Part shown: piece by piece, positions 1-64,000 of the stretch
Layout of the letters: every line of letters starts with the position of its first letter
How positions within the stretch are numbered: position 1 is the stretch's first letter
Source of the DNA: Brachybacterium epidermidis
GTDB taxonomy: Bacteria; Actinomycetota; Actinomycetes; Actinomycetales; Dermabacteraceae
Direction of reading: 5' to 3'
Length of the DNA: 64,000 bases
Assembly: GCF_015209585.1 (NCBI RefSeq)
Contig: NZ_JADEYR010000003.1
Location: 1 to 64,000, forward strand
Notes under the pieces: model-generated
The model's database searches: none
What the model saw: the letters and a program-made list of their open reading frames with translations, nothing else
What the model was told of the DNA's origin: nothing
Translations under genes and position numbers: made by a program

Positions 1-1865
1 GCCCCGCACCCCTGGACCGGCAGCACCCCGCCGTCCTGATCCCCGGACTGAAGCGCCTGATCAAGGGATCCTGGGAGCAGAAGGGCTGGTTCACCCTCGC
101 CGTGGCCGGCGCGATCGGCTTCGCCCTGCTGCAGATCGCGACCTCCGCGATCATCGGCCGCGTCACGGAAAATGTGGTGGTGCCCTCCTTCGAGGCCGGT
201 CGAGCCAGCCCGGCCCTGCTGGCAGGCGGCGGCCTCGCGATCCTGGGCATCGGCGTTGCCCGTGCCGTCTCGGTGGTGGTGCGCCGCGTGTTCGCCGCCG
301 CCACCCAGTACGACCTGTACCGCCTGTACCGCGAGCGCATCGCCGCCGTGTACGCGAAGGTCCCGCTGCTGTGGCACCGCCGCCAGTCCACCGGCACCCT
401 GCTGAGCTCCGTGCACTCCGACGTGGAGGCCACCTTCTTCGCGATGGCCGCGTTCCCGTTCGCGCTGTCCACCGTGGTGATGCTGGTGTACGCGATCGCG
501 GTGGTGTGGCGCATCGACCCGGTGATCCTGCTGGTGATGCTGGCGCTGATCGTGGCGCTGATCATCCTCAACGTGCTGCTGCAGCGCTACGCCGCCCCCA
601 TCGCCGTGCAGTCCCAGCGGCTGCGCGCCGAGGTCGCCGAGATCGCCCACGAGTCCTTCGACGGCGCCAACGTGGTGAAGTCTCTGGGCCGTGAGGACAT
701 CGAGGAGCAGCGCTTCACCCGCGCCGCCGAGGAGCTGCGCCGCAACGGCATCCGCTTCGGCTACGTGCGCGGCTGGTTCGATCCGCTGATCGACGCCCTG
801 CCCAACCTGGGCATCCTCGCGGTCGCCGTGCTGGGCGCCTGGCGGATCGGTGAGGGCCACCTGAGCACCGGCCAACTGGTGGAGGTCGCCTACCTGTTCA
901 CCCTGATGTCCCTGCCGATCCGCTCCTTCGGCTGGGTGCTGGGGGACCTGTCCCGCACCGTCGTCGGCGGCGGGCGCGTCCAGCAGATCCTCGACGTCAC
1001 CCAGGAGCGCACCTACGGCCCCGACCAGCTGCCCGCCGGGCCCGGCCGCCTCAGCTTCGAGGACGTCTCCTTCACCTACCGCGACGATCCCGAGACCCTG
1101 ATCCTGGGCCGCACCGCCAGCGCCGCCGACCAGCACGTGCGCATCAGCGAGGCCGTCAGGGGCGTGTCCCTTACCGCCGATCCCGCCACCGGCACCCGGG
1201 TGCTCGCGGTGGTGGGCGCCACCGGCTCCGGCAAGTCCACCCTGGCGCTGCTCGCGGCCCGCCTGCTGGACCCCACGGCCGGACGCATCGCCCTGGACGG
1301 CGCCGACCTGCGCTCCCTCACCGCCGACGCCCTCACCAGCGACGTCGCCCTGGTGCTGCAGCAGGCCTTCGTGTTCGACGCGACCGTGCGCGAGAACATC
1401 ACCCTCGGTGAGGACATCGACGAGCAGACCATCCGCTGGGCACTGCGCGTGGCCCAGGCCGACGGCTTCGTCGACGCCCTGCCCGGCGGCCTGGACGCCG
1501 AGCTGGGGGAGCGCGGCGGCTCCCTCTCGGGCGGGCAGCGACAGCGGATCGCCCTGGCCAGGGCCCTGGCCCGCCGGCCGCGACTGCTGATCCTCGACGA
1601 CGCCACCAGCGCCTGCGACCCCAGCGTGGAGCTGGCCATCCTCGACGGGATCAGGCGCGAGATGACCTCCTCCACGCTGCTGCTGATCGCCTACCGCAAG
1701 TCCACCATCTCCCTGGCCGACCAGGTGGTGTTCTTGGACCACGGCGCAGTCGCCGCCCAGGGCACCCACGCCGAGCTTCGCGAGCACAGCGACGGGTACC
1801 GGGCCCTGGTGGACGCCTACGACGAGGCCGCCATCGCCCACGACCTGATGGAGGCCCCCGGATGA
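1..1865 (+). CDS. ABC exporter, half-transporter with degenerate ATPase site (5' partial)
   Basis: Fused membrane domain plus nucleotide-binding domain of a type IV (multidrug/lipid-type) ABC exporter. The frame stays open from base 3 through the GTG at 102, and residues before that GTG fit the lead-in to TM1, so the true start lies left of the window. About 620 residues are visible. The NBD shows Walker A GATGSGKST (near 1213) and a canonical LSGGQ signature, but Walker B reads ILDDATS (Asp where the catalytic Glu belongs) and the H-loop reads IAYR (Tyr for His). That pattern marks the non-hydrolysing half of a heterodimer. The stop overlaps the next gene's ATG (ATGA), and that gene supplies the complementary half. 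Substrate unknown. Confidence 0.9.
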   Translation, partial: PAPLDRQHPAVLIPGLKRLIKGSWEQKGWFTLAVAGAIGFALLQIATSAIIGRVTENVVVPSFEAGRASPALLAGGGLAILGIGVARAVSVVVRRVFAAATQYDLYRLYRERIAAVYAKVPLLWHRRQSTGTLLSSVHSDVEATFFAMAAFPFALSTVVMLVYAIAVVWRIDPVILLVMLALIVALIILNVLLQRYAAPIAVQSQRLRAEVAEIAHESFDGANVVKSLGREDIEEQRFTRAAEELRRNGIRFGYVRGWFDPLIDALPNLGILAVAVLGAWRIGEGHLSTGQLVEVAYLFTLMSLPIRSFGWVLGDLSRTVVGGGRVQQILDVTQERTYGPDQLPAGPGRLSFEDVSFTYRDDPETLILGRTASAADQHVRISEAVRGVSLTADPATGTRVLAVVGATGSGKSTLALLAARLLDPTAGRIALDGADLRSLTADALTSDVALVLQQAFVFDATVRENITLGEDIDEQTIRWALRVAQADGFVDALPGGLDAELGERGGSLSGGQRQRIALARALARRPRLLILDDATSACDPSVELAILDGIRREMTSSTLLLIAYRKSTISLADQVVFLDHGAVAAQGTHAELREHSDGYRALVDAYDEAAIAHDLMEAPG

Positions 1866-3733
1866 GCGCCCCCACCTCCTCCCGCCTGGGCAGCGAGGCC
1901 ACCAACGACGAATCGGCGCTGGCCACCATCCGCCGCGGCCTGGCCCTCACCCCCGAGGCGCTTGCCGGCGTGTGGATCACCCTGCTGCTGGCCGTGATCG
2001 CCACCGCCGGCAAAGTCGTCGTCCCCATCGCAGTGCAGAGCATCCTGGACCGCGGCATCATCGAGCCCGCCCAGCCCGACCTCGCCTTCGTGGCCACCGC
2101 CGCCGGGCTGGCTGCCTGCGTGCTGCTGGTGACCGCCAGCTGCAACATCCTGATGAACCGTCGGCTGTTCCGGATGGCCGAGACGGCCCTGGCCACCCTG
2201 CGCACCCGCGCCTTCCGCCACATCCACGACCTGTCCCTGCTCACCCAGGGCACCGAGCAGCGCGGCGCCCTGGTCTCCCGCGTCACCAGCGACGTCGACA
2301 CCGTCAGCCAGTTCATGAGCTTCGGCGGGATCATGCTGGTGGTGATGAGCATGCAGCTGGTGCTGGCCACCGGCGTGATGCTGCTGTACTCCTGGCCTCT
2401 CGCGCTGGTGGTGTGGCTGTGCTACCTGCCGGTGTTCTTCCTGCTGGGCGCACTGCAGAAGCGCATCCGGGCCCGCTACCAGCAGGTGCGGGCCGCCGTC
2501 GGCCGCATGCTGGGCTCCGTCTCGGAGTCCCTGGTGGGCTCGGCCACCGTGCGCGCCTACGGGATCGAGGAGCGCACCCGCGCCGGTCAGGTGGACCGGG
2601 TGCGGGACGTGCGCGACGCCCAGTTCGCCGTGCTGCGCCCGCAGTCGGCCAGCTTCTTCCTGTCCGAGACCGGGGACGGCCTGGCCACCGCCGTGGTGGT
2701 GGTGATGGGTGTGCTGATCGGCACCGGCTCCCTGGGCATCGACCTGCCCGGCGCGGATCTCACCGCCGGCAGCGTGGTCGCCTTCGTGTTCCTGGTGTCC
2801 CTGTTCAGCATGCCCGTGCGGATGGGCATCGAGATGCTCTCGGAGGCCCAGAACGCCGTGGCCGGTTGGAGGCGCGTGCTGGGTGTGCTGGACACCCCGG
2901 CCGACGTGGCCGACCCGGCCGGCGCCATGGACCCCCACACCGGCCGCCGCACCGACCCCGTGCCTGGTGTGCGCGCCCTGCCCCAGGGCGGCCTGGACAT
3001 CGAGGTGGACCAGGTGCGCTACGCCTACCCCGACGGGCCCGAGGTGCTGCACGGCATCGACGTGGACGTCCCCGCCGGCAGCCACATCGCCATCGTCGGC
3101 GAGACCGGCAGCGGCAAGACGACCCTGGCCAAGCTGCTCACCCGCATGATGGACCCGGTGGGCGGCGAGATCCGCATCGGCGGGGTGCGGCTGGACCTGA
3201 TCCCCTACGCGTCCCTGCGGGACCGCGTGGTGATGGTCCCGCAGGAAGGCTTCCTGTTCGACACCACCGTGGCCGGCAACCTCGCCTACGGCAGGCCCGA
3301 CGCCACCCGGGCGGACATGCTGCGGGCCCTGGACGAGCTGGGGCTGAGCGCGTGGTGCGAGGACCTCCCCGAGGGCCTGGACACCCCCGTCGGCCAGCGC
3401 GGCGAGTCCCTCAGCGCGGGGGAGCGGCAGCTGGTGGCGCTGGCCCGCGCCTACCTTGCCGATCCCGATGTGATCGTGCTGGACGAGGCCACCAGTGCTG
3501 TGGACCCCGCGGCCGACGTGCGCCTGCAGCAGGCCATCGACGGCCTGGCCCGCGGCCGCACCACCCTCACCATCGCCCACCGTCTCTCCACCGCCGAGCG
3601 GGCCGATCAGATCCTGGTGCTGGACCACGGCGACCTGGTCGAGTGCGGCACCCACGCCGAGCTGGTGGACATCGAGGGAGGCATCTACGCGGGCCTGCAC
3701 CATTCCTGGGTGGCGCACAGGGAGGCGCGGTGA
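1862..3733 (+). CDS. ABC exporter, half-transporter with canonical Walker B/H-loop
   Basis: Second half of the heterodimeric exporter: 623 residues, six predicted membrane helices in roughly the first 330 residues, then an NBD. Walker A is GETGSGKTT (near 3097), Walker B LDEATSAVDP keeps the catalytic Glu, and the H-loop IAHR keeps His. The signature is LSAGE instead of LSGGQ. Combined with the partner upstream (good signature, poor Walker B), this gives one working and one degenerate ATP site, as known for TM287/288- and BmrCD-type exporters. It starts inside the upstream stop codon, so the two are translationally coupled. A methyltransferase gene overlaps its stop by four bases. Confidence 0.92.
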   Translation: MSAPTSSRLGSEATNDESALATIRRGLALTPEALAGVWITLLLAVIATAGKVVVPIAVQSILDRGIIEPAQPDLAFVATAAGLAACVLLVTASCNILMNRRLFRMAETALATLRTRAFRHIHDLSLLTQGTEQRGALVSRVTSDVDTVSQFMSFGGIMLVVMSMQLVLATGVMLLYSWPLALVVWLCYLPVFFLLGALQKRIRARYQQVRAAVGRMLGSVSESLVGSATVRAYGIEERTRAGQVDRVRDVRDAQFAVLRPQSASFFLSETGDGLATAVVVVMGVLIGTGSLGIDLPGADLTAGSVVAFVFLVSLFSMPVRMGIEMLSEAQNAVAGWRRVLGVLDTPADVADPAGAMDPHTGRRTDPVPGVRALPQGGLDIEVDQVRYAYPDGPEVLHGIDVDVPAGSHIAIVGETGSGKTTLAKLLTRMMDPVGGEIRIGGVRLDLIPYASLRDRVVMVPQEGFLFDTTVAGNLAYGRPDATRADMLRALDELGLSAWCEDLPEGLDTPVGQRGESLSAGERQLVALARAYLADPDVIVLDEATSAVDPAADVRLQQAIDGLARGRTTLTIAHRLSTAERADQILVLDHGDLVECGTHAELVDIEGGIYAGLHHSWVAHREAR

Positions 3734-4635
3734 GCTCCCCGGGATCGCCCCAGGCCGGGTCCGGGTGGGGCGCGCCGCGTGTGCCGGCCGGACCTGCCCC
3801 GACCGTCCCGCCCGTCTCCTCTCGTCATCAGCCGCGATTTCGCAGCGCCGAGCGGAAGGAGGCCCTCGCCGCCGCGTTCCAGGACCAGGGCGAGGACTAC
3901 GACCGCCTGCGGCCCGGCTATCCCGGCGCCGTCGTCGAGGCGATCCTCACCCACCTGCCCGATACCGACGACGACGGTTCCGCTGCCGGCGCTGACGGCG
4001 GCGCCCGTGCCGTCGACCTCGGTGCTGGCACCGGGAAGCTCGCATGGGCCCTGGCCGAGCGGGGGCTTGACGTCACCGCCGTGGACACCAGCGCCGCCAT
4101 GCTCGAGACCGCGCGCAGGCGAGGACCGTCGGCCCCCTCGCTCACCACCCACCTCGCACCTGCCGAGTCCACGGGCCTGCCTGAGGGGATGGCCCACCTC
4201 GTCACCGCCGCGCAGGCCTGGCACTGGTTCGACGCCCCGGCCGCCACCATCGAGGTGACGCGACTGCTCGCCCCCGGCGGGGTGCTCGCGCTGGTGTGGA
4301 ACACGCTGGACGTCGCGATCCCCTGGGTGCACCGGCTGTCCCGGATCATGCACGCCGGTGACGTGCAGCGGGAGGACTTTGAGCCCGCTGTCGGTCCTGA
4401 GCTGGCGCTCATCGAGCGCCGGGTGCACCGCTGGGAGGACCCCATGCCCAGCCATGACGTGATCGACCTGGCCCGCACCCGCAGCTATGTCATCACCGCC
4501 GCCGCGGAGCGCCGCAACCGGGTGCTCGCGAACCTGGACTGGTACCTGCACGAGCACCTCGGTCACGCACGCGGAAGCATCATCGGCGTCCCGTACCGGA
4601 CCGACCTGTTCCTGTACCGCGCGGCCGTGCCCTGA
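3730..4635 (+). CDS. class I SAM-dependent methyltransferase
   Basis: 301 residues if translated from the GTG at 3730, which overlaps the exporter stop (GTGA). This choice rests on coupling; a later start just before RFRSAERKEAL (about residue 37) cannot be excluded because the first 35 residues are Pro/Ser/Gly-rich and look unstructured. Motif I of the Rossmann-like methyltransferase fold is VDLGAGTGKLA (about residues 94-104), followed by the acidic VDTSAAML and the segment AQAWHWFD typical of methyltransferase_11 proteins of the Crg1/Tmt1 kind. Substrate cannot be read from the sequence. Its place as third gene of the exporter operon suggests it modifies or detoxifies a small molecule that the exporter handles; that is inference. 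Confidence 0.85.
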   Translation: MSSPGSPQAGSGWGAPRVPAGPAPTVPPVSSRHQPRFRSAERKEALAAAFQDQGEDYDRLRPGYPGAVVEAILTHLPDTDDDGSAAGADGGARAVDLGAGTGKLAWALAERGLDVTAVDTSAAMLETARRRGPSAPSLTTHLAPAESTGLPEGMAHLVTAAQAWHWFDAPAATIEVTRLLAPGGVLALVWNTLDVAIPWVHRLSRIMHAGDVQREDFEPAVGPELALIERRVHRWEDPMPSHDVIDLARTRSYVITAAAERRNRVLANLDWYLHEHLGHARGSIIGVPYRTDLFLYRAAVP

Positions 4636-4701
4636 ACCAGTCCCGCTACTCTGGCGATCGAACAGCTGACCACGTGCGTCCATGCCAGGGAGATGATGCG
4701 G

Positions 4702-4831
4702 ATGAGCGCGAGATCCGGGGCTGGCCGTTGAGCGCGCGATCCGGGGCTGGCCGTTGAGCGCGAGATCCGAGGCCCGTCGTTGAGCGCGAGATCCGGGGCT
4801 GGCCGTTGAGCGCGAGATCCAAGGCCCACCG
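4702..4831 (+). repeat. five tandem 26-bp copies forming a chain of TTGA-coupled mini-ORFs
   Basis: Copies start at 4702, 4728, 4754, 4780 and 4806. Copy 1 begins with ATG behind an AGGGAG motif; copies 2-5 begin with TTG. Each of copies 1-4 encodes nine codons (MSARSGAGR in copies 1, 2 and 4; MSARSEARR in copy 3) and then TGA, and each TGA overlaps the TTG of the next copy (TTGA). Copy 5 is the start of the long ORF that follows. The unit looks like a tandemly duplicated gene start. Most copies carry GGGG about seven bases before the next TTG. Confidence 0.9.
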
Positions 4832-5810
4832 TCACCGGGACGAGGTGGGTGAGGTCCTCGCCGTCCACTCCGACCGGCCCGGTCCGCTGGTGGCCGGGAT
4901 ATTCGTGCTGGTGTGGGCGGTGTTCGCCGGTCTCACCCTGATCAACCCCGGTGAGAACGCGCTGTTCATCATCGGGCCCATCGCCACCTTCGCGCTCATC
5001 TTCGGCCTGATCCTGCTGTACATCAGTGGTGAACGGCTGGTGGTGTGCGAGCGCGGCCTGGTGATCGGCTCCGTCGCCCCAGGGCTGCGCCCGTACGTGG
5101 TCCGCTACGAGCAGATCGTGCCCGGCAGCGTGGTGCCCGTGACCGGCGCTCGGAAGTACGGGCGCGAGACCGGCCACTCCGGCTTCCCGCAGTCCACGGT
5201 GCGCCGCAGTGCCTGGACCGGCAGGGGCGTGCACTTCGTCGGCCCCTCGCCGAAGGAGGCGCGGCGCCACAACGCGCTGCTCGCCCCGCTGCAGGATCCC
5301 CCACCCCTGTCCATCGACGGGCGCTGGGTATGGTTCGCCGGCACCAGTTCCACCCCGCATCGCGGCCGGTTCGGTAGGACCTGCCCCGCGCTGCGGCCGG
5401 TTTGGCCCCCCGGTGAGGCTCGAGGGGCGTGTAGTTGGCGCTATCCAGGGCCGATTCCGCCAACTGCCTCGACGTCGCGGCGTCGGCCCGCGTGGCAGCC
5501 GCGGCCCGCGCGTCGGCGTACGCTGCCCGGTCGCCTTCAGGCTCGGCTCAGGGCTTCCACCCGTGCGCCAGGAGCTCGGACCGTACGATCTGGACGGCGT
5601 TCGCGCCGGAGGTCTGGACGTCATCGTTGGACAGACGGATCTCGTGGAACCCCGCAGATCTGGCTCGTCGGGCCCGCCGGATGTCGCGTCGGACCTGCTC
5701 ACCATCGTTGTGGCCCTTGCCCTCGTACTCAGCGCACAGCCGATAGTCCGGCCACTGGAAGTCGGGGCGGTGCAGTTCCTCGCCGCGCGGTCCGTACAGC
5801 GGCTCATTGA
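4806..5810 (+). CDS. two-helix membrane protein, 3' end probably lost
   Basis: The reading frame opens at a TTG in the last copy of the 26-bp repeat. Residues 1 to about 180 look like a real protein: a short charged head, two membrane helices (about residues 25-47 and 53-75), then a soluble PH-like/DUF-type stretch ending near DGRWVWFAGT (about 5340). From there to 5810 the frame has Arg/Pro-rich shadow composition and lies antisense to the next gene over 263 bases, so the natural C-terminus is probably missing or frameshifted. I do not recognise a named family. The ATG that should have served as start is now 104 bases upstream and out of frame. Confidence 0.5.
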   Translation: MSARSKAHRHRDEVGEVLAVHSDRPGPLVAGIFVLVWAVFAGLTLINPGENALFIIGPIATFALIFGLILLYISGERLVVCERGLVIGSVAPGLRPYVVRYEQIVPGSVVPVTGARKYGRETGHSGFPQSTVRRSAWTGRGVHFVGPSPKEARRHNALLAPLQDPPPLSIDGRWVWFAGTSSTPHRGRFGRTCPALRPVWPPGEARGACSWRYPGPIPPTASTSRRRPAWQPRPARRRTLPGRLQARLRASTRAPGARTVRSGRRSRRRSGRHRWTDGSRGTPQIWLVGPAGCRVGPAHHRCGPCPRTQRTADSPATGSRGGAVPRRAVRTAAH

Positions 5811-6681
5811 TGAGCGGCTCCGGCAGGCCGGCGTCACGGAACGCCAGTCGCAGCATCGTCTCCCGCGGGGAGTCCGAGCCCACGCGCACGTCGGCCAGCG
5901 CAGTGCGCAGCTTGGTGGCGTAGCGCCCCGTGCACACGGAACCCAGTTCGTCGAGGGTGCACCACGGGTTCTGACGCCCCTGTTCAATGGTGGGTCGAGG
6001 GCACCGCACCAGGTGATCCCCGATCGAGACCAGTTGCAGGTGTGTGAGGTGGGGAGCGAGGTCGCGCCAGGTGCGAGCCCGGGTCGACATGCGGAAGGCC
6101 GAGTCGGGGATGGCAGGCTCACCGGACGAGGCGCGGTGCTTGCCGATGACCCGCCCCACCTCTTCCGGCCGGAAAGTGAACATGTGCCAGCGGACTACGC
6201 GATCCGAGCTCCGATTCACACCCGGGATCGCGAGATGGGTCTGGCGGCCGGAATGCCAGGTCGCATCCTGCAGCGGGAGCGGCATCCCCAGCAGCCTCGC
6301 GGCCGAGAGTCCGACGACCACAGCTTCGGGAGTGTTCCGACACACTGCGGTGACGACGTCGAGCTCGGTGACGGCGCGGCCCCGGTGGGCGTAGAGGCCC
6401 CGGCGCATCTGGTAGAGATCGGCCCGCCGCAGTCGATCTTGTGACACCCCGTTCGCGAGAGCCTCCGACCGCGAGAAGACCCGCCAGGGGAGGGCATCGG
6501 GCAGTGGTCTCGGTGAACGGGGCACGTACCCAGGATGGAGCGGGGACGACGACGCGTCGGCAGGGTGTGGACCGAGGGCATGTAAGGAGGAACCTCGGGG
6601 CGCCCGGCCGGCGCGTGGGGACTGGGCTGGGGCGTCTGGCCGGTGCGGTGGGAGAGGGTTTGATGCGTCCGGCCGGCGCAC
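5548..6681 (-). CDS. AbiEi-like N-terminus with DUF559/Vsr-fold C-terminus
   Basis: Up to 377 residues; the first about 52 residues are low-complexity, so the GTG at 6525 (325 residues) is a likely start. The N-terminal half has the winged-helix pattern seen in AbiEi-type proteins (VFSRSEALANGVSQDRLRR, then YQMRRGLYAHRG). The C-terminal part has the DUF559 PD-(D/E)XK-like layout: SPRETMLRLAFRDAGLPEP, RPDFQWPDYRLCAEYEGKGH with the acidic residues, then RRDIRRARRARSAGF. Such proteins are common in actinobacteria as solitary genes; antitoxin or nuclease roles are proposed from fold only. A diverged relative lies at 15117-16073. Confidence 0.75.
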   Translation of the reverse strand: MRRPDASNPLPPHRPDAPAQSPRAGRAPRGSSLHALGPHPADASSSPLHPGYVPRSPRPLPDALPWRVFSRSEALANGVSQDRLRRADLYQMRRGLYAHRGRAVTELDVVTAVCRNTPEAVVVGLSAARLLGMPLPLQDATWHSGRQTHLAIPGVNRSSDRVVRWHMFTFRPEEVGRVIGKHRASSGEPAIPDSAFRMSTRARTWRDLAPHLTHLQLVSIGDHLVRCPRPTIEQGRQNPWCTLDELGSVCTGRYATKLRTALADVRVGSDSPRETMLRLAFRDAGLPEPLINEPLYGPRGEELHRPDFQWPDYRLCAEYEGKGHNDGEQVRRDIRRARRARSAGFHEIRLSNDDVQTSGANAVQIVRSELLAHGWKP

Positions 6682-6827
6682 GGGGGGAAGTGGACTCGGT
6701 ACGTCTCCCGATCAGTACTCATCGGTACGTACGGACAGTTGGCGTTCGGGCCTAGCCATTCCGCCAACTGGACGTAGGTCGACGTACGTGTACACCGTCG
6801 GCGACGTGAAGAGACGAGCCTTGCCGC

Positions 6828-7643
6828 TCAGCCTCCGGTGCCTCCGTCAGCGGGTTCGGTGCCGCCGCCGTCCTGGGTGCCCGCGCCGGTGCCGCCGCCG
6901 TCCGATGCGCCGGTGCCCGCGCCGGTCGGCAGATAGCTCATGTCGCCCACCAGCCAGCGCTCGCCGTTCCACACCATCTGGGCCTGGATCTGGCCGGTCA
7001 CGGCCTCCAGGGGAATCGACTCCTTGGTGGGGTCGTCCACCAGGATGCTCTCGGCCTGTGTGAAGGTCACCGTGGCCAGTCCGCTCGCGGGAGCATCCCC
7101 GGGGGCGGCGGAGCCACCATCCCCGGGGGCGGCGGAGCCACCGTCTGCGGGTGCGTCGCTGTCCGCGGCTGCGTCGCCATCGGCCGGAGCGTCCCCGCCC
7201 GCTGCCTGGAAGCTCGTGGACTCCACCGTGAACTCGCCGTCCACCAGGTAGCCGCCCTGCTCGTTCAGCACCCGTGCGTTGGCGAGGAAGGTCATGCACA
7301 CCGAGCAGTTCGGATCCGTCGACTGCTCCCATACGGAGGTGTCGCCCGTGGTCATCATGTACGTGTAGGAGTCCAGCAGGTAGGTCAGGGTGGCCTCGGC
7401 GCCGGCCGTGGTCTGCTCGGTCATCGCAGCGGGGGGCTCGGGCTTGGCTATCTCGGGGCGCGGCGGCTGATCGGCCGGGTCCACGTCCGGCCGATCGTCG
7501 GCAGGATCCTGCTGCCCCTGCGATGACGAGGAGTCCTGGCCATCGGGCCCGCCCATCAGCCCAGTGATCCCCATGTAGCCGAGGGGGAGCACCAGCAGCA
7601 GGGCGAGCACGATGATGACGAGGCGCTGGACAGGTCTATCCAC
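6828..7643 (-). CDS. DUF6318-family membrane-anchored protein
   Basis: 271 residues from the GTG at 7643. The frame is open another 71 codons upstream, but that part is only the translation of the 45-bp repeats beyond the gene and is rejected. The N-terminus is a single membrane anchor (RLVIIVLALLLVLPLGYMG), followed by an acidic Ser/Asp/Pro linker and a domain with TLTYLLDSYTYMMTTGD and a CSVC pair, as in DUF6318 proteins of Micrococcales. A repeat of Gly/Ala/Asp/Ser (about residues 155-185) interrupts the domain, and the C-terminus is a Gly-rich tail. Function unknown; predicted to face outside the cell. It diverges from the exporter genes that start at 7943. Confidence 0.75.
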   Translation of the reverse strand: MDRPVQRLVIIVLALLLVLPLGYMGITGLMGGPDGQDSSSSQGQQDPADDRPDVDPADQPPRPEIAKPEPPAAMTEQTTAGAEATLTYLLDSYTYMMTTGDTSVWEQSTDPNCSVCMTFLANARVLNEQGGYLVDGEFTVESTSFQAAGGDAPADGDAAADSDAPADGGSAAPGDGGSAAPGDAPASGLATVTFTQAESILVDDPTKESIPLEAVTGQIQAQMVWNGERWLVGDMSYLPTGAGTGASDGGGTGAGTQDGGGTEPADGGTGG

Positions 7644-7675
7644 CCGGCCACGGTAGCGGACACCTGCTGGGTGCC

Positions 7676-7785
7676 CAGAAGGGCGGTGGCTGGCAGTGCG
7701 GTGACCGGAGGGGCGGTGTGCAGAAGGGCGGTGGCTGGCAGTGCGGTGACTGCAGGGGCGGTGTGCAGAAGGGCGGGGGTGGAGA
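7676..7785. repeat. 45-bp tandem repeat, two full and one partial copy
   Basis: Copies begin at 7676, 7721 and 7766 with the shared start CAGAAGGGCGG; the third breaks down after about 15 bases. They sit in the spacer between the divergent DUF6318 and exporter genes. No protein is supported here, although several frames stay open because of the repeat. Confidence 0.85.
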
Positions 7786-7942
7786 GGGCGGGGGAGCCTC
7801 CACGCCGGTGCGCACGCGACCTGCTGGGGTGGGGAAGCCACTGCCCGGATGTCCACGGGTGGTCTGTCGGCCGTCTCGACTATGCTTCACGCTGCGCACG
7901 AACACGCCCCGTCCGCGCCCGTGCGCCCCTGGAAGGAGCCCC

Positions 7943-9679
7943 GTGATACTGCTTCGCCTCATCCTGAGGGCGCTCAAGCCGTACCTGCCGTGGGTGCTGC
8001 TGGTGGTGCTGTTCCAGATCATCGGCGTCATGGCCGCGCTGTACCTGCCCACCATCAACGCCGACATCATCGACGAGGGCGTGGCCAAGGCCGACATCCC
8101 CACCATCTGGCGCCTGGGCTGGATCATGACCGCCGTGTCCTTCGGGAACATCTTGGCGCTGGTGGCCGCGAACTACTTCAGCGCCCGCTCCGCGATGGGT
8201 GTGGGCCGCGATCTGCGCTCGCGCGTGTTCGCCCAGGTGCAGAGCTTCTCCCCGCGGGAGATGAGCGAGTTCGGCACCCCCTCGCTGATCACCCGCAACA
8301 CCAATGACGTGCAGCAGGTGCAGCTGCTGATCTTCTTCGGCCTGAACTTCCTGGTCCAGGCCCCGGTCACCGGCGTCGGCGGGGTGATCCTGGCGCTCAG
8401 TGTGGAGCCGGGGATGGCCTGGCTGATCGCCGTGATGGTCCCGGTGATGCTGGTCAGCGTCGGCTTCCTGATCCTCAAGGCCGCGCCGATGTTCCGCCAG
8501 ATGCAGGAGAAGATCGACCGCATCAACGGCGTGCTGCGCGAGCAGATCACCGGCATCCGCGTGCTGCGGGCCTTCGTGCGGGAGGAGCGCGAGCGTGAGC
8601 GCTACGCCGAGGTGAACTTCGAGCTCACCGACCTGAACCGGCGCATCGGCCTGCTGATGATCCTGATCAACCCGATCATCATGTTCATCATCAACATCTC
8701 CAGCGTGCTGGTGCTGGCCGTGGCCGCGCCCCGCATCGATGCCGGGCAGATGGAGATCGGCTCGATCACCGCGTTCATCGCCTACCTGATCCAGATCCTG
8801 ATCGCGGTGATGATGGCGACCTTCATGACGATGATGATCCCGCGCGCGATGGTCTCCTCCGAGCGCATCACCACGGTGCTCGAGACCGATACCAGCGTGG
8901 TGCAGCGCACCGACGGGCTGCGCGACATCCAGGGCCCGGTCGAGCTCACCTTCGAGGACGTCTCCTTCACCTACCCCGGCGCGGAGAAGCCCGTGCTGCA
9001 GGACATCTCCTTCACCGCCCGGGCCGGTCAGACCGTCGCCATCATCGGCGGCACCGGTGCCGGCAAGACCAGCCTGCTGAACCTGGTGCCGCGCCTGGTG
9101 GACGTCACCGAGGGCAGCGTCAGGCTCAACGGCCACGACGTGCACGAGCTGCACGCCCAGGTGCTGTGGGACCGCGTTGGCCTGGTGCCGCAGCGGCCGT
9201 ACCTGTTCTCCGGCACCGTCGCCTCCAACCTGCGCTTAGGCAACCCGAACGCGACCGACGAGGAGCTGTGGCACGCCCTCACCATCGCCCAGGGGCGCGA
9301 CTTCGTGGCCGCCATGCCGCAGCAGCTGGACTCCCCGATCGCCCAGGGTGGCACCAACGTCTCCGGCGGACAGCGGCAGCGCCTGTGCATCGCCCGCGCC
9401 CTGGTGGCCCGGCCCTCCCTGTTCCTGTTCGACGACTCCTTCAGCGCCCTGGACCTCACCACCGATGCGAAGCTGCGCCGAGCCCTGGAGCCCGAGACGC
9501 GCGACGCCCTGGTGCTGGTGGTCGCCCAGCGCGTCACCACCATCACCTCCGCTGATCTGATCCTGGTGCTGGACCACGGCAGGATCGTGGACCGCGGCAC
9601 CCACGCAGAGCTGCTGGAGAGCTCGGAGACGTACCGCGAGATCGTGCGCTCCCAGGGCGTCGAGGAGGAGGTGGCCTGA
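7943..9679 (+). CDS. ABC exporter, half-transporter with degenerate ATPase site
   Basis: 578 residues from the GTG at 7943, chosen because GGAAGGAG sits just upstream and the protein then begins directly with the membrane domain. The longer frame from 7718 only translates the repeats. Six membrane helices precede an NBD with Walker A GGTGAGKTS (near 9050) and signature VSGGQRQR. Walker B is LFDDSFSALD (Asp for the catalytic Glu), and the switch region is AQRVTT (Gln for His). It is therefore the catalytically weak half of a heterodimer with the next gene, whose start overlaps this stop by one base. The same asymmetry is seen in the exporter at 1-3733. Substrate unknown. Confidence 0.93.
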   Translation: MILLRLILRALKPYLPWVLLVVLFQIIGVMAALYLPTINADIIDEGVAKADIPTIWRLGWIMTAVSFGNILALVAANYFSARSAMGVGRDLRSRVFAQVQSFSPREMSEFGTPSLITRNTNDVQQVQLLIFFGLNFLVQAPVTGVGGVILALSVEPGMAWLIAVMVPVMLVSVGFLILKAAPMFRQMQEKIDRINGVLREQITGIRVLRAFVREERERERYAEVNFELTDLNRRIGLLMILINPIIMFIINISSVLVLAVAAPRIDAGQMEIGSITAFIAYLIQILIAVMMATFMTMMIPRAMVSSERITTVLETDTSVVQRTDGLRDIQGPVELTFEDVSFTYPGAEKPVLQDISFTARAGQTVAIIGGTGAGKTSLLNLVPRLVDVTEGSVRLNGHDVHELHAQVLWDRVGLVPQRPYLFSGTVASNLRLGNPNATDEELWHALTIAQGRDFVAAMPQQLDSPIAQGGTNVSGGQRQRLCIARALVARPSLFLFDDSFSALDLTTDAKLRRALEPETRDALVLVVAQRVTTITSADLILVLDHGRIVDRGTHAELLESSETYREIVRSQGVEEEVA

Positions 9680-11808
9680 TGACCGCGTCAGACAAGACCC
9701 CCGCGAAGGACCGCCGCAGGAACCGTCGGAAGGACCATGACGCGACGCCCGGGGGCTCCCCCGACGTGCCCACCACCGCGCCTGTCGTCGCCGGCGACGA
9801 GGCCGCCGAGGCCGAGGAGATCGCCAGCGAGAAGGCCGCCGAACGGGGGCTGCGCCCCGGCCAGAGCGCCAAGAACTTCTGGCCCTCCGCCAAGCGACTG
9901 GTCCGCGAGATCGGCCCGGAGCGCAAGTACCTGTACGCCGCGATCCTGATCGGCTTCGTCTCGGTGGGGCTGTCCGTGGTGGGGCCGAAGATCCTGGGTC
10001 GCGCCACCGACATCATCTTCACCGGGCTGATCTCCCGGGAGATGCCGCCGGGAGCCTCGAAGCAGGAGATCATCGACGGTCTGCGCGCTTCGGGTGAGGA
10101 CCAGTTCGCCGAGATGCTCACCGGCATGGAGCTCACCCCCGGGCAGGGCATCGACTTCACCTCCCTGTACCAGGTGCTGGGCCTGGCGGTGGGCCTGTTC
10201 GTGCTCTCGGCGCTGCTGATGTGGCTGCAGGGCCTGGCCCTGAACCGGATCCTGGTGCGGATGGTCTACCGCCTGCGCCGCGAGGTCGAGGAGAAGCTGC
10301 ACCGCCTGCCGCTGGCCTACTTCGACCGGATGAAGCGCGGGGAGATCCTCTCCCGCGTCACCAACGACATCGACAACATCCAGAACACCCTGATGAACAC
10401 CGTCACGGGCCTGGTCAACTCGATCCTCACCGTGATCGGCGTGCTGGTCATGATGTTCACCATCTCCTGGCAGCTGTCGCTGATCGCGCTGGCCGTGATC
10501 CCGGTGGCGCTGCTGATCACCGGGGTGGTGGGCAAGAAGGCCCAGCAGCTGTTCGCCCAGCAGTGGGACGCCACGGGCGTGGTGGGCGCCGAGGTCGAGG
10601 AGGCCTTCACCGGCCACGACCTGGTCACCGTGTTCGGTCGCCGCGATCAGGTGGGCGAGCGGTTCGAGGAGCGCAACGAGGCCTTGTTCAAGGCCACCTT
10701 CGGCGCCCAGTTCATCTCCTCCCTGATCATGCCGCTGATGATGTTCGTGGGGAACCTCAGCTACGTGGCGGTGGCGATCGTGGGCGGCCTGCGAATCGTG
10801 CAGGGTCAGATCACCCTGGGCGACGTGCAGGCGTTCATCCAGTACTCCCGCCAGTTCACCCAGCCGCTGTCGCAGGTGGCGTCGATGGCCACCATGCTGC
10901 AGTCCGGTGTGGCCAGCGCCGAGCGCGTCTTCGAGCTGATGGACGCCACGGAGCAGGAGCCTGAGACCGAGAAGGAGGGCGCTGCGGCGGGCATCCGCGA
11001 GGGCCGCGTGGAGTTCGAGCACGTGCGCTTCTCCTACAGCCCCGACCGCGAGCTGATCCGCGACCTGTCCCTGGTGGCCGACCCCGGTCACACGGTGGCG
11101 ATCGTGGGCCCCACGGGCGCCGGCAAGACCACCCTGGTGAACCTGGTGATGCGGTTCTACGAGGTCGACGGCGGCCGCATCACGATCGACGGCATCGACA
11201 TCCGCGACCTCACCCGCGACCAGCTCCGCTCCCGCACCGGCATGGTGCTGCAGGACACCTGGCTGTTCAAGGGCACCCTGATGGAGAACATCCGCTACGG
11301 CCGCCTGGACGCCACCGACGAAGAAGTGATCGAGGCGGCCCGCGCCACCCACGTCGACGACTTCGTGCGCCAGCTGCCTGAGGGCTACGAGACCGTGGTG
11401 GACGACGACGGCACCTCGCTCTCGGCCGGTGAGAAGCAGCTGTTGACCATCGCTCGCGCCTTCCTGGCCCGCCCCAGCCTGCTGATCCTGGACGAGGCCA
11501 CCTCCAGCGTGGACACCCGCACCGAGGTGCTGGTGCAGAACGCGATGAACCGCCTGCGCGAGGGCCGCACCTCCTTCGTGATCGCCCACCGCCTCTCCAC
11601 CATCCGCGATGCGGATCTGATCCTGGTGATGGAGGACGGCGACATCGTCGAGCAGGGCAACCATGACCAGCTGCTCGAGCAGGGCGGCGCCTACGCGCGC
11701 CTGTACCGCTCGCAGTTCGAGGGCGCCGCCACGGACCTGGACGCCGAGGACGCTACCGCCGATGAGGAGCCTGCCACCACCACAGGTGGCATGTCGATGG
11801 GGTTCTGA
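9679..11808 (+). CDS. ABC exporter, half-transporter with canonical Walker B/H-loop
   Basis: 709 residues. An N-terminal hydrophilic, charged extension of about 75 residues precedes the membrane domain, which is longer than usual for the family. Between TM1 and TM2 there is an extended loop of about 50 residues (10020-10170). The NBD has Walker A GPTGAGKTT (near 11107), signature LSAGE in place of LSGGQ, Walker B ILDEATSSVD with the catalytic Glu, and IAHRLST with the switch His. It complements the subunit encoded just upstream. The C-terminal tail is acidic (about the last 30 residues). Family knowledge suggests drug, lipid or peptide export; no substrate is visible in the context. Confidence 0.93.
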   Translation: MTASDKTPAKDRRRNRRKDHDATPGGSPDVPTTAPVVAGDEAAEAEEIASEKAAERGLRPGQSAKNFWPSAKRLVREIGPERKYLYAAILIGFVSVGLSVVGPKILGRATDIIFTGLISREMPPGASKQEIIDGLRASGEDQFAEMLTGMELTPGQGIDFTSLYQVLGLAVGLFVLSALLMWLQGLALNRILVRMVYRLRREVEEKLHRLPLAYFDRMKRGEILSRVTNDIDNIQNTLMNTVTGLVNSILTVIGVLVMMFTISWQLSLIALAVIPVALLITGVVGKKAQQLFAQQWDATGVVGAEVEEAFTGHDLVTVFGRRDQVGERFEERNEALFKATFGAQFISSLIMPLMMFVGNLSYVAVAIVGGLRIVQGQITLGDVQAFIQYSRQFTQPLSQVASMATMLQSGVASAERVFELMDATEQEPETEKEGAAAGIREGRVEFEHVRFSYSPDRELIRDLSLVADPGHTVAIVGPTGAGKTTLVNLVMRFYEVDGGRITIDGIDIRDLTRDQLRSRTGMVLQDTWLFKGTLMENIRYGRLDATDEEVIEAARATHVDDFVRQLPEGYETVVDDDGTSLSAGEKQLLTIARAFLARPSLLILDEATSSVDTRTEVLVQNAMNRLREGRTSFVIAHRLSTIRDADLILVMEDGDIVEQGNHDQLLEQGGAYARLYRSQFEGAATDLDAEDATADEEPATTTGGMSMGF

Positions 11809-11851
11809 GCCGACGGGCGGATCGCCGCTCGCGTCCCTGGTTGCGGGTTCA

Positions 11852-11913
11852 GCGCGCCCGCATCGCGCCCCGCGCGTCCCTGGCGCGCCCGCATCGCGCC
11901 CCGCGCGTCCCTG
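11852..11913. repeat. two perfect 31-bp tandem copies
   Basis: Copies at 11852-11882 and 11883-11913, in the spacer downstream of the exporter operon. A third, degenerate start follows. No hairpin followed by a T-run was recognised in the 209-base gap. Confidence 0.8.
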
Positions 11914-12005
11914 GCCTGCCCGCGGCGCTCCGCGCTCGCGTCGAAGTGGCATGTTAAGCCTCTCTCATTCCACGGAGAGTTCATAGAAGTATGCGCATGC
12001 ATGCA

Positions 12006-12017
12006 TAAGCTTGCTGC
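12006..12017 (+). promoter_or_regulatory. candidate -10 box for a leaderless transcript
   Basis: TAAGCT at 12006-12011 fits the actinobacterial -10 consensus TANNNT and lies six bases before the GTG at 12018. No Shine-Dalgarno sequence precedes that GTG. The surroundings are unusually AT-rich, with a palindromic ATGCATGCAT just upstream. No clear -35 box is visible, so this is tentative. Confidence 0.4.
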
Positions 12018-12941
12018 GTGAGCACCCCCAGACGGACCCTGCTGCGAGCCCTGCCGGCCGCAGTCCTCGTCGGCACCGCGGCGTCGGTGACCGTTGGCTG
12101 CACCCGGGCGAGTGAGCGCCTCGATGCCGAGTCGAACACCGTGCCCGAGGTGGACCTCAGCGGGATCGAGCGCCAGGACGACCTGGCTGCGATGGTTCCC
12201 GCCCCGATCCGCGAGCGCGGAGAGCTCATCAACGGTGCCGCCCTGAACTACGCCCCCGGCGAGTTCGTCGGCTCCGATGGGGAGGCCGTCGGGTACGACA
12301 TGGACGTGCTCGCCGCCATCGGACAGGTGCTGGGCCTGTCCACCCGCACCGAATCAGCGGTGTTCGCGCAGATCATCCCCTCGATCGGCTCCAAGTACGA
12401 CGTGGGGATCTCCAGCTTCACCATCAACGCCGAACGGCTCGAGAACGTCAGCATGGTCTCCTACTTCCAGGCCGGCATCGCCTATGCCGTGCGCACCGGG
12501 AACCCCTACGACATCGACCCGGCCGACCTGTGCGGCAAGCGCGTCGCCCTCCAGGTGGGCACCTACCAGGAGGAGCTGTCCCTGGAACGCTCCGACCAGT
12601 GCCGTGATGCCGGCAGGCCCGGGTACGACATGCTGGCCTACGTCTCCAACTCGGACGCGGCAACCAATGTCGCCGGCGGCAAGGGGGACATCCTCATGGC
12701 CGACTCCCCGGTGACCGCCTACGCAGTGGCGCGCTCGCGCGGCACTCTCGAGCAGATCGGCGACATCGAGGAATCTGCGCTCAACGGCATCGTCGTGCCC
12801 AAGGACCAGCCCGAGTTCGCCGAGGCCCTGCGGGGGGCCGTCCAGTACCTCATCGACTCCGGCCACCTCCGCGAGATCTTCGCGGCCTGGGGCAACGAGA
12901 ACGGCATGCTCGAACGAGCAGAAGTGGACCCCCAACCGTGA
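12018..12941 (+). CDS. ABC transporter substrate-binding lipoprotein (polar amino acid family)
   Basis: 307 residues. The N-terminus has an RR pair, a hydrophobic segment and a lipobox ending TVGC (about residue 28), so it should be a lipoprotein anchored outside the membrane. The body follows the periplasmic-binding-protein-3 pattern (GYDMDVLAAIGQVLGL, KYDVGISSFTINAERLENV, CGKRVALQVGTYQEE, ALNGIVVPKDQPEFAEAL), as in glutamate/glutamine/cystine binding proteins. It heads an operon with a permease and an ATPase gene, both of which show frame damage. The exact ligand is not readable. If those partners are truly broken, this protein would be an orphan binding protein. Confidence 0.88.
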   Translation: MSTPRRTLLRALPAAVLVGTAASVTVGCTRASERLDAESNTVPEVDLSGIERQDDLAAMVPAPIRERGELINGAALNYAPGEFVGSDGEAVGYDMDVLAAIGQVLGLSTRTESAVFAQIIPSIGSKYDVGISSFTINAERLENVSMVSYFQAGIAYAVRTGNPYDIDPADLCGKRVALQVGTYQEELSLERSDQCRDAGRPGYDMLAYVSNSDAATNVAGGKGDILMADSPVTAYAVARSRGTLEQIGDIEESALNGIVVPKDQPEFAEALRGAVQYLIDSGHLREIFAAWGNENGMLERAEVDPQP

Positions 12942-13928
12942 GCAGCACCGTCTCCGACGCCCCTGGCCTGCGCGACGCCGCCGGCAACGAAGTCACCCCC
13001 ATCCGTGCCCGCCCCGCCCCGCGCCCGGGGACCTGGATCGCCGCGGTGGTGGTGGGTCTGCTGACCCTCGCCCTGGTGAACTTCCTGATCACCAATCCGG
13101 TGTTCGAGTGGGACACGGTGGCGACCTACATCCTGGACCATCCTGGACGTCAAGGTGGTCCAGGGCGTCGGCTGGACGCTCCTGCTGACGCTGCTGTCGA
13201 TGGTGCTGGGCACCGTCGTGGCGCTGACCGCCGCCATCATGCGCCGCAGCGACAACCCCGTGCTGCGCGCGGTGAGCTGGGGGTACATCTTCGTGTTCCG
13301 CGGCATCCCGGTGTACACCCAGCTGGTGTTCTGGGGCCTGTTCACCGTCATCGTCCCCAAGATCGCCGTGGGCGTGCCCTTCGGGCCGGAGCTGTTCTCC
13401 TTCTCCACCCGCGACCTGGTCACCGCCTTCTGGGCCGCCGTGATCGGCCTGGGGCTGAACGAGGGCGCCTACCTGGCCGAGATCATCCGCTCCGGACTGA
13501 ACTCGGTGGACCGCGGCCAGGCCGAGGCCGCACGCGCCCTGGGCATGAGCGAGGCGAAGATCCTGCGCAGGATCATCGTGCCCCAGGCGATGCGGGTGAT
13601 CGTGCCGCCCCTGGGCAACGAGACCATCGGCATGCTGAAGACCACCTCGCTGGTGCTGGCGGTCCCGTTCACCCTGGATCTCACCTTCGCCACCAACGCC
13701 ATCGCCAACAAGCTGTTCACCCCGATCCCGCTGCTGATCGTGGCCGCACTGTGGTACCTCGCGATCACCAGCGTGCTGATGGTGGGCCAGCACTACCTGG
13801 AGAAGTACTTCGGTCGCGGCTTCGACGACCGCACCCCTGCGCGCCACGGCGGCCGCGGCGCCCGTCAGGCCGCCGTGAACCGCGCCGGCACCACCCCGAA
13901 CGACCCGCTCCCGGAGGTGGAGCTGTGA
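12938..13928 (+). pseudogene. amino acid ABC transporter permease, frameshifted by a 10-bp duplication
   Basis: The start (ATGA overlap with the binding-protein gene is replaced by GTGA at 12938) gives an N-terminus and TM1 (WIAAVVVGLLTLALVNFLI). At 13129-13148 the 10-mer CATCCTGGAC occurs twice in tandem; removing one copy joins VATYILD directly to VKVVQGVGWTLLL in the frame that runs to 13928. The downstream frame carries the HisM/GlnP-type permease body, including the EAA loop region (NEGAYLAEIIRSGLNSVDRGQ, EAARALGM). As written, the long frame shifts into noncoding composition after about 68 residues. An internal GTG at 13155 could start a 257-residue protein lacking TM1. Either a real mutation or an assembly artefact. 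Confidence 0.85.
13129..13148. repeat. perfect 10-bp tandem duplication inside the permease gene
   Basis: CATCCTGGAC at 13129-13138 and again at 13139-13148. Deleting either copy restores the permease frame exactly. Confidence 0.92.
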
Positions 13929-14991
13929 TGACCCAGGATCCCCGCAACGCCCCTGCTCCTACGGCGAACCGCGCCGACGCCGCGCCCGTTCCTACTGGGG
14001 CCCGCGCCGATGCCGCGCCCGTTCCTACTGGGGCCCGCGCCGATGCCGCGCCCGTTCCTACCGGGGCCCGCGCCGATGCCGCGCCCGTTCCTACCGGGGC
14101 CCACGCCGACGCCGCGCCCGTTCCTACTGGGGCCCGCGCCGACGCCTCACCCGCCCCCACCGGGAACCGCGCCGATGTCTCGCCCGCTCTACCGGGGCCC
14201 GCGCCGATGTCTCGCCCGCCCCCACCCCGCTGGTCGCGGTCACCGACCTGCACAAGAGCTTCGGTGACCTGCACGTCCTGAAGGGCTGCTCCCTGGAGGT
14301 GGCGCCGGGGGAGGTGTGTGTGCTGGTCGGCCCCTCGGGCTCGGGCAAGTCCACCCTGTTGCGCTGCATCAACCAGCTGGAGAGCCCGACCGCCGGTGAG
14401 GTGCGGATCGACGGCGAGCTGCAGGGCTACCAGTCCGAGCCGCTGGCCGACGGCCGCTGGCAGCGACTGTCCAACAAGCAGATCGCCGCCCAGCGCTCCC
14501 GCATAGGCATGGTGTTCCAGCGCTTCCACCTGTTCCCCCACCTCACAGCTCTCGGCAACGTGATCGAGGCGCCGATGCAGGTGCTGGGTACGCCGCGGGC
14601 ACAGGCGGAGAGCGATGCGCGCGAGCTGCTGGACCGCGTGGGACTGGCCGATCGTGCCGATCACTACCCGGCCGAGCTCTCCGGCGGGCAGCAGCAGCGC
14701 GTGGCCATCGCCCGTGCCATGGCGATGAAGCCCGAGCTGATGCTGTTCGACGAGCCCACCAGTGCCCTGGACCCTGAGCTGGTCTCCGAGGTGCTCGCCG
14801 TGCTGAAGGACCTGGCGCGGGAGGGCATGACGATGGTGGTGGTCACCCACGAGATGGGCTTCGCCCGCGAGGTGGCCGACCAGGTGGTGTTCATGGACGA
14901 CGGGCGAATCGTGGAGCAGGGACCGCCCCAGCAGGTGATCGACGCGCCCCGCTCCGATCGGCTGCGGGAGTTCATCGCCTCGGTGCTGTGA
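13928..14991 (+). pseudogene. amino acid ABC transporter ATPase with repeat-rich N-terminus and a 1-nt frameshift
   Basis: The gene appears to start at ATG 13928 (four bases overlap with the permease end), encoding MTQDPRN followed by eight 11-residue repeats of the [11 protein letters not shown] type. In the eighth repeat (about 14187-14190) one base is missing relative to the other units, which moves the frame into that of the ATPase. From there the protein is a standard GlnQ-type ATPase: LHKSFG, Walker [10 protein letters not shown], signature [14 protein letters not shown], Walker [14 protein letters not shown], switch VVTHEMGFA. The only start codon in the ATPase frame is GTG 14299, which would delete the first beta strands. 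Repeat slippage, phase variation or sequence error could explain this. Confidence 0.8.
13949..14211 (+). repeat. eight in-frame 33-bp units (11-residue repeat)
   Basis: Units encode [11 protein letters not shown], then [11 protein letters not shown] (three copies), [33 protein letters not shown] and a last unit lacking one base. They form a low-complexity N-terminal extension on the ATPase gene, which is unusual for this family. Near-identical DNA between units suggests recent expansion. Confidence 0.9.
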
Positions 14992-15116
14992 TGTCGTGAC
15001 CCGGCTCTATGGCGAACGACGGGATGCATATGAGGCGTCGCTGACAGTTTCAGCGCTCCGGTGACGAAATCGTCCCGTTGTTCGTCACTTGCGAAGCCCG
15101 CGATCTCGCTCAGCCC

Positions 15117-16073
15117 TCAGGCGGCCAGCAGCTGCGCCACCCGCCGTCGGCCCTGTCTGCCCACCTGGGCAACGGTCTCCAGAAGCGCCTCCTCGGTCGA
15201 GCGCCAGCTGTGCCACACCTGGGAGTAGCTCAGCCGCAGGATCTGCAGTCCGTGCCGACGCATCGCCAGATCCCGCCGGCGATCCTCGTTGAACGATTCC
15301 GGTGAACTGTGGTGCGTGCGCCCATCGATCTCCAGGAAGAGCCCGCTGACGTACGCGTCGACGAATCCGGCCCCCTCCACATACACCTGCTGCTCCACAT
15401 CATGGCCGCGTCGGCGCAGCGCGCGCACCACCCGCGTCTCCGAGCCGGAACCGCTGGCTGCGGAGATCCCGCCGATGCGCTGACGATGCCGACGTGGGGC
15501 GTCATCCAGCAGGGCCTGGACCTGCGCGATGGACAGCAGCCCCTTCTCGATCGCGGACTCGAGGAGCACCGCCGCCGACTCCCCGTCCACGCAGCGGATC
15601 GCGTGCGCCAGGGCCAGTCGGAGGGAGGCGATGGCGTCCGTTTCAGGCCACGCCCGCAGGCCCGATCCGTGCGCTGCTGCCCACTGCGGGCACGCACTGC
15701 CCAAGCGGGGACGGTAGATGTGCAGGTCGTCATCCCGTTCCCGGGGAGGAACCCATAGACCGTGCAGTGCCGCCGCATCAACGCAGGTGAGGCGGGCGCC
15801 TGCGGGCAGTGCCTTGACGACCTTCGGGTTCGCGCCGGTCTTCGCGTACCAGCCGGGCGCGATGCTGCGCAGGTGCCCGCGCCGCACGGCGGTACGGATC
15901 TGGGCGTGGGTGAGTCCCTCATCTAGCAGGGCGGAGCTGGTGGCCACGCCGAGATCGGCGTCCGCCACGCGATGGGTGCCGCGCGGTGCTGGACGTGGCC
16001 GGAACGGAGCGCGCGCTCCCATCGGGACCACCAGTCTGCTGGGAAGGAACATGGCCCAAGGGTGGTCGTTCAC
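15117..16073 (-). CDS. DUF559-domain protein (Vsr/PD-(D/E)XK-like fold)
   Basis: 318 residues; start choice uncertain (Met 1, 8 and 18 are alternatives). The N-terminal part has a short winged-helix-like region (LLDEGLTHAQIRTAVRRG, then LRSIAPGWYAK). The C-terminal part is DUF559: GSGSETRVVRALRRRGHDV, then VEGAGFVDAYVSGLFLEIDG, with the catalytic-type Asp and Glu, then RRRDLAMRRHGLQILRLSY. This is the arrangement of very-short-patch-repair-like nucleases, but no activity can be inferred safely. It is a diverged paralogue of the protein at 5548-6681. It is convergent with the transporter operon to its left and stands alone. Confidence 0.78.
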   Translation of the reverse strand: MNDHPWAMFLPSRLVVPMGARAPFRPRPAPRGTHRVADADLGVATSSALLDEGLTHAQIRTAVRRGHLRSIAPGWYAKTGANPKVVKALPAGARLTCVDAAALHGLWVPPRERDDDLHIYRPRLGSACPQWAAAHGSGLRAWPETDAIASLRLALAHAIRCVDGESAAVLLESAIEKGLLSIAQVQALLDDAPRRHRQRIGGISAASGSGSETRVVRALRRRGHDVEQQVYVEGAGFVDAYVSGLFLEIDGRTHHSSPESFNEDRRRDLAMRRHGLQILRLSYSQVWHSWRSTEEALLETVAQVGRQGRRRVAQLLAA

Positions 16074-16568
16074 CAGAGCCGATGGTGTGTGTGGCGCCGA
16101 CGTGTGGAGAACCGGGGTGGGAGGAACGTCGTGGTTGCGTTACTGGGGGCGGGCGGGATGCTGGGTGAGCCGGGTGGATGCTGATGAGCCGAGTGCTGGG
16201 TCGGCCGGGTGCTGGGTGGGCTGGGTGCTGGTCTATCTGGCCGGACCGCTGGTGGGCCGGGTGCTGGTCGGTCTGGCCGGGCTGCTGACTGACGGTGGGA
16301 CTCCAGTGAGGCGCGAAGCGCATTACGGCCCCGGAATCGGCGATTCCGTCCCACCGATTGCGAAACGGGAGAAATCGGGCACCGGTTGGGCGGGGCAGGG
16401 GCAGCGCAGCGCTGCGGGCAGGCTGGTGGCAGGTAGGGGTAGCGCAGCGCTGCGGGCAGGCGTGAAGGCACGGCTGGTGGCAGGCAGGGGAAGCGCAACC
16501 CTGCGGGCAGGCTGGCCTGCAGGCGGGCGGATGACCTGCAGGCAGGCGGATGACCTGCAGGCCCCTCC
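16074..16568. other. intergenic region with several short repeat families, no gene supported
   Basis: About 495 bases without a credible gene. It holds GGCCGGGTGCTGG-type repeats (16200-16290), a 7-bp hairpin CGGAATC/GATTCCG (16332-16348), three imperfect copies of a GGCAGG..GCTGCGGGCAGG unit (about 16390-16510), and two 19-bp tandem copies at 16519-16537 and 16538-16556. Open frames across it have repeat-driven composition. Confidence 0.6.
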
Positions 16569-18851
16569 TCACCAGTCGGTGATGCGCCAGCGGTTCTTCT
16601 TGGCCACCGAGAACAGCCCCAGGTCCGGGGAGATCGCGGTGGGGGAGCCCACCAGGGACAGCCACGCGGCATCGGCGTGGGAGTCGCCGTAGCCGTAGGA
16701 GGCCTTCAGGTCTGCGCCATGGCGGTCGGCGTACTTGCGCAGCCAGTTGGCGCGGGCCTCGTCCACCAGCGGGGGAGTGGCGAGGTAGCCGGTCATCACG
16801 CCGTCGGCCCCGGCGTCCATGTGGGTGGCCACCACGTCGTCGAACAGGTCGGCCAGGGGCTCGACCAGCACGTCCAGGGCGCCGGTGACCAGCACGGCGC
16901 GGTGCCCGGCGGCGCGGTGGCGCTCGATCACCTCGAGCGCCTCGGGGCGGATGGAGGCGCGGATCTTCCGGCCCAGCTCACCGTTCATCAGCTCCCGCAG
17001 GTCCTGCTCGCGGTAGCCCTCGTACCGGCGGTTGACCAGGCGGATCAGCTCGGAGCGGTCACGCTGCTCGGCGCGCAAGTAACCGGGCAGGGAGGTGAGC
17101 ACTCCGCCGATCTCCGCCGGCCACACGCGGCGCGGGCGGGTGGCGCGCACCACCGCGAAGTACTGCTGGACGATGTTGGTGGCGATCACCGTCCCATCCA
17201 GGTCGAACACGGCCAGGGCCGCCGGGTCGCTGGACAGCTCCGGGGCGGGGCGCTCGGCCCGCTTGCGCTGGGCGGCCTTGGCGCGGGAGTACGCCTTGGT
17301 GAGCTCGGTGACCGCGGGCAGGTGCAACTGCTGGAAGTAGTCGCGCCAGTTGATCTCGGTGACGTCGAAGTCGTGCTTCTCCAGGAACTGCGCCGGGAGC
17401 TCCTTGCGCAGGGCCCGGGTGTTCGCGTCGTCGAACACCATCTCGGTCTTGGTGTACTGGCGGTACAGCTCGATGTACTTGCGCAGCGTGGTGAGCCCGT
17501 TGGTGGCCTTGTGCAGGCTGGAGGTCCACTCGCGGGTGCGGCGGGAGGCCGGCAGGTAGGCCACGGCCTTCTGGCCGGCCTTGGCGGCGATCTCCTTGGC
17601 GCGGAAGCGCTGCTCGACCATCTCCACGGCCGGGAAGCTCCACTCGGGCACCACGATCGGGCGGCCCTTGTCGTCCTCCAGGGGCTTGGTCACGAAGTAC
17701 TCGCGCACGGCGGAGACCATCTCGTGGAACGGCAGCGGGTTCGAGGCGCCGGAGACCACCTGGAAATAGGCGTCGTCGCCGCGGCGGGAGACGTCCTGGG
17801 TGGCCAGGGCCACGATCACGTTGACCACGAAGTCCACTGGGATGATGTCCAGGATGGAATCGGCCAGGCCCGGGAACTCCTGCAGCATGCCGCGGCCGTA
17901 CGCCATGATCAGCGGATCGGCCACCTTGTAGCCGTCGATCCAGCCGGGGTAGGGGCTGTGCAGGGCGGACTCGATGATGGAGGGGCGCACGAAGGAGACC
18001 CGGTGGCCGGCGCCCGCCCACAGGTCCTCCGCCACGCGCTCGGCCATGGCCTTGGTGAAGGTGTAGATGTCGGTCCAGCCCACGGACTGGGCGCGGGTGC
18101 GGCCGAAGTCGACCAGGCGCTCGTCCACCCAGGCACGGCGGGCGGTCTCGGCGGCGGCGGCCACGGCCTTGGGGCCCATGCGGCCGTCGCGCAGGCGGGC
18201 GGTGCGCATCTGGGCGCGCAGCGTCTCGGGTCGACGCGACTCCGCCTCGACGCGGGCACGGGCATCCTGGGCGGCCTCGTACTCGCGGCGCCAGTCGACG
18301 TCGTGGACCAGGCGCCCCTCCTGGCGCAGGCCCTTGGAGATGCCGCCCACGTACGCGGTGGAGACGTGGATGACGTGCGGGTCCTGCCCGGAGGCCAGCA
18401 GCGCCTCGTACAGGTTGCGGGCCCCGCCCACGTTGGTGCGGAAGGCCTCGTCGATCGGCGGATCGAAGGAGACCGAGGAGGCGGAGTGGATCACCACGTC
18501 GTACGGCTCGGTCAGGGCCGGCAGGTCGGTGAGGTCGCCCTCCAGGGCCGACACCCGCGCGGCGAAGATCTCCCTGACCTCGTCCTTGCCGACCTTCTCG
18601 GCCCAGGTGGAGAACACGGGCTTGCGCAGCAGCTGCTCGAGGCGGGCCTGCCCGCTGACGCTGCCCTTGGGGCGCACCACGGCGGTGACGTGCACGTCCT
18701 CGGTGGTCTCCAGCAGGCACTGCAGCACCGCCTGTCCCAGGAAGCCGGTGACGCCGGTCAGGAGGATCCGACGACCCCCGGTGCGAGCATCGCCGGCGTG
18801 CGGAGAGGTGCTCTCGACGCTCTCGTCGGCGGCGGGAGTGGTGTTGTTCAT
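16569..18851 (-). CDS. fatty acyl-CoA reductase fused to HAD-IB phosphatase-like domain
   Basis: 760 residues. Residues about 27-500 form a FAR/male-sterile NAD(P)-binding domain plus C-terminal FAR region: GVTGFLGQAVLQ nucleotide-binding loop, SSVSFD, and YTFTK (YxxxK catalytic pair). Residues about 535-760 form a HAD-IB (SerB-like) domain with FDLDGT, VLVTGALD and YGYGDSHADAAW. The reductase half should turn acyl-CoA into fatty alcohol. The phosphatase half could act on a phospholipid intermediate; its substrate is unknown. The gene is divergent from the SDR-PlsC-AGPS-like operon across 253 bases, a layout that suggests one ether-lipid locus. Length and both active-site sets look intact. 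Confidence 0.85.
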   Translation of the reverse strand: MNNTTPAADESVESTSPHAGDARTGGRRILLTGVTGFLGQAVLQCLLETTEDVHVTAVVRPKGSVSGQARLEQLLRKPVFSTWAEKVGKDEVREIFAARVSALEGDLTDLPALTEPYDVVIHSASSVSFDPPIDEAFRTNVGGARNLYEALLASGQDPHVIHVSTAYVGGISKGLRQEGRLVHDVDWRREYEAAQDARARVEAESRRPETLRAQMRTARLRDGRMGPKAVAAAAETARRAWVDERLVDFGRTRAQSVGWTDIYTFTKAMAERVAEDLWAGAGHRVSFVRPSIIESALHSPYPGWIDGYKVADPLIMAYGRGMLQEFPGLADSILDIIPVDFVVNVIVALATQDVSRRGDDAYFQVVSGASNPLPFHEMVSAVREYFVTKPLEDDKGRPIVVPEWSFPAVEMVEQRFRAKEIAAKAGQKAVAYLPASRRTREWTSSLHKATNGLTTLRKYIELYRQYTKTEMVFDDANTRALRKELPAQFLEKHDFDVTEINWRDYFQQLHLPAVTELTKAYSRAKAAQRKRAERPAPELSSDPAALAVFDLDGTVIATNIVQQYFAVVRATRPRRVWPAEIGGVLTSLPGYLRAEQRDRSELIRLVNRRYEGYREQDLRELMNGELGRKIRASIRPEALEVIERHRAAGHRAVLVTGALDVLVEPLADLFDDVVATHMDAGADGVMTGYLATPPLVDEARANWLRKYADRHGADLKASYGYGDSHADAAWLSLVGSPTAISPDLGLFSVAKKNRWRITDW

Positions 18852-19091
18852 GGGATCCCTCGATGGACGGGTTCGGCGGTGCGGGCGCGGTCGATCCCGT
18901 GCCGGGACGGGGTGCCCGGAGCGGATCCGCCTGCCCAGGCGATTCCACCGCGAACAGGCGTTCCTGTGCTGATCGGCGGCGGTCGCAGCGCAGGCCCGCC
19001 GTGCTCCCGAGATGGCCCCCGGGGCGGTTCTGCGATGTTCCCGTGCTGGTCAGCGGCTTGTCGTCATGCCCTGGTCAGGGCCTCGCTAGTG

Positions 19092-19104
19092 TATCGTAGC
19101 CGCC
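19092..19104 (+). promoter_or_regulatory. candidate -10 box for a leaderless SDR transcript
   Basis: TATCGT at 19092-19097 fits TANNNT and ends seven bases before ATG 19105. No Shine-Dalgarno sequence is present. A -35 element was not convincing. Confidence 0.4.
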
Positions 19105-19881
19105 ATGCACAGGGCCCTGATCACCGGCGGCACCGCGGGCATCGGGGCCGCTTTCGCCACTGCTTTCGCCAAGCGCGGCGTCCCCCTTGTCCTGGTCGCG
19201 CGCGATTCCGCACGCCTCGAGGAGTTCGCCGCACAGCTGCGCGCCGAGCACGGGGTGGAGGTGGAGACGATGGTCGCCGACCTCGTGGAGCGCGACGCCC
19301 AGCAGCGCGTGGCCGACCGCCTCGCTGCCGACGCTGATCCGGTCGACGTGCTCGTGAACAACGCAGGTTTCTCCGTGCGCGCGAGCCTGCTGGAGGAGGA
19401 CCTGGACGAGCACGACCGCGGCTTCGAGGTGATGGTGCGGGCCGTCCTCAAGCTGGGCGGCGCGGCGGGCCGGGCCATGAGCGCGCGCGGCCGCGGCTGG
19501 ATCATCAACGTGGGCTCCGTCAACGCCCTGATCACCCAGAACAACTACTCCGCCATCAAAGCATGGGTGGGCAACTACTCCGAGTCCCTGGGCGTGCAGC
19601 TGGCAGGCACGGGCGTCTCCGTCACCGCACTGATGCCTGGCTGGGTGCACACCGAGTTCCACTCCCGCGCCGGCATCAAGGGCTCCTCGATCCCTGACTT
19701 CCTGTGGCTGGATGCGGACCGCCTGGTGGAGGAGTGCCTGGCGGACGTGGCACGCGGCAAGCCCGTGAGCATCCCCAGCACCCGCTGGAAGCTGATCGCC
19801 GCGGTGCTGCGCAGCACCCCCCGCGGGCTCGTGGCCAGGCTCAGTGCCCTGCTGTCCCACCGTCGCAACCGGGAGCGCTGA
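19105..19881 (+). CDS. short-chain dehydrogenase/reductase
   Basis: 258 residues, classical SDR: NAD(P)-binding TGGTAGIG at residues 8-15, NNAGF at about 90, catalytic Ser in NVGSVNA and YSAIK (YxxxK) at about 152-156. The C-terminal region (WKLIAAVLRSTPRGLVARL) resembles SDRs that act on lipid-linked substrates. It opens an operon with a PlsC acyltransferase two bases downstream and an alkyl-DHAP synthase homologue. By position it could reduce 1-alkyl-DHAP to 1-alkyl-glycerol-3-phosphate, the step done by DHRS7B in animals; that is inference from the neighbours. Confidence 0.85.
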   Translation: MHRALITGGTAGIGAAFATAFAKRGVPLVLVARDSARLEEFAAQLRAEHGVEVETMVADLVERDAQQRVADRLAADADPVDVLVNNAGFSVRASLLEEDLDEHDRGFEVMVRAVLKLGGAAGRAMSARGRGWIINVGSVNALITQNNYSAIKAWVGNYSESLGVQLAGTGVSVTALMPGWVHTEFHSRAGIKGSSIPDFLWLDADRLVEECLADVARGKPVSIPSTRWKLIAAVLRSTPRGLVARLSALLSHRRNRER

Positions 19882-19882
19882 G

Positions 19883-20968
19883 ATGAGGGACGAGGCCGAC
19901 GGCCGCACCCCCGGCGACGATCCGACCCCCGGGGACGCCCTGCCCGAGGGCACGGAGGATGCCGCCGTGGGCGGCCCCGAGCAGTCCGCGGACGACAGCT
20001 CCGCGCGCGAGCAGTCCGCCTTCGAGCGCACCGTGCGCGAGATGCTCGCCCGCGACAGGACCGCCAAGGCCGACGAGAAGGCCGCCAGGGCTGAGGAGAA
20101 GGCATCGAAGGCCGAGGCCAAGGCTGATGAGAAGGCCGCGAAGGCCGAGGCCAGGGCGGAGGCGAAGGCCGCCAAGGTGCAGGCGAAGGCCGCCGAGGAG
20201 CAGCGTGCCCGCCCGGTGCCGTCCCTGTCGGCCCGCTCCCGTGCCGAGGGCTGGGACGAGCCCGAGGGGGATCTCGCCAAGTACCGCTCCCATTGGCGGT
20301 CGGCGGTGCGCTTCGTCCTGCAGCGCGTGATCTTCAAGGCCGTGGTGCGCAGCGCCGTCACCCCGAAGTCGGTGGTGGCCCGCCGCGTGCGCACCGTGCG
20401 CGGCCCGTACGTGCTGGTCGCCAACCACACCAGCCACGTCGACGCGCCGATGATCGCGCTCAGCCTCCCGTGGAGCCAGGCGAAGTTCCTCTCCACAGGC
20501 GTTGCTGCCGACTACTTCTTCAACGTCTGGTACCGCCGCTTCTTCGTGCGCTGGATGTTCAACGCCTTCCCGGTCGACCGCGGCGGCTCCCGCAAGCACT
20601 CCGGCACCTCCCGGAACCTGCTGCGCTCGGGCGTGCCGATCCTGGTGTTCCCCGAGGGGGGTCGCCAGAAGGACGGGCGGATGAAGGACTTCAAGCCCGG
20701 TGGCGCGGCGCTCGCCATCAGCGTGGGAGTGCCGGTGATCCCGGCCGCCATCGTCGGCGGCTACGAGGCGATGCCCAAGGGCCGCAACTGGCCCGCGCCC
20801 GGCCGCCCGCCGGTCACCGTGGTGTTCGGCGACCCGATGATCGCCGACGAGGGCGAGACTGCGGTGGAGTTCTCCACCCGCATCCATGAGCGCGTCAAGG
20901 ACCTGTACGACGACCACTACGAGGAAGTCCTGGGCGGCGCCGCCCAGGGCGAGGAAGGACCGGCATGA
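19883..20968 (+). CDS. PlsC-type 1-acylglycerol-3-phosphate acyltransferase with charged N-terminal extension
   Basis: 361 residues from ATG 19883, one base after the SDR stop. The acyltransferase domain covers about residues 140-345: NHTSHVD (HX4D motif), FPVDRGG, VFPEGGR and PVIPAAI. The first 135 residues are unusual: an acidic disordered head, then a Lys/Ala/Glu heptad-like run (KADEKAARAEEKA and relatives) likely to form a long helix or coiled coil. Expected reaction: acyl transfer to a lysophospholipid or DHAP/alkyl-G3P at the inner membrane face. The stop overlaps the next gene's ATG. It supplies an acyl-transfer step in the proposed ether-lipid set. Confidence 0.87.
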   Translation: MRDEADGRTPGDDPTPGDALPEGTEDAAVGGPEQSADDSSAREQSAFERTVREMLARDRTAKADEKAARAEEKASKAEAKADEKAAKAEARAEAKAAKVQAKAAEEQRARPVPSLSARSRAEGWDEPEGDLAKYRSHWRSAVRFVLQRVIFKAVVRSAVTPKSVVARRVRTVRGPYVLVANHTSHVDAPMIALSLPWSQAKFLSTGVAADYFFNVWYRRFFVRWMFNAFPVDRGGSRKHSGTSRNLLRSGVPILVFPEGGRQKDGRMKDFKPGGAALAISVGVPVIPAAIVGGYEAMPKGRNWPAPGRPPVTVVFGDPMIADEGETAVEFSTRIHERVKDLYDDHYEEVLGGAAQGEEGPA

Positions 20969-22671
20969 ACTCTCCGCTGAGTGCCAAGGACGTCAAGCGG
21001 CACCGGTGGTGGGGCTGGGGCCTGGACGACGTCACCTTCAACTGGCGCAACAAGCCCGGCTTCGCACCGCTGGCCCAGGACGTGATCGGCATGGACCTGC
21101 ACACCATGCCGGACCCGGTCACCCCCGAGCTGAGCGAGCACACCGTGCCGCCCGGTCGCCTGGGCGAGGACACCCGCGCCGCCCTGGTGGACGTGGTGGG
21201 CCCGGAGAACCTGCTGGACGACGACGAGTTCCGCGTCATCCACTCCTTCGGCCGCTCCCTTCCTGACCTGTTCCGCGCCCGCAACGGTCACTTCGAGCGC
21301 CTGGTGGACGCGGTGGTCTACCCCGGCAGCGAGGAGGAGATCGCCGCGGTGCTGCGGATCGTGCTGGAGCAGGACCTGGTGCTGATCCCCTACGGCGGCG
21401 GCTCCTGCATCTCCGGCTCGGTCACCCCGGACGTCGCCGAGCAGCGCCCGATCCTCACCATGAACCTGGGGCGCATGCGGAAGGTCCTGGAGATCGACGA
21501 CACCGCGGGCCTGGCCCGGGTGGAGGCCGGCGTGTACGGCCCTGATCTGGAGGAGCAGCTGAACGAACTGGGGTGGACCATGGGCCACTTCCCGGACTCC
21601 TTCACCTACTCCACGCTGGGCGGCTGGGCGGCCACTCGCTCCACTGGAATGCAGTCCGACAAGTACGGCGACATCGAGCAGATCGTGCGCGGCATGCGCG
21701 TGGTCCACCCCGAGGGGATCATCCGCACCAAGGCCGTGCCCGGGCGGGACAGCGGCCCCAGCGTGCACGAGATGATCATGGGCAGCGAGGGCCGCCTGGG
21801 CGTGATCTCCGAGTGCACCGTCCAGGTGCACCGCACCCCGCCGGTGCGCCAGGTCATCGCCTACATGTTCCCGGACTGGGAGCACGGAATCCGCGGCATG
21901 CACGCGATCGCCCGCTCCGAGGTGCACCCCACCTTCGCCCGGCTCTCCGACGGGCCCGAGACCCGCTTCAGCCTGGCCCTGGTCAAGGCGCCCGAGTCCA
22001 CCAAGTCCAAGGTGATGGCCAAGGTGCAGGACGGCCTGTTCGCCTACCTGCGCTCCAAGGGCTGGGACACCACGCAGGAGATGTGCATCTCCTACGTGTG
22101 CTTCGAGGGCACCAAGCAGACCGTCGAGCGGGAGAAGGCGATCGTCAAGAAGATCGTGGCGAGCAATGGCGGCATCAGCCTGGGCGCGGGCCCCGGCGCG
22201 GTGTACGACCAGAAGAAGTTCGACACCCCGTACCTGCGCGACTTCCTGCTGAACTACAAGGTGTTCGGCGACGTCTGCGAGACCGGCGCCAGCTGGTCGA
22301 ACCTCAACGAGGTCCACTCCAAGGTCTACGACGCCTACTACGGGGTGCTGGCCGAGCACGACTCCCAGGGCTTCATGTTCTGCCACATGTCGCACAGCTA
22401 CCACGGGGGCGCCTGCCTGTACTTCACCTTCGCGCTGCCGTACACGGAGGACTCCACGGCGCTGGCGAAGTACTACGACGCCAAGAACGCCGTGCAGCAG
22501 ACCTTCGCGGACCTGGGCTCCCCGGTGTCCCACCACCACGGTGTGGGCACCGAGCACCGGCCGTGGATGGTCGAGGACATCGGCGAGGTCGGTGCGCGCG
22601 TGGTGCGCGGGCTGTTCGCCGACAACGATCCCGGCCGCAACCTCAACCCCGGCAAGGTGCTCGAGCCCTGA
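20965..22671 (+). CDS. alkyldihydroxyacetonephosphate synthase homologue (FAD-linked)
   Basis: 568 residues. FAD_binding_4 (about 90-270) followed by an FAD-linked oxidase C-terminal domain. Several segments match AGPS rather than glycolate/lactate oxidases: RWWGWG at the N-terminus, IPYGGGSCISGS in the FAD loop, PDSFTYSTLGGWAATRSTGM, IMGSEGRLGVISE, and the C-terminal triple-His SHHHGVG that AGPS uses in catalysis. AGPS swaps the acyl group of acyl-DHAP for a fatty alcohol, forming the ether bond. The nearby fatty acyl-CoA reductase would provide the alcohol. Some annotation pipelines would call this only 'FAD-binding oxidoreductase'. The motif set makes the AGPS assignment likely, though activity is untested here. 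Confidence 0.85.
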   Translation: MNSPLSAKDVKRHRWWGWGLDDVTFNWRNKPGFAPLAQDVIGMDLHTMPDPVTPELSEHTVPPGRLGEDTRAALVDVVGPENLLDDDEFRVIHSFGRSLPDLFRARNGHFERLVDAVVYPGSEEEIAAVLRIVLEQDLVLIPYGGGSCISGSVTPDVAEQRPILTMNLGRMRKVLEIDDTAGLARVEAGVYGPDLEEQLNELGWTMGHFPDSFTYSTLGGWAATRSTGMQSDKYGDIEQIVRGMRVVHPEGIIRTKAVPGRDSGPSVHEMIMGSEGRLGVISECTVQVHRTPPVRQVIAYMFPDWEHGIRGMHAIARSEVHPTFARLSDGPETRFSLALVKAPESTKSKVMAKVQDGLFAYLRSKGWDTTQEMCISYVCFEGTKQTVEREKAIVKKIVASNGGISLGAGPGAVYDQKKFDTPYLRDFLLNYKVFGDVCETGASWSNLNEVHSKVYDAYYGVLAEHDSQGFMFCHMSHSYHGGACLYFTFALPYTEDSTALAKYYDAKNAVQQTFADLGSPVSHHHGVGTEHRPWMVEDIGEVGARVVRGLFADNDPGRNLNPGKVLEP

Positions 22672-22696
22672 TGGCCGGGCGCCCTCACGGTGCGAG

Positions 22697-23488
22697 GTGG
22701 CTGACACTCGAGAGCTCCCCGATCCGTCCGGGTCTGCTGCGGAGCTCGCGGCCGTTGACCCGTCCGGGTCTGCTGCCGAGCGTGCGGCAGGGGACCAGTC
22801 CGGCCCCGCCCACGGCATCTGGGTGCTGCGGCACGGCGAGTCGGTGGCCAACGTCGAGGGCGTGATCGTCTCGGCCGTCGGCCCCCGCGCCCTGATCGAG
22901 GTGGGCCTGACCGAGCGCGGCAGGCGCCAGGCCCGGGATGCGGCACGAAAGGCCGAGGGCAGGGGCATCGGGCCCGAGGTGGTCGTGCTGGCCAGTGACT
23001 TCGCCCGTGCGCATCAGACGGCCCAGGAGTTCTGCGTTGCTCTCGGCGCGCACGAGCCCCGGCTGGACGAACGGCTGCGGGAGCGCGGCTTCGGCACTCA
23101 CGACGAGGGGCCGGCCAGTGCGTACGACCTGGTCTGGGCTGATGACGTGGCCCGGCGCGAGTCCGCCCATGGGGTGGAGCCCGTGTCCGAGGTCGCGCGC
23201 CGGGCGTGCGAGGTGCTGCGCGAGGCCGATCGGATCGCCGAGAGCGCACCGGTGGTGCTGGTCGCCCATGGTGATGTCCTGCAGATCATGCTGGCCGTGG
23301 GGGAGGGCATGGATCCCTACGCGCACCGTTCCGTTCCCCATCTGGGCAATGCCGAGCTGCGCCGTGTGGGGCCTGGGCGGGATCCGTCGGGCGCGGGGGT
23401 CACGGGCATGGGCGCCGAGGCCTCCAGCACGACGCCGGCCGTGGGCGTGAGCACCGGCGTTGCCGGCACGGGTTCCGATCCTGAGTGA
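22697..23488 (+). CDS. histidine phosphatase (phosphoglycerate mutase-like) family protein
   Basis: 263 residues from GTG 22697; the longer frame upstream overlaps the AGPS-like gene and is rejected. The phosphohistidine motif LRHGES lies at about residue 40, with LASDFARAHQTA (second conserved Arg), ERGFGTHDEG and the distal His in LVAHGDVLQ. It is a broad-specificity phosphatase fold; substrate unknown. The segment before the domain contains two 12-residue repeats (DPSGSAAELAAV type), and the C-terminal 40 residues are low-complexity Gly/Ala/Ser/Thr. It lies 25 bases after the AGPS-like gene and may be co-transcribed. Confidence 0.82.
   Translation: MADTRELPDPSGSAAELAAVDPSGSAAERAAGDQSGPAHGIWVLRHGESVANVEGVIVSAVGPRALIEVGLTERGRRQARDAARKAEGRGIGPEVVVLASDFARAHQTAQEFCVALGAHEPRLDERLRERGFGTHDEGPASAYDLVWADDVARRESAHGVEPVSEVARRACEVLREADRIAESAPVVLVAHGDVLQIMLAVGEGMDPYAHRSVPHLGNAELRRVGPGRDPSGAGVTGMGAEASSTTPAVGVSTGVAGTGSDPE
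22721..22792 (+). repeat. two 36-bp direct repeats at the start of the phosphatase gene
   Basis: Copies 22721-22756 and 22757-22792, each encoding 12 residues (DPSGSAAELAAV and a close variant). They extend the N-terminus ahead of the phosphatase domain. Confidence 0.8.
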
Positions 23489-23500
23489 GCGGAGAGTTCC

Positions 23501-23887
23501 ATGAGTGAGCGCACTGCCTCGGTGCTGATGGTGATGCGTGGCGACGAGCAGGCCGCGCGGGCCGACGTGGCCGCGTTCTTCGATGCGCGCGGCTGGGTGC
23601 CGCGGGTGCGGGACGACGGCTCCCTCGCGTACGAGTGCGGCAGCCGCGGTCGTACCGTGCTGCTGGGAGCACTGGCCGGCCGGAAGTTCTTCCTCACCGG
23701 CATCATCGAGACCCGCCAGGATGCCCACACCACTGATGTGGTGTACCGGTGGGGGCCTGACGCAGGCCTGGCCCTCGGAGGGACCATCGGACGCCGGCGC
23801 GCTGAGCGCGCGCATGCCGAGACTGCCGAGGCCCTGCAGCGGCACCTCGAGGAGACCGGCCGGCTGCTGCGCACCCATCGCCGCTAG
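23501..23887 (+). CDS. small conserved-looking hypothetical protein
   Basis: 128 residues, starting 12 bases after the phosphatase stop with GGAGAG upstream of the ATG. It is a compact soluble protein (VLMVMRGDEQAARADVAAFF, then CGSRGRTVLLGALAGRKFFLTG, then an Ala/Arg/Glu-rich C-terminal helix). Codon composition and spacing support a real gene in the same operon. I recognise no family. It ends at TAG, one of few amber stops in the window. Confidence 0.65.
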   Translation: MSERTASVLMVMRGDEQAARADVAAFFDARGWVPRVRDDGSLAYECGSRGRTVLLGALAGRKFFLTGIIETRQDAHTTDVVYRWGPDAGLALGGTIGRRRAERAHAETAEALQRHLEETGRLLRTHRR

Positions 23888-23917
23888 CGTCGCACCCACC
23901 GCGGCTGCTCCGCGCCC

Positions 23918-24002
23918 ACCGCCGGTGGTTGGTCTGGCGCGCACCGCCGATGGTTGGTCTGGCGCGCACCGCCGATGGTTGGTCTGGCGCGCACCGCTGG
24001 GG
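23918..24002. repeat. 25-bp tandem repeats, three copies plus a partial
   Basis: Copies at 23918, 23943 and 23968, built around GGTTGGTCTGGCGCGC; a fourth breaks down after 23993. They directly follow the operon and precede the terminator hairpin. Confidence 0.88.
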
Positions 24003-24010
24003 GTGCTGAG

Positions 24011-24059
24011 AGCCGGGCGCATCTGAGAACCATGTCCTGGTTCTCAGATGCGCCCGGCT
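24011..24059. terminator. perfect 21-bp inverted repeat, likely bidirectional terminator
   Basis: Arms 24011-24031 and 24039-24059 are perfectly complementary with a 7-base loop. It lies between two convergent genes (the 23501 protein and the esterase at 24177), so it can end both transcripts. There is no T-run, as is common in high-GC actinobacteria. The perfect long stem is stronger than usual. Confidence 0.75.
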
Positions 24060-24176
24060 TCTAAGGCGCGAGCGCGGACCCCGGTGGGTCACCGATCGCG
24101 GTCACGGCAGTACTTCGGCGGTCAGGACATGCTGTGTGCTCAGCTCAGATGGCCGGCCCGCCCGCCCCAGCCGGTA

Positions 24177-25316
24177 TCAGGCGTTCAGCACCTGCATCAT
24201 GCCGGGAAGGTCCTCGGCGAGGTTGTCCCTCCACAGGCCCCACTCGTGGGTGGCGCCCTCGATGAGGGCGAACTCGTGGTCGATCCCCGCGGCGGCGAGG
24301 GCGTCGGCGAAGCGCCGCTGGTTGGGGTGCACCACGTTCTCGATGAGGTCCGCTCCGATCTCCCCGAGCTTCGCCTCGAACTGTCGCAGCAGGTCGCCGT
24401 GGGCGTGGAGGCCGTCGAACAGGTCATCCCACGGCCCATCGCCCGTGCGCAGGAACACCCGCTTGCCTCGGTATGTCTCGATGTTGTCCATCGGGTTGTA
24501 CCCCTTGGCGATCTTTGGGTACGGGTGATGGCCCCACGTGGCCCCGGGAAGGTTCGAGGTGCCGAAGTACTTCTCCGCGTCGAAGCCCGGGCACACCCAG
24601 ATCGCGCCGGCGACCGCGGCACCGTCCACGGTGGCCGGGTTGCAGTCGGCCGGTCCGGAGTAGGAGCTCACCGAGCGGAAGTGGCCCCAGTACCGCTGGC
24701 CCAGCGCCAAGGCGCCCCATCCGCCCATGGAGAGTCCTCCGATGGCCATCGCTTCGGGGCGGGTGCGGAAGTTCGAGTGCACGAACGGCAGCACCTGGTC
24801 CATGATGAAGGTCTCCCAGGCGGCTTCGCGGCCGGGCAGCGGGAAGTTGGCGTTGGAGTAGAAGCTTCCCGCGCCGCCGTCGGGCATCACCACGATGACC
24901 TCGTGCTTCTCGGTCTGCTCGATCACGCCGCCGATGTTGGTCCAGTCCTGGTAGAAGCCTCCGCGGCCGTGAAGCAGCACCAGCACCGGGTAGTGCCGGT
25001 CCGGGCTGGACTCGTAGCTGGGCGGCACCGTCACCCTCACCGACGGCGGGAAGGTCTTCACCATGCCGCCGGTGTCGAAGCGGAAGTCCACCGAGCGGAT
25101 GTCGGGATGGATCCAGGGGCTGCCGTCGATCATCCGCAGTCCAGCTGCGTCGTGGAACCCGCTCAGTGCTGACGCGCTCGCGGCAGCTGCGGCGCCGACG
25201 GCGATCATCGGGGCCAGGGCGGCAGCGCCCTTCAGCAGGGAGCGGCGGGACGGGCTGATCGCCGGTCGATCAACGGTGAGGCTGGTGATCGGGTCGATGT
25301 GGTGCGTGGGCGGCAT
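24177..25316 (-). CDS. Tat-exported esterase (antigen 85/esterase D-like alpha/beta hydrolase)
   Basis: 379 residues. A twin-arginine signal (SRRSLLKGAAALAPMIAVG, about residues 23-45) is followed by an Ala-rich cleavage region. The body is a PF00756-type alpha/beta hydrolase: VLVLLHGRGG (oxyanion region), nucleophile elbow GLSMGG near residue 195, an acidic residue in a TGDGPWDD context, and the catalytic His in GATHEWG. This fold includes mycolyltransferases, feruloyl esterases and enterobactin-type esterases; substrate unknown. It is expected to act outside the membrane. Single gene, convergent with the operon to its left across the 24011 hairpin. Confidence 0.87.
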   Translation of the reverse strand: MPPTHHIDPITSLTVDRPAISPSRRSLLKGAAALAPMIAVGAAAAASASALSGFHDAAGLRMIDGSPWIHPDIRSVDFRFDTGGMVKTFPPSVRVTVPPSYESSPDRHYPVLVLLHGRGGFYQDWTNIGGVIEQTEKHEVIVVMPDGGAGSFYSNANFPLPGREAAWETFIMDQVLPFVHSNFRTRPEAMAIGGLSMGGWGALALGQRYWGHFRSVSSYSGPADCNPATVDGAAVAGAIWVCPGFDAEKYFGTSNLPGATWGHHPYPKIAKGYNPMDNIETYRGKRVFLRTGDGPWDDLFDGLHAHGDLLRQFEAKLGEIGADLIENVVHPNQRRFADALAAAGIDHEFALIEGATHEWGLWRDNLAEDLPGMMQVLNA

Positions 25317-25889
25317 GGTGACTCCTCATCAGGGGCGGTCGTCGTCAAGGGACTCACGTTCCGGTGCACTGACATCTATGGCACGCTCGTGACGCGGACC
25401 ACTTTTACGTGGCCCTATGAGGGAGCGCAAAGTTCCCAGGTGGGACCGGCGTGTTGCTGATGGGTAACTCATGGCCCAAACGTCGTGACGGTGGGACATA
25501 AGTGCTGGTCAGCAGCACAGGGGGAGGTACTTTCGTACCGGTTCGGCCGCCCGCCTCCGGGGCGTTCTCGGTGTCCGGAGCGCTGGGAAGAGGAGCGAGA
25601 TCATGTCGGCGCCCGTGGAGTCGAGAAGAAGAAGGCGCCCGTGGAGTTGAGAAGAAGAAGAATAGGTCCCCTCGCCGTTGAGGGAACCTTGCGAAGAACC
25701 GTAGCCCAGGATCGAGAGGCGTAGATCACAACGGGGTCACGATCCGGGTCTTCGTGCTCTGGACGGGATGCCGCCGAGGGGACTCCTCCGCGCGCCCCTC
25801 CCCACCCTGCCGGATCGCCCCTACGATGGGGGGATCGTTGTCGCGACCAGCCGTTCCGGGCGTCGCGACCGCTGCTGACCAGTCACGAC
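25317..25889. other. intergenic region with a 26-bp tandem repeat; no gene supported
   Basis: About 570 bases. Two 26-bp copies lie at 25609-25634 and 25635-25660 (GCGCCCGTGGAGT..GAGAAGAAGAAG). A 79-codon open frame at 25485-25724 runs through them but has no ribosome-binding site and atypical composition. The region must hold the promoters of the esterase (left) and the ThuA operon (right); I could not place them. Confidence 0.55.
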
Positions 25890-25901
25890 ATGAGGATCGA
25901 G

Positions 25902-26675
25902 ATGACACTGCGCATCGCCGTGTTCGGCGAGAACCGGCACGAGAAGGTGGACCCGAAGGTCCAGGAGATCTACCCCGAGGGCATGCACACCGTGATCGCC
26001 GACGGCCTGCGTGAGACCCTCGCCGCCGACGGTGTCGACGCCGAGGTGCGGATCGCCCTGCTCGACGACATCGAGCAGTCCCTCTCGGAGGAGGCCCTGG
26101 CCCAGACCGACGTGCTGACCTGGTGGGGGCACATGGCCCACGGCGATGTCCCCGACGAGGTCGCCGAGCGTGTGGTGCGCCGCGTGCACGAGGGCATGGG
26201 CCTGATCGCCCTGCACTCCGCCCATTACGCCAAGGTGTTCAAGAAGCTGATGGGCACCACCTGCAACCTGCTGTGGCGCAACGAGGGCGAGGAGGAGCGG
26301 GTGTGGACCGTCAACGGCTCCCACCCCATCGCCCGTGGCGTCCCCCACCCGATCGTGATCCCTGAGCAGGAGATGTACGGGGAGATGTTCGACATCCCCG
26401 CTCCGGACGAGCTGGTGTTCGTCTCCTCCTTCGCCGGTGGCGAGGTGTTCCGCTCCGGCTGCGTGTTCCGCCGCGGCAAGGGCAAGTTGTTCTACTTCAG
26501 CCCGGGCGATCAGGAGTACCCCGTGTACCGGCAGGCGGAGATCCGCCGCGTCCTGGCCAACGCCGTGGTGTGGGCCCGCCCGGAGGACCGCCCGGCCGCA
26601 CCGGTCAAGATCGACAACGCCCAGCGCGACTGGTTCCGCGCTGCGGACGAGGAGGGCACCACGCGTGTCATCTGA
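25902..26675 (+). CDS. ThuA-like protein (class I glutamine amidotransferase fold)
   Basis: 257 residues from ATG 25902, preferred over ATG 25890 because GAGG lies six bases before it. The ThuA domain is complete: RIAVFGENRHEK at the start, LTWWGHMAHGDV, the LIALHSAHYAKVFKKL strand-turn-helix, and FYFSPGDQEYPVY near the end. ThuA proteins are linked with trehalose and related disaccharide catabolism and usually sit beside Gfo/Idh/MocA dehydrogenases, as here. The reading frame overlaps the next gene's GTG by 11 bases. The enzymatic step of ThuA proteins remains poorly defined. Confidence 0.87.
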   Translation: MTLRIAVFGENRHEKVDPKVQEIYPEGMHTVIADGLRETLAADGVDAEVRIALLDDIEQSLSEEALAQTDVLTWWGHMAHGDVPDEVAERVVRRVHEGMGLIALHSAHYAKVFKKLMGTTCNLLWRNEGEEERVWTVNGSHPIARGVPHPIVIPEQEMYGEMFDIPAPDELVFVSSFAGGEVFRSGCVFRRGKGKLFYFSPGDQEYPVYRQAEIRRVLANAVVWARPEDRPAAPVKIDNAQRDWFRAADEEGTTRVI

Positions 26676-27942
26676 GGTCCTCACCCACGCTCCCGGAGTG
26701 CACACCCCCGGCGCAGACGAGGCTCTCGGCACCCCCGCCCCGGGGGAGGCGCGCGCCGAGGCGCAGGCCCGTGCCCGACAGGCCGCACGGATCCCCGCCG
26801 ACCGTCCTGCGCGGGTGGTCATCGTCGGCGCCGGTCTGATGGGCGACTGGTGGGCACGCGAGGTGGTCGACAGCCCCGTCGCCGAGCTCGTGGGCATCGC
26901 CGATCTGGTCGACGGTGCGCCGCAGCGGGTGATCGCCGGCTGCGGCGCTGCGGATCCCGCGTCGATCGCCGTGGGAGCCGACGGTGTCGACCTCGCCCTC
27001 GAGGTGGGGGCCGACATCCTCATCAATCCCACGGTGCCCGTGGCCCACCATCCGGTGACCGTGCGGGCCCTGCACGCCGGCATCCCGGTGCTGGGGGAGA
27101 AGCCCGTCACCGAGACGCTGCCCGAGGCGATCAGCCTGGTCGCCCACGCGGAGATCACCGGCGTGCCGTTCATGGTGTCCCAGTCGCGCCGGTTCTTCCC
27201 CCAGGTGCGCCAGCTGCGCCAGTTCGTGGCCGACCATGGACCCACGGTGATCACCAGTGCGTTCTTCTCCCTGTTCGAGGAGCACGAGGGGTACCGCCGC
27301 CACCAGCTGCACCCGATGCTGCGCGACATGGGCATCCATGCCTTCGACACGGCCCGGTACGTGCTGGGCACCGACCCGGTGGCGGTCACCGCCCGCGGTG
27401 CTCGCCCCGAGTGGAGCGTGTACGACCACGACGCCACCGTCACGGCCACCTTCGAGATGTCCGACGGCTCGCTGTTCGTCTACAACGGCACCTGGAACGC
27501 CCGCGGCGCCACCACCTGGTGGAACAGTGAATGGCGGATCGGTGCCCAGCACGGCACCGCCACCTGGGACGGCAGCGGCCTGCCGGTCCTCACCACCGCT
27601 GATGAGGAGGAGACAGCGCGCCTTCAGGCCTGGATCGCCGAGCAGCCGGACCCGGATTCGCAGCCGGATCAGATCGCCGCCTCGCTCATCGAGTTCGTCA
27701 CCGCTCTGCGCGAAGCGCGCACCCCGATGTGCGAGGTCCACGAGAACCTGCTGAGCTTCGCGATGGTCGAGGCGGCTGTGGCCGCCGTGGACCATGGGAC
27801 GCGCATCGAGATCGATCCGCTGCTGGAGGAGGCCAAGGAGCAGGCGATCGCCGCCGAGACCCACCCTGAGGCGCGCGCCCTGATGCAGTCCTGGACCTCG
27901 GTGCGGGACGTGCTGGACGCCTGGCAGGAGGCCCAGGGCTAG
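26665..27942 (+). CDS. Gfo/Idh/MocA family oxidoreductase
   Basis: 425 residues from GTG 26665, overlapping the ThuA stop; the longer upstream frame is only the shadow of ThuA. After a 45-residue low-complexity head comes the Rossmann domain (VVIVGAGLMGDWWA), then the signature GEKPVTETL, and the C-terminal alpha/beta domain with MLRDMGIHAFDTARYVLGT, containing the His/Asp pair typical of the family. It should oxidise or epimerise a sugar or cyclitol with NAD(P). Co-transcription with thuA suggests disaccharide catabolism. It ends in TAG. Confidence 0.87.
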   Translation: MSSEVLTHAPGVHTPGADEALGTPAPGEARAEAQARARQAARIPADRPARVVIVGAGLMGDWWAREVVDSPVAELVGIADLVDGAPQRVIAGCGAADPASIAVGADGVDLALEVGADILINPTVPVAHHPVTVRALHAGIPVLGEKPVTETLPEAISLVAHAEITGVPFMVSQSRRFFPQVRQLRQFVADHGPTVITSAFFSLFEEHEGYRRHQLHPMLRDMGIHAFDTARYVLGTDPVAVTARGARPEWSVYDHDATVTATFEMSDGSLFVYNGTWNARGATTWWNSEWRIGAQHGTATWDGSGLPVLTTADEEETARLQAWIAEQPDPDSQPDQIAASLIEFVTALREARTPMCEVHENLLSFAMVEAAVAAVDHGTRIEIDPLLEEAKEQAIAAETHPEARALMQSWTSVRDVLDAWQEAQG

Positions 27943-27968
27943 GACCGGGGCACTGCGAGGGAGCATCC

Positions 27969-28125
27969 ATGGCCCTCACCCCTGCCCGGTTCGCCCGGCC
28001 CGCGTTCGCCCTGGAGGTGAGCATCGTGACCGGCGGCGCCTCCGGCATCGGCCGGGCGCTCGCGACACCGCTGCTCCAGCGCGGCGGGCGCGTGATCATC
28101 GCGGACAGGGACGCAACCGCCGCCG
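27969..28125 (+). pseudogene. N-terminal fragment of a short-chain dehydrogenase
   Basis: An ATG at 27969 starts a frame that gives a recognisable SDR nucleotide-binding segment (VSIVTGGASGIGRALATPLL, then GGRVIIADRDA) but nothing after about residue 50. The frame then runs into the terminator hairpin of the tRNA gene and stops at 28202. The catalytic Ser-Tyr-Lys part is missing. It is a remnant, probably cut when the region beside the tRNA was rearranged. Confidence 0.75.
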
Positions 28126-28164
28126 CCAGTTTCGGGTCCTGTGCTCGAACAGTGCTCGGACATG

Positions 28165-28214
28165 AGGAACGCCCCCCATCGCGCAGGAGAACCTGCAGAT
28201 GAGGGGCGTTTCCT
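28165..28214 (-). terminator. terminator hairpin behind tRNA-Arg
   Basis: Outer arms 28165-28179 and 28199-28214 (near-complementary, around GGGGCGTTTCCT) enclose an inner GCAGG-AGAA-CCTGC hairpin. It starts five bases beyond the tRNA 3' end on the minus strand. Confidence 0.7.
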
Positions 28215-28218
28215 TCGG

Positions 28219-28291
28219 CGCGCCCGGAGGGATTCGAACCCCCAACCTTCTGATCCGTAGTCAGATGCTCTATCCGTTAAGCTACGGGCGC
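28219..28291 (-). tRNA. tRNA-Arg(ACG)
   Basis: Reads on the minus strand as a complete cloverleaf: acceptor GCGCCCG/CGGGCGC, D-stem GCTT/GAGC, anticodon stem TCTGA/TCAGA with loop CTACGGA (anticodon ACG), T-arm with TTCGAAT. Length 73 with discriminator G; CCA is not encoded. The ACG anticodon is expected to be deaminated to ICG and read CGU/CGC/CGA. Confidence 0.96.
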
Positions 28292-28453
28292 CCGTCGGTG
28301 AAGCCGACCTGCACGATTTTAGTGGGTTGGCGGTGGTGGTGCCAATCCTGCGTGCATGAAGCTCCTCACACGACGGTCAGGCCGAGAACTCCGGGCCCGT
28401 CACCAGCTGGGGTTCTGCGGGTTCTGGGGCGGCTGCTGGGGGTCCTGGGGCGG

Positions 28454-29449
28454 CTACTGGGGATTCTGGGGCGGCTGGCCCCATGGCTGATCCTGTCCCG
28501 GCTGTGCCTGGCCCCACTGCTGATCGGAACCGGCCTCGCCCTGACCGGGCTGACCCTGGCCCCAGGACTGCCCCTGCGCCGGCGGGGACTGCTGAGCGGA
28601 GCCGTTCCACTGGTGGCTGCCCTGCGGGGCCGGCGGCACCGCGGGGGAGCCCTGGTGGGCAGCGAACGGGGGAACGGGGGAGGAGCTCTGCGCGCCCGGC
28701 GCCGGTGAGGCCGGGGCACCCGGAGCCTGCGGGACGGCCGGGGCGCCCGCCGCAGAGGAGGAGCCGTAGCCGACCGGGGCCGAGGCGGGGGTCTTCCCCT
28801 TCTTCCGGGAGCGCATGAAGAGGAAGGCGCCCAGGGCGAGAGCGAGCAGCAGCAGGAAGCCCAGCACCACCACGGCGATCACCACGATCAGCCAGGGGAA
28901 CCCGCCCCCGGCCTCGGCGACGATGTCCACGCCTTGGAAGAACTCCGAGATGTCCGTGTAGGTGACGGTGTTGCCGTCGATGGTGCCGCCCTTGGACTCC
29001 AGCACCTTGCCCGGGAAGCTGAAGGTCATGTGGAAGTCGATGTCGGAGATGCCCAGCAGCGACAGGTCCTCCTCGGTGAACTCCTCGTCGCCGAAATTCA
29101 TCACCAGGTTGAGCTTGCCGTCCTCCTCGGTGACCCGGAAGGAGCTGTTGTAATCGGAGCTGTCGGCCTGACCGGTGATGCGGCAGCCCCACAGGTCACC
29201 CTCCTCGTAGGGCTCCGGTACCGCGTCGTCGATCGAGGGCTGTTCGCCACGCATGGCCTCGCACATCTCGGCGGCGGAGTTGTACTCCGTCTCCATCAGG
29301 GACTTCGGTATGGCGATGTCCATCGTCGTGACGACGTCCTCGGCGCTGTTGACCTCGATGTCGGCGTGGAGGCGGCAGCCGGCCAGCACGAGCAGGAAAG
29401 GGATGAGCAGAGCGGCGGTCAGTCGCCGACGCCACGAGAGGGTGTTCAT
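28454..29449 (-). CDS. LppM-family lipoprotein, C-terminus cut by an in-frame TAG
   Basis: 331 residues from ATG 29449 (AGGGGC upstream; the longer frame from 29509 is rejected). The signal peptide ends in a lipobox LAGC (about residue 25). An LppM domain follows (ADIEVNSAEDVVTTMDIAI, then the DGNTVTYTDI region), then a membrane helix at about residues 182-208 and a Gln/Pro/Gly-rich cytoplasmic tail. The tail's repeat PPQNPQ is interrupted by TAG at 28456-28454; the same frame continues 17 more codons (PPQDPQQPPQNPQNPSW) to a TGA at 28402-28400. The context is CAG CAG repeated, so this looks like a CAG-to-TAG change. Confidence 0.82.
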   Translation of the reverse strand: MNTLSWRRRLTAALLIPFLLVLAGCRLHADIEVNSAEDVVTTMDIAIPKSLMETEYNSAAEMCEAMRGEQPSIDDAVPEPYEEGDLWGCRITGQADSSDYNSSFRVTEEDGKLNLVMNFGDEEFTEEDLSLLGISDIDFHMTFSFPGKVLESKGGTIDGNTVTYTDISEFFQGVDIVAEAGGGFPWLIVVIAVVVLGFLLLLALALGAFLFMRSRKKGKTPASAPVGYGSSSAAGAPAVPQAPGAPASPAPGAQSSSPVPPFAAHQGSPAVPPAPQGSHQWNGSAQQSPPAQGQSWGQGQPGQGEAGSDQQWGQAQPGQDQPWGQPPQNPQ

Positions 29450-29629
29450 GATGCCCCTGAGGGTGGAGGAGGAGTGGTGGGCGCGCCGAGCGGTCAGCAT
29501 CGGCCACACGGCCAGCGTACCGTCCCAAATGTCGATCTGCCCTGGGGAGAACTCCCCATCTCGCTGGCGCTTCGAGGCCGGATCGGTCCGCCAACGGCTC
29601 GGGGCGGGACCCGCCGGCTTCGGACGCGT

Positions 29630-30691
29630 TCAGTCGTCCGTGCCCGGCGCGGGATTCGAGGAGGAGCTGCTCCCCGACGCGGCGTCGTCGCGCGACAGGG
29701 CATCAGCGGCGGCGGCCCGCACCGTGTCCGCGGCGGTGCCGACGGCGTCGGCCGCGGCGCGCACCGGGTCGGCGGCGGAGGAGCCAGGCGGCATGGCCTC
29801 GCCGAACACCGGGGACGGCTGGGGGCGCTTGGGGGCGATGCCGTCCCCGGAGGAGACCCCGCGGATGCGGCGCACCACCCACGGCCCCAGATGCTCGCGG
29901 GCCCATTGCAGGTCCTCATGCCGGGCCTCGCGGCGCGGCCGGGGCTCATCCAGCTCGTCGCCGAGCTCGATCCGGTCCAGCTCGTGGGGGACGCCCAGGG
30001 TGTCCAGCACCTCCACGGCGATGGTCTGGTGGCCGGTGGGGGAGAAGTGCAGGCGGTCCTCCGCCCACATCACCGAATGGGTGAGCGCGCGCAGCGACCA
30101 CAGGTCCACCACGGCTGCCCCGTGGCGCCGCGCCACCGCCCGGATGTTCTCGTTGTAGACCGCGACCCGCCCTCGGATCAGGTTGAACACCGGAGTGTCG
30201 CCCACGTCCGGTCCGGTCCACAGAATCACGGTGGCACCGCCGGCCGCGAGCTGCGCGACGGCGTCATCCATCGCCGAGGCGATCTCATCCGGGTCGCCCC
30301 TCCGGATCACGTCGTTGCCGCCTGCGAAGATGCTGATCAGATCCGCGTCGAGGGCGAGGGCCGGCTCGAGCTGCTCCTCGAGGATCTGGCGGTACAGCCG
30401 TCCCCGGATCGCCAGGTTCGCGTAGCTGAAGTCCGGCACGGTGCGGCCCAGCTCCGCCGCCACGCGGTCCGCCCAGCCGCGGTGCCCGCCGGGGACCATC
30501 GGATCGGGGTCACCGATGCCCTCGGTGAAGGAATCGCCGAGGGCGACGAAGCGATGCCAGGGATGAAGGGCCTGCCCACCAGGGCCGGCTGCTCCCGCAC
30601 CGGTGCTCGCGGACCCGTCAGCAGATGGATCCGCGGGGTCCGGGACAGGCGGGGGAGCGGGGCTGGGGGACGCTGTTGCCACGTCGTTCAC
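29630..30691 (-). CDS. SGNH/GDSL-family hydrolase
   Basis: 353 residues from GTG 30691, which overlaps the crgA stop (GTGA). The SGNH blocks are present: FVALGDSFTEGIGDPD (nucleophile Ser), WADRVAAELG, FAGGNDV (Asn block III), and DRLHFSPTGHQ (catalytic Asp/His). No signal peptide is visible, so it is probably cytoplasmic. The C-terminal about 90 residues are low-complexity Ala/Ser/Asp. Likely an esterase or lipase acting on acyl or acetyl esters; substrate unknown. It is conserved next to crgA only by inference from this operon layout. Confidence 0.85.
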   Translation of the reverse strand: MNDVATASPSPAPPPVPDPADPSADGSASTGAGAAGPGGQALHPWHRFVALGDSFTEGIGDPDPMVPGGHRGWADRVAAELGRTVPDFSYANLAIRGRLYRQILEEQLEPALALDADLISIFAGGNDVIRRGDPDEIASAMDDAVAQLAAGGATVILWTGPDVGDTPVFNLIRGRVAVYNENIRAVARRHGAAVVDLWSLRALTHSVMWAEDRLHFSPTGHQTIAVEVLDTLGVPHELDRIELGDELDEPRPRREARHEDLQWAREHLGPWVVRRIRGVSSGDGIAPKRPQPSPVFGEAMPPGSSAADPVRAAADAVGTAADTVRAAAADALSRDDAASGSSSSSNPAPGTDD

Positions 30692-31335
30692 TTCCAGAAC
30701 ATCAGCATGCCGCCGCCCATCATCATCAGGCCGAACCCGGCCGCGAGATTCCAGTCGCCGATCGGCAGCGGCAGGGTGCCGGCGGAGAGGTAGTAGGTCA
30801 CAAGGTACACCAGGCCCAGGATCAGCAGGGCCACCGCCGTGGGAGCGAGCCACTGCGGGTTCATCTGCGAGGCAGCGGCGACCCGTCGGCCGCGGCGCGC
30901 ACCCTCGCTGCTCGCCGGCTTGCGGGCCGCGGTGGAGCGCGAGGCGTCCTTGGCCCTCTCGCCCACCTCGCCGGTGGCGGCGCTGGTGGAGGAGCGCTTG
31001 CGGCGCGCCGGGTCCTTGCCGGTCGCGTCCTCGGACTCCGGGTCCTTCCCCTTCGAGCCCGCAGCAGCGCCCTTGGCCTTCGCACGCCTGCGCGCGCCCG
31101 GGGTGACCTCGCTGCGCTCGCCGTCGGTGTCATCGCCCTCGAGCGTCGACCCCCGGGGCGCGTCGTCCCTGCCGACGGGCGCGTCGTCCCCGTCGACGGC
31201 CGTGCCGGACTCCTCGTCCGCGGTGCCCGTGGCCTCGTCGTCCTCCGGGAGCTCTTCGAGGTGCTCCGTCCCGGACGTGGCAGCTGCCGGCGCCGCCTTC
31301 GCCCGTGCGGACCGCTTCCTCTTGCTCCTGGCCAT
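30688..31335 (-). CDS. crgA: cell division protein CrgA
   Basis: 215 residues from ATG 31335 (MARSKRKRS start). The family core is the C-terminal 80 residues: NPQWLAPTAVALLILGLVYLVTYYL (TM1), SAGTLPLPIGDWN, and AAGFGLMMMGGGMLMFWK (TM2), an excellent match to CrgA. The remaining about 135 residues are a long charged, Ser/Ala/Lys/Glu-rich cytoplasmic extension; mycobacterial CrgA has only about 93 residues in total. CrgA helps recruit FtsI and other septal proteins and coordinates division with wall synthesis. It is divergent from the DUF881 gene, as in other actinobacteria. Confidence 0.92.
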   Translation of the reverse strand: MARSKRKRSARAKAAPAAATSGTEHLEELPEDDEATGTADEESGTAVDGDDAPVGRDDAPRGSTLEGDDTDGERSEVTPGARRRAKAKGAAAGSKGKDPESEDATGKDPARRKRSSTSAATGEVGERAKDASRSTAARKPASSEGARRGRRVAAASQMNPQWLAPTAVALLILGLVYLVTYYLSAGTLPLPIGDWNLAAGFGLMMMGGGMLMFWK

Positions 31336-31449
31336 TCCTCGGTGCTCCCTCACTCCTGCTGACCGCGCCATAGCGCGGTGATCCGCGGAAGCGGACCTTG
31401 GCTTAGGGTAATGGCCGTCGGGCGACTGCGCGAAAGGCGGGAGGGAACC

Positions 31450-32274
31450 ATGGACCCACGACCCCCGGACCCTGCCGCTCCCGATCCCGGTGAGCGCACC
31501 GCCGCTCCCGATCGGGGCGAGCGCACCTCCGGGCCCGTCCAGCCGGACTCACCGGGGACACAGGTCCCCGCCTCCCGGCGAGAGTTCGCCGGGCGCCTGG
31601 GCGTGGGCCTGGTGATGGCGGCCTGCGGTGTGCTGTTCGTGACCACCTCCCGCATCTCGGGCGGGGGGTCGATCCGCGATGAGTCCAGCAGTGTGGCCGA
31701 GGTGCTGCGCGAGCGTGACCGCACCATCGGATCCCTCACGGACTCCGCGGCCGACAAGCGCGCCCGCATCGATGAGCTCACTCGCAAGGGCGGCGGCAGT
31801 GAGCACCGCACCCAGCTGGTGGCCGACGCGGTGGGCCTCAGCTCCGTCGTCGGCCCCGGGGTGCGGGTCACGCTCTCCGATGCCCCCACCAGTGCGCTGG
31901 GCAGCATCCCCGGGGTCACGCCTGACGACCTGGTGGTCCACCAGCAGGACATGGAGGCCTTCATCAACGCCCTGTGGGCCGGTGGGGCCGAGGCGATGAT
32001 GCTGCAGGACCAGCGGGTGATCAACGGCAGCGCCTTCCGCTGCGCGGGCAACACTCTTCTGCTCGAGGGCCGCGTGTACTCGCCCCCGTTCGTGATCACC
32101 ACCATCGGTGACCCCGACGCCCTCATGGCCGCGCTGGACAGTGCCCCGAGCGTGGCGCTGTACCGCGAGTGGGTGGACTACGTGGGCCTGGGGGAGCGCT
32201 CCGAGACGATCGACGAGGTGACCCTGCCGGCCTTCGAGGGCTCGCTCACCATCGACGTGGCGAGGGCCGGATGA
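31450..32274 (+). CDS. DUF881 family protein
   Basis: 274 residues from ATG 31450 (GGGAGGGAA upstream). A disordered acidic head of about 45 residues, one membrane helix (FAGRLGVGLVMAACGVLFVTT), a coiled-coil-like segment (SSVAEVLRERDRTIGSLTD), then the DUF881 domain (GPGVRVTLSDAP, DLVVHQQDMEAFINALWAGG, MLQDQRVI). The family is found beside crgA and pknB in actinobacteria (Rv0012 in Mycobacterium tuberculosis); function is not established. The stop overlaps the sortase ATG (ATGA). Confidence 0.88.
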   Translation: MDPRPPDPAAPDPGERTAAPDRGERTSGPVQPDSPGTQVPASRREFAGRLGVGLVMAACGVLFVTTSRISGGGSIRDESSSVAEVLRERDRTIGSLTDSAADKRARIDELTRKGGGSEHRTQLVADAVGLSSVVGPGVRVTLSDAPTSALGSIPGVTPDDLVVHQQDMEAFINALWAGGAEAMMLQDQRVINGSAFRCAGNTLLLEGRVYSPPFVITTIGDPDALMAALDSAPSVALYREWVDYVGLGERSETIDEVTLPAFEGSLTIDVARAG

Positions 32275-33035
32275 GTCGGGGACGCCGCCGCGCCGACGGG
32301 ACGGCCCGAGGCGCGCACAGGGCCAAGCGCACCTCGCTGCTGGGCGGGGCGATCGGGGTGCTCGGCGAACTGCTCCTGACCCTCGGCGCCCTGATGCTGT
32401 TGTTCCTGGTGTGGCAGCTGTGGTGGACGGATGTGGTCGCCGACCGCGAGCAGGACACCATCGTCGCCGAGCTCGACCAGCAGTGGGGCGAGGCGGAGCA
32501 GGCCATCGCCGCCCCCCAGGACGGCCCTCCGCCGGTGCCCGACACCCTGGGCGACACCATGGTGTGGGGCACGATGCACGTGCCCGAGTTCGACCGGCAG
32601 CGAGTGCCCCTGGCCGAGGGCGTGAGCCTGGAGAAAGTGCTCAACGTCAAGGGCGTGGGTCACTACCCCGAGACGGCACTGCCGGGCCAGGTGGGCAACT
32701 TCTCCGTGGCCGGGCACCGCAACACCTACGGCCGCCCCTTCGAGGGCATCGCCCGCCTGGAGGAGGGCGATGCGATCGTGATCGAGACGGCCGAAGCCTT
32801 CTACGTCTACGAGGTGACCGAGTCGCTGGTGGTGATGCCCGATGCGGTCGAGGTCATCGCGCCCACCCCCGGGCAGCCCGGTGTGGAGCCCACCGAGGCG
32901 ATGCTCACCCTGACTGCGTGCCACCCCATGTACTCGGCGCGCGAGCGGTACATCGTGCACGCCGAGTTCGCCTACTGGACCGACCGTGCCGACGGCATCC
33001 CCGAGGCCCTCGCACCCAACGGACAGGAGGGCTGA
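32271..33035 (+). CDS. class E sortase
   Basis: 254 residues from ATG 32271. Charged N-terminus, one membrane helix (about residues 25-48), then the sortase barrel: VAGHRNTYGRPF (catalytic His), TLTACHP (catalytic Cys) and SARERYIVHA (catalytic Arg). The TLTACHP and membrane-N-terminal layout fit class E sortases, the usual house-keeping sortase of high-GC actinobacteria, which anchor proteins with LAXTG-like signals to the wall. No sortase substrate is apparent nearby. Overlaps both neighbours by one to four bases. Confidence 0.9.
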   Translation: MSRGRRRADGTARGAHRAKRTSLLGGAIGVLGELLLTLGALMLLFLVWQLWWTDVVADREQDTIVAELDQQWGEAEQAIAAPQDGPPPVPDTLGDTMVWGTMHVPEFDRQRVPLAEGVSLEKVLNVKGVGHYPETALPGQVGNFSVAGHRNTYGRPFEGIARLEEGDAIVIETAEAFYVYEVTESLVVMPDAVEVIAPTPGQPGVEPTEAMLTLTACHPMYSARERYIVHAEFAYWTDRADGIPEALAPNGQEG

Positions 33036-33235
33036 TGTACGCCTGGATGTTCCGCCGCCTGCCCGGCCCGCTGTGGGTGCGGATCCTGATCACGCTGGTG
33101 ATCCTGGCCGCCCTCGTGGTGGTGCTGTTCGGCTGGGTGTTCCCCGCCATCTCCCCCTACATGCCGTTCAACGACGGTCTGGTCGGATCGCCGTCCCCAG
33201 GTGCCGGCGGCACCGCAGGAATGGGCGCGGCCTGA
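33035..33235 (+). CDS. small single-span membrane protein
   Basis: 66 residues; the ATG at 33035 shares a base with the sortase stop (TGATG), which is the main reason to call it. Sequence starts MYAWMFRRLPGPLWVRIL, then a strong membrane helix (ITLVILAALVVVLFGWVFPAI) and a short Gly/Pro/Ser tail. Similar small proteins occur after the sortase in related actinobacterial islands. Function unknown. Too short to stand alone in many gene calls. Confidence 0.75.
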   Translation: MYAWMFRRLPGPLWVRILITLVILAALVVVLFGWVFPAISPYMPFNDGLVGSPSPGAGGTAGMGAA

Positions 33236-33321
33236 TCACAGGACCACCCCACGAAGCGGCCCGATCACGCACACTGCGGCGCGACTGGGCCTGATCACAG
33301 GGTGCCGCGGCGCGGCCGGCC

Positions 33322-33999
33322 TCAGCCGGTGGTCAGCAGCGGTGCCAGGCCGCAGGAGCGCTCCTCGGCGTCGATCCCGTCGCACAGCTCCAGGAACCGC
33401 GCCAGCATCAGATGGCCGTTCTCAGTGAGCACCGACTCGGGATGGAACTGCACCCCGTGCAGCGGCAGCTCACGGTGCGCCAGGCCCATCACGATGCCGC
33501 TCGCGGTGCGGGCCGTGACCTCGAGCTGATCGGGGATCGTCTCCGGGACCACCGTCAAGGAGTGGTACCGGGTGGCCGTCATCGGACTGGGCGCACCCTC
33601 GAACACGCTGCGCCCCTCATGCACCAGCTCGCTGGTGCGCCCGTGCATCAGCTCCGGGGCGTGCTCCACGGTGGCCCCGTAGAACTGCCCGAGGGCCTGG
33701 TGCCCCAGGCACACGCCCAGCATCGGCACCTGGTCGTCCGCACACGTGCCGATCACGTCCAGGGAGCGGCCGGCAGTGGTGGGGCTGCCCGGCCCGGGGG
33801 AGACCAGCACCCCGGCGAAGCCGCTCAGGTCGATGCTGCCGTCCTCGTGCTGCGGCACCCGGTCGTTGCGCACCACCGTGCAGTGCGCGCCCATCTGCTC
33901 GAGGTAGCCCACGATCGTGTAGACGAAGCTGTCGTAGTTGTCGATCACCAGGATCGGGGTGGGGGAAGGCCCGGTGCGGGCCGGCTCCGGCTCAGCCAC
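33322..33999 (-). CDS. pabA: anthranilate/aminodeoxychorismate synthase glutaminase subunit
   Basis: 225 residues from GTG 33999, which overlaps the pknB stop by eight bases; the upstream extension to 34089 only mirrors the pknB tail. Class I glutamine amidotransferase: LVIDNYDSF start, SPGPGSP, nucleophile Cys in LGVCLGHQ, YHSL, and the His/Glu pair in FHPES. It supplies ammonia from glutamine for p-aminobenzoate (folate) or anthranilate (tryptophan) synthesis. Location beside pknB is conserved in actinobacteria (annotated trpG/pabA). The partner chorismate-binding subunit is not in the window, so the folate versus tryptophan role is open. Confidence 0.88.
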   Translation of the reverse strand: MAEPEPARTGPSPTPILVIDNYDSFVYTIVGYLEQMGAHCTVVRNDRVPQHEDGSIDLSGFAGVLVSPGPGSPTTAGRSLDVIGTCADDQVPMLGVCLGHQALGQFYGATVEHAPELMHGRTSELVHEGRSVFEGAPSPMTATRYHSLTVVPETIPDQLEVTARTASGIVMGLAHRELPLHGVQFHPESVLTENGHLMLARFLELCDGIDAEERSCGLAPLLTTG

Positions 34000-36238
34000 C
34001 GTTGCCTCTGCCGTTGCCCCGACCGCTGTTGTTCCCGGGGCCGGAGTTCGGGTTGTCGCCACCCTTGTTGGGGTTCGGGTTGTCGCCACCCTTGCTGTTG
34101 TCGTCTGCCGGATCGGTGGGCGGGTCGTCCCCGGGGTCGTCCGTGGGGCTGGGCTCCTCGGTGGGCTCCGGGTCAGTGGTCGGTTCGGGGTCGGTGGTGG
34201 GCTCGGGCGTCGGCTCGGGCCCGCGGGAGATGACCACCGTGATGGTGGAGCCGCGCTCCACCTGCTCCTGCGCGGCGGGCTCGGTGCGGATCACCGACCC
34301 CTCGGGCACCGAGTCGTGGTACTCGCGCTGGGGGTTGGCGCCGAACCCTCCGGCATCCTGGAGGATCTGCTGCGCCTCCTCGTACGTGCTGCCCACGACG
34401 TTGGGCACCGCCACCGGTCCCGCCTCGCTCGCGACCACCAGGGTCACCGCTGTCCCGATGCCCACCGTCTGGCCGGGGGCGACGCTCTGCTCGAGCACGG
34501 TGCCGGGGGCGTTCTCCGTGTCCTCCCGCGTGGTGGTGTCCGCCGTGAGCCCGAGATCCTCGAGCATCTGCGTCGCCTCCTCGATGTTCAGACCGTCGAG
34601 GTTGGGCATCATCACGTTCCCGGTGGCGACCCACACCTGGACCTCGTCGCCCGGCTGTGCGGTGCTGCCGGCCTGAGGGCTGCTGCGGATGATCTGACCG
34701 GCCTCGAGCTTGGCGGCGTCCTCCTCGGCCGCCACCGCCATGGTCAGGCCGAGGGCCTCGAGCTCAGCGCGGGCCTTCTCGCGCGACTTGCCGCGCAGAT
34801 CCGGCACCTCCACGGCCTGGGGGCCGGAGGAGACGGTGAGCACGACGGTGCTGTCGACGGGGGCCTGCGCCTCCGGCGCCGGATCGGAGCTGATCACGGT
34901 GCCCTCGTCCACCTCGGCGGAGTTCTGGTAGTCCACCTCGCCCTTCAGGCCGACGTCCTCGAGCAGGCCCAGGGCCTCGTCCTCGGTCTCGCCCACCACC
35001 GCGGGGACTGCGACCGTCTCAGGGCCGTCGGAGCCGAAGGGGTCCAGGAACCACAGTAGCGCTGCGACAACGCCCGCCACCGCCAGCAGCACCAGGGCGA
35101 TCAGCCACCACGGGGTGCGGCGCTTCCGCTCTTCCTCGACCTCGCCGGGGCCGGACGGGACGACGGCACCGTTCTGTGCGGTGATGGGGCCGGTCTGCGC
35201 GGAGGCCAGGGCGGAGCCGTGCACCGGGCCGGCGGCCGCGGCTCCCACGGCTCCCGCACCGGCGATCCCGGCACCGGTCATCACCGGCAGCGCCTCGGTG
35301 GTGTCGTCCATCGGGGTCAGCACGGTGGTGGCCCCGGCGTCGGCCCCGGCGGGCACCGCCCCGGCCACGAGCACCGGCGCCCTGCCGGAGACCACGGCCG
35401 CGATGTCACGGGCGAACGCGACCGCGCTGGCGTAGCGCTGCTCGCGATCCTTGGCCAGGCCGGTGAGGATCACGGCGTCCATCTCGGGGGTGATCGCCGG
35501 GTTGAAGTGCGAGGGCGCGTGCGGGATCTCCCGCACGTGCTGGTACGCGATCGACACGGGGGTGTCACCGGTGAACGGTGGGCGTCCGGTGAGCATCTCG
35601 TACATCACGCAGGCTGCGGAGTAGATGTCGGAGCGCGCATCGACGATCTGGCCGCGCGCCTGCTCGGGGGAGAGGTACTGGGCGGTGCCCATCACGGCCT
35701 GGGTGGCGGTCATCGCGCTGGTGGCATCGGCCACCGCGCGGGCGATGCCGAAGTCCATCACCTTGACCTGGCCGGACTCGGTGATCATCACGTTGCCGGG
35801 CTTGATGTCGCGGTGCACGATCCCCGCGCGATGCGAGTACTCCAGGGCGCTCAGCAACGCGGCCATCACCTCGCCGGCCTGGGCGACGTCCATCGGGTCC
35901 TCGGGATCGATGAAGGCGCGCAGGGTGCTGCCCTCCACGTACTCCATCACGATGTACGGGATGGTCACCTCGGCACCGGTGAGGGAGGTGCTGTGCTCCT
36001 CGCCGGTGTCGTACACGGCGACGATCGAGGGATGGTTCAGCGAGGCTGCGCTCTGCGCCTCCCGGCGGAACCGCTCCTGGAAGCTGTCGTCCCGGGCGAG
36101 GTCCGACCGCAGCACCTTCACCGCGACCGTGCGGTGCAGGCGGGTGTCCTCAGCCAGGAACACCTCGGCCATGCCTCCGTGTCCCAGCACCCTTCCCAGG
36201 GTGTAGCGGCCTCCGAGGACCACGTTATCTCCACTCAA
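33992..36238 (-). CDS. pknB: PASTA-domain Ser/Thr protein kinase PknB
   Basis: 748 residues from TTG 36238, which overlaps the upstream kinase stop (TTGA). Kinase domain about residues 8-270: glycine loop GHGGMAE, VAVKVL lysine, HRDIKPGN catalytic loop, DFGIARAV and activation loop TATQAVMGTAQYLSPEQ. A basic juxtamembrane region leads to a helix at about 375-398, then four extracellular PASTA repeats (about 401-676) and a Pro/Thr/Glu then Gly/Asn-rich tail. It senses peptidoglycan or lipid II fragments and phosphorylates division and wall proteins. Last kinase gene of the fhaA-to-pknB operon. Confidence 0.95.
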   Translation of the reverse strand: MSGDNVVLGGRYTLGRVLGHGGMAEVFLAEDTRLHRTVAVKVLRSDLARDDSFQERFRREAQSAASLNHPSIVAVYDTGEEHSTSLTGAEVTIPYIVMEYVEGSTLRAFIDPEDPMDVAQAGEVMAALLSALEYSHRAGIVHRDIKPGNVMITESGQVKVMDFGIARAVADATSAMTATQAVMGTAQYLSPEQARGQIVDARSDIYSAACVMYEMLTGRPPFTGDTPVSIAYQHVREIPHAPSHFNPAITPEMDAVILTGLAKDREQRYASAVAFARDIAAVVSGRAPVLVAGAVPAGADAGATTVLTPMDDTTEALPVMTGAGIAGAGAVGAAAAGPVHGSALASAQTGPITAQNGAVVPSGPGEVEEERKRRTPWWLIALVLLAVAGVVAALLWFLDPFGSDGPETVAVPAVVGETEDEALGLLEDVGLKGEVDYQNSAEVDEGTVISSDPAPEAQAPVDSTVVLTVSSGPQAVEVPDLRGKSREKARAELEALGLTMAVAAEEDAAKLEAGQIIRSSPQAGSTAQPGDEVQVWVATGNVMMPNLDGLNIEEATQMLEDLGLTADTTTREDTENAPGTVLEQSVAPGQTVGIGTAVTLVVASEAGPVAVPNVVGSTYEEAQQILQDAGGFGANPQREYHDSVPEGSVIRTEPAAQEQVERGSTITVVISRGPEPTPEPTTDPEPTTDPEPTEEPSPTDDPGDDPPTDPADDNSKGGDNPNPNKGGDNPNSGPGNNSGRGNGRGNGG

Positions 36239-37731
36239 TGCCAAACCGCCCTCGTGCCGTGGCCGACAACGACCGATTCGACCATGGTACGCGCTGACTC
36301 CAGCCCCTCTGCCGCTCCTCGGGGGGCACCGGCCGAACCGAGCGGTAGCCATCCCATCCCGCCGGCGACGGCCAGCGCGACCACCGCGATCAGCAGGAGC
36401 AGCAGCACCAGCCCCGGCACCGACAGCGGACCGATCCGGGCCCCGGTGGTGGTGCCCCGCACGGTGCGCTCGGAGGTCCCGGTGTCCACGCCGTCATAGC
36501 GACGGTCATGGCCGTCATGACCGTCGCGGCCGCTCTCGCGCGGGGCCGGGCCCGTTGCCTCCCCGCCCTGCGCGGCGGCCCCCGCAGGCACCGCGGCCCC
36601 GCCGGGAACTGCAGATCCACCGGGCGGGGGGAGCTCGGAGTGCGAGGAGGGTCGGGGAGCCGTGGACGCCGAGGACGCCGACAGCGCCGAGGGGCCGGAG
36701 GCGGCCGAGCGGGCCGACGGCCCCGAACGGTGCCGCACGCCCCGGCCGCGATGCCGCTGCCGATGTCGGGCCGCGGCCGTGCGGGTGCCCGTGGGGGAGG
36801 CGCTGCCGGGCGATCCGGCGGAGCGCTCGGCGGCGCCCGAGCCTCCGGCGCCCGCCGGGTCGGCGCTGAGGGTGGGGATGGCCCCGGTGGTGAAGCGCGG
36901 TACGGCTCCGCGCTGGATGGCCTCCAGGATCCGGGCCACGGCATCGGCCGAGCGCGGCCGGTTCGCGGGGGCCTTCGCCAGCGTCATCATCACCAGCCGC
37001 TGCAGATCCGGATGGATGTGCGAGGGCAGCTCCGGCGGTTGCTGCTTCACCTGCGCCATCGCTATCTCGACCTGGCTCGAACCGGTGAACGGGCGGTGCC
37101 CGGCCAGCATCTCGTAGGCCACGATACCCAGGGCGTAGATGTCCGAGAGCGAGGTGGCCTGCTTGCCCATCGCCTGCTCGGGGGAGAGGTACTGGGCGGT
37201 CCCCATCACCAGGCCGGTCTTGGTCAGTCGTGCCTGGTCGGAACTGCGGGCGATGCCGAAGTCGGTGATCTTCATCGACCAGTCGTCGCTCTCGTCCACC
37301 AGCACGTTCTCGGGCTTCACGTCGCGGTGCACCACGCCCTTGGCGTGGGCGGCGTCCAGGGCGCGCGCCAGGGTGATCAGCACGGGGATCACCCGGTGCT
37401 CCGGCAGCCCGCCCGGGTTCTCCTCGATGATGTCCGACAGCGGCCTGCCCGGGCACAGCTCCATCACGATGTAGGCACGCCCGTCCAGCTCGCCGTAGTC
37501 GTAGAGCCCTGCGATCGCATCGTGGGAGAGGGCGGCGGTGTGCCGCGCCTCGGCCCGGAAGCGCTTGAGGAAGCCGTCGTCGCCGGCATACTCCTCGCGC
37601 AGCACCTTCACGGCCACCTGCCGGTCCAGCTCCTGGTCGTGGCCCTTCCACACCTCGCCCATGCCGCCGGTGGCGATGAGGGAGTCGAGCTCGTAGCGTC
37701 CCTCCAGGACGAGGCCCTGCTTGGTCTTCAT
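36235..37731 (-). CDS. pknA: Ser/Thr protein kinase PknA
   Basis: 498 residues from ATG 37731 (ATGA overlap with pbpA; the extra 52 codons upstream are rejected). Kinase domain residues about 10-285: ATGGMGEVW glycine loop, VAVKVLR, HRDVKPENV, TDFGIARS, and activation loop LTKTGLVMGTAQYLSPEQ. A long Ser/Ala/Gly/Pro/His linker follows, then one membrane helix at about 435-457 and a short outer tail without PASTA repeats. Matches PknA, which acts with PknB on FtsZ, Wag31 and other shape and division targets. Confidence 0.92.
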   Translation of the reverse strand: MKTKQGLVLEGRYELDSLIATGGMGEVWKGHDQELDRQVAVKVLREEYAGDDGFLKRFRAEARHTAALSHDAIAGLYDYGELDGRAYIVMELCPGRPLSDIIEENPGGLPEHRVIPVLITLARALDAAHAKGVVHRDVKPENVLVDESDDWSMKITDFGIARSSDQARLTKTGLVMGTAQYLSPEQAMGKQATSLSDIYALGIVAYEMLAGHRPFTGSSQVEIAMAQVKQQPPELPSHIHPDLQRLVMMTLAKAPANRPRSADAVARILEAIQRGAVPRFTTGAIPTLSADPAGAGGSGAAERSAGSPGSASPTGTRTAAARHRQRHRGRGVRHRSGPSARSAASGPSALSASSASTAPRPSSHSELPPPGGSAVPGGAAVPAGAAAQGGEATGPAPRESGRDGHDGHDRRYDGVDTGTSERTVRGTTTGARIGPLSVPGLVLLLLLIAVVALAVAGGMGWLPLGSAGAPRGAAEGLESARTMVESVVVGHGTRAVWH

Positions 37732-39173
37732 CGCCAGATCACCGCTTCCATGACTTCCTTCGCGATCGGGGCAGCCACCCGCGATCCGTACCCGCCCTCC
37801 TCGACGAGCACGGCGACGGCGACCTCTCGATCGCCCATCTGCGCGTACCCGACGAACCATGAGTGGGGTGCGCGTCCCTCGCCCCACTGGGCGGTGCCCG
37901 TCTTGCCGCCCACCTCGGCGCCCTCGATCCGGGCTGCGCTGCCCGTGCCGTTCTCGACCGTCTCGATCATCATCCCGCGCATCTCGGAGGCGTTCGAGGC
38001 GCTCAGCGGCTGGCCCACCTCGCGCGGGGTGAGCTCGGCGATCGAGGACAGGTCCGAGGTGCGCACGGACTGCACGAGCTGCGGCTCCATCACCACGCCG
38101 TCATTGACGAAGGCGGAGGCCACCATTGCCATCTGCAACGGGGTCACGCGCGTCTCGTACTGGCCGATAGAGGTGGTGGCCAGCTGGGCGCCGTCCAGAT
38201 CGGTGCCCATCGTCGAGGCGGTCCCCGCCAGTGGGATCTCCATCCGCTGCCCGAAGCCGAACTGCTCCGCGGTGGCCCGCAGCTGGTCCTCGCCCAGCTC
38301 CTGCCCCAGCAGGGCGAAGGAGGTGTTGCAGGACTGCCGCAGGGCGTCGGTGAGGGTGGAGGCGTCGTCCGGGCCGCACGGGGTCTGGTCGCCACCGGCG
38401 CGGTTGTTCATGATGGAGGAGGAGTTCGGCAGCTGGTAGGTGCCGGGACCGGGGATCACCGTCTCCGGTGTGTACTTCCCCGAGTCCAGTGCGGAGGCCG
38501 CCACCACCAGCTTGAAGACCGAGCCGGGCGGGTACAGGTCGCCGCCGGTGGCCCGGTTGGTCAGGGGGCGCGCAGGATCCTCGTTCAGCGCCGTCCAGGC
38601 GGCCTGCACTTCGGAGGAGCTGTGGCTGGCCAGGAGGTTGGGGTCGTAGCTGGGGGTGGAGACCATGGCCAGCACCGCGCCGGTGCTGGGGTCCAGTGCC
38701 ACCACGGCGCCGCGCTGATCGCCAAGGGCGTCCCAGGCCGCCTGCTGTGCCTGGGAGTCCAGGGTGAGCTCGACCGTGGCGCCCTGCCCCTGCTCCCCGG
38801 AGAGGATGTCGGAGATGCGCTGGTAGAACAGGGCGTCGGCGTCACCGGAGAGGGTGTCGTTCAGCGCGCGTTCGATCCCGGAGAAGCCGTAGATCACCGA
38901 GTAGTAGCCCGTGACCGGGGCGTACATGGCACCGGGGTCGTAGGTGCGCAGGTAGCCGTAGGTGTCGCCGGACTCCTGCGAGCTGGCGATCGCGGTGCCG
39001 TCCACCACGATCGGTCCGCGATGGCGTCCGAACTCGTTGTAGATGGTGCGAGCGTTGCGGCCATCGGCGTTGAGACGGCCCTGGGCCACCACCTGGAAGT
39101 AGGTGGTGGAGGTGAAAAGCAGCAGGAACAGCATCCCCACCACGAGCCATACGTGACGCAGCGGCTTGTTCAT
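37728..39173 (-). CDS. pbpA: penicillin-binding protein A (class B transpeptidase)
   Basis: 481 residues from ATG 39173. N-terminal anchor helix (VWLVVGMLFLLLFTSTTYF), dimerisation-type domain with NARTIYNEFGRHRGPI, and transpeptidase domain with SVFK (Ser about residue 218), SCN in the SXN position and KTGTAQW (Lys about residue 423). It crosslinks peptidoglycan and is paired with the RodA glycosyltransferase encoded just upstream (ATGA overlap). In mycobacteria PbpA supports septation and cell length and is linked to PknB regulation. Confidence 0.94.
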   Translation of the reverse strand: MNKPLRHVWLVVGMLFLLLFTSTTYFQVVAQGRLNADGRNARTIYNEFGRHRGPIVVDGTAIASSQESGDTYGYLRTYDPGAMYAPVTGYYSVIYGFSGIERALNDTLSGDADALFYQRISDILSGEQGQGATVELTLDSQAQQAAWDALGDQRGAVVALDPSTGAVLAMVSTPSYDPNLLASHSSSEVQAAWTALNEDPARPLTNRATGGDLYPPGSVFKLVVAASALDSGKYTPETVIPGPGTYQLPNSSSIMNNRAGGDQTPCGPDDASTLTDALRQSCNTSFALLGQELGEDQLRATAEQFGFGQRMEIPLAGTASTMGTDLDGAQLATTSIGQYETRVTPLQMAMVASAFVNDGVVMEPQLVQSVRTSDLSSIAELTPREVGQPLSASNASEMRGMMIETVENGTGSAARIEGAEVGGKTGTAQWGEGRAPHSWFVGYAQMGDREVAVAVLVEEGGYGSRVAAPIAKEVMEAVIWR

Positions 39174-40547
39174 GCCATCACCTCCGCTGGGGAGACGCGG
39201 GTGGAGCCGGGGACCTGGCGCGCCGCAGGACGGCGGGCTGCATCCGAGAGCCGCACCAGGATCCCGGCGATGATCCAGTTGCACACCAGGGAGCTGCCCC
39301 CGGCTGCCAGGAACGGCAGGGTCAGGCCCGTCAGCGGGATCACCCGGGTGATGCCGCCGACCACCACGAACACCTGCAGGGCGATCACGAAGCCCAGGCC
39401 GCCGGCCAGGAGGGTGCCGAAGCCGTCGGAGATGCCCACGGCCGCGCGCATCGCTCGCTGCACCAGCAGCAGGTACAGCAGCAGCACGGCGAAGGCCCCC
39501 ACCAGGCCCAGCTCCTCCGCCAGGGAGGTGTAGATGAAGTCGGACTCCGCGTGGGGGACGACGTTCGGGCGTCCATCGCCCAGGCCGGCACCGGTGATCC
39601 CGCCGTTGGCCAGGCCGAACAAGCCGGCGTTGACCTGACCGCAGGCATCGAAGTTCTCCCGCGAGAGCGGATCCAGCCAGCAGTCGATGCGCCGGCGCAC
39701 GTGCCCCATCTGGATGGCGGCGAACACCGCCGGCGGCAGGAACATCACCGCGCCGATCACCAGCCAGCTCAGACGGTCCGTGGCCACGTACAGCATCACC
39801 ACGAACAGGCCGAAGAACATCAGGGAGGTGCCCAGGTCCGTCTGGAACACCAGCACGGCCATCGCGAAGCCCCAGGCCACCAGGATCGGTCCGAAGTCCG
39901 ACCAGCGCGGCAGGTGGATGCCCAGCACCTTCGGCCCGGCCAGGGCCAGCGTGTCACGGCGGGCCACCAGGTAGCCGGCGAAGAAGACGGCGAAGGCGAT
40001 CTTGGCGAGCTCGGCGGGCTGGAAGCTGTTGCCGGCGATGGAGATCCAGATGCGGGAGCCGTTGCGCTCGCTGCCCAGGCCCGGCACCAGCGGCATCAGC
40101 AGCAGCAGTGCCCCGGTGAGCGCGAAGATCCAGGTGTAGCGGCGCAGCCAGCGGTGATCGCGCAGCGCCACCAGCACGCCGATGCACAGCGCAGCCCCGA
40201 GCATCGACCAGATCATCTGGCGGTCCGCCATCGCGGTGGCCCGCGGCCCGTACAGGGTGTTGGCGGAGTCGATGCTGGCGATCACCGCCACCCCGAGCAT
40301 GTTCAGCAGCACCACGATCGGCAGGATGGTGGGGTCCGCGTACGGGGCGCGCCACATCACCGCGATCTGCAGCAGCACGGCCACGACCGCAGCGCCGATG
40401 CCCACCTGCATCAGGTCGGCGGGCAGCTCCTCGAAGCGGCCCAGCCCCACCAGGGCATAGGCCGTCACCCCCACCGACACCGCGAAGGCCAGCAGCAGCG
40501 CCTGGGTGAGGCGGCGGGGCCGAGCGGTGTACGAGGATGGTCGCCAT
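39170..40547 (-). CDS. rodA: RodA/FtsW-type glycosyltransferase, probable N-terminal frameshift
   Basis: SEDS-family lipid II polymerase: ten-helix protein with SERNGSRIWI and the SFQPAELAKIAF motif, plus RIDCWLDP and PHAESDFIYTSLAEELG (catalytic Asp region). The intact frame runs from a GTG at 40480 (436 residues), but that start lies inside TM1. A better start is ATG 40547 (overlapping the likely pstP stop), giving MATILVHRSAP and then, after one extra base near 40515, RRLTQALLLAFAVSVGVTAY in the rodA frame. So either one base is inserted in the sequence or the gene has lost its first half-helix. Works with PbpA. Confidence 0.85.
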
Positions 40548-41942
40548 CAGCTCGACTCGCCCTCGTCCGGAGGCGTGGCAGTGCGCTCCGGCCGCTCGGG
40601 AAGGGGCTCGACGCCGCCGGAGCCTCCTCCGCGGGCTCGGAGGAGAGGCCCCGCCGTCGGGCGTGCCGGTGGTGCTGTCGGTCTCGGTGGGCTCCTCCGT
40701 CCCGGGGGGAGGGGTGGTGGGGGCGGCGAGCTCGGCGGCGTTCTGCAGGCGCATCACGACTTCCTCGGCCGCGTCCCGGTCCGGCGTGGAGATGGTGCGC
40801 TGCACCTGGTCGCGCATGATCGGCGGCAGCTGCTCCAGCTCGATGTCCGTCACCTCGACGGGACTGGACAGCGGGATCGGGCCCAGGTCCTGGGCGAGCC
40901 CCTGGTAGATCACCACGTGGGTGCCGTCGGTGCCCACGAAGAACTGCTTCTGCGACCAGGCATAGGCCGACCACAGGGCTCCGGCCACCACGGCCAGCAG
41001 CAGCGCCAGGGTCACCAGGGCCGGCCAGGGGCTGCGACGAGGGGGCTCCTCCTCGGAGAAGTCCTCGTCGGCGTAGGGGGCCTCCGCCTCGCCTCGCGTG
41101 AGCGCGGCGGCCTTCGCGGCGGGCCCGGAGGCGGCTGTGGGCTGGTGGCGGGTGCGGGCCGCGGACCCGACGATCTGCGGTGCGGTGGACGGTGGCTCCA
41201 CGCCGCGCGGGAGCCGGTCCAGGTCCAGCACATCGGCGATGATGCAGGTGATGTTGTCCGGCCCGCCACCCTTGAGCGCCATCTGCACCAGGGCGTCGGC
41301 GCACTCGTCCGGATCCTCGATCTCCTGCATCGTGCGGCCGATGGTCTCCAGGGAGACCAGGCCGGACAGGCCGTCGGAGCACAGCATCCAACGGTCGCCC
41401 ACGTGCGCGGGGCGCAGGGAGAGGTCGAGCTCAGGATCGGCGTCGACATCGCCCAGCACCCGCATCAGCACGGAGCGCTGGGGGTGGCGCTCGGCCTCCT
41501 CCTCGGTGAGCCTGCCCTCGTCCAACAGTCGCTGCACGAAGGTGTGGTCCTTGGTGACCTGCGTGGTCTCGCCATCGCGCAGCAGGTACGCGCGGGAGTC
41601 CCCGATGTGGGCGAGGGCGAACTTGCCCTCGGTGCGCAGCAGCGCGGTGATGGTGGTGCCCAGGCCCGCCAGCTGCGGTTCGTCGCGGGCGCGCCGCAGG
41701 ATCTCCTGGTTGGCGTCCAGCACCGTCTGCTCGAGGGCGGCGACCATGTCGGAGGCGGGGGTCTCGCTGTCCAGCCGCATCAGGCGGCCGATGGCCACGG
41801 AGGAGGCGACGTCGCCTCCCGCATGCCCGCCCATGCCGTCGGCCACGGCCAGCAGGTGGCTGCCGGCATAGCCGGAGTCCTGGTTGTTCGAGCGCACGAG
41901 GCCCACGTCGGAGCGGGCGGCGTACCGCAGTGCGATGGTCAT
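40547..41942 (-). CDS. pstP: PP2C-type Ser/Thr phosphatase PstP, frameshifted tail
   Basis: Starts at ATG 41942 (ATGA overlap with fhaB). Residues 1-240 are a complete PP2C domain: RSNNQDSGY, AVADGMGGHAGGDVAS, HIGDSRAYLL, LCSDGLSGLV, GGGPDNITCI. A membrane helix follows (about 308-328), then an outer domain and a Pro/Thr/Glu-rich tail. In the published frame no stop comes before 39954, deep inside rodA. The other two frames read SEPAEEAPAASS and then PERPERTATPPDEGESS ending in TGA at 40547, adjoining the rodA ATG, so small indels near 40640 and 40610 are likely. PstP reverses PknA/PknB phosphorylation. Confidence 0.85.
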
Positions 41943-42448
41943 CGCGGGCCTCGTCTCAGTTCGATCTCGGTGCGGCCGATCCGCACCTGGGCGCCGGGTC
42001 GGAAGGCCACGGCCCCCTCGATCCGACGGTCCGACACGAGCGGGCCGTTGGTGGATCCCAGATCCTCCACCATCCACTCACCGTCGCGCTGGAACACGCG
42101 GGCGTGCCGGTTGGAGGCGTAATCGGCGTCCAGCACCAGGGTGCACTCGGGGGCACGGCCGATGAGGACGGGTGTGGAGCCCAGGGTGAGGGACGTCCCG
42201 CGCAGGGGCCCGGCGGTGACCACCAGGGAGGTGACGGTGACCGTGGGATCGGTGCGCATGGCGCCCACGTTCGCCGGGTTCGCGGGATCGGCGGAGGGTC
42301 GCTGCTCGCGCCGCGGGTTCTTGCTGGAGCGGGTGACGACGGTGGTGCCGAACAGGTCGTTGCGCAGCACCAGCAGCACCGCGATCACGAACACCCACAG
42401 CGCCAGCACGAAGCCCAGGCGCAGGGCGACGATGGTCAGTTCGCTCAT
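41939..42448 (-). CDS. fhaB: FHA-domain membrane protein FhaB (FipA)
   Basis: 169 residues. N-terminal membrane helix (LGFVLALWVFVIAVLLVL), linker of about 50 residues with a conserved-looking TDPTVTVTSL segment (Thr sites suited to kinase phosphorylation), and an FHA domain: VLIGRAPECTLVL, SNRHARVF, DLGSTNGPLV. FHA domains bind phosphothreonine; FhaB bridges FtsZ and septal proteins under oxidative stress in mycobacteria. Lies between fhaA (seven-base gap) and pstP (four-base overlap). Confidence 0.93.
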   Translation of the reverse strand: MSELTIVALRLGFVLALWVFVIAVLLVLRNDLFGTTVVTRSSKNPRREQRPSADPANPANVGAMRTDPTVTVTSLVVTAGPLRGTSLTLGSTPVLIGRAPECTLVLDADYASNRHARVFQRDGEWMVEDLGSTNGPLVSDRRIEGAVAFRPGAQVRIGRTEIELRRGPR

Positions 42449-42455
42449 GCGCCGC

Positions 42456-43169
42456 TCACCACGTGGAGGGGCCCGCGTCGGGACGCAGCACGGTCAGTCG
42501 GGTGCGTCCGATCGTGACCAGGGAGCGGTCCTGGAGGGCCACAGGGGTGCGGATCCGCTCGCCGTCCACGAAGGTGCCGTTGGTCGAGCCGAGGTCGGTG
42601 GCGATCAGGGTGCCGTCCTCCTCGGTGCGCAGCTCGAGGTGGTGACGGGAGACCCCCGTGTCCTCGAGGATGATGTCGGCGTCGCCGCCCCGGCCGATCA
42701 CGGTGACGGAGCCGGTCAGCAGGTACTGCTGGCCGTCGATCTCGACCAGGGGATGACCGGCGGAGCCGGACTGGGCGGCATCGGTGGCGGGCGCGGCGTT
42801 GCCCCGCTCGGTGCGGGACTCGGTCTCGAAGCGGCCGGGGCGCACCTCGTCGTCGTTCTCCAGCGTCACGCTCACCCCGCCCACGAACATGTAGCGCTGC
42901 TTGTCGGCGTGCTCGATGATCACCCGCTCGAGCTCCTCCACCAGTGTGTCCTGCCAGGAGGCGAAGCGCTCGAAGTCCTCGGAGTGGAGGTAGACGCTGT
43001 ACACGTTCGGCGCCAGCGTGCGCGTGCGGTCGAGCACCTGGATCTGGTCGTCGCACTCGCGCTTGAGGCCCTGGGCCAGGTCCAGCGGCTTGAGCTGCCC
43101 CCGCCCCCGCGAGAACACGCTCGTCACGCCCCTGTCCAGGGTGCGCTCGATGCGATCCAAGATCCCCAC
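42456..43169 (-). CDS. fhaA: FHA-domain protein FhaA (DUF3662 + FHA)
   Basis: 237 residues from ATG 43169. N-terminal DUF3662 domain (GILDRIERTLDRGVTSVFS, then PNVYSVYLHSEDFERF, about residues 1-115), short acidic linker, then FHA (TVIGRGGDADIIL, VSRHHLEL, DLGSTNGTFVDGERI). Shorter than mycobacterial FhaA, which has a long Pro/Gln-rich middle. FhaA binds the phosphorylated pseudokinase MviN/CwlM system to restrain peptidoglycan precursor flipping in mycobacteria. First gene of the minus-strand operon running to pknB and probably pabA. Confidence 0.93.
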   Translation of the reverse strand: MGILDRIERTLDRGVTSVFSRGRGQLKPLDLAQGLKRECDDQIQVLDRTRTLAPNVYSVYLHSEDFERFASWQDTLVEELERVIIEHADKQRYMFVGGVSVTLENDDEVRPGRFETESRTERGNAAPATDAAQSGSAGHPLVEIDGQQYLLTGSVTVIGRGGDADIILEDTGVSRHHLELRTEEDGTLIATDLGSTNGTFVDGERIRTPVALQDRSLVTIGRTRLTVLRPDAGPSTW

Positions 43170-43315
43170 GGCGGTCCTTCGCTCTCGTGCCTCCCGCTGC
43201 CGCCGGTCGGCGGAGCTTGCTTCCTCGTGAACGGGTCGATCGTATCGCGACGCGGCCCTGGCGACGGGGTGCGCACGGTCGGGAGCAGCAAGGGGTTCGT
43301 GCAGGTCTCGTAAAG

Positions 43316-43358
43316 GAGGAGGGGCCCGGCAGCAGCGTCATCACTGCCCCGGGCCCCC
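43316..43358. terminator. GC-rich hairpin behind the fhaA promoter region / downstream of the L,D-transpeptidase boundary
   Basis: Arms 43316-43330 and 43342-43358 pair around GGGGCCCGG/CCGGGCCCC with an 11-base loop. It sits in the 223-base gap between two minus-strand genes, immediately after the L,D-transpeptidase-side boundary and upstream of nothing else on that strand until 43393. Read on the plus strand it could stop antisense transcription. Direction uncertain. Confidence 0.5.
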
Positions 43359-43392
43359 TCGCGGCACCAGGAGGATGCCGCCGGTGGTGCGA

Positions 43393-44166
43393 TCAGTAGA
43401 TGAGCACGCGCCTGTTCTTGATGAACCAGCCGCGGGTCCACAGCATGTCGCTGGCGGCGGTGGAGATCCGCGAGCAGCCGTGGGAGGCGGGGTAGGGAGG
43501 GATGCTGCCCGACCCATGGATGGCCCAGCCGCGGTCGTAATAGCCGGGACGGTACAGGTTCCCCAGCGGGCCCGTCTGCCAGCCCCGGCTGTACAGGCTG
43601 TACATCCGGAAGTCACCGGTGGGTGTGGTGGCCGTCTTCCACCGGCCCCCCGAGTAGTAGCGCTCCCCGCTGCCTGTGGACGTGTTCAGGACGTAGGAGA
43701 GCCTCCCCTCGGAGGTGGCGATGAGCAGCTGGGAGGACTTGCTGACCTCGAAGCCTGTCCCGCTGGTGATGCGGCGCCTGGGCTGCACCTTGCGCCGGAT
43801 CGCATCGTAGGTGCGCGGCCCCACCACGCCGTCGCGGGTCAGCCCCGCAGCCTTCTGGATCGCGTAGACCGCCTGCTGGGTGAGGTGGCCGAAGCTGCCG
43901 TCGACGGTGCCCAGCCAGTACTTCAGGTTGGTGAGGTCCCGTTGGAGCGCCGTCACGGCGCTGCCGCGGGATCCCTTGCGCAGCACGGGCGCGGCGCTCG
44001 CGGGCGAGGCCCCGGCGGCCAGCGCCGCCCCCAGGGTGAGCGCACCCGTCCCCACCAGCAGGCTGCGCCGCGATGGTGAGAGGAGCCCGGAGTCCCGCAC
44101 CTCCATGGGCGGTCCGTCCGCGGCGTCGAGCGGTGCCGGCGTGGCGTCGATGGTGAAGGCGTTCAT
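43393..44166 (-). CDS. L,D-transpeptidase (YkuD) with peptidoglycan-binding domain, Tat signal
   Basis: 257 residues from ATG 44166 (GGGGGAAG upstream). N-terminal Tat-type signal (SRRSLLVGTGALTLGAALAAG) ending near ASPASA. PG_binding_1 domain at about 65-125 (GSRGSAVTALQRDL, GSFGHLTQQAVYAIQKAAG), then a YkuD catalytic domain with HGSGSIPPYPASHGCSRIS, in which His and Cys form the active site. It makes 3-3 crosslinks or attaches proteins to peptidoglycan outside the membrane. No lipobox. It fits the wall-synthesis theme of the flanking operon. Confidence 0.9.
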   Translation of the reverse strand: MNAFTIDATPAPLDAADGPPMEVRDSGLLSPSRRSLLVGTGALTLGAALAAGASPASAAPVLRKGSRGSAVTALQRDLTNLKYWLGTVDGSFGHLTQQAVYAIQKAAGLTRDGVVGPRTYDAIRRKVQPRRRITSGTGFEVSKSSQLLIATSEGRLSYVLNTSTGSGERYYSGGRWKTATTPTGDFRMYSLYSRGWQTGPLGNLYRPGYYDRGWAIHGSGSIPPYPASHGCSRISTAASDMLWTRGWFIKNRRVLIY

Positions 44167-44268
44167 TCTTCCCCCTGTGAGTGATGTGCATCCCCTGGAG
44201 CGGCGAGGCCGCATGGACATCATGGACTACCCAAGGAACAGTAAACAAGAGATAAAGCCGATGAATCT

Positions 44269-45180
44269 GTGAGCGGTGCAGATCGCTCTCATCGACGCAG
44301 GTCAGCCGGGTGGGGAGGGGGAGCTTCGATCGCCGGGATCGCGGTATGGGATCCTGGGCGCGTGGCCACCGACGAGATCCCCACCGACGCCTTCGACTTC
44401 CCCGTCGCCTTAGGGGTGAGCGACCCTGACGGCACTGTCCACACCCAGGGCGACGAGCGTGCGGTCTTCCCTCTGGCCAGTGTGTCCAAGCCGATCGCGG
44501 CGCTGGGCGCACTGATGGCCGTGGACCGGGGCCTGGTGGACCTCGACGAGCCCGCCGGTCCTGAGGGCGCCACCGTGCGACACCTGCTGGCCCATACGGC
44601 CGGGTACGGCTTCGAGGGGGAGGACGTCCTGTCCAAGCCCGGAGCGCGTCGCATCTACTCCAACACCGGCTTCGAGGTGCTTGCCGCCCACGTCGAGCAG
44701 GCCACCGGGTACGACTACCCGGAATGGATCGAGCAGACGGTCGTCCAGGGCCTGGAGCTGACCGACCTGGACGTCGAGGGCAGTCCCGCGGCCGGCTACC
44801 GCGGCAGCATCCGCGACCTGCTGGCCGTGGGGCGCGAGCTGCTGGAGCCCACCCTGATCCCGGAGGCGCTGTGGCGCGAGGCCACCACCGTGCAGTTCCC
44901 GGGGCTCTCCGGCATCCTGCCCGGCTACGGCAGGCAGAAGAACAACGACTGGGGGCTCGGCTTCGAGATCCGCGGGGACAAGCAGCCGCACTGGACGGGG
45001 AAGGGATCCTCCCCGCAGACCTTCGGCCACTTCGGCCAGTCCGGCTCCTTCCTGTGGGTGGACCCGGCGCGTTCCCTGACCGCAGCCTTCCTGGGGGAGG
45101 AGCCGTTCGGTGCCGTCCACCAGGAGAACTGGCCCGCGCTCACCGACGCGGTCCTGGAGCGCTTCGGCCAGGGGACATGA
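44269..45180 (+). CDS. serine beta-lactamase-fold hydrolase (esterase/DD-peptidase type)
   Basis: Up to 303 residues; the first 31 look noncoding and GTG 44362 (272 residues) is a likely start. SxxK motif ASVSKPI, second motif YSNTGFEV (YSN), and a third region with HFGQSGSFLWVDP (HxG-type). No signal peptide, so a cytoplasmic esterase-like role is more likely than drug resistance. The next gene is a tandem paralogue. Functional assignment beyond the fold is not possible. Confidence 0.8.
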   Translation: MSGADRSHRRRSAGWGGGASIAGIAVWDPGRVATDEIPTDAFDFPVALGVSDPDGTVHTQGDERAVFPLASVSKPIAALGALMAVDRGLVDLDEPAGPEGATVRHLLAHTAGYGFEGEDVLSKPGARRIYSNTGFEVLAAHVEQATGYDYPEWIEQTVVQGLELTDLDVEGSPAAGYRGSIRDLLAVGRELLEPTLIPEALWREATTVQFPGLSGILPGYGRQKNNDWGLGFEIRGDKQPHWTGKGSSPQTFGHFGQSGSFLWVDPARSLTAAFLGEEPFGAVHQENWPALTDAVLERFGQGT

Positions 45181-45205
45181 TGCCGGCGCGGCCGAGGGTG
45201 CTCCG

Positions 45206-46018
45206 GTGAGCGCGCTGGACCTGCTGGACGAGTTCGGCTTCGAGGCCGCGGCAGTGGTGCTGGGCCCCGAGGGCGTCCGCGCCCAGCGCGGCGACCTTCG
45301 GCTGGTGCGGGCCTGGCGCTCCGTCACCAAGACGGTGACCGGACTGGCCTGCACGATCGCCCTGCAGGAGGGGCGGGTGCACCTCGACGACGAGGCCGGC
45401 CCCCCGGGCTCCACGCTGCGCCACCTGCTCACCCATGCCTCCGGCTGCACCTACGAATCGCCCACCGCCCTCCAGCCCCCGGGCCAGCGGCGCCACTACT
45501 CCAACTACGGGATCGACGAGGCGTCCCGCCACGTGGAGCGCGCCGTTCGCCGCGACTTCGGGGACTGGGTGGCGGAGCGGGTGGCCGGGCCGCTGGGGAT
45601 GGACCACCTGGAGTGGACCGGCTCGGCCTCGGTAGGTGCCATGGGAACGCTCGAGGACCTCTCGCTGTTCGCTGCCGAGATGCTGCGCCCCACCATGCTG
45701 GAGCCGGAGTGGCATCGGCAGATGACCACCCCTCAGCTTCCGGAGCTGGTGGGCATCATGCCCGGCTTCGGCAAGCAGACCCCCAATCCCTTCGGGCTGG
45801 GCGTCGAGGTGCGCGGAACCAAGAGCCCGCACTGGACCGGCGCTCACAACAGCGAGCAGACCTTCGGCCACTTCGGCATGCGCGGCAGTGCGTTCTGGGT
45901 GGACCCCGTGGCTGACCTGGCCCTGGTGGTGGGCACTTCCCACGACTTCTGCGATGCCCACCGCCGCGTGATGCCGCAGCTGTCGGACGCGGTGCTGGCC
46001 GAGCACGGACGCGCCTGA
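45206..46018 (+). CDS. serine beta-lactamase-fold hydrolase, tandem paralogue
   Basis: 270 residues from GTG 45206, 25 bases after the previous stop. SVTKTV (SxxK), YSNYGIDE (YSN) and HFGMRGSAFWVDP (third motif). Segments such as GIMPGFGKQ, GLGVEVRG, SPHWTG and EQTFGHFG match the preceding protein, so the pair arose by tandem duplication and then diverged. It lacks a signal peptide. The N-terminus is about 60 residues shorter than that of its neighbour's domain. Confidence 0.82.
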   Translation: MSALDLLDEFGFEAAAVVLGPEGVRAQRGDLRLVRAWRSVTKTVTGLACTIALQEGRVHLDDEAGPPGSTLRHLLTHASGCTYESPTALQPPGQRRHYSNYGIDEASRHVERAVRRDFGDWVAERVAGPLGMDHLEWTGSASVGAMGTLEDLSLFAAEMLRPTMLEPEWHRQMTTPQLPELVGIMPGFGKQTPNPFGLGVEVRGTKSPHWTGAHNSEQTFGHFGMRGSAFWVDPVADLALVVGTSHDFCDAHRRVMPQLSDAVLAEHGRA

Positions 46019-46064
46019 GCCGCCACCGCTGTCGCCGATGCCAGCGGGTGGGGTAAGCCGATCA

Positions 46065-46078
46065 CTGAAACGCTTTAG
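46065..46078. promoter_or_regulatory. candidate LacI-family operator before the alpha-mannosidase
   Basis: CTGAAACGCTTTAG is an imperfect palindrome around a central CG (10 of 14 positions symmetric), the form bound by LacI/CcpA-type repressors, and lies about 105 bases before the GH38 start. No LacI gene is in the window. Confidence 0.4.
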
Positions 46079-46182
46079 CATGGCCTGCACCCCGTGACGC
46101 GGGCCTCACCCCCTGGGTAGGCTCGATGGTCCGGAAGCCCACGACGACCCAGCGGTGCTGCGCCGCCCCGAGGAGCCCCTCC

Positions 46183-49100
46183 ATGTTCGACGACAGGGAA
46201 CTCACCGAGTCCCGGATCCGCCGCTTCGCCCAGGACAACCTGGCCGCGAAGATCTACCAGGAGCAGGCGGAGGTGCAGATCTCCGTCTACCGCGTCCCCG
46301 GGGAGCCGATCCCGCCGCGCGAGGCCATCGCCCAGCAGTACGAGCCGATCGAGCTGGGCGCCCGCCTGGGCCGCGCCTGGTCCACCACCTGGCTGCACGT
46401 CACCGGCACCGTCCCGGCCGAGTGGGCCGAGGACGGCACCTCCGCCTGCGAGCTGATCGTGGACCTCGACTTCACCGGCCAGCCCGGCTTCCAGGCCGAG
46501 GCGCTGGTGTTCACCCCCGACGGGGTGCCGGTCAAGGCGATCAACCCCTACAACCGCTACCTCCCGGTCCAGCCCGGCGAGCAGCTCGACTACTACCTCG
46601 AGTGCGCCGCCAACCCCATGGTCTCCGGCGGCTGGGCCTTCGCCCCCACGCCCCTGGGCGATCCCGAGACCATCCCGGATGAGGAGCTCTACCGGATCAA
46701 GGAGCTGCACCTGGCCCGCCGGGACGTGCAGATCTGGGAACTGGCCGAGGACTTCCGCGCCCTCGGCGGCCTGATGGTCTCCCTGCCGGAGAAGAGCCAG
46801 CGGCGCCACGAGATCCTGCGCGCCCTGGAGGCGGCCTGCGATGCGGCCGATCCGGACGACATGCCCGGCACCGCCCAGCTGGCCCGGGAAGTGCTGCGCC
46901 CGGCCCTGGACTCACCGGCCAGCAGTTCCGCGCTGACGGTGCTGGCCACCGGCCACGCCCACATCGACTCGGCGTGGCTGTGGCCCGTGCGCGAGACGGT
47001 GCGGAAGGTAGCGCGCACCTTCTCCAACGTGTGCACCCTGATCGAGAACGATCCGGACATCACCTTCTCCGCCTCCTCGGCCCAGCAGTACAAGTGGCTC
47101 AAGGACCGCTATCCCGAGCTGTTCGCCCGCATCCAGGAGCGCGTGGCCGAGGGTCGCTTCATGCCGGTGGGCGGCATGTGGGTGGAGTCGGACACCAACA
47201 TGCCCGGCTCCGAGGCGATGGCCCGTCAGTTCATCGCCGGCAAGCGCTTCTTCCTGGAGAACTTCGGGGTGGAGACCCGCGAGACATGGCTGCCGGACTC
47301 CTTCGGCTACTCCGCGGCCCTGCCCCAGATCACGGCCCTGGCCGGCCACGAGTTCTTTCTGACCCAGAAGGTCTCCTGGAACCAGATCAACACCTTCCCC
47401 CACCACACCTTCCGCTGGGAGGGGATCGACGGCACCAGTGTGTTCACCCACTTCCCGCCGGCCGACACCTACAACGGCATGCTCTCGGGGGAGGAGCTGG
47501 CCTACTTCGAGCGCAACTTCAAGGAGAAGGGCCGCTCCAGCATCGGCATCGACCTGTTCGGCTGGGGCGACGGCGGCGGCGGGCCCACCCGCGAGATGAT
47601 GGCCGCCGGTCGTCGGGCCGCTGACCTCGAGGGCTCCCCGAAGGTCGAGTTCGGCAGCTCGCAGGAGTTCTTCGAGCGGGCCCGTGACGAGTACCCCGAC
47701 GCCCCGGTGTGGAACGGCGAGCTGTACCTCGAGCTGCACCGCGGCACCTTCTCCGCCCAGCCCGGCACCAAGCAGGGCAACCGCCGCAGTGAGCACCTCC
47801 TGCACGAGGCGGAGTTCCTGGCCTCCCTGGCCGCGATCCGCACGGGCCACGAGTACCCCCATGACCAGCTCGAGGCCATGTGGGAGGACGCGCTGCTGAA
47901 CCAGTTCCACGACATCCTCCCGGGCTCCTCGATCGCCTGGGTGCACCGGGACGCCGAGCGCAGCCACGCCGCGCTCGCAGAGCGGGCCGGTGCGATCATC
48001 GAGGAGGCCCTGGCGGCACTGGGTGGCGCGACGGTCGATGCGTCGGCCCCCGAGGCCCTGGTGACCGCCGCCGATGAGGCCGACGACCCCGACCGCGCCG
48101 TCGACGGCCCGACCCGTGAGGGAGAGGGCGCCGGGCAGGTGCTGGTGAACACCGCACCCGTGGCCCGTCGCGGTGTGCCCGCCTACGGTGCAGGATCTGT
48201 GGAGACCGCGCAGGAGGCCGTGGTGGTGGTCCGCGAGGGCGACCGGATCACCGTGGAGAATGAGTCCCTGCGGGCCGTGCTGGACGCCTCCGGCTCCCTC
48301 GTCTCGCTGCAGGACCGGGCCACCGGGCGCGAGTCCATCGCCCCCGGCGCCCGCGGCGCCCTGCTCCAGCTGCACCGCGACACGCCCAACGCCTGGGATG
48401 CCTGGGACATCGACGAGTTCTACCGCCACGTGGTGCGGGACCTCGATGCACCCACCGACGTGCAGGTCCGTGAGGACGACGGCGGAGTGCGGGTGGCCTA
48501 CACCTACAGCACGGCGCTGGCCGAGGATGCCGGCAGCGCCGAGACCCGGGGCGTGACCGGTGCGGGCTCCACCATCGTGAAGACCTTCGTGCTGCGCCCC
48601 GGCGACACGGCCCTGGAGATCGTCAACGACCTGGACTGGAAGGAGCGCAAGAAGGCCCTCAAGCTCGCCTTCCCCCTGGACGTGCGCGCCGCCTCGATGA
48701 GCAGCGAGATCCAGTTCGGCCACGTGGACCGACCGGTCCCGGTGAACACCAGCTGGGACTTCGCCCGCTTCGAGACCTGCGCGCACCGCTGGGTGCACGT
48801 GGCCGAGGGGGACTACGGGGTGGCGATTGCCAACGACTCCACCTACGGGCACGATGTGCTGCGCACCGTCCGTGAGGACGACGGCGGCACCACCACCACC
48901 GCTCGCCTCACCCTGGTGCGGGCCCCCGAGTACCCCGATCCGGGAGCCGACCACGGCCGGTACACCATGCGGGTGTCGGTGCGCCCGGGCGCCGGGGTGC
49001 GCGAGGCCGTCGAGGAGGGCTACCGGATCAACCTGCCCGAGCGGTACGCTCCCGCCGCCGCGGCCCGGGCGATCGCCGCCCCGCTGGTCAGCGTGGATGC

Positions 49101-49392
49101 GCCCAATGTGCTGGTGGAAACGGTGAAGCTGGCCGAGGATCGCTCCGGTGACCTGGTGGTGCGCCTGTACGAGTCCGAGGGTGCGAGAGCGGTCGCCTCG
49201 GTGGTGCTCGATGAGGCGCTCGCCGGTGGCGAGGTCGCCGTGGTGGACCTGTTGGAGCGCCCCTTCGACGAGCACGCCCCGGCCTTCCGCTCCGCGTTCG
49301 AGCAGGGCGGCGACGCCGACCAGAAGGGCGCGGTCGGGCTGAACTTCCGTCCGTTCGAGATAAAGACGCTGCGCATCTCCCGCCAGGGCTGA
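46183..49392 (+). CDS. GH38 alpha-mannosidase
   Basis: 1069 residues from ATG 46183; the earlier ATG 46126 adds 19 unsupported residues. N-terminal beta domain, then the GH38 catalytic domain from about residue 260: GHAHIDSAWLWP (metal ligands His and Asp), MWVESDTNM, nucleophile Asp in WLPDSFGYSAALPQ, and LNQFHDILPGSSI (metal His). The middle and C-terminal beta domains follow to the end (RPFEIKTLRI). Cytoplasmic; removes terminal alpha-mannose, probably from imported oligosaccharides or the organism's own mannans. Full length for bacterial members. A LacI-like operator candidate lies upstream. Confidence 0.93.
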   Translation: MFDDRELTESRIRRFAQDNLAAKIYQEQAEVQISVYRVPGEPIPPREAIAQQYEPIELGARLGRAWSTTWLHVTGTVPAEWAEDGTSACELIVDLDFTGQPGFQAEALVFTPDGVPVKAINPYNRYLPVQPGEQLDYYLECAANPMVSGGWAFAPTPLGDPETIPDEELYRIKELHLARRDVQIWELAEDFRALGGLMVSLPEKSQRRHEILRALEAACDAADPDDMPGTAQLAREVLRPALDSPASSSALTVLATGHAHIDSAWLWPVRETVRKVARTFSNVCTLIENDPDITFSASSAQQYKWLKDRYPELFARIQERVAEGRFMPVGGMWVESDTNMPGSEAMARQFIAGKRFFLENFGVETRETWLPDSFGYSAALPQITALAGHEFFLTQKVSWNQINTFPHHTFRWEGIDGTSVFTHFPPADTYNGMLSGEELAYFERNFKEKGRSSIGIDLFGWGDGGGGPTREMMAAGRRAADLEGSPKVEFGSSQEFFERARDEYPDAPVWNGELYLELHRGTFSAQPGTKQGNRRSEHLLHEAEFLASLAAIRTGHEYPHDQLEAMWEDALLNQFHDILPGSSIAWVHRDAERSHAALAERAGAIIEEALAALGGATVDASAPEALVTAADEADDPDRAVDGPTREGEGAGQVLVNTAPVARRGVPAYGAGSVETAQEAVVVVREGDRITVENESLRAVLDASGSLVSLQDRATGRESIAPGARGALLQLHRDTPNAWDAWDIDEFYRHVVRDLDAPTDVQVREDDGGVRVAYTYSTALAEDAGSAETRGVTGAGSTIVKTFVLRPGDTALEIVNDLDWKERKKALKLAFPLDVRAASMSSEIQFGHVDRPVPVNTSWDFARFETCAHRWVHVAEGDYGVAIANDSTYGHDVLRTVREDDGGTTTTARLTLVRAPEYPDPGADHGRYTMRVSVRPGAGVREAVEEGYRINLPERYAPAAAARAIAAPLVSVDAPNVLVETVKLAEDRSGDLVVRLYESEGARAVASVVLDEALAGGEVAVVDLLERPFDEHAPAFRSAFEQGGDADQKGAVGLNFRPFEIKTLRISRQG

Positions 49393-49488
49393 TCCGTCCG
49401 CGCTGGGGCTTAGCAGTCCTGTTGGGGCTGTGCGGCCCTGCCCGGCTGGTCGCCTTCTCGCGCCGCACGCCCCGTCTACATTCCTGTG

Positions 49489-49559
49489 CAGGCGGGGCGT
49501 GACTGCTGTCCAGGCCCGCTCATCCTCATCGCATTCGTTCAGGCGGGGTGTGACTGCTG
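49489..49559. repeat. 20-bp direct repeat pair
   Basis: CAGGCGGGGYGTGACTGCTG at 49489-49508 and 49540-49559, 51 bases apart, in the spacer before the sulfolipid operon. No gene is supported in 49393-49940. Confidence 0.75.
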
Positions 49560-49649
49560 GTGGGACGTATGTGAGGCGTGAACGTCCTTACCGGTCCGTA
49601 GGCGCTGATTTCGTCCCGCAGTTTGCGAAGCAGGGCAAAGCCGGCAAGC

Positions 49650-49733
49650 CTGGTGCTGGTGCTGGTGCTGGTGCTGGTGCTGGTGCTGGTGCTGGTGCTG
49701 GTGCTGGTGCTGGTGCTGGTGCTGGTGCTGGTG
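49650..49733. repeat. microsatellite (CTGGTG)14
   Basis: Fourteen uninterrupted hexamers in the 548-base gap upstream of the sulfolipid operon. Frames through it give only (AG)n, (LV)n or (HQ)n strings and have no ribosome-binding site, so it is not read as a gene. The tract lies about 208 bases before the sqdB start. Confidence 0.95.
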
Positions 49734-49850
49734 CGGGCGTCGCATGGCCCGTGCGTGACTGGCGCTGCACCGCTGGCCACTGCTTGTTCTTCGGCTGTTC
49801 ACCTGCGCTTCGGTCCTCTTTGAGCCTGCTCCCACCTGGATGCACGGTGA

Positions 49851-51089
<1,239 letters not shown>

Positions 51090-51099
51090 CCACGAGTCC

Positions 51100-52227
51100 G
51101 TGAAGATCGCGATCGTCACGGAGACGTTCCTGCCGTCCGTCGACGGCGTGGTGACAAGGCTCCGCCACGCCGTCGAACGGTTCACCGACCTGGGCCACGA
51201 GGTGATGGTGGTGGCTCCTGACCTGGGGGTCACCGAGCACCACGGGGCCCGGGTGGTGGGCATCCGGCCGGTCACGCTGCCGTTCTACAAGCACCGGCGC
51301 TTCACCCTGCCCAGCCCCAATGTCGACGGCATCATCCGCGGCTTCCACCCTGACGTGGTCCATGCCGCCCAGCCGCTGCTGCTGGCCTCCTCCGGCGCCT
51401 ACGCCGCCAAGCGGCAGCGCATCCCCCTGGTGGCCAGCTACCACACGCACCTGCCGCGCTACCTGGACCTGTACCGGGCGTGGTCGTGGGGCAAGCGGCC
51501 CGTGTGGTGGCAGATCAAGCGCAACCACGCGCTGGCGGACGTCAACCTCGCGACCTCCGAGACCATGAAACAGGAGCTCACGGAGCAGGGCATCCACAAC
51601 CTGCACGTGGTGCGCCGCGGGGTGGACACCGGCACCTTCCACCCTCGCTTCGCCTCCCGACAGATGCGGGAGAGGCTCACCCAGGGGCATCCGGAGAAGA
51701 AGCTGCTGGTGTTCGTGGGCAGGCTCGCTGCGGAGAAGGAGATCCACAGGCTGCGGCCCTTGATGAACCGGCGCGACGACGTGGCCCTGGCGATCGTGGG
51801 CGACGGCCCGTTCCGCGGTGAGCTCGAGCAGATGTTCGCCGGCACCTCCACCGTGTTCCCCGGGTTCATGGAAGGCGAGGAACTGGCCAGTGCCTTCGCC
51901 AGTGCGGATGCCTTCGTGTTCCCCTCGGTCACCGAGACCCTGGGCCTGGTGATCCTGGAGGGCATGGCCTCCGGTCTGCCCGTGGTGGCAGCACGCTCGG
52001 GCCCCACGCTGGAGCAGGTCACCGACGGGGAGAACGGGCTGCTGTTCGACTCCGGCGACGAAGCCAGCCTGGACCATGCGATCCACCGCCTGGCCGATGC
52101 GGACCTCCGCACGCGCATCCGCACCGCCGCTCGGGCCGAGGCCGAGAAGTACTCCTGGGAGAACGCCTCGGACGACCTGCTGCGGTACTACGAGATGGCG
52201 ATCGGGATGCACGCGCCGCGGTACTGA
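51100..52227 (+). CDS. sqdX: GT4 glycosyltransferase, sulfoquinovosyl-diacylglycerol synthase-like (SqdX/SQD2)
   Basis: 375 residues from GTG 51100. GT-B fold with N-terminal TETFLPSVDGVVTRL, YHTHLPRYLDLY (acceptor-side), NLHVVRRGVDTGTFHPRF, PEKKLLVFVGRLAAEKE, AIVGDGPFRGELEQMF and the donor EX7E motif in SVTETLGLVILEGMASGLP. The pattern resembles SQD2 more than PimB/MshA-type enzymes and the gene follows sqdB. Expected: transfer of sulfoquinovose from UDP-sulfoquinovose to diacylglycerol at the membrane. GT4 specificity cannot be proven from sequence. A diverged C-terminal remnant of a second copy lies at 56487-56594. Confidence 0.82.
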   Translation: MKIAIVTETFLPSVDGVVTRLRHAVERFTDLGHEVMVVAPDLGVTEHHGARVVGIRPVTLPFYKHRRFTLPSPNVDGIIRGFHPDVVHAAQPLLLASSGAYAAKRQRIPLVASYHTHLPRYLDLYRAWSWGKRPVWWQIKRNHALADVNLATSETMKQELTEQGIHNLHVVRRGVDTGTFHPRFASRQMRERLTQGHPEKKLLVFVGRLAAEKEIHRLRPLMNRRDDVALAIVGDGPFRGELEQMFAGTSTVFPGFMEGEELASAFASADAFVFPSVTETLGLVILEGMASGLPVVAARSGPTLEQVTDGENGLLFDSGDEASLDHAIHRLADADLRTRIRTAARAEAEKYSWENASDDLLRYYEMAIGMHAPRY

Positions 52228-52228
52228 G

Positions 52229-52246
52229 CGGGCTCACGGGAGCCCG
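52229..52246 (+). terminator. short hairpin after the sulfolipid operon
   Basis: CGGGCT (52229-52234) pairs with AGCCCG (52241-52246), two bases after the sqdX stop, loop of six, no T-run. Also faces the convergent gene at 52276. Confidence 0.45.
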
Positions 52247-52275
52247 GCGGCAAGTGAAGACGGTACGGGTGACGC

Positions 52276-52725
52276 TCAATCGCGACGACGACGGAACAGG
52301 GAGCGGCGCTCACCGGCGCGCTTGCCGTGCAGGGCCGGGCTGGGCTCCGGATCGGTTCGGAGCTCCTCGGCCTTCTCGTCGGCATCATCCGCTCCCGGGG
52401 AGCCGTCGGTCGTGCCGGGGTCGACGGCTCCGTCGGAGTCGTCGTCGATGTCGTCGTCCTCGATCCACACGTCGGTCCAACCGATGTCGGACTCGTCCCG
52501 GGGCCGGTACTCGCCCCGCGCAGGCAGCTGATCGGCGACGTCCTCCAGCTCGATCTCCTGTGGGGCTCGCACCTCTTCGCCCTTGTGGGGGACGGGGCAG
52601 GTCCAGAAGTAGGGGCACCCCGGGCAGCCTGCCGTCTCGTCGTCGGGTGCGGCCTCGCGCTGCATCTGCACGCCGTCCATCTGCTGCAGCATTCGCAGGC
52701 GGGACTCGTAGGGGTTGATCTCCAT
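52276..52725 (-). CDS. hypothetical acidic protein with a Cys cluster
   Basis: 149 residues. Begins MEINPYESRLRMLQQMDG; a CPGCPYFWTCPVPH motif at about residues 34-47 could bind a metal. The middle is strongly acidic (DDDIDDDSD) and the C-terminus basic (GKRAGERRSLFRRRRD). No family recognised. It is convergent with sqdX and divergent from the lipoprotein gene at 52845. Composition and codon use support a real gene. Confidence 0.65.
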   Translation of the reverse strand: MEINPYESRLRMLQQMDGVQMQREAAPDDETAGCPGCPYFWTCPVPHKGEEVRAPQEIELEDVADQLPARGEYRPRDESDIGWTDVWIEDDDIDDDSDGAVDPGTTDGSPGADDADEKAEELRTDPEPSPALHGKRAGERRSLFRRRRD

Positions 52726-52844
52726 CGCCGCTCAGCGTACTCGCGCACGGCGGGGCGGAGCTGGACGCGGAGCGAGGGTTGGCGGGTGCGCGAGCGGCGC
52801 TACGCTGACCACTGCGACAACCGCGACGAAAGGGGATGGGGGAT

Positions 52845-53486
52845 ATGCGCACCAGGACCGGGCGTGCGGTGGCTGCCATGGCCGGGCTGCTCATGCTGAG
52901 CGGGTGCCTCCCGGGCATCGGGATCGGCCAAGGGCAACGGCCGGCCGGACCGGATGACCCGGTGCGAGACCCGGTCAACGAGCGCTGGTACACCCCCTCG
53001 GACCTCATCGACGGGACGGAGAAGATCCGGGAGCAGTTCCCGGATCTCGAGGTGGAATCGGGGATGTCCCTCGCCGGGACCTTCACCGAGCCGGACGAGC
53101 GGGAGCTGATCCCGGCCCAGGACGACTACTGGCGGCAGTCCGTCATGGTGGTGGGGGAGGAGGCGGTGGCCGAGCTCGTCGCTGCCTCGCGAGTCGCCGC
53201 GGTCTCGGATGGAGGCGGGGTCGACCCCCTCACGGGGGAGGGCACGAGTCCCATGAACAGCCCGGCGGGGACCCGCGCGGACGACGAGGTGATCCGGGGA
53301 GTGATCGTGCAGCCCCTGGAGGACGAGGCCGGACAGTGCCCGGACGGATGGATCCTGCTGGGCATGACCCTCACGGCCGATCCCACCGACACGATCCGGC
53401 CAGTCACCGCCGACGGCCTGGTGATCACGATGGCCGCGGTGTGCGAGGGCGGGGACCGCATCGTGGTGGACGCGCGCGATTTCTGA
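52845..53486 (+). CDS. hypothetical lipoprotein
   Basis: 213 residues from ATG 52845 (AAGGGG nine bases upstream; ATG 52836 is the alternative). Signal peptide with lipobox LMLSGC near residue 21, then a soluble domain (WYTPSDLIDGTEKI, DDYWRQSVMVVGEEAVAELV, and a C-terminal VITMAAVCEGGDRIVVDARDF). Two Cys residues in the mature protein could pair. No family recognised. The last 22 residues reappear, diverged, at 55207-55274, so a paralogue once lay to the right. Confidence 0.75.
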   Translation: MRTRTGRAVAAMAGLLMLSGCLPGIGIGQGQRPAGPDDPVRDPVNERWYTPSDLIDGTEKIREQFPDLEVESGMSLAGTFTEPDERELIPAQDDYWRQSVMVVGEEAVAELVAASRVAAVSDGGGVDPLTGEGTSPMNSPAGTRADDEVIRGVIVQPLEDEAGQCPDGWILLGMTLTADPTDTIRPVTADGLVITMAAVCEGGDRIVVDARDF

Positions 53487-53533
53487 GTTCGCCCTGCAGC
53501 GGAACCACGGAGCGTCGTTCATCGCCGCCGACA

Positions 53534-54679
53534 TCAGGGGATCTGCAGGAGCGACCACTGCGTGCCGTCCCAGCGCAGCACCCCGAAAGTCCAGCTGACC
53601 GCGTACAGCGCGGAGCCGTCGGGAGCCCACTGCACGCAATGGGCCGACCCGCGTGCCGGGGGCAGGTTCCTGTGCTGCCCACCGTGCACGTCCCAGACGG
53701 TCACGGTGCTGCCGGAATCACCGGACACAGCGACGACGTCCCCGGGGGAGACGCTGAGGCCGTACGGGCGCTCAGCCGCGGGCTAAGGCCCCGGGCGCAC
53801 GGCACCCGAGGGGTCCACCACCGCCAGTGCAGCGGGTTCGTAGCTGCTGATCACGAGGGAGCCGTCGGACAGGTGAGCCACGCCCAGCGGCGACCCTTCC
53901 GGCGCCTCGACGGTGCGGAGGAGCTCGACGTCACCGACCGACCAGATCTGCACTGGGCCCGTGGCCCCGGCGACGGCCAGCTCGGTGCCGTCCGGCGAGA
54001 AGGACAGCGACGCCGGCATGAGGTCACCGAGGTCGATCACCTCACCGGCCTCGCACGCCCCCTCCCGGAACCGCCACAGGCGCAGTGTTCGCTCGGTGCT
54101 GAGCGAGGCCAGGAGAGCCCCGTCGGGGCTGAATGCGAGGTCGACGATCCTGCGGTCCTCGTCCGAGCCGAGGGAGTGCCCGGTGAGAGTCCACTGCAGT
54201 GCGCCGTCTCTGCCCAGGATGTCGATCTGGGACCGCCCTGCGGCAGCGAGCATGTCGCCGGAGGGGTGGCATGCGAGCGGACCTCGACGATGGTTGCCCG
54301 TCACTGTGAGGAGATCGCCCGACGCAGTGTCCCAGATCGCCGTGCCCCAGTCCTCCACGGACAGGGAGTCCGGGGCTGTGTGCTCCAGACCTGCTGCGAC
54401 GAATGACGAATCCGGTGCGACGGCCAGTCCTTCCGGTGAGACGAGCTGGTCGGGAGAGATCCGGAACCCTCCATAGGGGTTCTCGCCCTGGGGGGCATTC
54501 GCAGCGGGGTGGCAGGTGCCCTCCGACGTCGTCACGGAGTCCTCCTCATCGTCCTTCTCGTTGCGCCGGGGGGTGCAGGCCGCGAGGGCTGTGACACCCA
54601 CCGCAGAAAGGGTGAGGGCCCGACGCGTGAGCAGCGGCACGGGGTCACGGTATCGGGCTGAACGGCACGGGGGCGTCAT
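53534..54679 (-). pseudogene. WD40/beta-propeller lipoprotein with an in-frame TAG
   Basis: Starts at ATG 54679, overlapping the previous (broken) gene's stop (ATGA), or at GTG 54640. Signal peptide with lipobox LAAC, then propeller-like blades (FRISPDQLV, LAVAPDSSFVAAG, VDLAFSPDGALLASLSTERTLRLWRF, SLSFSPDGTELAVAG). TAG at 53785-53783 ends the frame after 298 residues, but the same frame continues (ERPYGLSVSPGDVVAVSG to QWSLLQIP) to TGA at 53536-53534, completing the last blades. So one amber codon splits an otherwise intact gene. A paralogue at 60577-61761 has the same kind of interruption. Confidence 0.8.
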
Positions 54680-55069
54680 GGTTTGTCTCGGATCCGCTTG
54701 AATTCCTCGACGGACAGTCCGCTGCCCTGTTCGTATGCCGCGGTGCGGGCATCGACCTCGACGGCCTGGTTCCGGTACTGCTCCATCTGTTCGTCATAGG
54801 CCGCCTGCTGCTCCGGGGTGGGGGAGATTGGCGTAGGCGAGGGAAAGGTGCATGTGTGCGGTGGGGGAGAGGCAGGCCCCGGGCATCTTCCTCCACAGTT
54901 CGTCGACGATCGCCTGGTGCTCCCCGGCCTTCGCGAGCGGCGCCACAGAACCGGCGATCATCACCATCGGGTCGTAGCTCGGTGCCGCCATGATCGCCCG
55001 ATGCAGCTCGATCAGATTCTCAGCGGTGGGTCGAGAGCGTAGGCCTCCATGATGTCCGGGAAGCTCACG
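54676..55069 (-). pseudogene. small hypothetical gene with two frameshifts
   Basis: Three frames carry one continuous protein: SFPDIMEAYALDPP from GTG 55069, then AENLIELHRAIMAAPSYDP to LSLAYANL, then SPTPEQQAAYDEQMEQYRNQ to RIRDKP ending in TGA at 54678-54676. Shifts lie near 55020 and 54820. It is about 130 residues, helical and charged, without a known family. Its stop overlaps the ATG of the WD40 lipoprotein gene, which implies an operon. Confidence 0.75.
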
Positions 55070-55206
55070 GGATCACATCCTTGGTGAGGAGGGCGGAATC
55101 GCTTTCAGTCTAGGTCTAGTTGGTCATGACGTTGTCGACGCCGGTGTGGAGGCGTGAGGCAGGGGTCCTTCCGTACGCCGCTTTAACGGCGCAGGGGTCG
55201 GGGGTC

Positions 55207-55274
55207 CTGTGATCACGATGGCGGTCGTGTGTGAGGGCGGTGACCGCATCATTGTGGAAACGCGGAGATTCTGA
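55207..55274 (+). pseudogene. 3' remnant of a paralogue of the 52845 lipoprotein
   Basis: Translates as VITMAVVCEGGDRIIVETRRF and TGA, matching the last 22 residues of the lipoprotein at 52845-53486 with several differences at both protein and DNA level. Nothing of the gene's 5' part is found upstream. Confidence 0.8.
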
Positions 55275-55296
55275 GCCGGTTCCGGCCGGGGGCTGA

Positions 55297-56127
55297 TCAG
55301 CTCCCGGCCACGGCCCTGTCGATCGCTTCGGCCAGTGCCGCCCCGGTGGGCTCGGTGGCCTGGCCGTGGACCACGAGCGAGCGGGCCTCCGCGGCCTTGG
55401 TCGCCCCGGCGTGCAAGGTGACCACGCGAATGTCTCGGTGGATGCCCAGATGGCCCGCTAGGTCTGCCAGGAAGGTGCCGGGCAGCGCGACGGAGCTGTA
55501 CCCGGCCAGCCGCAGATCGCGCACCACCTGGGGGTCCAGCCCCACGGGCACCGGACGGTAGCCCGTCACCCGCGTCACCGCGTACCCCGCCTGCTGCAGC
55601 TGCCCGGTCAGGGAGGCGGGGGCCGTGGCCGAGGTGATCAGCAGCAGCTCCTCGCCCTCCCGTGACGCGGCAGGGACTTCGAGGCCGGCCCCCGCGTCCA
55701 GGGCCGGGACCGTGCGGGTGGGCTCCAGGCCCACTTCGGCGAGGGCCGCCGCTGTGTCCTCCCCGATGGCGGTGATCTCGGTGCCGCGCGGCAGCGCGAG
55801 CACAGGACGGCCGGGGGCGTCCGGGTCCTCCGAGGCGGGGTCCGACTCCCCGTCGGACGGGTTGCCGCCGGTGTCTCGGGCATCCTGCAGATCGGCGTAG
55901 GAGAGCACCAGGTCCACCGCGCGGGCCCCCTCCAGCACCAGCTGCGTGAACCGGCCCTCCATCAGTGCGGCCACGGCATGCTTGGCGTCACTGTCGCGGT
56001 TCATCCGCAGCTCCACGAAGGGGGCGTGGTCCACCTCGTGCCCGAGCTCGCGCAGGCGCGCGACCAGTTCCCGACCCTCACCTGCAGGGCTCGGCACCAG
56101 GACGGGCTTCGAGGACTGTTCGCTCAT
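55297..56127 (-). CDS. hemD: uroporphyrinogen-III synthase
   Basis: 276 residues from ATG 56127 (GGAGGAA upstream); the frame extending to 56343 is rejected. HemD has low sequence conservation; recognisable parts are the two-domain alternating layout, RELVARLRELGHEVDHAPFVELR, the ITAIGEDTAAALAEVGLEPTRTVPA segment, and VTRVTGYRPVPV. It closes hydroxymethylbilane to uroporphyrinogen III in haem synthesis. hemL and hemB follow at 61.8-64 kb on the same strand, so these genes belong to one haem locus interrupted by about 5.7 kb of accessory genes. Insert in domain 1 (SDGESDPASEDPD) is low-complexity. Confidence 0.8.
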   Translation of the reverse strand: MSEQSSKPVLVPSPAGEGRELVARLRELGHEVDHAPFVELRMNRDSDAKHAVAALMEGRFTQLVLEGARAVDLVLSYADLQDARDTGGNPSDGESDPASEDPDAPGRPVLALPRGTEITAIGEDTAAALAEVGLEPTRTVPALDAGAGLEVPAASREGEELLLITSATAPASLTGQLQQAGYAVTRVTGYRPVPVGLDPQVVRDLRLAGYSSVALPGTFLADLAGHLGIHRDIRVVTLHAGATKAAEARSLVVHGQATEPTGAALAEAIDRAVAGS

Positions 56128-56218
56128 GTGTTCCTCCCATTCCGACAGCACGTCACGCGGTCCATTGTGCCCCGTAGGATCGATGGCAGCCGATGCCCCA
56201 CCGCCCCGCGGGAGATGA

Positions 56219-56515
56219 ATGATGAGCACGCCCCAGCAGCGCGTCCACGACGCCACGCTCGCCCTGCTGAACCTGCTCTCCACCGGGGAGGAGGCCACCA
56301 CCGCCGAGGCCATCGAGCTGCGGTGCGAGCTGGCCGAGGCCACGGCCGTCGCCGGGCGCCTCGAGGACGCCTTCTACCAGGCCGACGAGCTGCTCAAGGA
56401 CGCCCAGCGCGAGTACCGTCCGGACGACCCGGCCATCGCCCGGGTGAGGCGCACGGTCTCCGCGATCGAGGAGGCGGCGCAGGAGGATCCGGGCCAACGC
56501 TCCGGCGGAGGCTGA
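56219..56515 (+). CDS. small helical (TPR-like) hypothetical protein
   Basis: 98 residues from ATG 56219 (or 56222), with GAGATGA before it. Two TPR-like helical pairs are visible (LALLNLLSTGEEATTAEAIEL, then EATAVAGRLEDAFYQADELLKDA and EYRPDDPAIARVRRTVSAIEEA). Divergent from hemD. Its 3' end runs over the start of a glycosyltransferase remnant, so the last about 10 residues may not be original. No function assigned. Confidence 0.6.
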   Translation: MMSTPQQRVHDATLALLNLLSTGEEATTAEAIELRCELAEATAVAGRLEDAFYQADELLKDAQREYRPDDPAIARVRRTVSAIEEAAQEDPGQRSGGG

Positions 56516-56594
56516 GAGGTTCTCCTGGGAGAACGCGTCCGACGACCTCTTGCGCTTCTACGAGATGGCGATCGAGGTGCTCGGGCGAAGCTGA
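56487..56594 (+). pseudogene. C-terminal remnant of a SqdX-like glycosyltransferase
   Basis: In a frame different from the small gene it overlaps, this stretch reads IRANAPAEAERFSWENASDD and LLRFYEMAIEVLGRS before TGA. It aligns with the end of the glycosyltransferase at 51100-52227 (AEAEKYSWENASDDLLRYYEMAI). The remainder of that gene is absent. Confidence 0.85.
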
Positions 56595-56808
56595 GACCAA
56601 GCGCGGTTCCGGCGCCGGCCTCACAGGACCTCAACGAGGTCCGCACAGATCACGCGCGTCACCCCCCGGAACCAGAGGGCCTCCAAGATACGATCTCAAC
56701 GGCCTGCTGACCCGTTGGCGCGCGTCGTCGTGCATCGCACGAAGGGGAGGGGCCGCCCGGAGGGGACCCGCATCCGTCGGCCCCGAGCAAGACTGATCAG
56801 GAGTCCCC

Positions 56809-57885
56809 GTGCTCAAGAAGCTGAAGGCGATCGCCAAGGAGCTGCTGGCGATCACCGCCATCCGCCGCGTCTACGAGACCGTGAATCGTGCGTTCCTGGA
56901 GACCTTCGGATCCAGTCGCGTCCTCACCCATCTCTTCTTCGTGGTCAGCTTCCTGACCTTCAACCGGGAACAGAGCGCCGTCCTGCGCGGACGCCGCAAC
57001 TACTACCGCAACAAGCACCGCGATCGCGTCACCCATGTCGAGCTGCGCCGCAACATCCACCGGCTCGAGAAGGGTCTGATCATGCGGCCGCGCCGCGATG
57101 TGTTCGCCCGCGACTACATCACGGAGACCATCGAGTTCTACGAGGAAGCGGCGCGCCAGTGCCGCACCGCCCCCGGCACCATGGACACCGCGGAGATGGA
57201 GTGGGCACACGACGTCCTGGCCGAGTACTTCCGGGTCGCCACCGGCGATGATCCCCGCATCCACGATGCCCGTGCCCGTTTCGAGGCGGCCGGTCACGAC
57301 GGCGTCGAGACCGGGAAGATCCCGCATCCGAAGGAGCAGCTCAGCGATATCGACTACGACTCGCTCGAGAAGCTCGTCATGCAGCGGCGCTCCGTGCGCT
57401 GGTTCGAACAGCGCCGTGTGGAGCGTGACCTGATCGATCGTGCGCTGCTGCTGGCCCGCCAGGCGCCGACGGCCTGCAACCGTCTGCCCTACGAGTTCCG
57501 TATCTACGATGACCCGGCGCTGGCCAAGGAGATCGCCGGCATCCCCTTCGGCACCGGCGGCTACTCGCAGAATGTGCCCGCGATCGCCGTCGTCGTCGGC
57601 AAGCTCGAGTCCTACTTCAGTCCTCGTGACCGCCACGCCATCTATGTGGACAGTTCGCTGGCGGCCATGCAGTTCATGCTCGGCCTGGAGACCCTAGGCC
57701 TGAGCTCCTGCGTCATCAACTGGCCGGACTTCGAGCCGCTCGAGGCCAAGATGCAGAAGCGCCTGAAGCTCGCCGTCTCCGATCGTGTCGTCATGCTGAT
57801 CGCCTTCGGCCACGCGGATCCGGACGCGCTCGTCCCGTACTCCGCGAAGAAGGAGCTCGACACCTTCCGCCGGTACAACGACTGA
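56809..57885 (+). CDS. nitroreductase-family protein with N-terminal extension
   Basis: 358 residues from GTG 56809 (CAGGAG upstream). Residues about 180-350 form an FMN-binding nitroreductase domain: RRSVRWFEQRRVERDLIDRAL, ARQAPTACNRLPYEFRI, DSSLAAMQFMLGLETLGLSSC. The 175-residue N-terminal region (RNIHRLEKGLIMRPRRDVFA and a helical stretch) is the type seen in polysaccharide-linked nitroreductases. First gene of a tight operon with a membrane protein and a polysaccharide pyruvyl transferase; probably a redox step in surface-polymer modification. Base composition is slightly lower in GC than the wall island. Confidence 0.85.
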   Translation: MLKKLKAIAKELLAITAIRRVYETVNRAFLETFGSSRVLTHLFFVVSFLTFNREQSAVLRGRRNYYRNKHRDRVTHVELRRNIHRLEKGLIMRPRRDVFARDYITETIEFYEEAARQCRTAPGTMDTAEMEWAHDVLAEYFRVATGDDPRIHDARARFEAAGHDGVETGKIPHPKEQLSDIDYDSLEKLVMQRRSVRWFEQRRVERDLIDRALLLARQAPTACNRLPYEFRIYDDPALAKEIAGIPFGTGGYSQNVPAIAVVVGKLESYFSPRDRHAIYVDSSLAAMQFMLGLETLGLSSCVINWPDFEPLEAKMQKRLKLAVSDRVVMLIAFGHADPDALVPYSAKKELDTFRRYND

Positions 57886-57886
57886 C

Positions 57887-58918
57887 GTGGCCATCACCCC
57901 CTCACAGTCCTCCCCCTCGGGGGAGCACGGCGCAGATTCGTCGGCCCCCGCTCCGGGGCGGAAGAAGCCGCCGGCTACTAAGAAGGCGCTGCGCTGGGTC
58001 GTCACGATCCTGGTGGTCGGCGCCGTCGGCTGGCTGTTCTCCCGCTCCCTGATCGACAACTGGGAGGCGGTGCGCGCCAAGGACATCGGCTTCTCCTGGG
58101 AGTGGGTGCTGGCGACCCTCGCCTTCGCCCTGGCCGTCCCGGTCACCGGTGTCGCCTGGGGGAGGATCCTGCGCTGGCTCGACCGCGACGCCCAGTTCAG
58201 CCACCGCGAGGCAATCGCCGTCCAATGCCTCTCCTGGGTGTTGAAGTACATCCCCGGGCAGGTCGGATCCGTGGCCAACAAGGTGATCTGGGCTGGGAAG
58301 AAGGGCATCAGCCGCACCCTCGTGGTGATCACCTTCCTGTACGAGAACATCTTCCTGCAGCTCGCCTCGATCGTGCCGGCAGCCGTGATCCTGCTGATCA
58401 GCATCGGCCCCGAGGTCTTCGGTTCCAATGCCTCGCTGATGCTGGCGCCGCTGCTGGTGCTGATCCCCGCGATCGTGCTCCTGTACCCGCCGGCGTTCCG
58501 GGCGCTCATGAGCATCCCGGCGAAGAAGGTCCTCAAGCAGGAGATCCCGCGCGAATACTTCCTGAGTGCCCCGCGTGCGGCCCTGTCCTCGCTGGAGTTC
58601 ATCCTGCCGCGCGTCGTCAACGGCGTCGGTTTCGTGCTGATCGCCCACACCGTCAGTGACATCACCCCCGCCCACTGGCTCCCCTTCGGCGCCGCCTACG
58701 CCCTCGCCGGCGCGATCGGGATCCTGGCGATCCTGGTGCCCAGCGGGTTGGGTGTGCGTGAGGCCGTCATCGTGATCGTCCTCAGCCAGTACGTCCCGGT
58801 CCCCGAGGCCGTGATCATCTCGCTGCTCGCACGGCTCCTGGCCACCATCGGCGACGCCCTCGTCGCTCTCATCTACCTGATCACCCGCAGAACCCTCCCG
58901 AAGGAGACGCGTCCATGA
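57887..58918 (+). CDS. LPG-synthase-type membrane protein (YbhN/AglD-like, flippase-like domain)
   Basis: 343 residues from GTG 57887, one base after the nitroreductase stop. Eight or so membrane helices; motifs of PF03706 include LKYIPGQVGSVANKV, and IGILAILVPSGLGVREAVIV (PxGxGxRE) near the C-terminus. This domain occurs in MprF and in stand-alone proteins tied to polysaccharide or glycolipid export. It lacks the aminoacyl transfer domain of MprF. Likely moves a lipid-linked intermediate across the membrane for the neighbouring enzymes. Its stop overlaps the next ATG. Confidence 0.85.
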   Translation: MAITPSQSSPSGEHGADSSAPAPGRKKPPATKKALRWVVTILVVGAVGWLFSRSLIDNWEAVRAKDIGFSWEWVLATLAFALAVPVTGVAWGRILRWLDRDAQFSHREAIAVQCLSWVLKYIPGQVGSVANKVIWAGKKGISRTLVVITFLYENIFLQLASIVPAAVILLISIGPEVFGSNASLMLAPLLVLIPAIVLLYPPAFRALMSIPAKKVLKQEIPREYFLSAPRAALSSLEFILPRVVNGVGFVLIAHTVSDITPAHWLPFGAAYALAGAIGILAILVPSGLGVREAVIVIVLSQYVPVPEAVIISLLARLLATIGDALVALIYLITRRTLPKETRP

Positions 58919-60141
58919 CCACCCACCGCATCGCCATCATCGGCTCGGCCCTGTCCGGCAACAAGGGTGCCTCGGCCATGCTCGAGTCCGCCGTGCAGAC
59001 GCTCACCGACCGTCTCGGTGACGTCGAGTTCACACTGCTGAGCATGTACCCGGCCGAGGACGACGCACAGAACCACTACCCGAACCTGAAGATCGTCAAG
59101 GCCGACCCGGCCACCCTCGGTGTGCGCATTAACTCTCTCGCCCTGCTCCACCGTCTGCTGCCGCCGCTGCGTCCGCTGCTGCGCCGGGACAAGGCCGTGC
59201 GCGCCCTGGCCGAGGCCGACGTCCTCCTGGACCAGGGCGGCATCACATTCACCGACGGCCGTGAGAAGTTCCTGCTCTACAACGTGGCTTCGATCCTGCC
59301 AGCCCTGAACCTCGGCACCCCGGTGTTCAAGTGCGCGCAGGCAGTCGGCCCGTTCAAGAATCCGATCAACCGGATCGTCTCGAAGATCTTCCTCCCGAAG
59401 GCCGCCTGCACTGTCACCCGCGGTCGCATCACCCACGAGTACGCCGAGGGCCTGGGCCTGACCAACATCGTGGCCGGCGCCGACTACGCCTTCTCCCTGG
59501 AGATGGACGGCACCGAGGCCGAGTCGGTCTCGCGCCATCTGGACCTGTCCTTCTTCGACAGGGGCGACGTCGTCGGCGTCTGCCCCTCGGTCGTGCTGCA
59601 GAAGAAGGTCGACGCCCGCGGCGGCGACTACATCGGCCAGATGGTCTCCTTCATCGAGCACCTCCGCGCCGAGGGCAAGAAGGTGTTGCTGATCCCGCAC
59701 AGCGTGCGCACCGGCACCACCAAGACCCACAACAACGATCTGCCGCTGTGCACCGAGATCAACGGTCGCCTGCGCATGGGCAACGACCTGCTGTTCGTGG
59801 ACCGCGAGCTGAGTTCCCAGGAGCTGCGCTACCTGATCGGTCGCTGCCACCTGTTCGTCGCCAGCCGCTTCCATGCCATGGTCTCCTCCCTGGCGATGGC
59901 CGTGCCCACCCTGGTGATCGGCTGGAGCCACAAGTACCGCGAGGTGCTGGAGATGTTCGAGCTGGAGGAGTGGGCCTTCGGTCACGACCAGCTCACCCCC
60001 GAGCACCTCACCCAGCGCTTCGCCGACCTTGAGGCCCGTCGCGACGAGGTGCAGGCCAAGCTCGATCAGCACCTGCCTGAGGTCAAGGCGAACTCGCTCA
60101 TGCAGGCCGATCTGATCGCCGAGCTGGTCCGCAAGGCCTGA
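58915..60141 (+). CDS. polysaccharide pyruvyl transferase family protein
   Basis: 408 residues. Matches the CsaB/WcaK-type pyruvyl transferase family: SALSGNKGASAMLESAVQTL at the N-terminus, ADVLLDQGGITFTD, FKCAQAVGPFKNPINRI, LIPHSVRTG, RCHLFVASRFHAMVSSLA and VIGWSHKYREVL near the C-terminus. These enzymes add ketal pyruvate from phosphoenolpyruvate to surface sugars, making them acidic and sometimes anchoring S-layer proteins. Third gene of the nitroreductase operon (ATGA overlap). The acceptor polymer is unknown. Confidence 0.88.
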   Translation: MTTHRIAIIGSALSGNKGASAMLESAVQTLTDRLGDVEFTLLSMYPAEDDAQNHYPNLKIVKADPATLGVRINSLALLHRLLPPLRPLLRRDKAVRALAEADVLLDQGGITFTDGREKFLLYNVASILPALNLGTPVFKCAQAVGPFKNPINRIVSKIFLPKAACTVTRGRITHEYAEGLGLTNIVAGADYAFSLEMDGTEAESVSRHLDLSFFDRGDVVGVCPSVVLQKKVDARGGDYIGQMVSFIEHLRAEGKKVLLIPHSVRTGTTKTHNNDLPLCTEINGRLRMGNDLLFVDRELSSQELRYLIGRCHLFVASRFHAMVSSLAMAVPTLVIGWSHKYREVLEMFELEEWAFGHDQLTPEHLTQRFADLEARRDEVQAKLDQHLPEVKANSLMQADLIAELVRKA

Positions 60142-60176
60142 CCGATGCATCGAGGCGGCGGGAGCGACAGCCCCAG

Positions 60177-60527
60177 GTGCTCGTTGCCCTCGCCTCTGTC
60201 CTCCCGGCCCTCAACAAGGGGCTGACCCGGCTCTCGGGGGGGCGCCCGCTGGCGCTGCTGGTCGCCGTCACGACCCTGCTGGTCATGGTCATGCTCGCGG
60301 CCATCGATCTGAACCGGCACCGGCCCGAGGGCCTCGAGAAGAGCGACATGTTCCTCTCGGAGACCTTCGGGCAGGCTCCATTCACGGTCATCGCAGTCCT
60401 CGTCGGTGTCGCTTCCGGCGTCCTCGCACTGGCCGTCCTCGGCCTGCTCGTGGTGACGGGGGAGGTGCGCCGCCCTGGTGTGGCTGCTCGCCCTGTGCAT
60501 CGACCATGTGCTGTCAGCGGGGGCTGA
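60177..60527 (+). pseudogene. membrane protein gene, probably frameshifted/truncated
   Basis: 116 codons from GTG 60177. Two membrane helices (LALLVAVTTLLVMVMLAAI and PFTVIAVLVGVASGVLALAVLGLLVV). At about 60471 one extra base would restore a third hydrophobic stretch in the next frame (ALVWLLALCIDHVLSAGAD). The reading frame is also open upstream to the previous stop region (DASRRRERQPQ), with CTG in place of an expected start. It follows the polysaccharide operon. A remnant or sequence-error case; function unknown. Confidence 0.5.
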
Positions 60528-60576
60528 TCGCGCGCCACCGGACCCACCACCTCGAGGCAGGGGCGAGACGGCGGTC

Positions 60577-61761
60577 TCAGGGCGTCTCGAAGGCCGCCCA
60601 GTCCGAACCGTCCCAGACCATGACGCCCTGGGCCTGCGACAGGCCGTAGAGGGTGTTGCCGTCCGGTGAGAAGCACCACTGGGTGGTCTCCTCGCGGGGG
60701 AGCTCCTCGACCTCGCCCCGGACGCTGTCCCAGAGCAGCAGTGTGTCCGCACGGTCGGTGACCGCGACCTTCCCGCCGGGACCCGCGACCAGGTCCCCGA
60801 ACCAGCCGGAGGTGAGCTCGGGCCCCGTGTCCACCGTGCCGCCGGGCCTGATGACCTGGACGACGCTCGGGTCCTCGGCGAGAGCCAGCACGGTGTCGTC
60901 CTCGAGCAGGGCGATCGCGAACACACGGCCCGTCGCCCCCTCGACGGGGCCGATCCGTTCGCCGCTGTCGGCGTCCCACCACTGCGGGGCGTTGTCCGGC
61001 GCGCCCTCGTAGCTGGAGCGGGCCGCCCCGATGAGCAGGCGGCTCCCGTCGGCGCTCCAGAGCACGGCGCTCGGATCGTCGTCCTGCTCGAGCTGCAGCG
61101 TCCCGTCGCCGCTGCAGGTCTCCGTGTCGACGGTGAAGAGACGGACCGTGTCGTCGTTGCCCAGGGTCGCGAGGCGAGACCCGTCGGGCGAGACGGAGAC
61201 CGCTGACATGGAGGCGAGGTCGTCGGTCAGATCGTGGCCGAGCAGGTGGGTGAGGACCTCGCCGTCGATGGAGAGCACGCTGGCGTACCGCGGGTGGCCG
61301 ACGACCAGGTGCTCGCCGTCCGCCAGCCAATCGACCGGCCCGCCGGCGCGCTCTTCGAGCTCGTGCGCGACGGCGCCGTCGGCGGTGCTCCACACGACCA
61401 GGCCGCCCTAGGTCTCGAACGGGGCCTGCTGGTCGGTGCGGTGAGCGGTGATCAGGCTGCCGTCCGGCGACAGGGCGAGGCCGCGCCGCAGGAACCTGTT
61501 GTCCGGCTTCGCCGGTGCGGGGTCCACTATCGTGCCGTCGGGGACTGTGTCCTCGTACTCCTCGGGGACCTGCTCACCGCCGTCCAGGCATCGGGTGACG
61601 GCACCGTCGCGCGGGCGTCTCCGTCGCGGCAGGCCGGGCAGGCCCGGCAGACCGGGAGGACGCGGCAGGTCCACCCCGCAGCCGCTCATGGCCAGTGCCG
61701 CCGGCAGTGCGGCGCCGCTCAGCAGCAGGCGCCGCCGCGGCGGCCGTCGGTCGTGCATCAT
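60577..61761 (-). pseudogene. WD40/beta-propeller lipoprotein paralogue with an in-frame TAG
   Basis: Starts at ATG 61761 with a strong GAAGGAGGGG site. Signal peptide with lipobox MSGC, Pro/Gly/Leu repeats, then FLRRGLALSPDGSLITAHR. TAG at 61410-61408 stops it after 117 residues, but the frame continues without other interruption (GGLVVWSTADGAVAHE, MSAVSVSPDGSRLATLGND, CFSPDGNTLYGLSQAQGVMVWDGSDW) to TGA at 60577. The C-terminus resembles that of the protein at 53534-54679 (LYAVSWTFGVLRWDGTQW). Whether the amber codon is read through or kills the gene cannot be told here. Confidence 0.8.
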
Positions 61762-61849
61762 CGCGATCCCCTCCTTCGGGGCGCCGCCGTCCCCCGACGC
61801 GGCGCCCCGCCAGGATCGCATACCGGGGCTCGGGAGCCCGGCGGGGAGG

Positions 61850-63181
61850 TCAGCCCTGTGCCGCCGCCCGGGCCGCCTGCGGCAGGGCCGTGATGATCCG
61901 ATCGAGGACGTCGTCGGTGTGCGCGGTGGACAGGAACCAGGCCTCGAAGGCGCTCGGCGGCAGATGCACGCCCTGGGAGAGCATGGCGTGGAAGAAACGT
62001 CCGAAGGCATCGGTGTCCTGCGACTTCGCCTCGTCGTAGGTCCGCACCGGCGCCTCCCGGAAGAACACCGAGAACAGAGTGCCGGTGGACTGGACGACAT
62101 GCGGGACGCCCGCGGCGGTCAGGGCCTCGGAGACCGCTGACTTCAGAACATCGGCGGCGCGGCCGATGGCGTGGTAGGCGCTCTCGTCGAGCCCGTCGAG
62201 CGTGGCCAGGCCCGCGGCGGTGGCCAGCGGGTTCCCCGACAGGGTGCCCGCCTGGTAGACGGGACCCGCGGGGGCCAGCAGGCCCATCAGCTCGGCCCTG
62301 CCGCCGAAGGCGCCCACGGGCAGTCCGCCGCCGATCACCTTGCCGAAGGTCATCAGGTCCGGTTCCCACCCCTCGCCGTCGATGCCGTACTGGCCCTCGC
62401 GGCTCGCCCGGAACCCGGTGAGCACCTCGTCGGAGATCAGCAGTGCCCCGGCGGCGTGCGCGGTCTCTGCCAGGAAGCGGTTGAAGCCGGTGCCGTCCTG
62501 CTCCGGCGGCGGGACCACGCCCATGTTCGCCGGTGCCGCCTCGGTGATGATCGCGGCGATCTCCCCGCCGCGCTGGGCGAACAGCTCGGTCAGGGCCGCC
62601 CGGTCGCCGTAGGGAAGCACCACGGTGTCCTTGGCGGTGGCGGCGGTGACTCCGGCAGAGCCGGGCAGGGCGAAGGTGGCGACCCCGCTGCCGGCCTCGG
62701 CCAGCAGGGCGTCCACATGCCCGTGGTAGCAGCCGGCGAACTTCACCACCACGTCCCTGCCGGTGGCGGCGCGGGCCAGGCGCAGCGCGCTCATGGTGGC
62801 CTCCGTGCCGGAGTTGACCAGGCGGATCTGCTCGACGGGGCGCACCCGCGCTGTGACCTCCTCGGCCAGCAGCACCTCGCCGGGCTGCGGGGCACCGAAG
62901 CTGAGGCCCTTGCCGGCGGCCTCCCGCACGGCCTCGACCACCTGCGGGTTCGCGTGGCCCAGGATCATCGGCCCCCAGGAGCCCACCATGTCCACGTACT
63001 CGCGGCCGTCGGCATCGCGCAGCAGGGCTCCCTCGGCGCTGACGATGAACGGCGGGGTACCGCCCACCGAGCCGAAGGCCCGCACCGGGGAGTTCACGCC
63101 CGAGGGGATCACGCTGCGGGCCCGCTCGAACAGCTCGGCGGAGGTGGGAGCAGGGGTGCGGTGTTCGGTGGCGTCGGTCAT
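61850..63181 (-). CDS. hemL: glutamate-1-semialdehyde 2,1-aminomutase
   Basis: 443 residues from ATG 63181. Class III aminotransferase fold of the GSAM type: [17 protein letters not shown] at the N-terminus, [42 protein letters not shown], and the PLP lysine in [17 protein letters not shown]. It turns glutamate-1-semialdehyde into 5-aminolevulinate (C5 pathway of haem synthesis). Lies 91 bases downstream of hemB on the same strand. Complete and full length. Confidence 0.96.
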
Positions 63182-63272
63182 GGGGGTGCCTTTCTCGAGA
63201 GGGTTCAGGCGTGCGTGCTGGGGTCGGTCCGAGGCGGACGACGGGGGCCGGGGCCGCTCGGATCGGGTCGGG

Positions 63273-64000
63273 TCAGAGGAACTCGCGCAAGTGGGCGGGC
63301 AGGCCGTCCCGGTACCAGCCGGCCACCTCGCTGGCCCAGTAGGTCAGCACAGTGGTGGCGCCGGCACGGCGGAACGCCAGCAGGGACTCCAGGATCACCT
63401 TGTCACGGTCGATCCAGCCGTTGGCAGCAGCGGCCTCCACCATCGCGTACTCGCCGGAGACCTGGTAGGCGCCCACGGGGACGGGGGAGGCGGCAGCCAC
63501 CTCGGCCAGCACGTCGAGGTAGGGCAGGCCGGGCTTGACCATCACCAGGTCCGCTCCCTCGGCCACGTCCAGCTCCAGCTCCCGCAGGGCCTCACGGCCG
63601 TTGGCGGGATCCTGCTGGTAGGTGCGGCGGTCACCGCTGAGGGAGGAGCCCACGGCGTCACGGAATGGGCCGAAGAAGGCAGAGGCGTACTTCGCGGTAT
63701 AGGCGTACAGGCCCACGTCCAAGTGCCCGGCGGCGTCGAGCGCCTCGCGGATCGCGGCGATCTGGCCGTCCATCATTCCCGAGGGGCCCAGCAGGTGGGC
63801 GCCGGCCTCCGCCTGGGCGAGGGCCATCTCGCGGTAGCGCCCCAGGGTGGCGTCGTTGTCGACCCGGCCCTCGGCATCGAGCACGCCGCAGTGGCCGTGG
63901 TCGGTGAACTCGTCCAGGCACAGATCCGCCATGATCACGGTGGCATCGCCCAGCTCGCGGCTAAGGCGGGCCAGAGCCCGGTTCAGCACCCCGTCCGGAT
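63273..64000 (-). CDS. hemB: delta-aminolevulinic acid dehydratase (5' part beyond window)
   Basis: The C-terminal about 242 residues are visible. The frame remains open to the window edge past a GTG at 63989, and HemB is about 320-330 residues, so the start lies outside. [15 protein letters not shown] is the actinobacterial form of the metal site, [11 protein letters not shown] and [13 protein letters not shown] hold the two active-site lysines, and the end [11 protein letters not shown] is normal. It joins two 5-aminolevulinates to porphobilinogen. hemB-hemL-(insertion)-hemD is the haem locus of this window. Confidence 0.95.

Follow-up and report, generated by a model that had tools for sequence, protein, structure and literature searches.

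Two routes to ether lipids have been described against which the present locus can be set: the peroxisomal pathway of animals and Dictyostelium, which relies on AGPS, FAR1 and DHRS7B, and the anaerobic ester-reduction route of PlsA/PlsR and Ger, which likewise yields bacterial ether lipids, including those of some Actinobacteria (PMC9702350, PMC11868695). An animal-like arrangement has also been published for Myxococcus xanthus, in whose MXAN_1676-1674 operon AGPS adjoins a protein that combines FAR1-like with GNPAT-like domains, and in which ether lipids fell only slightly when the AGPS gene was disrupted (PMC9131029). That review presents plasmalogens in aerobic bacteria as an exception seen in myxobacteria (PMC9131029), and a second attributes bacterial plasmalogens to the anaerobic pathway (PMC9702350). 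Judged by titles and the beginnings of abstracts, the literature searched contained no lipid data for Brachybacterium, and among the matches listed nothing dealt directly with the cluster or with ether lipids in Brachybacterium, Brevibacterium, Kocuria or Streptomyces.

The window (the whole stretch of DNA analysed, 64,000 nucleotides from Brachybacterium epidermidis) holds four adjacent genes which, judging from their sequences, probably constitute a dedicated alkyl-ether glycerolipid module. The cluster has in common with the animal pathway an AGPS homologue with its catalytic residues, a FAR with NAD_binding_4 and Sterile domains and an SDR; it differs in that the genes form one bacterial cluster, the FAR is fused to a HAD domain, no GNPAT was identified and the SDR corresponds to DHRS7B by class only. 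It also differs from M. xanthus, where FAR is fused to an acyltransferase instead of HAD and where MXAN_1674 is a protein of the NAD-epimerase type. The clustering described in the earlier note is real, but an operon of AGPS, FAR and acyltransferase had already been published for M. xanthus (PMC9131029).

Table 1. Features of the four-gene locus, with positions in the window.
Feature	Position	Strand	Description
FAR-HAD gene	16569..18851	-	760 aa; fatty acyl-CoA reductase (NAD_binding_4 + Sterile) + C-terminal HAD-IB domain
FAR-SDR divergent intergenic region	18852..19104	.	253 bases
SDR gene	19105..19881	+	adh_short; proposed alkyl-DHAP reductase
PlsC-type acyltransferase gene	19883..20968	+	PF01553; proposed DHAP acyltransferase or alkyl-G3P acyltransferase
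AGPS homologue gene	20965..22671	+	568 aa; FAD_binding_4 + FAD-oxidase_C

In the pathway that we infer, from its substrates to the final lipids, a fatty alcohol would be produced by the HAD-fused FAR through reduction of a long-chain acyl thioester. The cluster acyltransferase would most likely carry out the GNPAT step and form 1-acyl-DHAP; otherwise it would acylate alkyl-G3P. AGPS would then replace the acyl chain with the fatty alcohol by way of an FAD-DHAP adduct, and the resulting 1-O-alkyl-DHAP would be reduced by the SDR to 1-O-alkyl-G3P, feeding ordinary phospholipid synthesis.

Open reading frame coordinates and Pfam matches bear out the earlier description of the four genes and their positions, including the length of the shared divergent region and the near-contact of the three plus-strand genes: the ATG of the PlsC-type gene follows the SDR stop after 1 base (an alternative GTG start lies at 19844) and the ATG of the AGPS gene overlaps the stop of the PlsC-type gene. 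No sigma-70-like consensus site was found in the divergent region, and scanning the region for promoters and terminators yielded no signal above shuffles.

All four genes were found together in 72 of the 80 named loci, from Streptomyces to Kocuria, that were chosen by AGPS similarity alone, and the set is therefore not a chance grouping; synteny in other Dermabacteraceae, which the earlier note had proposed to look for, was borne out by this comparison. Of the eight remaining loci, three are truncated where a contig ends, one is without FAR and four, from Propionibacteriaceae, are without PlsC only. At the level of genomes (394, kinship ignored), FAR-HAD was found in 33/37 class genomes with the ~50%-identity AGPS clade versus 43/357 others, and by genus code in all nine clade-A genera; the four clade-A genomes with no FAR-HAD match are all draft assemblies in 560 to 880 contigs. 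In the two f25 neighbourhoods examined (genomes L054 and L055), a clade-A AGPS stands without the other cluster genes alongside. A single contig of a viral contig set carried an AGPS match, at 67% identity, and in the 6.7 kb of it examined AGPS alone matched of the window genes tested.

The AGPS homologue, single copy with one match in its own genome, matched Dictyostelium AGPS (PDB 2uuu, E 1.1e-102) and guinea-pig AGPS (4bby, E 6.1e-85) over most of its length, the next family in the PDB appearing only at E 1.4e-20. Three residues important for catalysis in the Dictyostelium enzyme, R352, R447 and Y508 (PMC3509576), align with R326, R425 and Y486 of the window protein, the numbering of the paper differing from the chain positions by a constant 3. 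These residues and H523-525 are kept in 18/18 clade-A and 20/20 clade-B AGPS rows, whereas T217 (guinea-pig T309) is variable, being Thr in 17/18 and 14/20 rows, respectively. That the protein is instead a GlcD or D-lactate-type oxidase or dehydrogenase in a coincidental neighbourhood is barely credible: both kinds of protein share the FAD_binding_4 and FAD-oxidase_C domains and the glcD model TIGR00387 does match, but at 127.6 bits, far under its cut-off of 567.9, and the gap in E values, the AGPS residues, the tree and the synteny all argue against it. Four of six GlcD-like paralogues differ at all three aligned positions (R326, R425 and Y486) and in the other two, L166 and L167, only R425 differs; in a 47-row tree, a branch with support 96/84 separates the 41 AGPS rows from these six paralogues. 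A GlcD/D-lactate oxidase identity was rejected on the E values, residues and tree, and the grouping with lactate/glycolate oxidases that the earlier note had named as contrary evidence was not seen. Its identification of an AGPS homologue with a triple-His block holds; on this comparison the FAD protein is a member of the AGPS family with conserved catalytic residues, and it is predicted to perform the acyl-to-alcohol exchange.

The reductase, for which Pfam gives NAD_binding_4, Sterile and HAD domains, matched a fatty acyl-CoA reductase structure (PDB 7eoz, E 8e-46, residues 23-514), and among the named FAR matches compared the TGxxGxxG glycines are kept in 75/75 and the Tyr and Lys of YxxxK in 76/76. 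These features assign it to the FAR family, with an alcohol rather than an aldehyde as its predicted product; the earlier note had recognised the reductase correctly but overlooked the C-terminal HAD-IB domain (residues 545-742; TIGR01490, 109.7 bits, cut-off 98.3). Should this domain free alkylglycerol, the cluster might yield other ether lipids (a glycolipid, alkylglycerol or wax-like storage ethers) in place of membrane phospholipids, a reading which we consider improbable. It would agree with the invariance of the nucleophile Asp and of the GDxxxD Asps (76/76 named matches each) and with the fact that elbB of the M. xanthus elbA-E ether-lipid operon is likewise a HAD protein (PMC9131029); however, the second motif-I Asp is retained in just 38/76, which makes phosphatase activity doubtful, and neither a glycosyltransferase nor a wax synthase family was found among 8 window proteins and 20 proteins from relatives' neighbourhoods.

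The SDR keeps Ser138, Tyr148 and Lys152 in 79/79 named matches compared. Among the matches listed (25 of 214 families) no specific model passed, the nearest in NCBIfam being mycolate_SDR at 161.1 bits (cut-off 380). Its class and its position agree with the alkyl-DHAP reductase role given to it in the earlier note, but it is from placement and class that the assignment comes, and with its classical SDR features the protein is proposed as a candidate for that role.

AGPS requires acyl-DHAP, and no GNPAT-named model was present among the Pfam and NCBIfam matches listed for the cluster acyltransferase. The earlier description of a complete clustered set is therefore too strong, although all four enzyme classes are indeed clustered, and the PlsC gene becomes the candidate for the acyl-DHAP-forming enzyme. 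The earlier note was right as to its family (PF01553), but had placed it as the sn-2 enzyme, acting on alkyl-G3P. This placement, with the same chemistry and acyl-DHAP supplied by another acyltransferase of the genome, has a substantial chance of being correct, if somewhat below even. The protein has LPAAT-like motifs, NHxSHxD and FPEG[TGS]R with some EGGR variants (His and Asp of the first in 74/74 named matches compared, Glu and Arg of FPEGxR in 75/75), and matches TIGR00530 at 57.9 bits, though the cut-off of 102.95 is not reached. Moreover, the genome encodes five PF01553 proteins, four besides that of the cluster, and has no PlsY match (8/14 control genomes match), and PlsC is missing from the four Propionibacteriaceae clusters. 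On the other hand, a general PlsC could perform the sn-2 step, while acyl-DHAP formation would be a specialised need, and the M. xanthus operon includes a GNPAT-like domain (PMC9131029).

As regards the other known routes, PF09989 (DUF2229), a domain of PlsA, had no match in the genome while 4/14 control genomes matched; the PlsA route was accordingly rejected here, as the earlier note had suggested. The vinyl ether of M. xanthus is formed via CarF, and a match to CarF/PEDS1 (PF10520) was obtained in 0/46, 0/394 and 0/12 genomes; since no control genome matched either, CarF as the desaturase is rejected only weakly.

Near the reductase, 24/80 loci encode a pair of proteins, DiA, which has diiron-type ligands, and DiB, its ligand-poor paralogue; both are also present in the Brachybacterium window genome, away from the four-gene cluster. 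DiA has six conserved ligand-type residues (E..ExxH..E..ExxH), a pattern common to soluble diiron enzymes (acyl-ACP desaturase, rubrerythrin, COQ7, AcsF), whose models it matches weakly, with scores near or under the cut-offs wherever bits are given (one rubrerythrin match, L151, 22.9 vs 22.8); unlike them, it is paired with a ligand-poor paralogue and linked to FAR/AGPS. The window genome's own DiA had no Pfam match at E 0.001, and when the DiA alignment was searched against the PDB three matches came back: a designed helix bundle, an RNA-editing protein and DesA2 (1za0, E 0.0099).

Dimethyl acetals are a signature of vinyl ethers. They have been reported in the aerobic actinobacteria Subtercola and Kineococcus rubinsiae and, for a peak whose name is ambiguous, in Frigoribacterium (PMC5945732, PMC7472656, PMC12823222). 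Frigoribacterium faeni is a species in which such an anteiso-C15 aldehyde/dimethyl acetal has been reported, whereas F. endophyticum and F. salinisoli were reported to be without the aldehyde/DMA peak. F. faeni has the four genes and DiA/DiB, is without the PlsA marker and gave no CarF match in a search lacking a positive control. It is conceivable, though rather unlikely, that aerobic actinobacteria make plasmalogens through the animal-like AGPS module and a new plasmanyl desaturase, DiA/DiB, unrelated to CarF/PEDS1 and PlsA; vinyl ethers would then be expected where DiA/DiB occurs (the window genome, Brevibacterium, Frigoribacterium and Streptomycetaceae relatives) and saturated alkyl ethers where the four genes occur alone (Dermabacter, Helcobacillus). 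Several distributions speak against a desaturase: of 39 class genomes with DiA, nine lack an AGPS match at E 1e-60 and five lack FAR-HAD (kinship ignored), while DiA is missing from 15/37 clade-A genomes (13 of them f25), from three of the nine clade-A genera by genus code, from 11/44 AGPS-ortholog Dermabacteraceae and from G016, the nearest relative by AGPS; in the f27 genome G105, a long distance separates DiA from the cluster.

The cluster provides a genetic candidate for ether lipids in many actinobacterial families, and in DiA/DiB the vinyl-ether step that is missing in aerobic actinobacteria gains a candidate that can be tested. It may also offer a compact bacterial model of a pathway whose loss in people causes RCDP.

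The identification of the fourth gene of the cluster as alkyl-DHAP synthase (AGPS), proposed in the earlier note, is supported by structure matches, catalytic residues and phylogeny. In a phmmer search against solved structures the window protein matched the AGPS of Dictyostelium (E 1.1e-102) and that of guinea pig (6.1e-85), with 35.6% and 32.1% identity, respectively, over the stretches compared, the next family being a putative oxidoreductase (1.4e-20). Residues R352, R447 and Y508, important to catalysis by the Dictyostelium enzyme (excerpt of PMC3509576), correspond to R326, R425 and Y486 with a constant offset of 3 and, like the His triplet (H523-525), are kept in 18/18 rows of clade A, the AGPS clade of about 50% identity that includes the window protein, and in 20/20 rows of clade B, a second actinobacterial clade of about 35% identity; T217 (guinea-pig T309) is less constant (17/18 and 14/20 rows). 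All three residues differ in four of six GlcD-like paralogues, while the other two, L166 and L167, retain R326, Y486 and the His triplet and carry Lys at R425. These FAD proteins of same-genus genomes (G028 and G020), about 36% identical over part of AGPS, appear to be of an intermediate type that is not clearly AGPS and not clearly GlcD. The distinction between AGPS and GlcD-like proteins was also recovered in a tree of 47 rows, in which a branch (96/84) divides 41 AGPS rows from the GlcD-like ones, the program warning of long branches for two eukaryotic rows and between both GlcD-like groups; support is weak (86/50) for placing clade A together with the eukaryotic AGPS. AGPS is single in the window's genome (3.07 Mb, completeness 99.88%), being its only AGPS-like match at E 0.001; at this locus, named Brachybacterium records come nearest to it.

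The positions previously assigned to the four genes agree with the gene coordinates found, as does the divergent reductase, which lies opposite the other genes across 253 bases. For the acyltransferase, ATG 19883, one base past the SDR stop, is a more likely start than GTG 19844, and its stop is overlapped by the AGPS ATG; because of this near-contact and overlap, SDR, acyltransferase and AGPS look like a single operon. The reductase was correctly recognized as a fatty acyl-CoA reductase (FAR), having NAD_binding_4 and Sterile domains, though the fused HAD-IB domain was missing from that account. All 76 matches compared keep the HAD nucleophile, but just half of them (38) have the second motif-I Asp; elbB of the Myxococcus xanthus elb operon is likewise a HAD (excerpt of PMC9131029). 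The catalytic Ser-Tyr-Lys of the SDR is intact in 79/79 matches compared, its top NCBIfam model being mycolate reductase (161.1 bits, under the cut-off of 380). Elsewhere in the window, seven PTG/PTA-containing units follow one another in 33-base steps within a frame located shortly upstream of the gene for an ABC ATPase.

Coordinates of the cluster and of other features mentioned in the text
Feature	Location	Coordinates	Strand	Details
Frame with PTG/PTA units	window	12938-14281		units at 13958-14190
FAR-HAD	window	16569-18851	-	760 aa; NAD_binding_4 30-345, Sterile 453-509, HAD-IB 545-742
SDR	window	19105-19881	+	
PlsC-type acyltransferase	window	19883-20968	+	
AGPS	window	20965-22671	+	
DiA/DiB-like pair	G000:C9 (window's genome)	10422-11207		L188:7417-9130
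FAR-HAD, Lar_N, PlsC, DiA cluster	L199 (G136)	7985-15026		

An AGPS orthologue was found in 44 of 47 family genomes (two partial or in pieces) and, at E 1e-60, in 138 of 394 class genomes, 37 of which constitute clade A (E 1.8e-175 or better, at least 49% identity; next best 1.5e-101). A profile search of genome contigs with the clade-A alignment confirmed 355 loci, and among the best 80 of these FAR, HAD, SDR, PlsC and AGPS occur together in 72. Grouped by record titles and family names, these comprise 23 Brachybacterium, 6 Brevibacterium, 3 Dermabacter, 1 Helcobacillus, 18 Kocuria, 4 Ruaniaceae, 4 Georgenia, 4 Jiangellaceae, 4 Streptomycetaceae, 2 Frigoribacterium and 3 others, so the synteny in other Dermabacteraceae that the earlier note proposed to look for does exist, in the Brachybacterium, Dermabacter and Helcobacillus loci. 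The eight incomplete loci are four Propionibacteriaceae without PlsC only, L145 without FAR, and three (L118, L149, L165) interrupted by contig ends. Of the full loci, 71/72 have SDR on the AGPS strand, and FAR lies opposite to AGPS in 57 of them and shares its strand in the other 15; since FAR orientation varies while the set persists, the genes have stayed together through rearrangement. FAR-HAD is present in 33/37 clade-A genomes, covering 9/9 clade-A genera by genus code, versus 43/357 other class genomes (Fisher p 1e-22, inflated by relatedness). One family, f25, accounts for 13 of the 37, and in the two f25 neighbourhoods examined (L054, L055) AGPS stands without other cluster genes alongside.

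Among 20 clade-B stretches (L060-L079), no FAR or PlsC match was found beside AGPS and two had a weak generic SDR match; a FAR-HAD match exists somewhere in 27 of the 101 class genomes whose AGPS falls outside clade A. Two records deserve separate mention: the locus of Kocuria sp. 36 (L115) is Brevibacterium-like, its AGPS being 65% identical to that of the window (about 52-55% in other Kocuria) and paired in the tree with Brevibacterium casei, which reflects either a mislabelled record or transfer; and a contig filed as viral (IMGVR_UViG_2890705261_000001) carries an AGPS gene (67% identity), possibly because the contig flanks a prophage or is host DNA that was wrongly classified.

In 24 of the 80 best loci of the contig search (23 above 200 bits and one partial, L130), the gene next to FAR or one further off encodes DiA, a protein about 264 aa long. 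All 24 also have DiB, a paralogue about 22-38% identical, and L125 has DiB without DiA. Diiron-type ligand residues are kept in DiA (E45 in 24/24; E77, H80, E141, E171 and H174 each in 23/24 aligned, the rest gaps), and several of them are lost in DiB (n=25), where position 77 is R/K/Q in 23, position 80 is never H and position 171 is K/R/T in all; judged by these residues, DiA looks like the catalytic and DiB like the non-catalytic subunit of a diiron enzyme. All 20 DiA scanned weakly matched FA_desaturase_2 and Rubrerythrin (E 0.05 or better) and 11 also COQ7; two of three scanned against NCBIfam weakly matched AcsF. DiA was found in 33/47 family genomes, all of the window's genus, and not in three other AGPS-bearing family genera. 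The window's genome has DiA adjacent to a DiB-like gene (60 bits, 29% identity) on another contig, with an HXXEE protein gene beside them; this DiA, the third of those scanned against NCBIfam, had weak encapsulin ferritin-like matches there, and at E 0.001 it matched nothing in Pfam. In a class genome with no AGPS match at E 1e-60 (G136), DiA is clustered with FAR-HAD, a PlsC-type acyltransferase and a lactate racemase-like (Lar_N) protein, possibly a different route using the same reductase.

The anaerobic PlsA route, which the earlier note had set aside, is indeed unlikely in the Brachybacterium genome, since PF09989, a domain of PlsA, is unmatched there (4/14 control genomes match). Of 14 genomes searched, 12 lack it: this one, two Frigoribacterium and one each of Brevibacterium, Kocuria, Dermabacter, Helcobacillus, Actinacidiphila, Jiangella, Phytoactinopolyspora, Georgenia and Ruania; both Propionibacteriaceae (L121, L134) have it.

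Frigoribacterium faeni AS3.2 has FAR-HAD, SDR, PlsC (two aligned pieces), AGPS, DiA and DiB, and neither PF09989 nor, in searches without a positive control, the CarF/PEDS1 desaturase family PF10520 was matched in it. Excerpts of published studies report 15:0 anteiso aldehyde/DMA (an ambiguous peak name) in aerobically grown F. adelgis D8 and mention an earlier such report for another F. faeni strain (PMC12823222), as well as dimethyl acetals in Subtercola (i-16:0 DMA 17.0% in S. vilae; PMC5945732) and in Kineococcus rubinsiae, there from GC-MS (PMC7472656). DiA/DiB are candidates for a plasmalogen desaturase, though at low probability: some class genomes carry DiA but no AGPS or no FAR, and DiA is absent from many of the genomes that have AGPS.

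AGPS-based ether lipids have been described for M. xanthus, where AGPS is clustered with FAR and acyltransferase domains (excerpt of PMC9131029), and AGPS homologues have been listed for actinobacterial and other environmental genomes (excerpt of PMC11868695). Beyond this precedent, the four-gene actinobacterial cluster, the FAR-HAD fusion and DiA/DiB were the subject of no paper among the matches listed from the open-licence PMC literature. The earlier scheme of a complete set holds for the presence of four enzymes and leaves acyl-DHAP formation as a gap. By analogy, the cluster PlsC is the natural candidate for this step, because a GNPAT-like domain sits in the M. xanthus AGPS operon (excerpt of PMC9131029), but the motifs of this PlsC resemble those of LPAAT, and none of the models it matches in Pfam and NCBIfam bears the name GNPAT. 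The window's genome encodes five PF01553 proteins and, with no PlsY (PF02660) match anywhere in it, the first glycerol-3-phosphate acylation must rest on one of these or on an unknown enzyme. In the most likely pathway, FAR would supply fatty alcohol and an acyltransferase acyl-DHAP, from which AGPS would form alkyl-DHAP and the SDR, in turn, alkyl-G3P.
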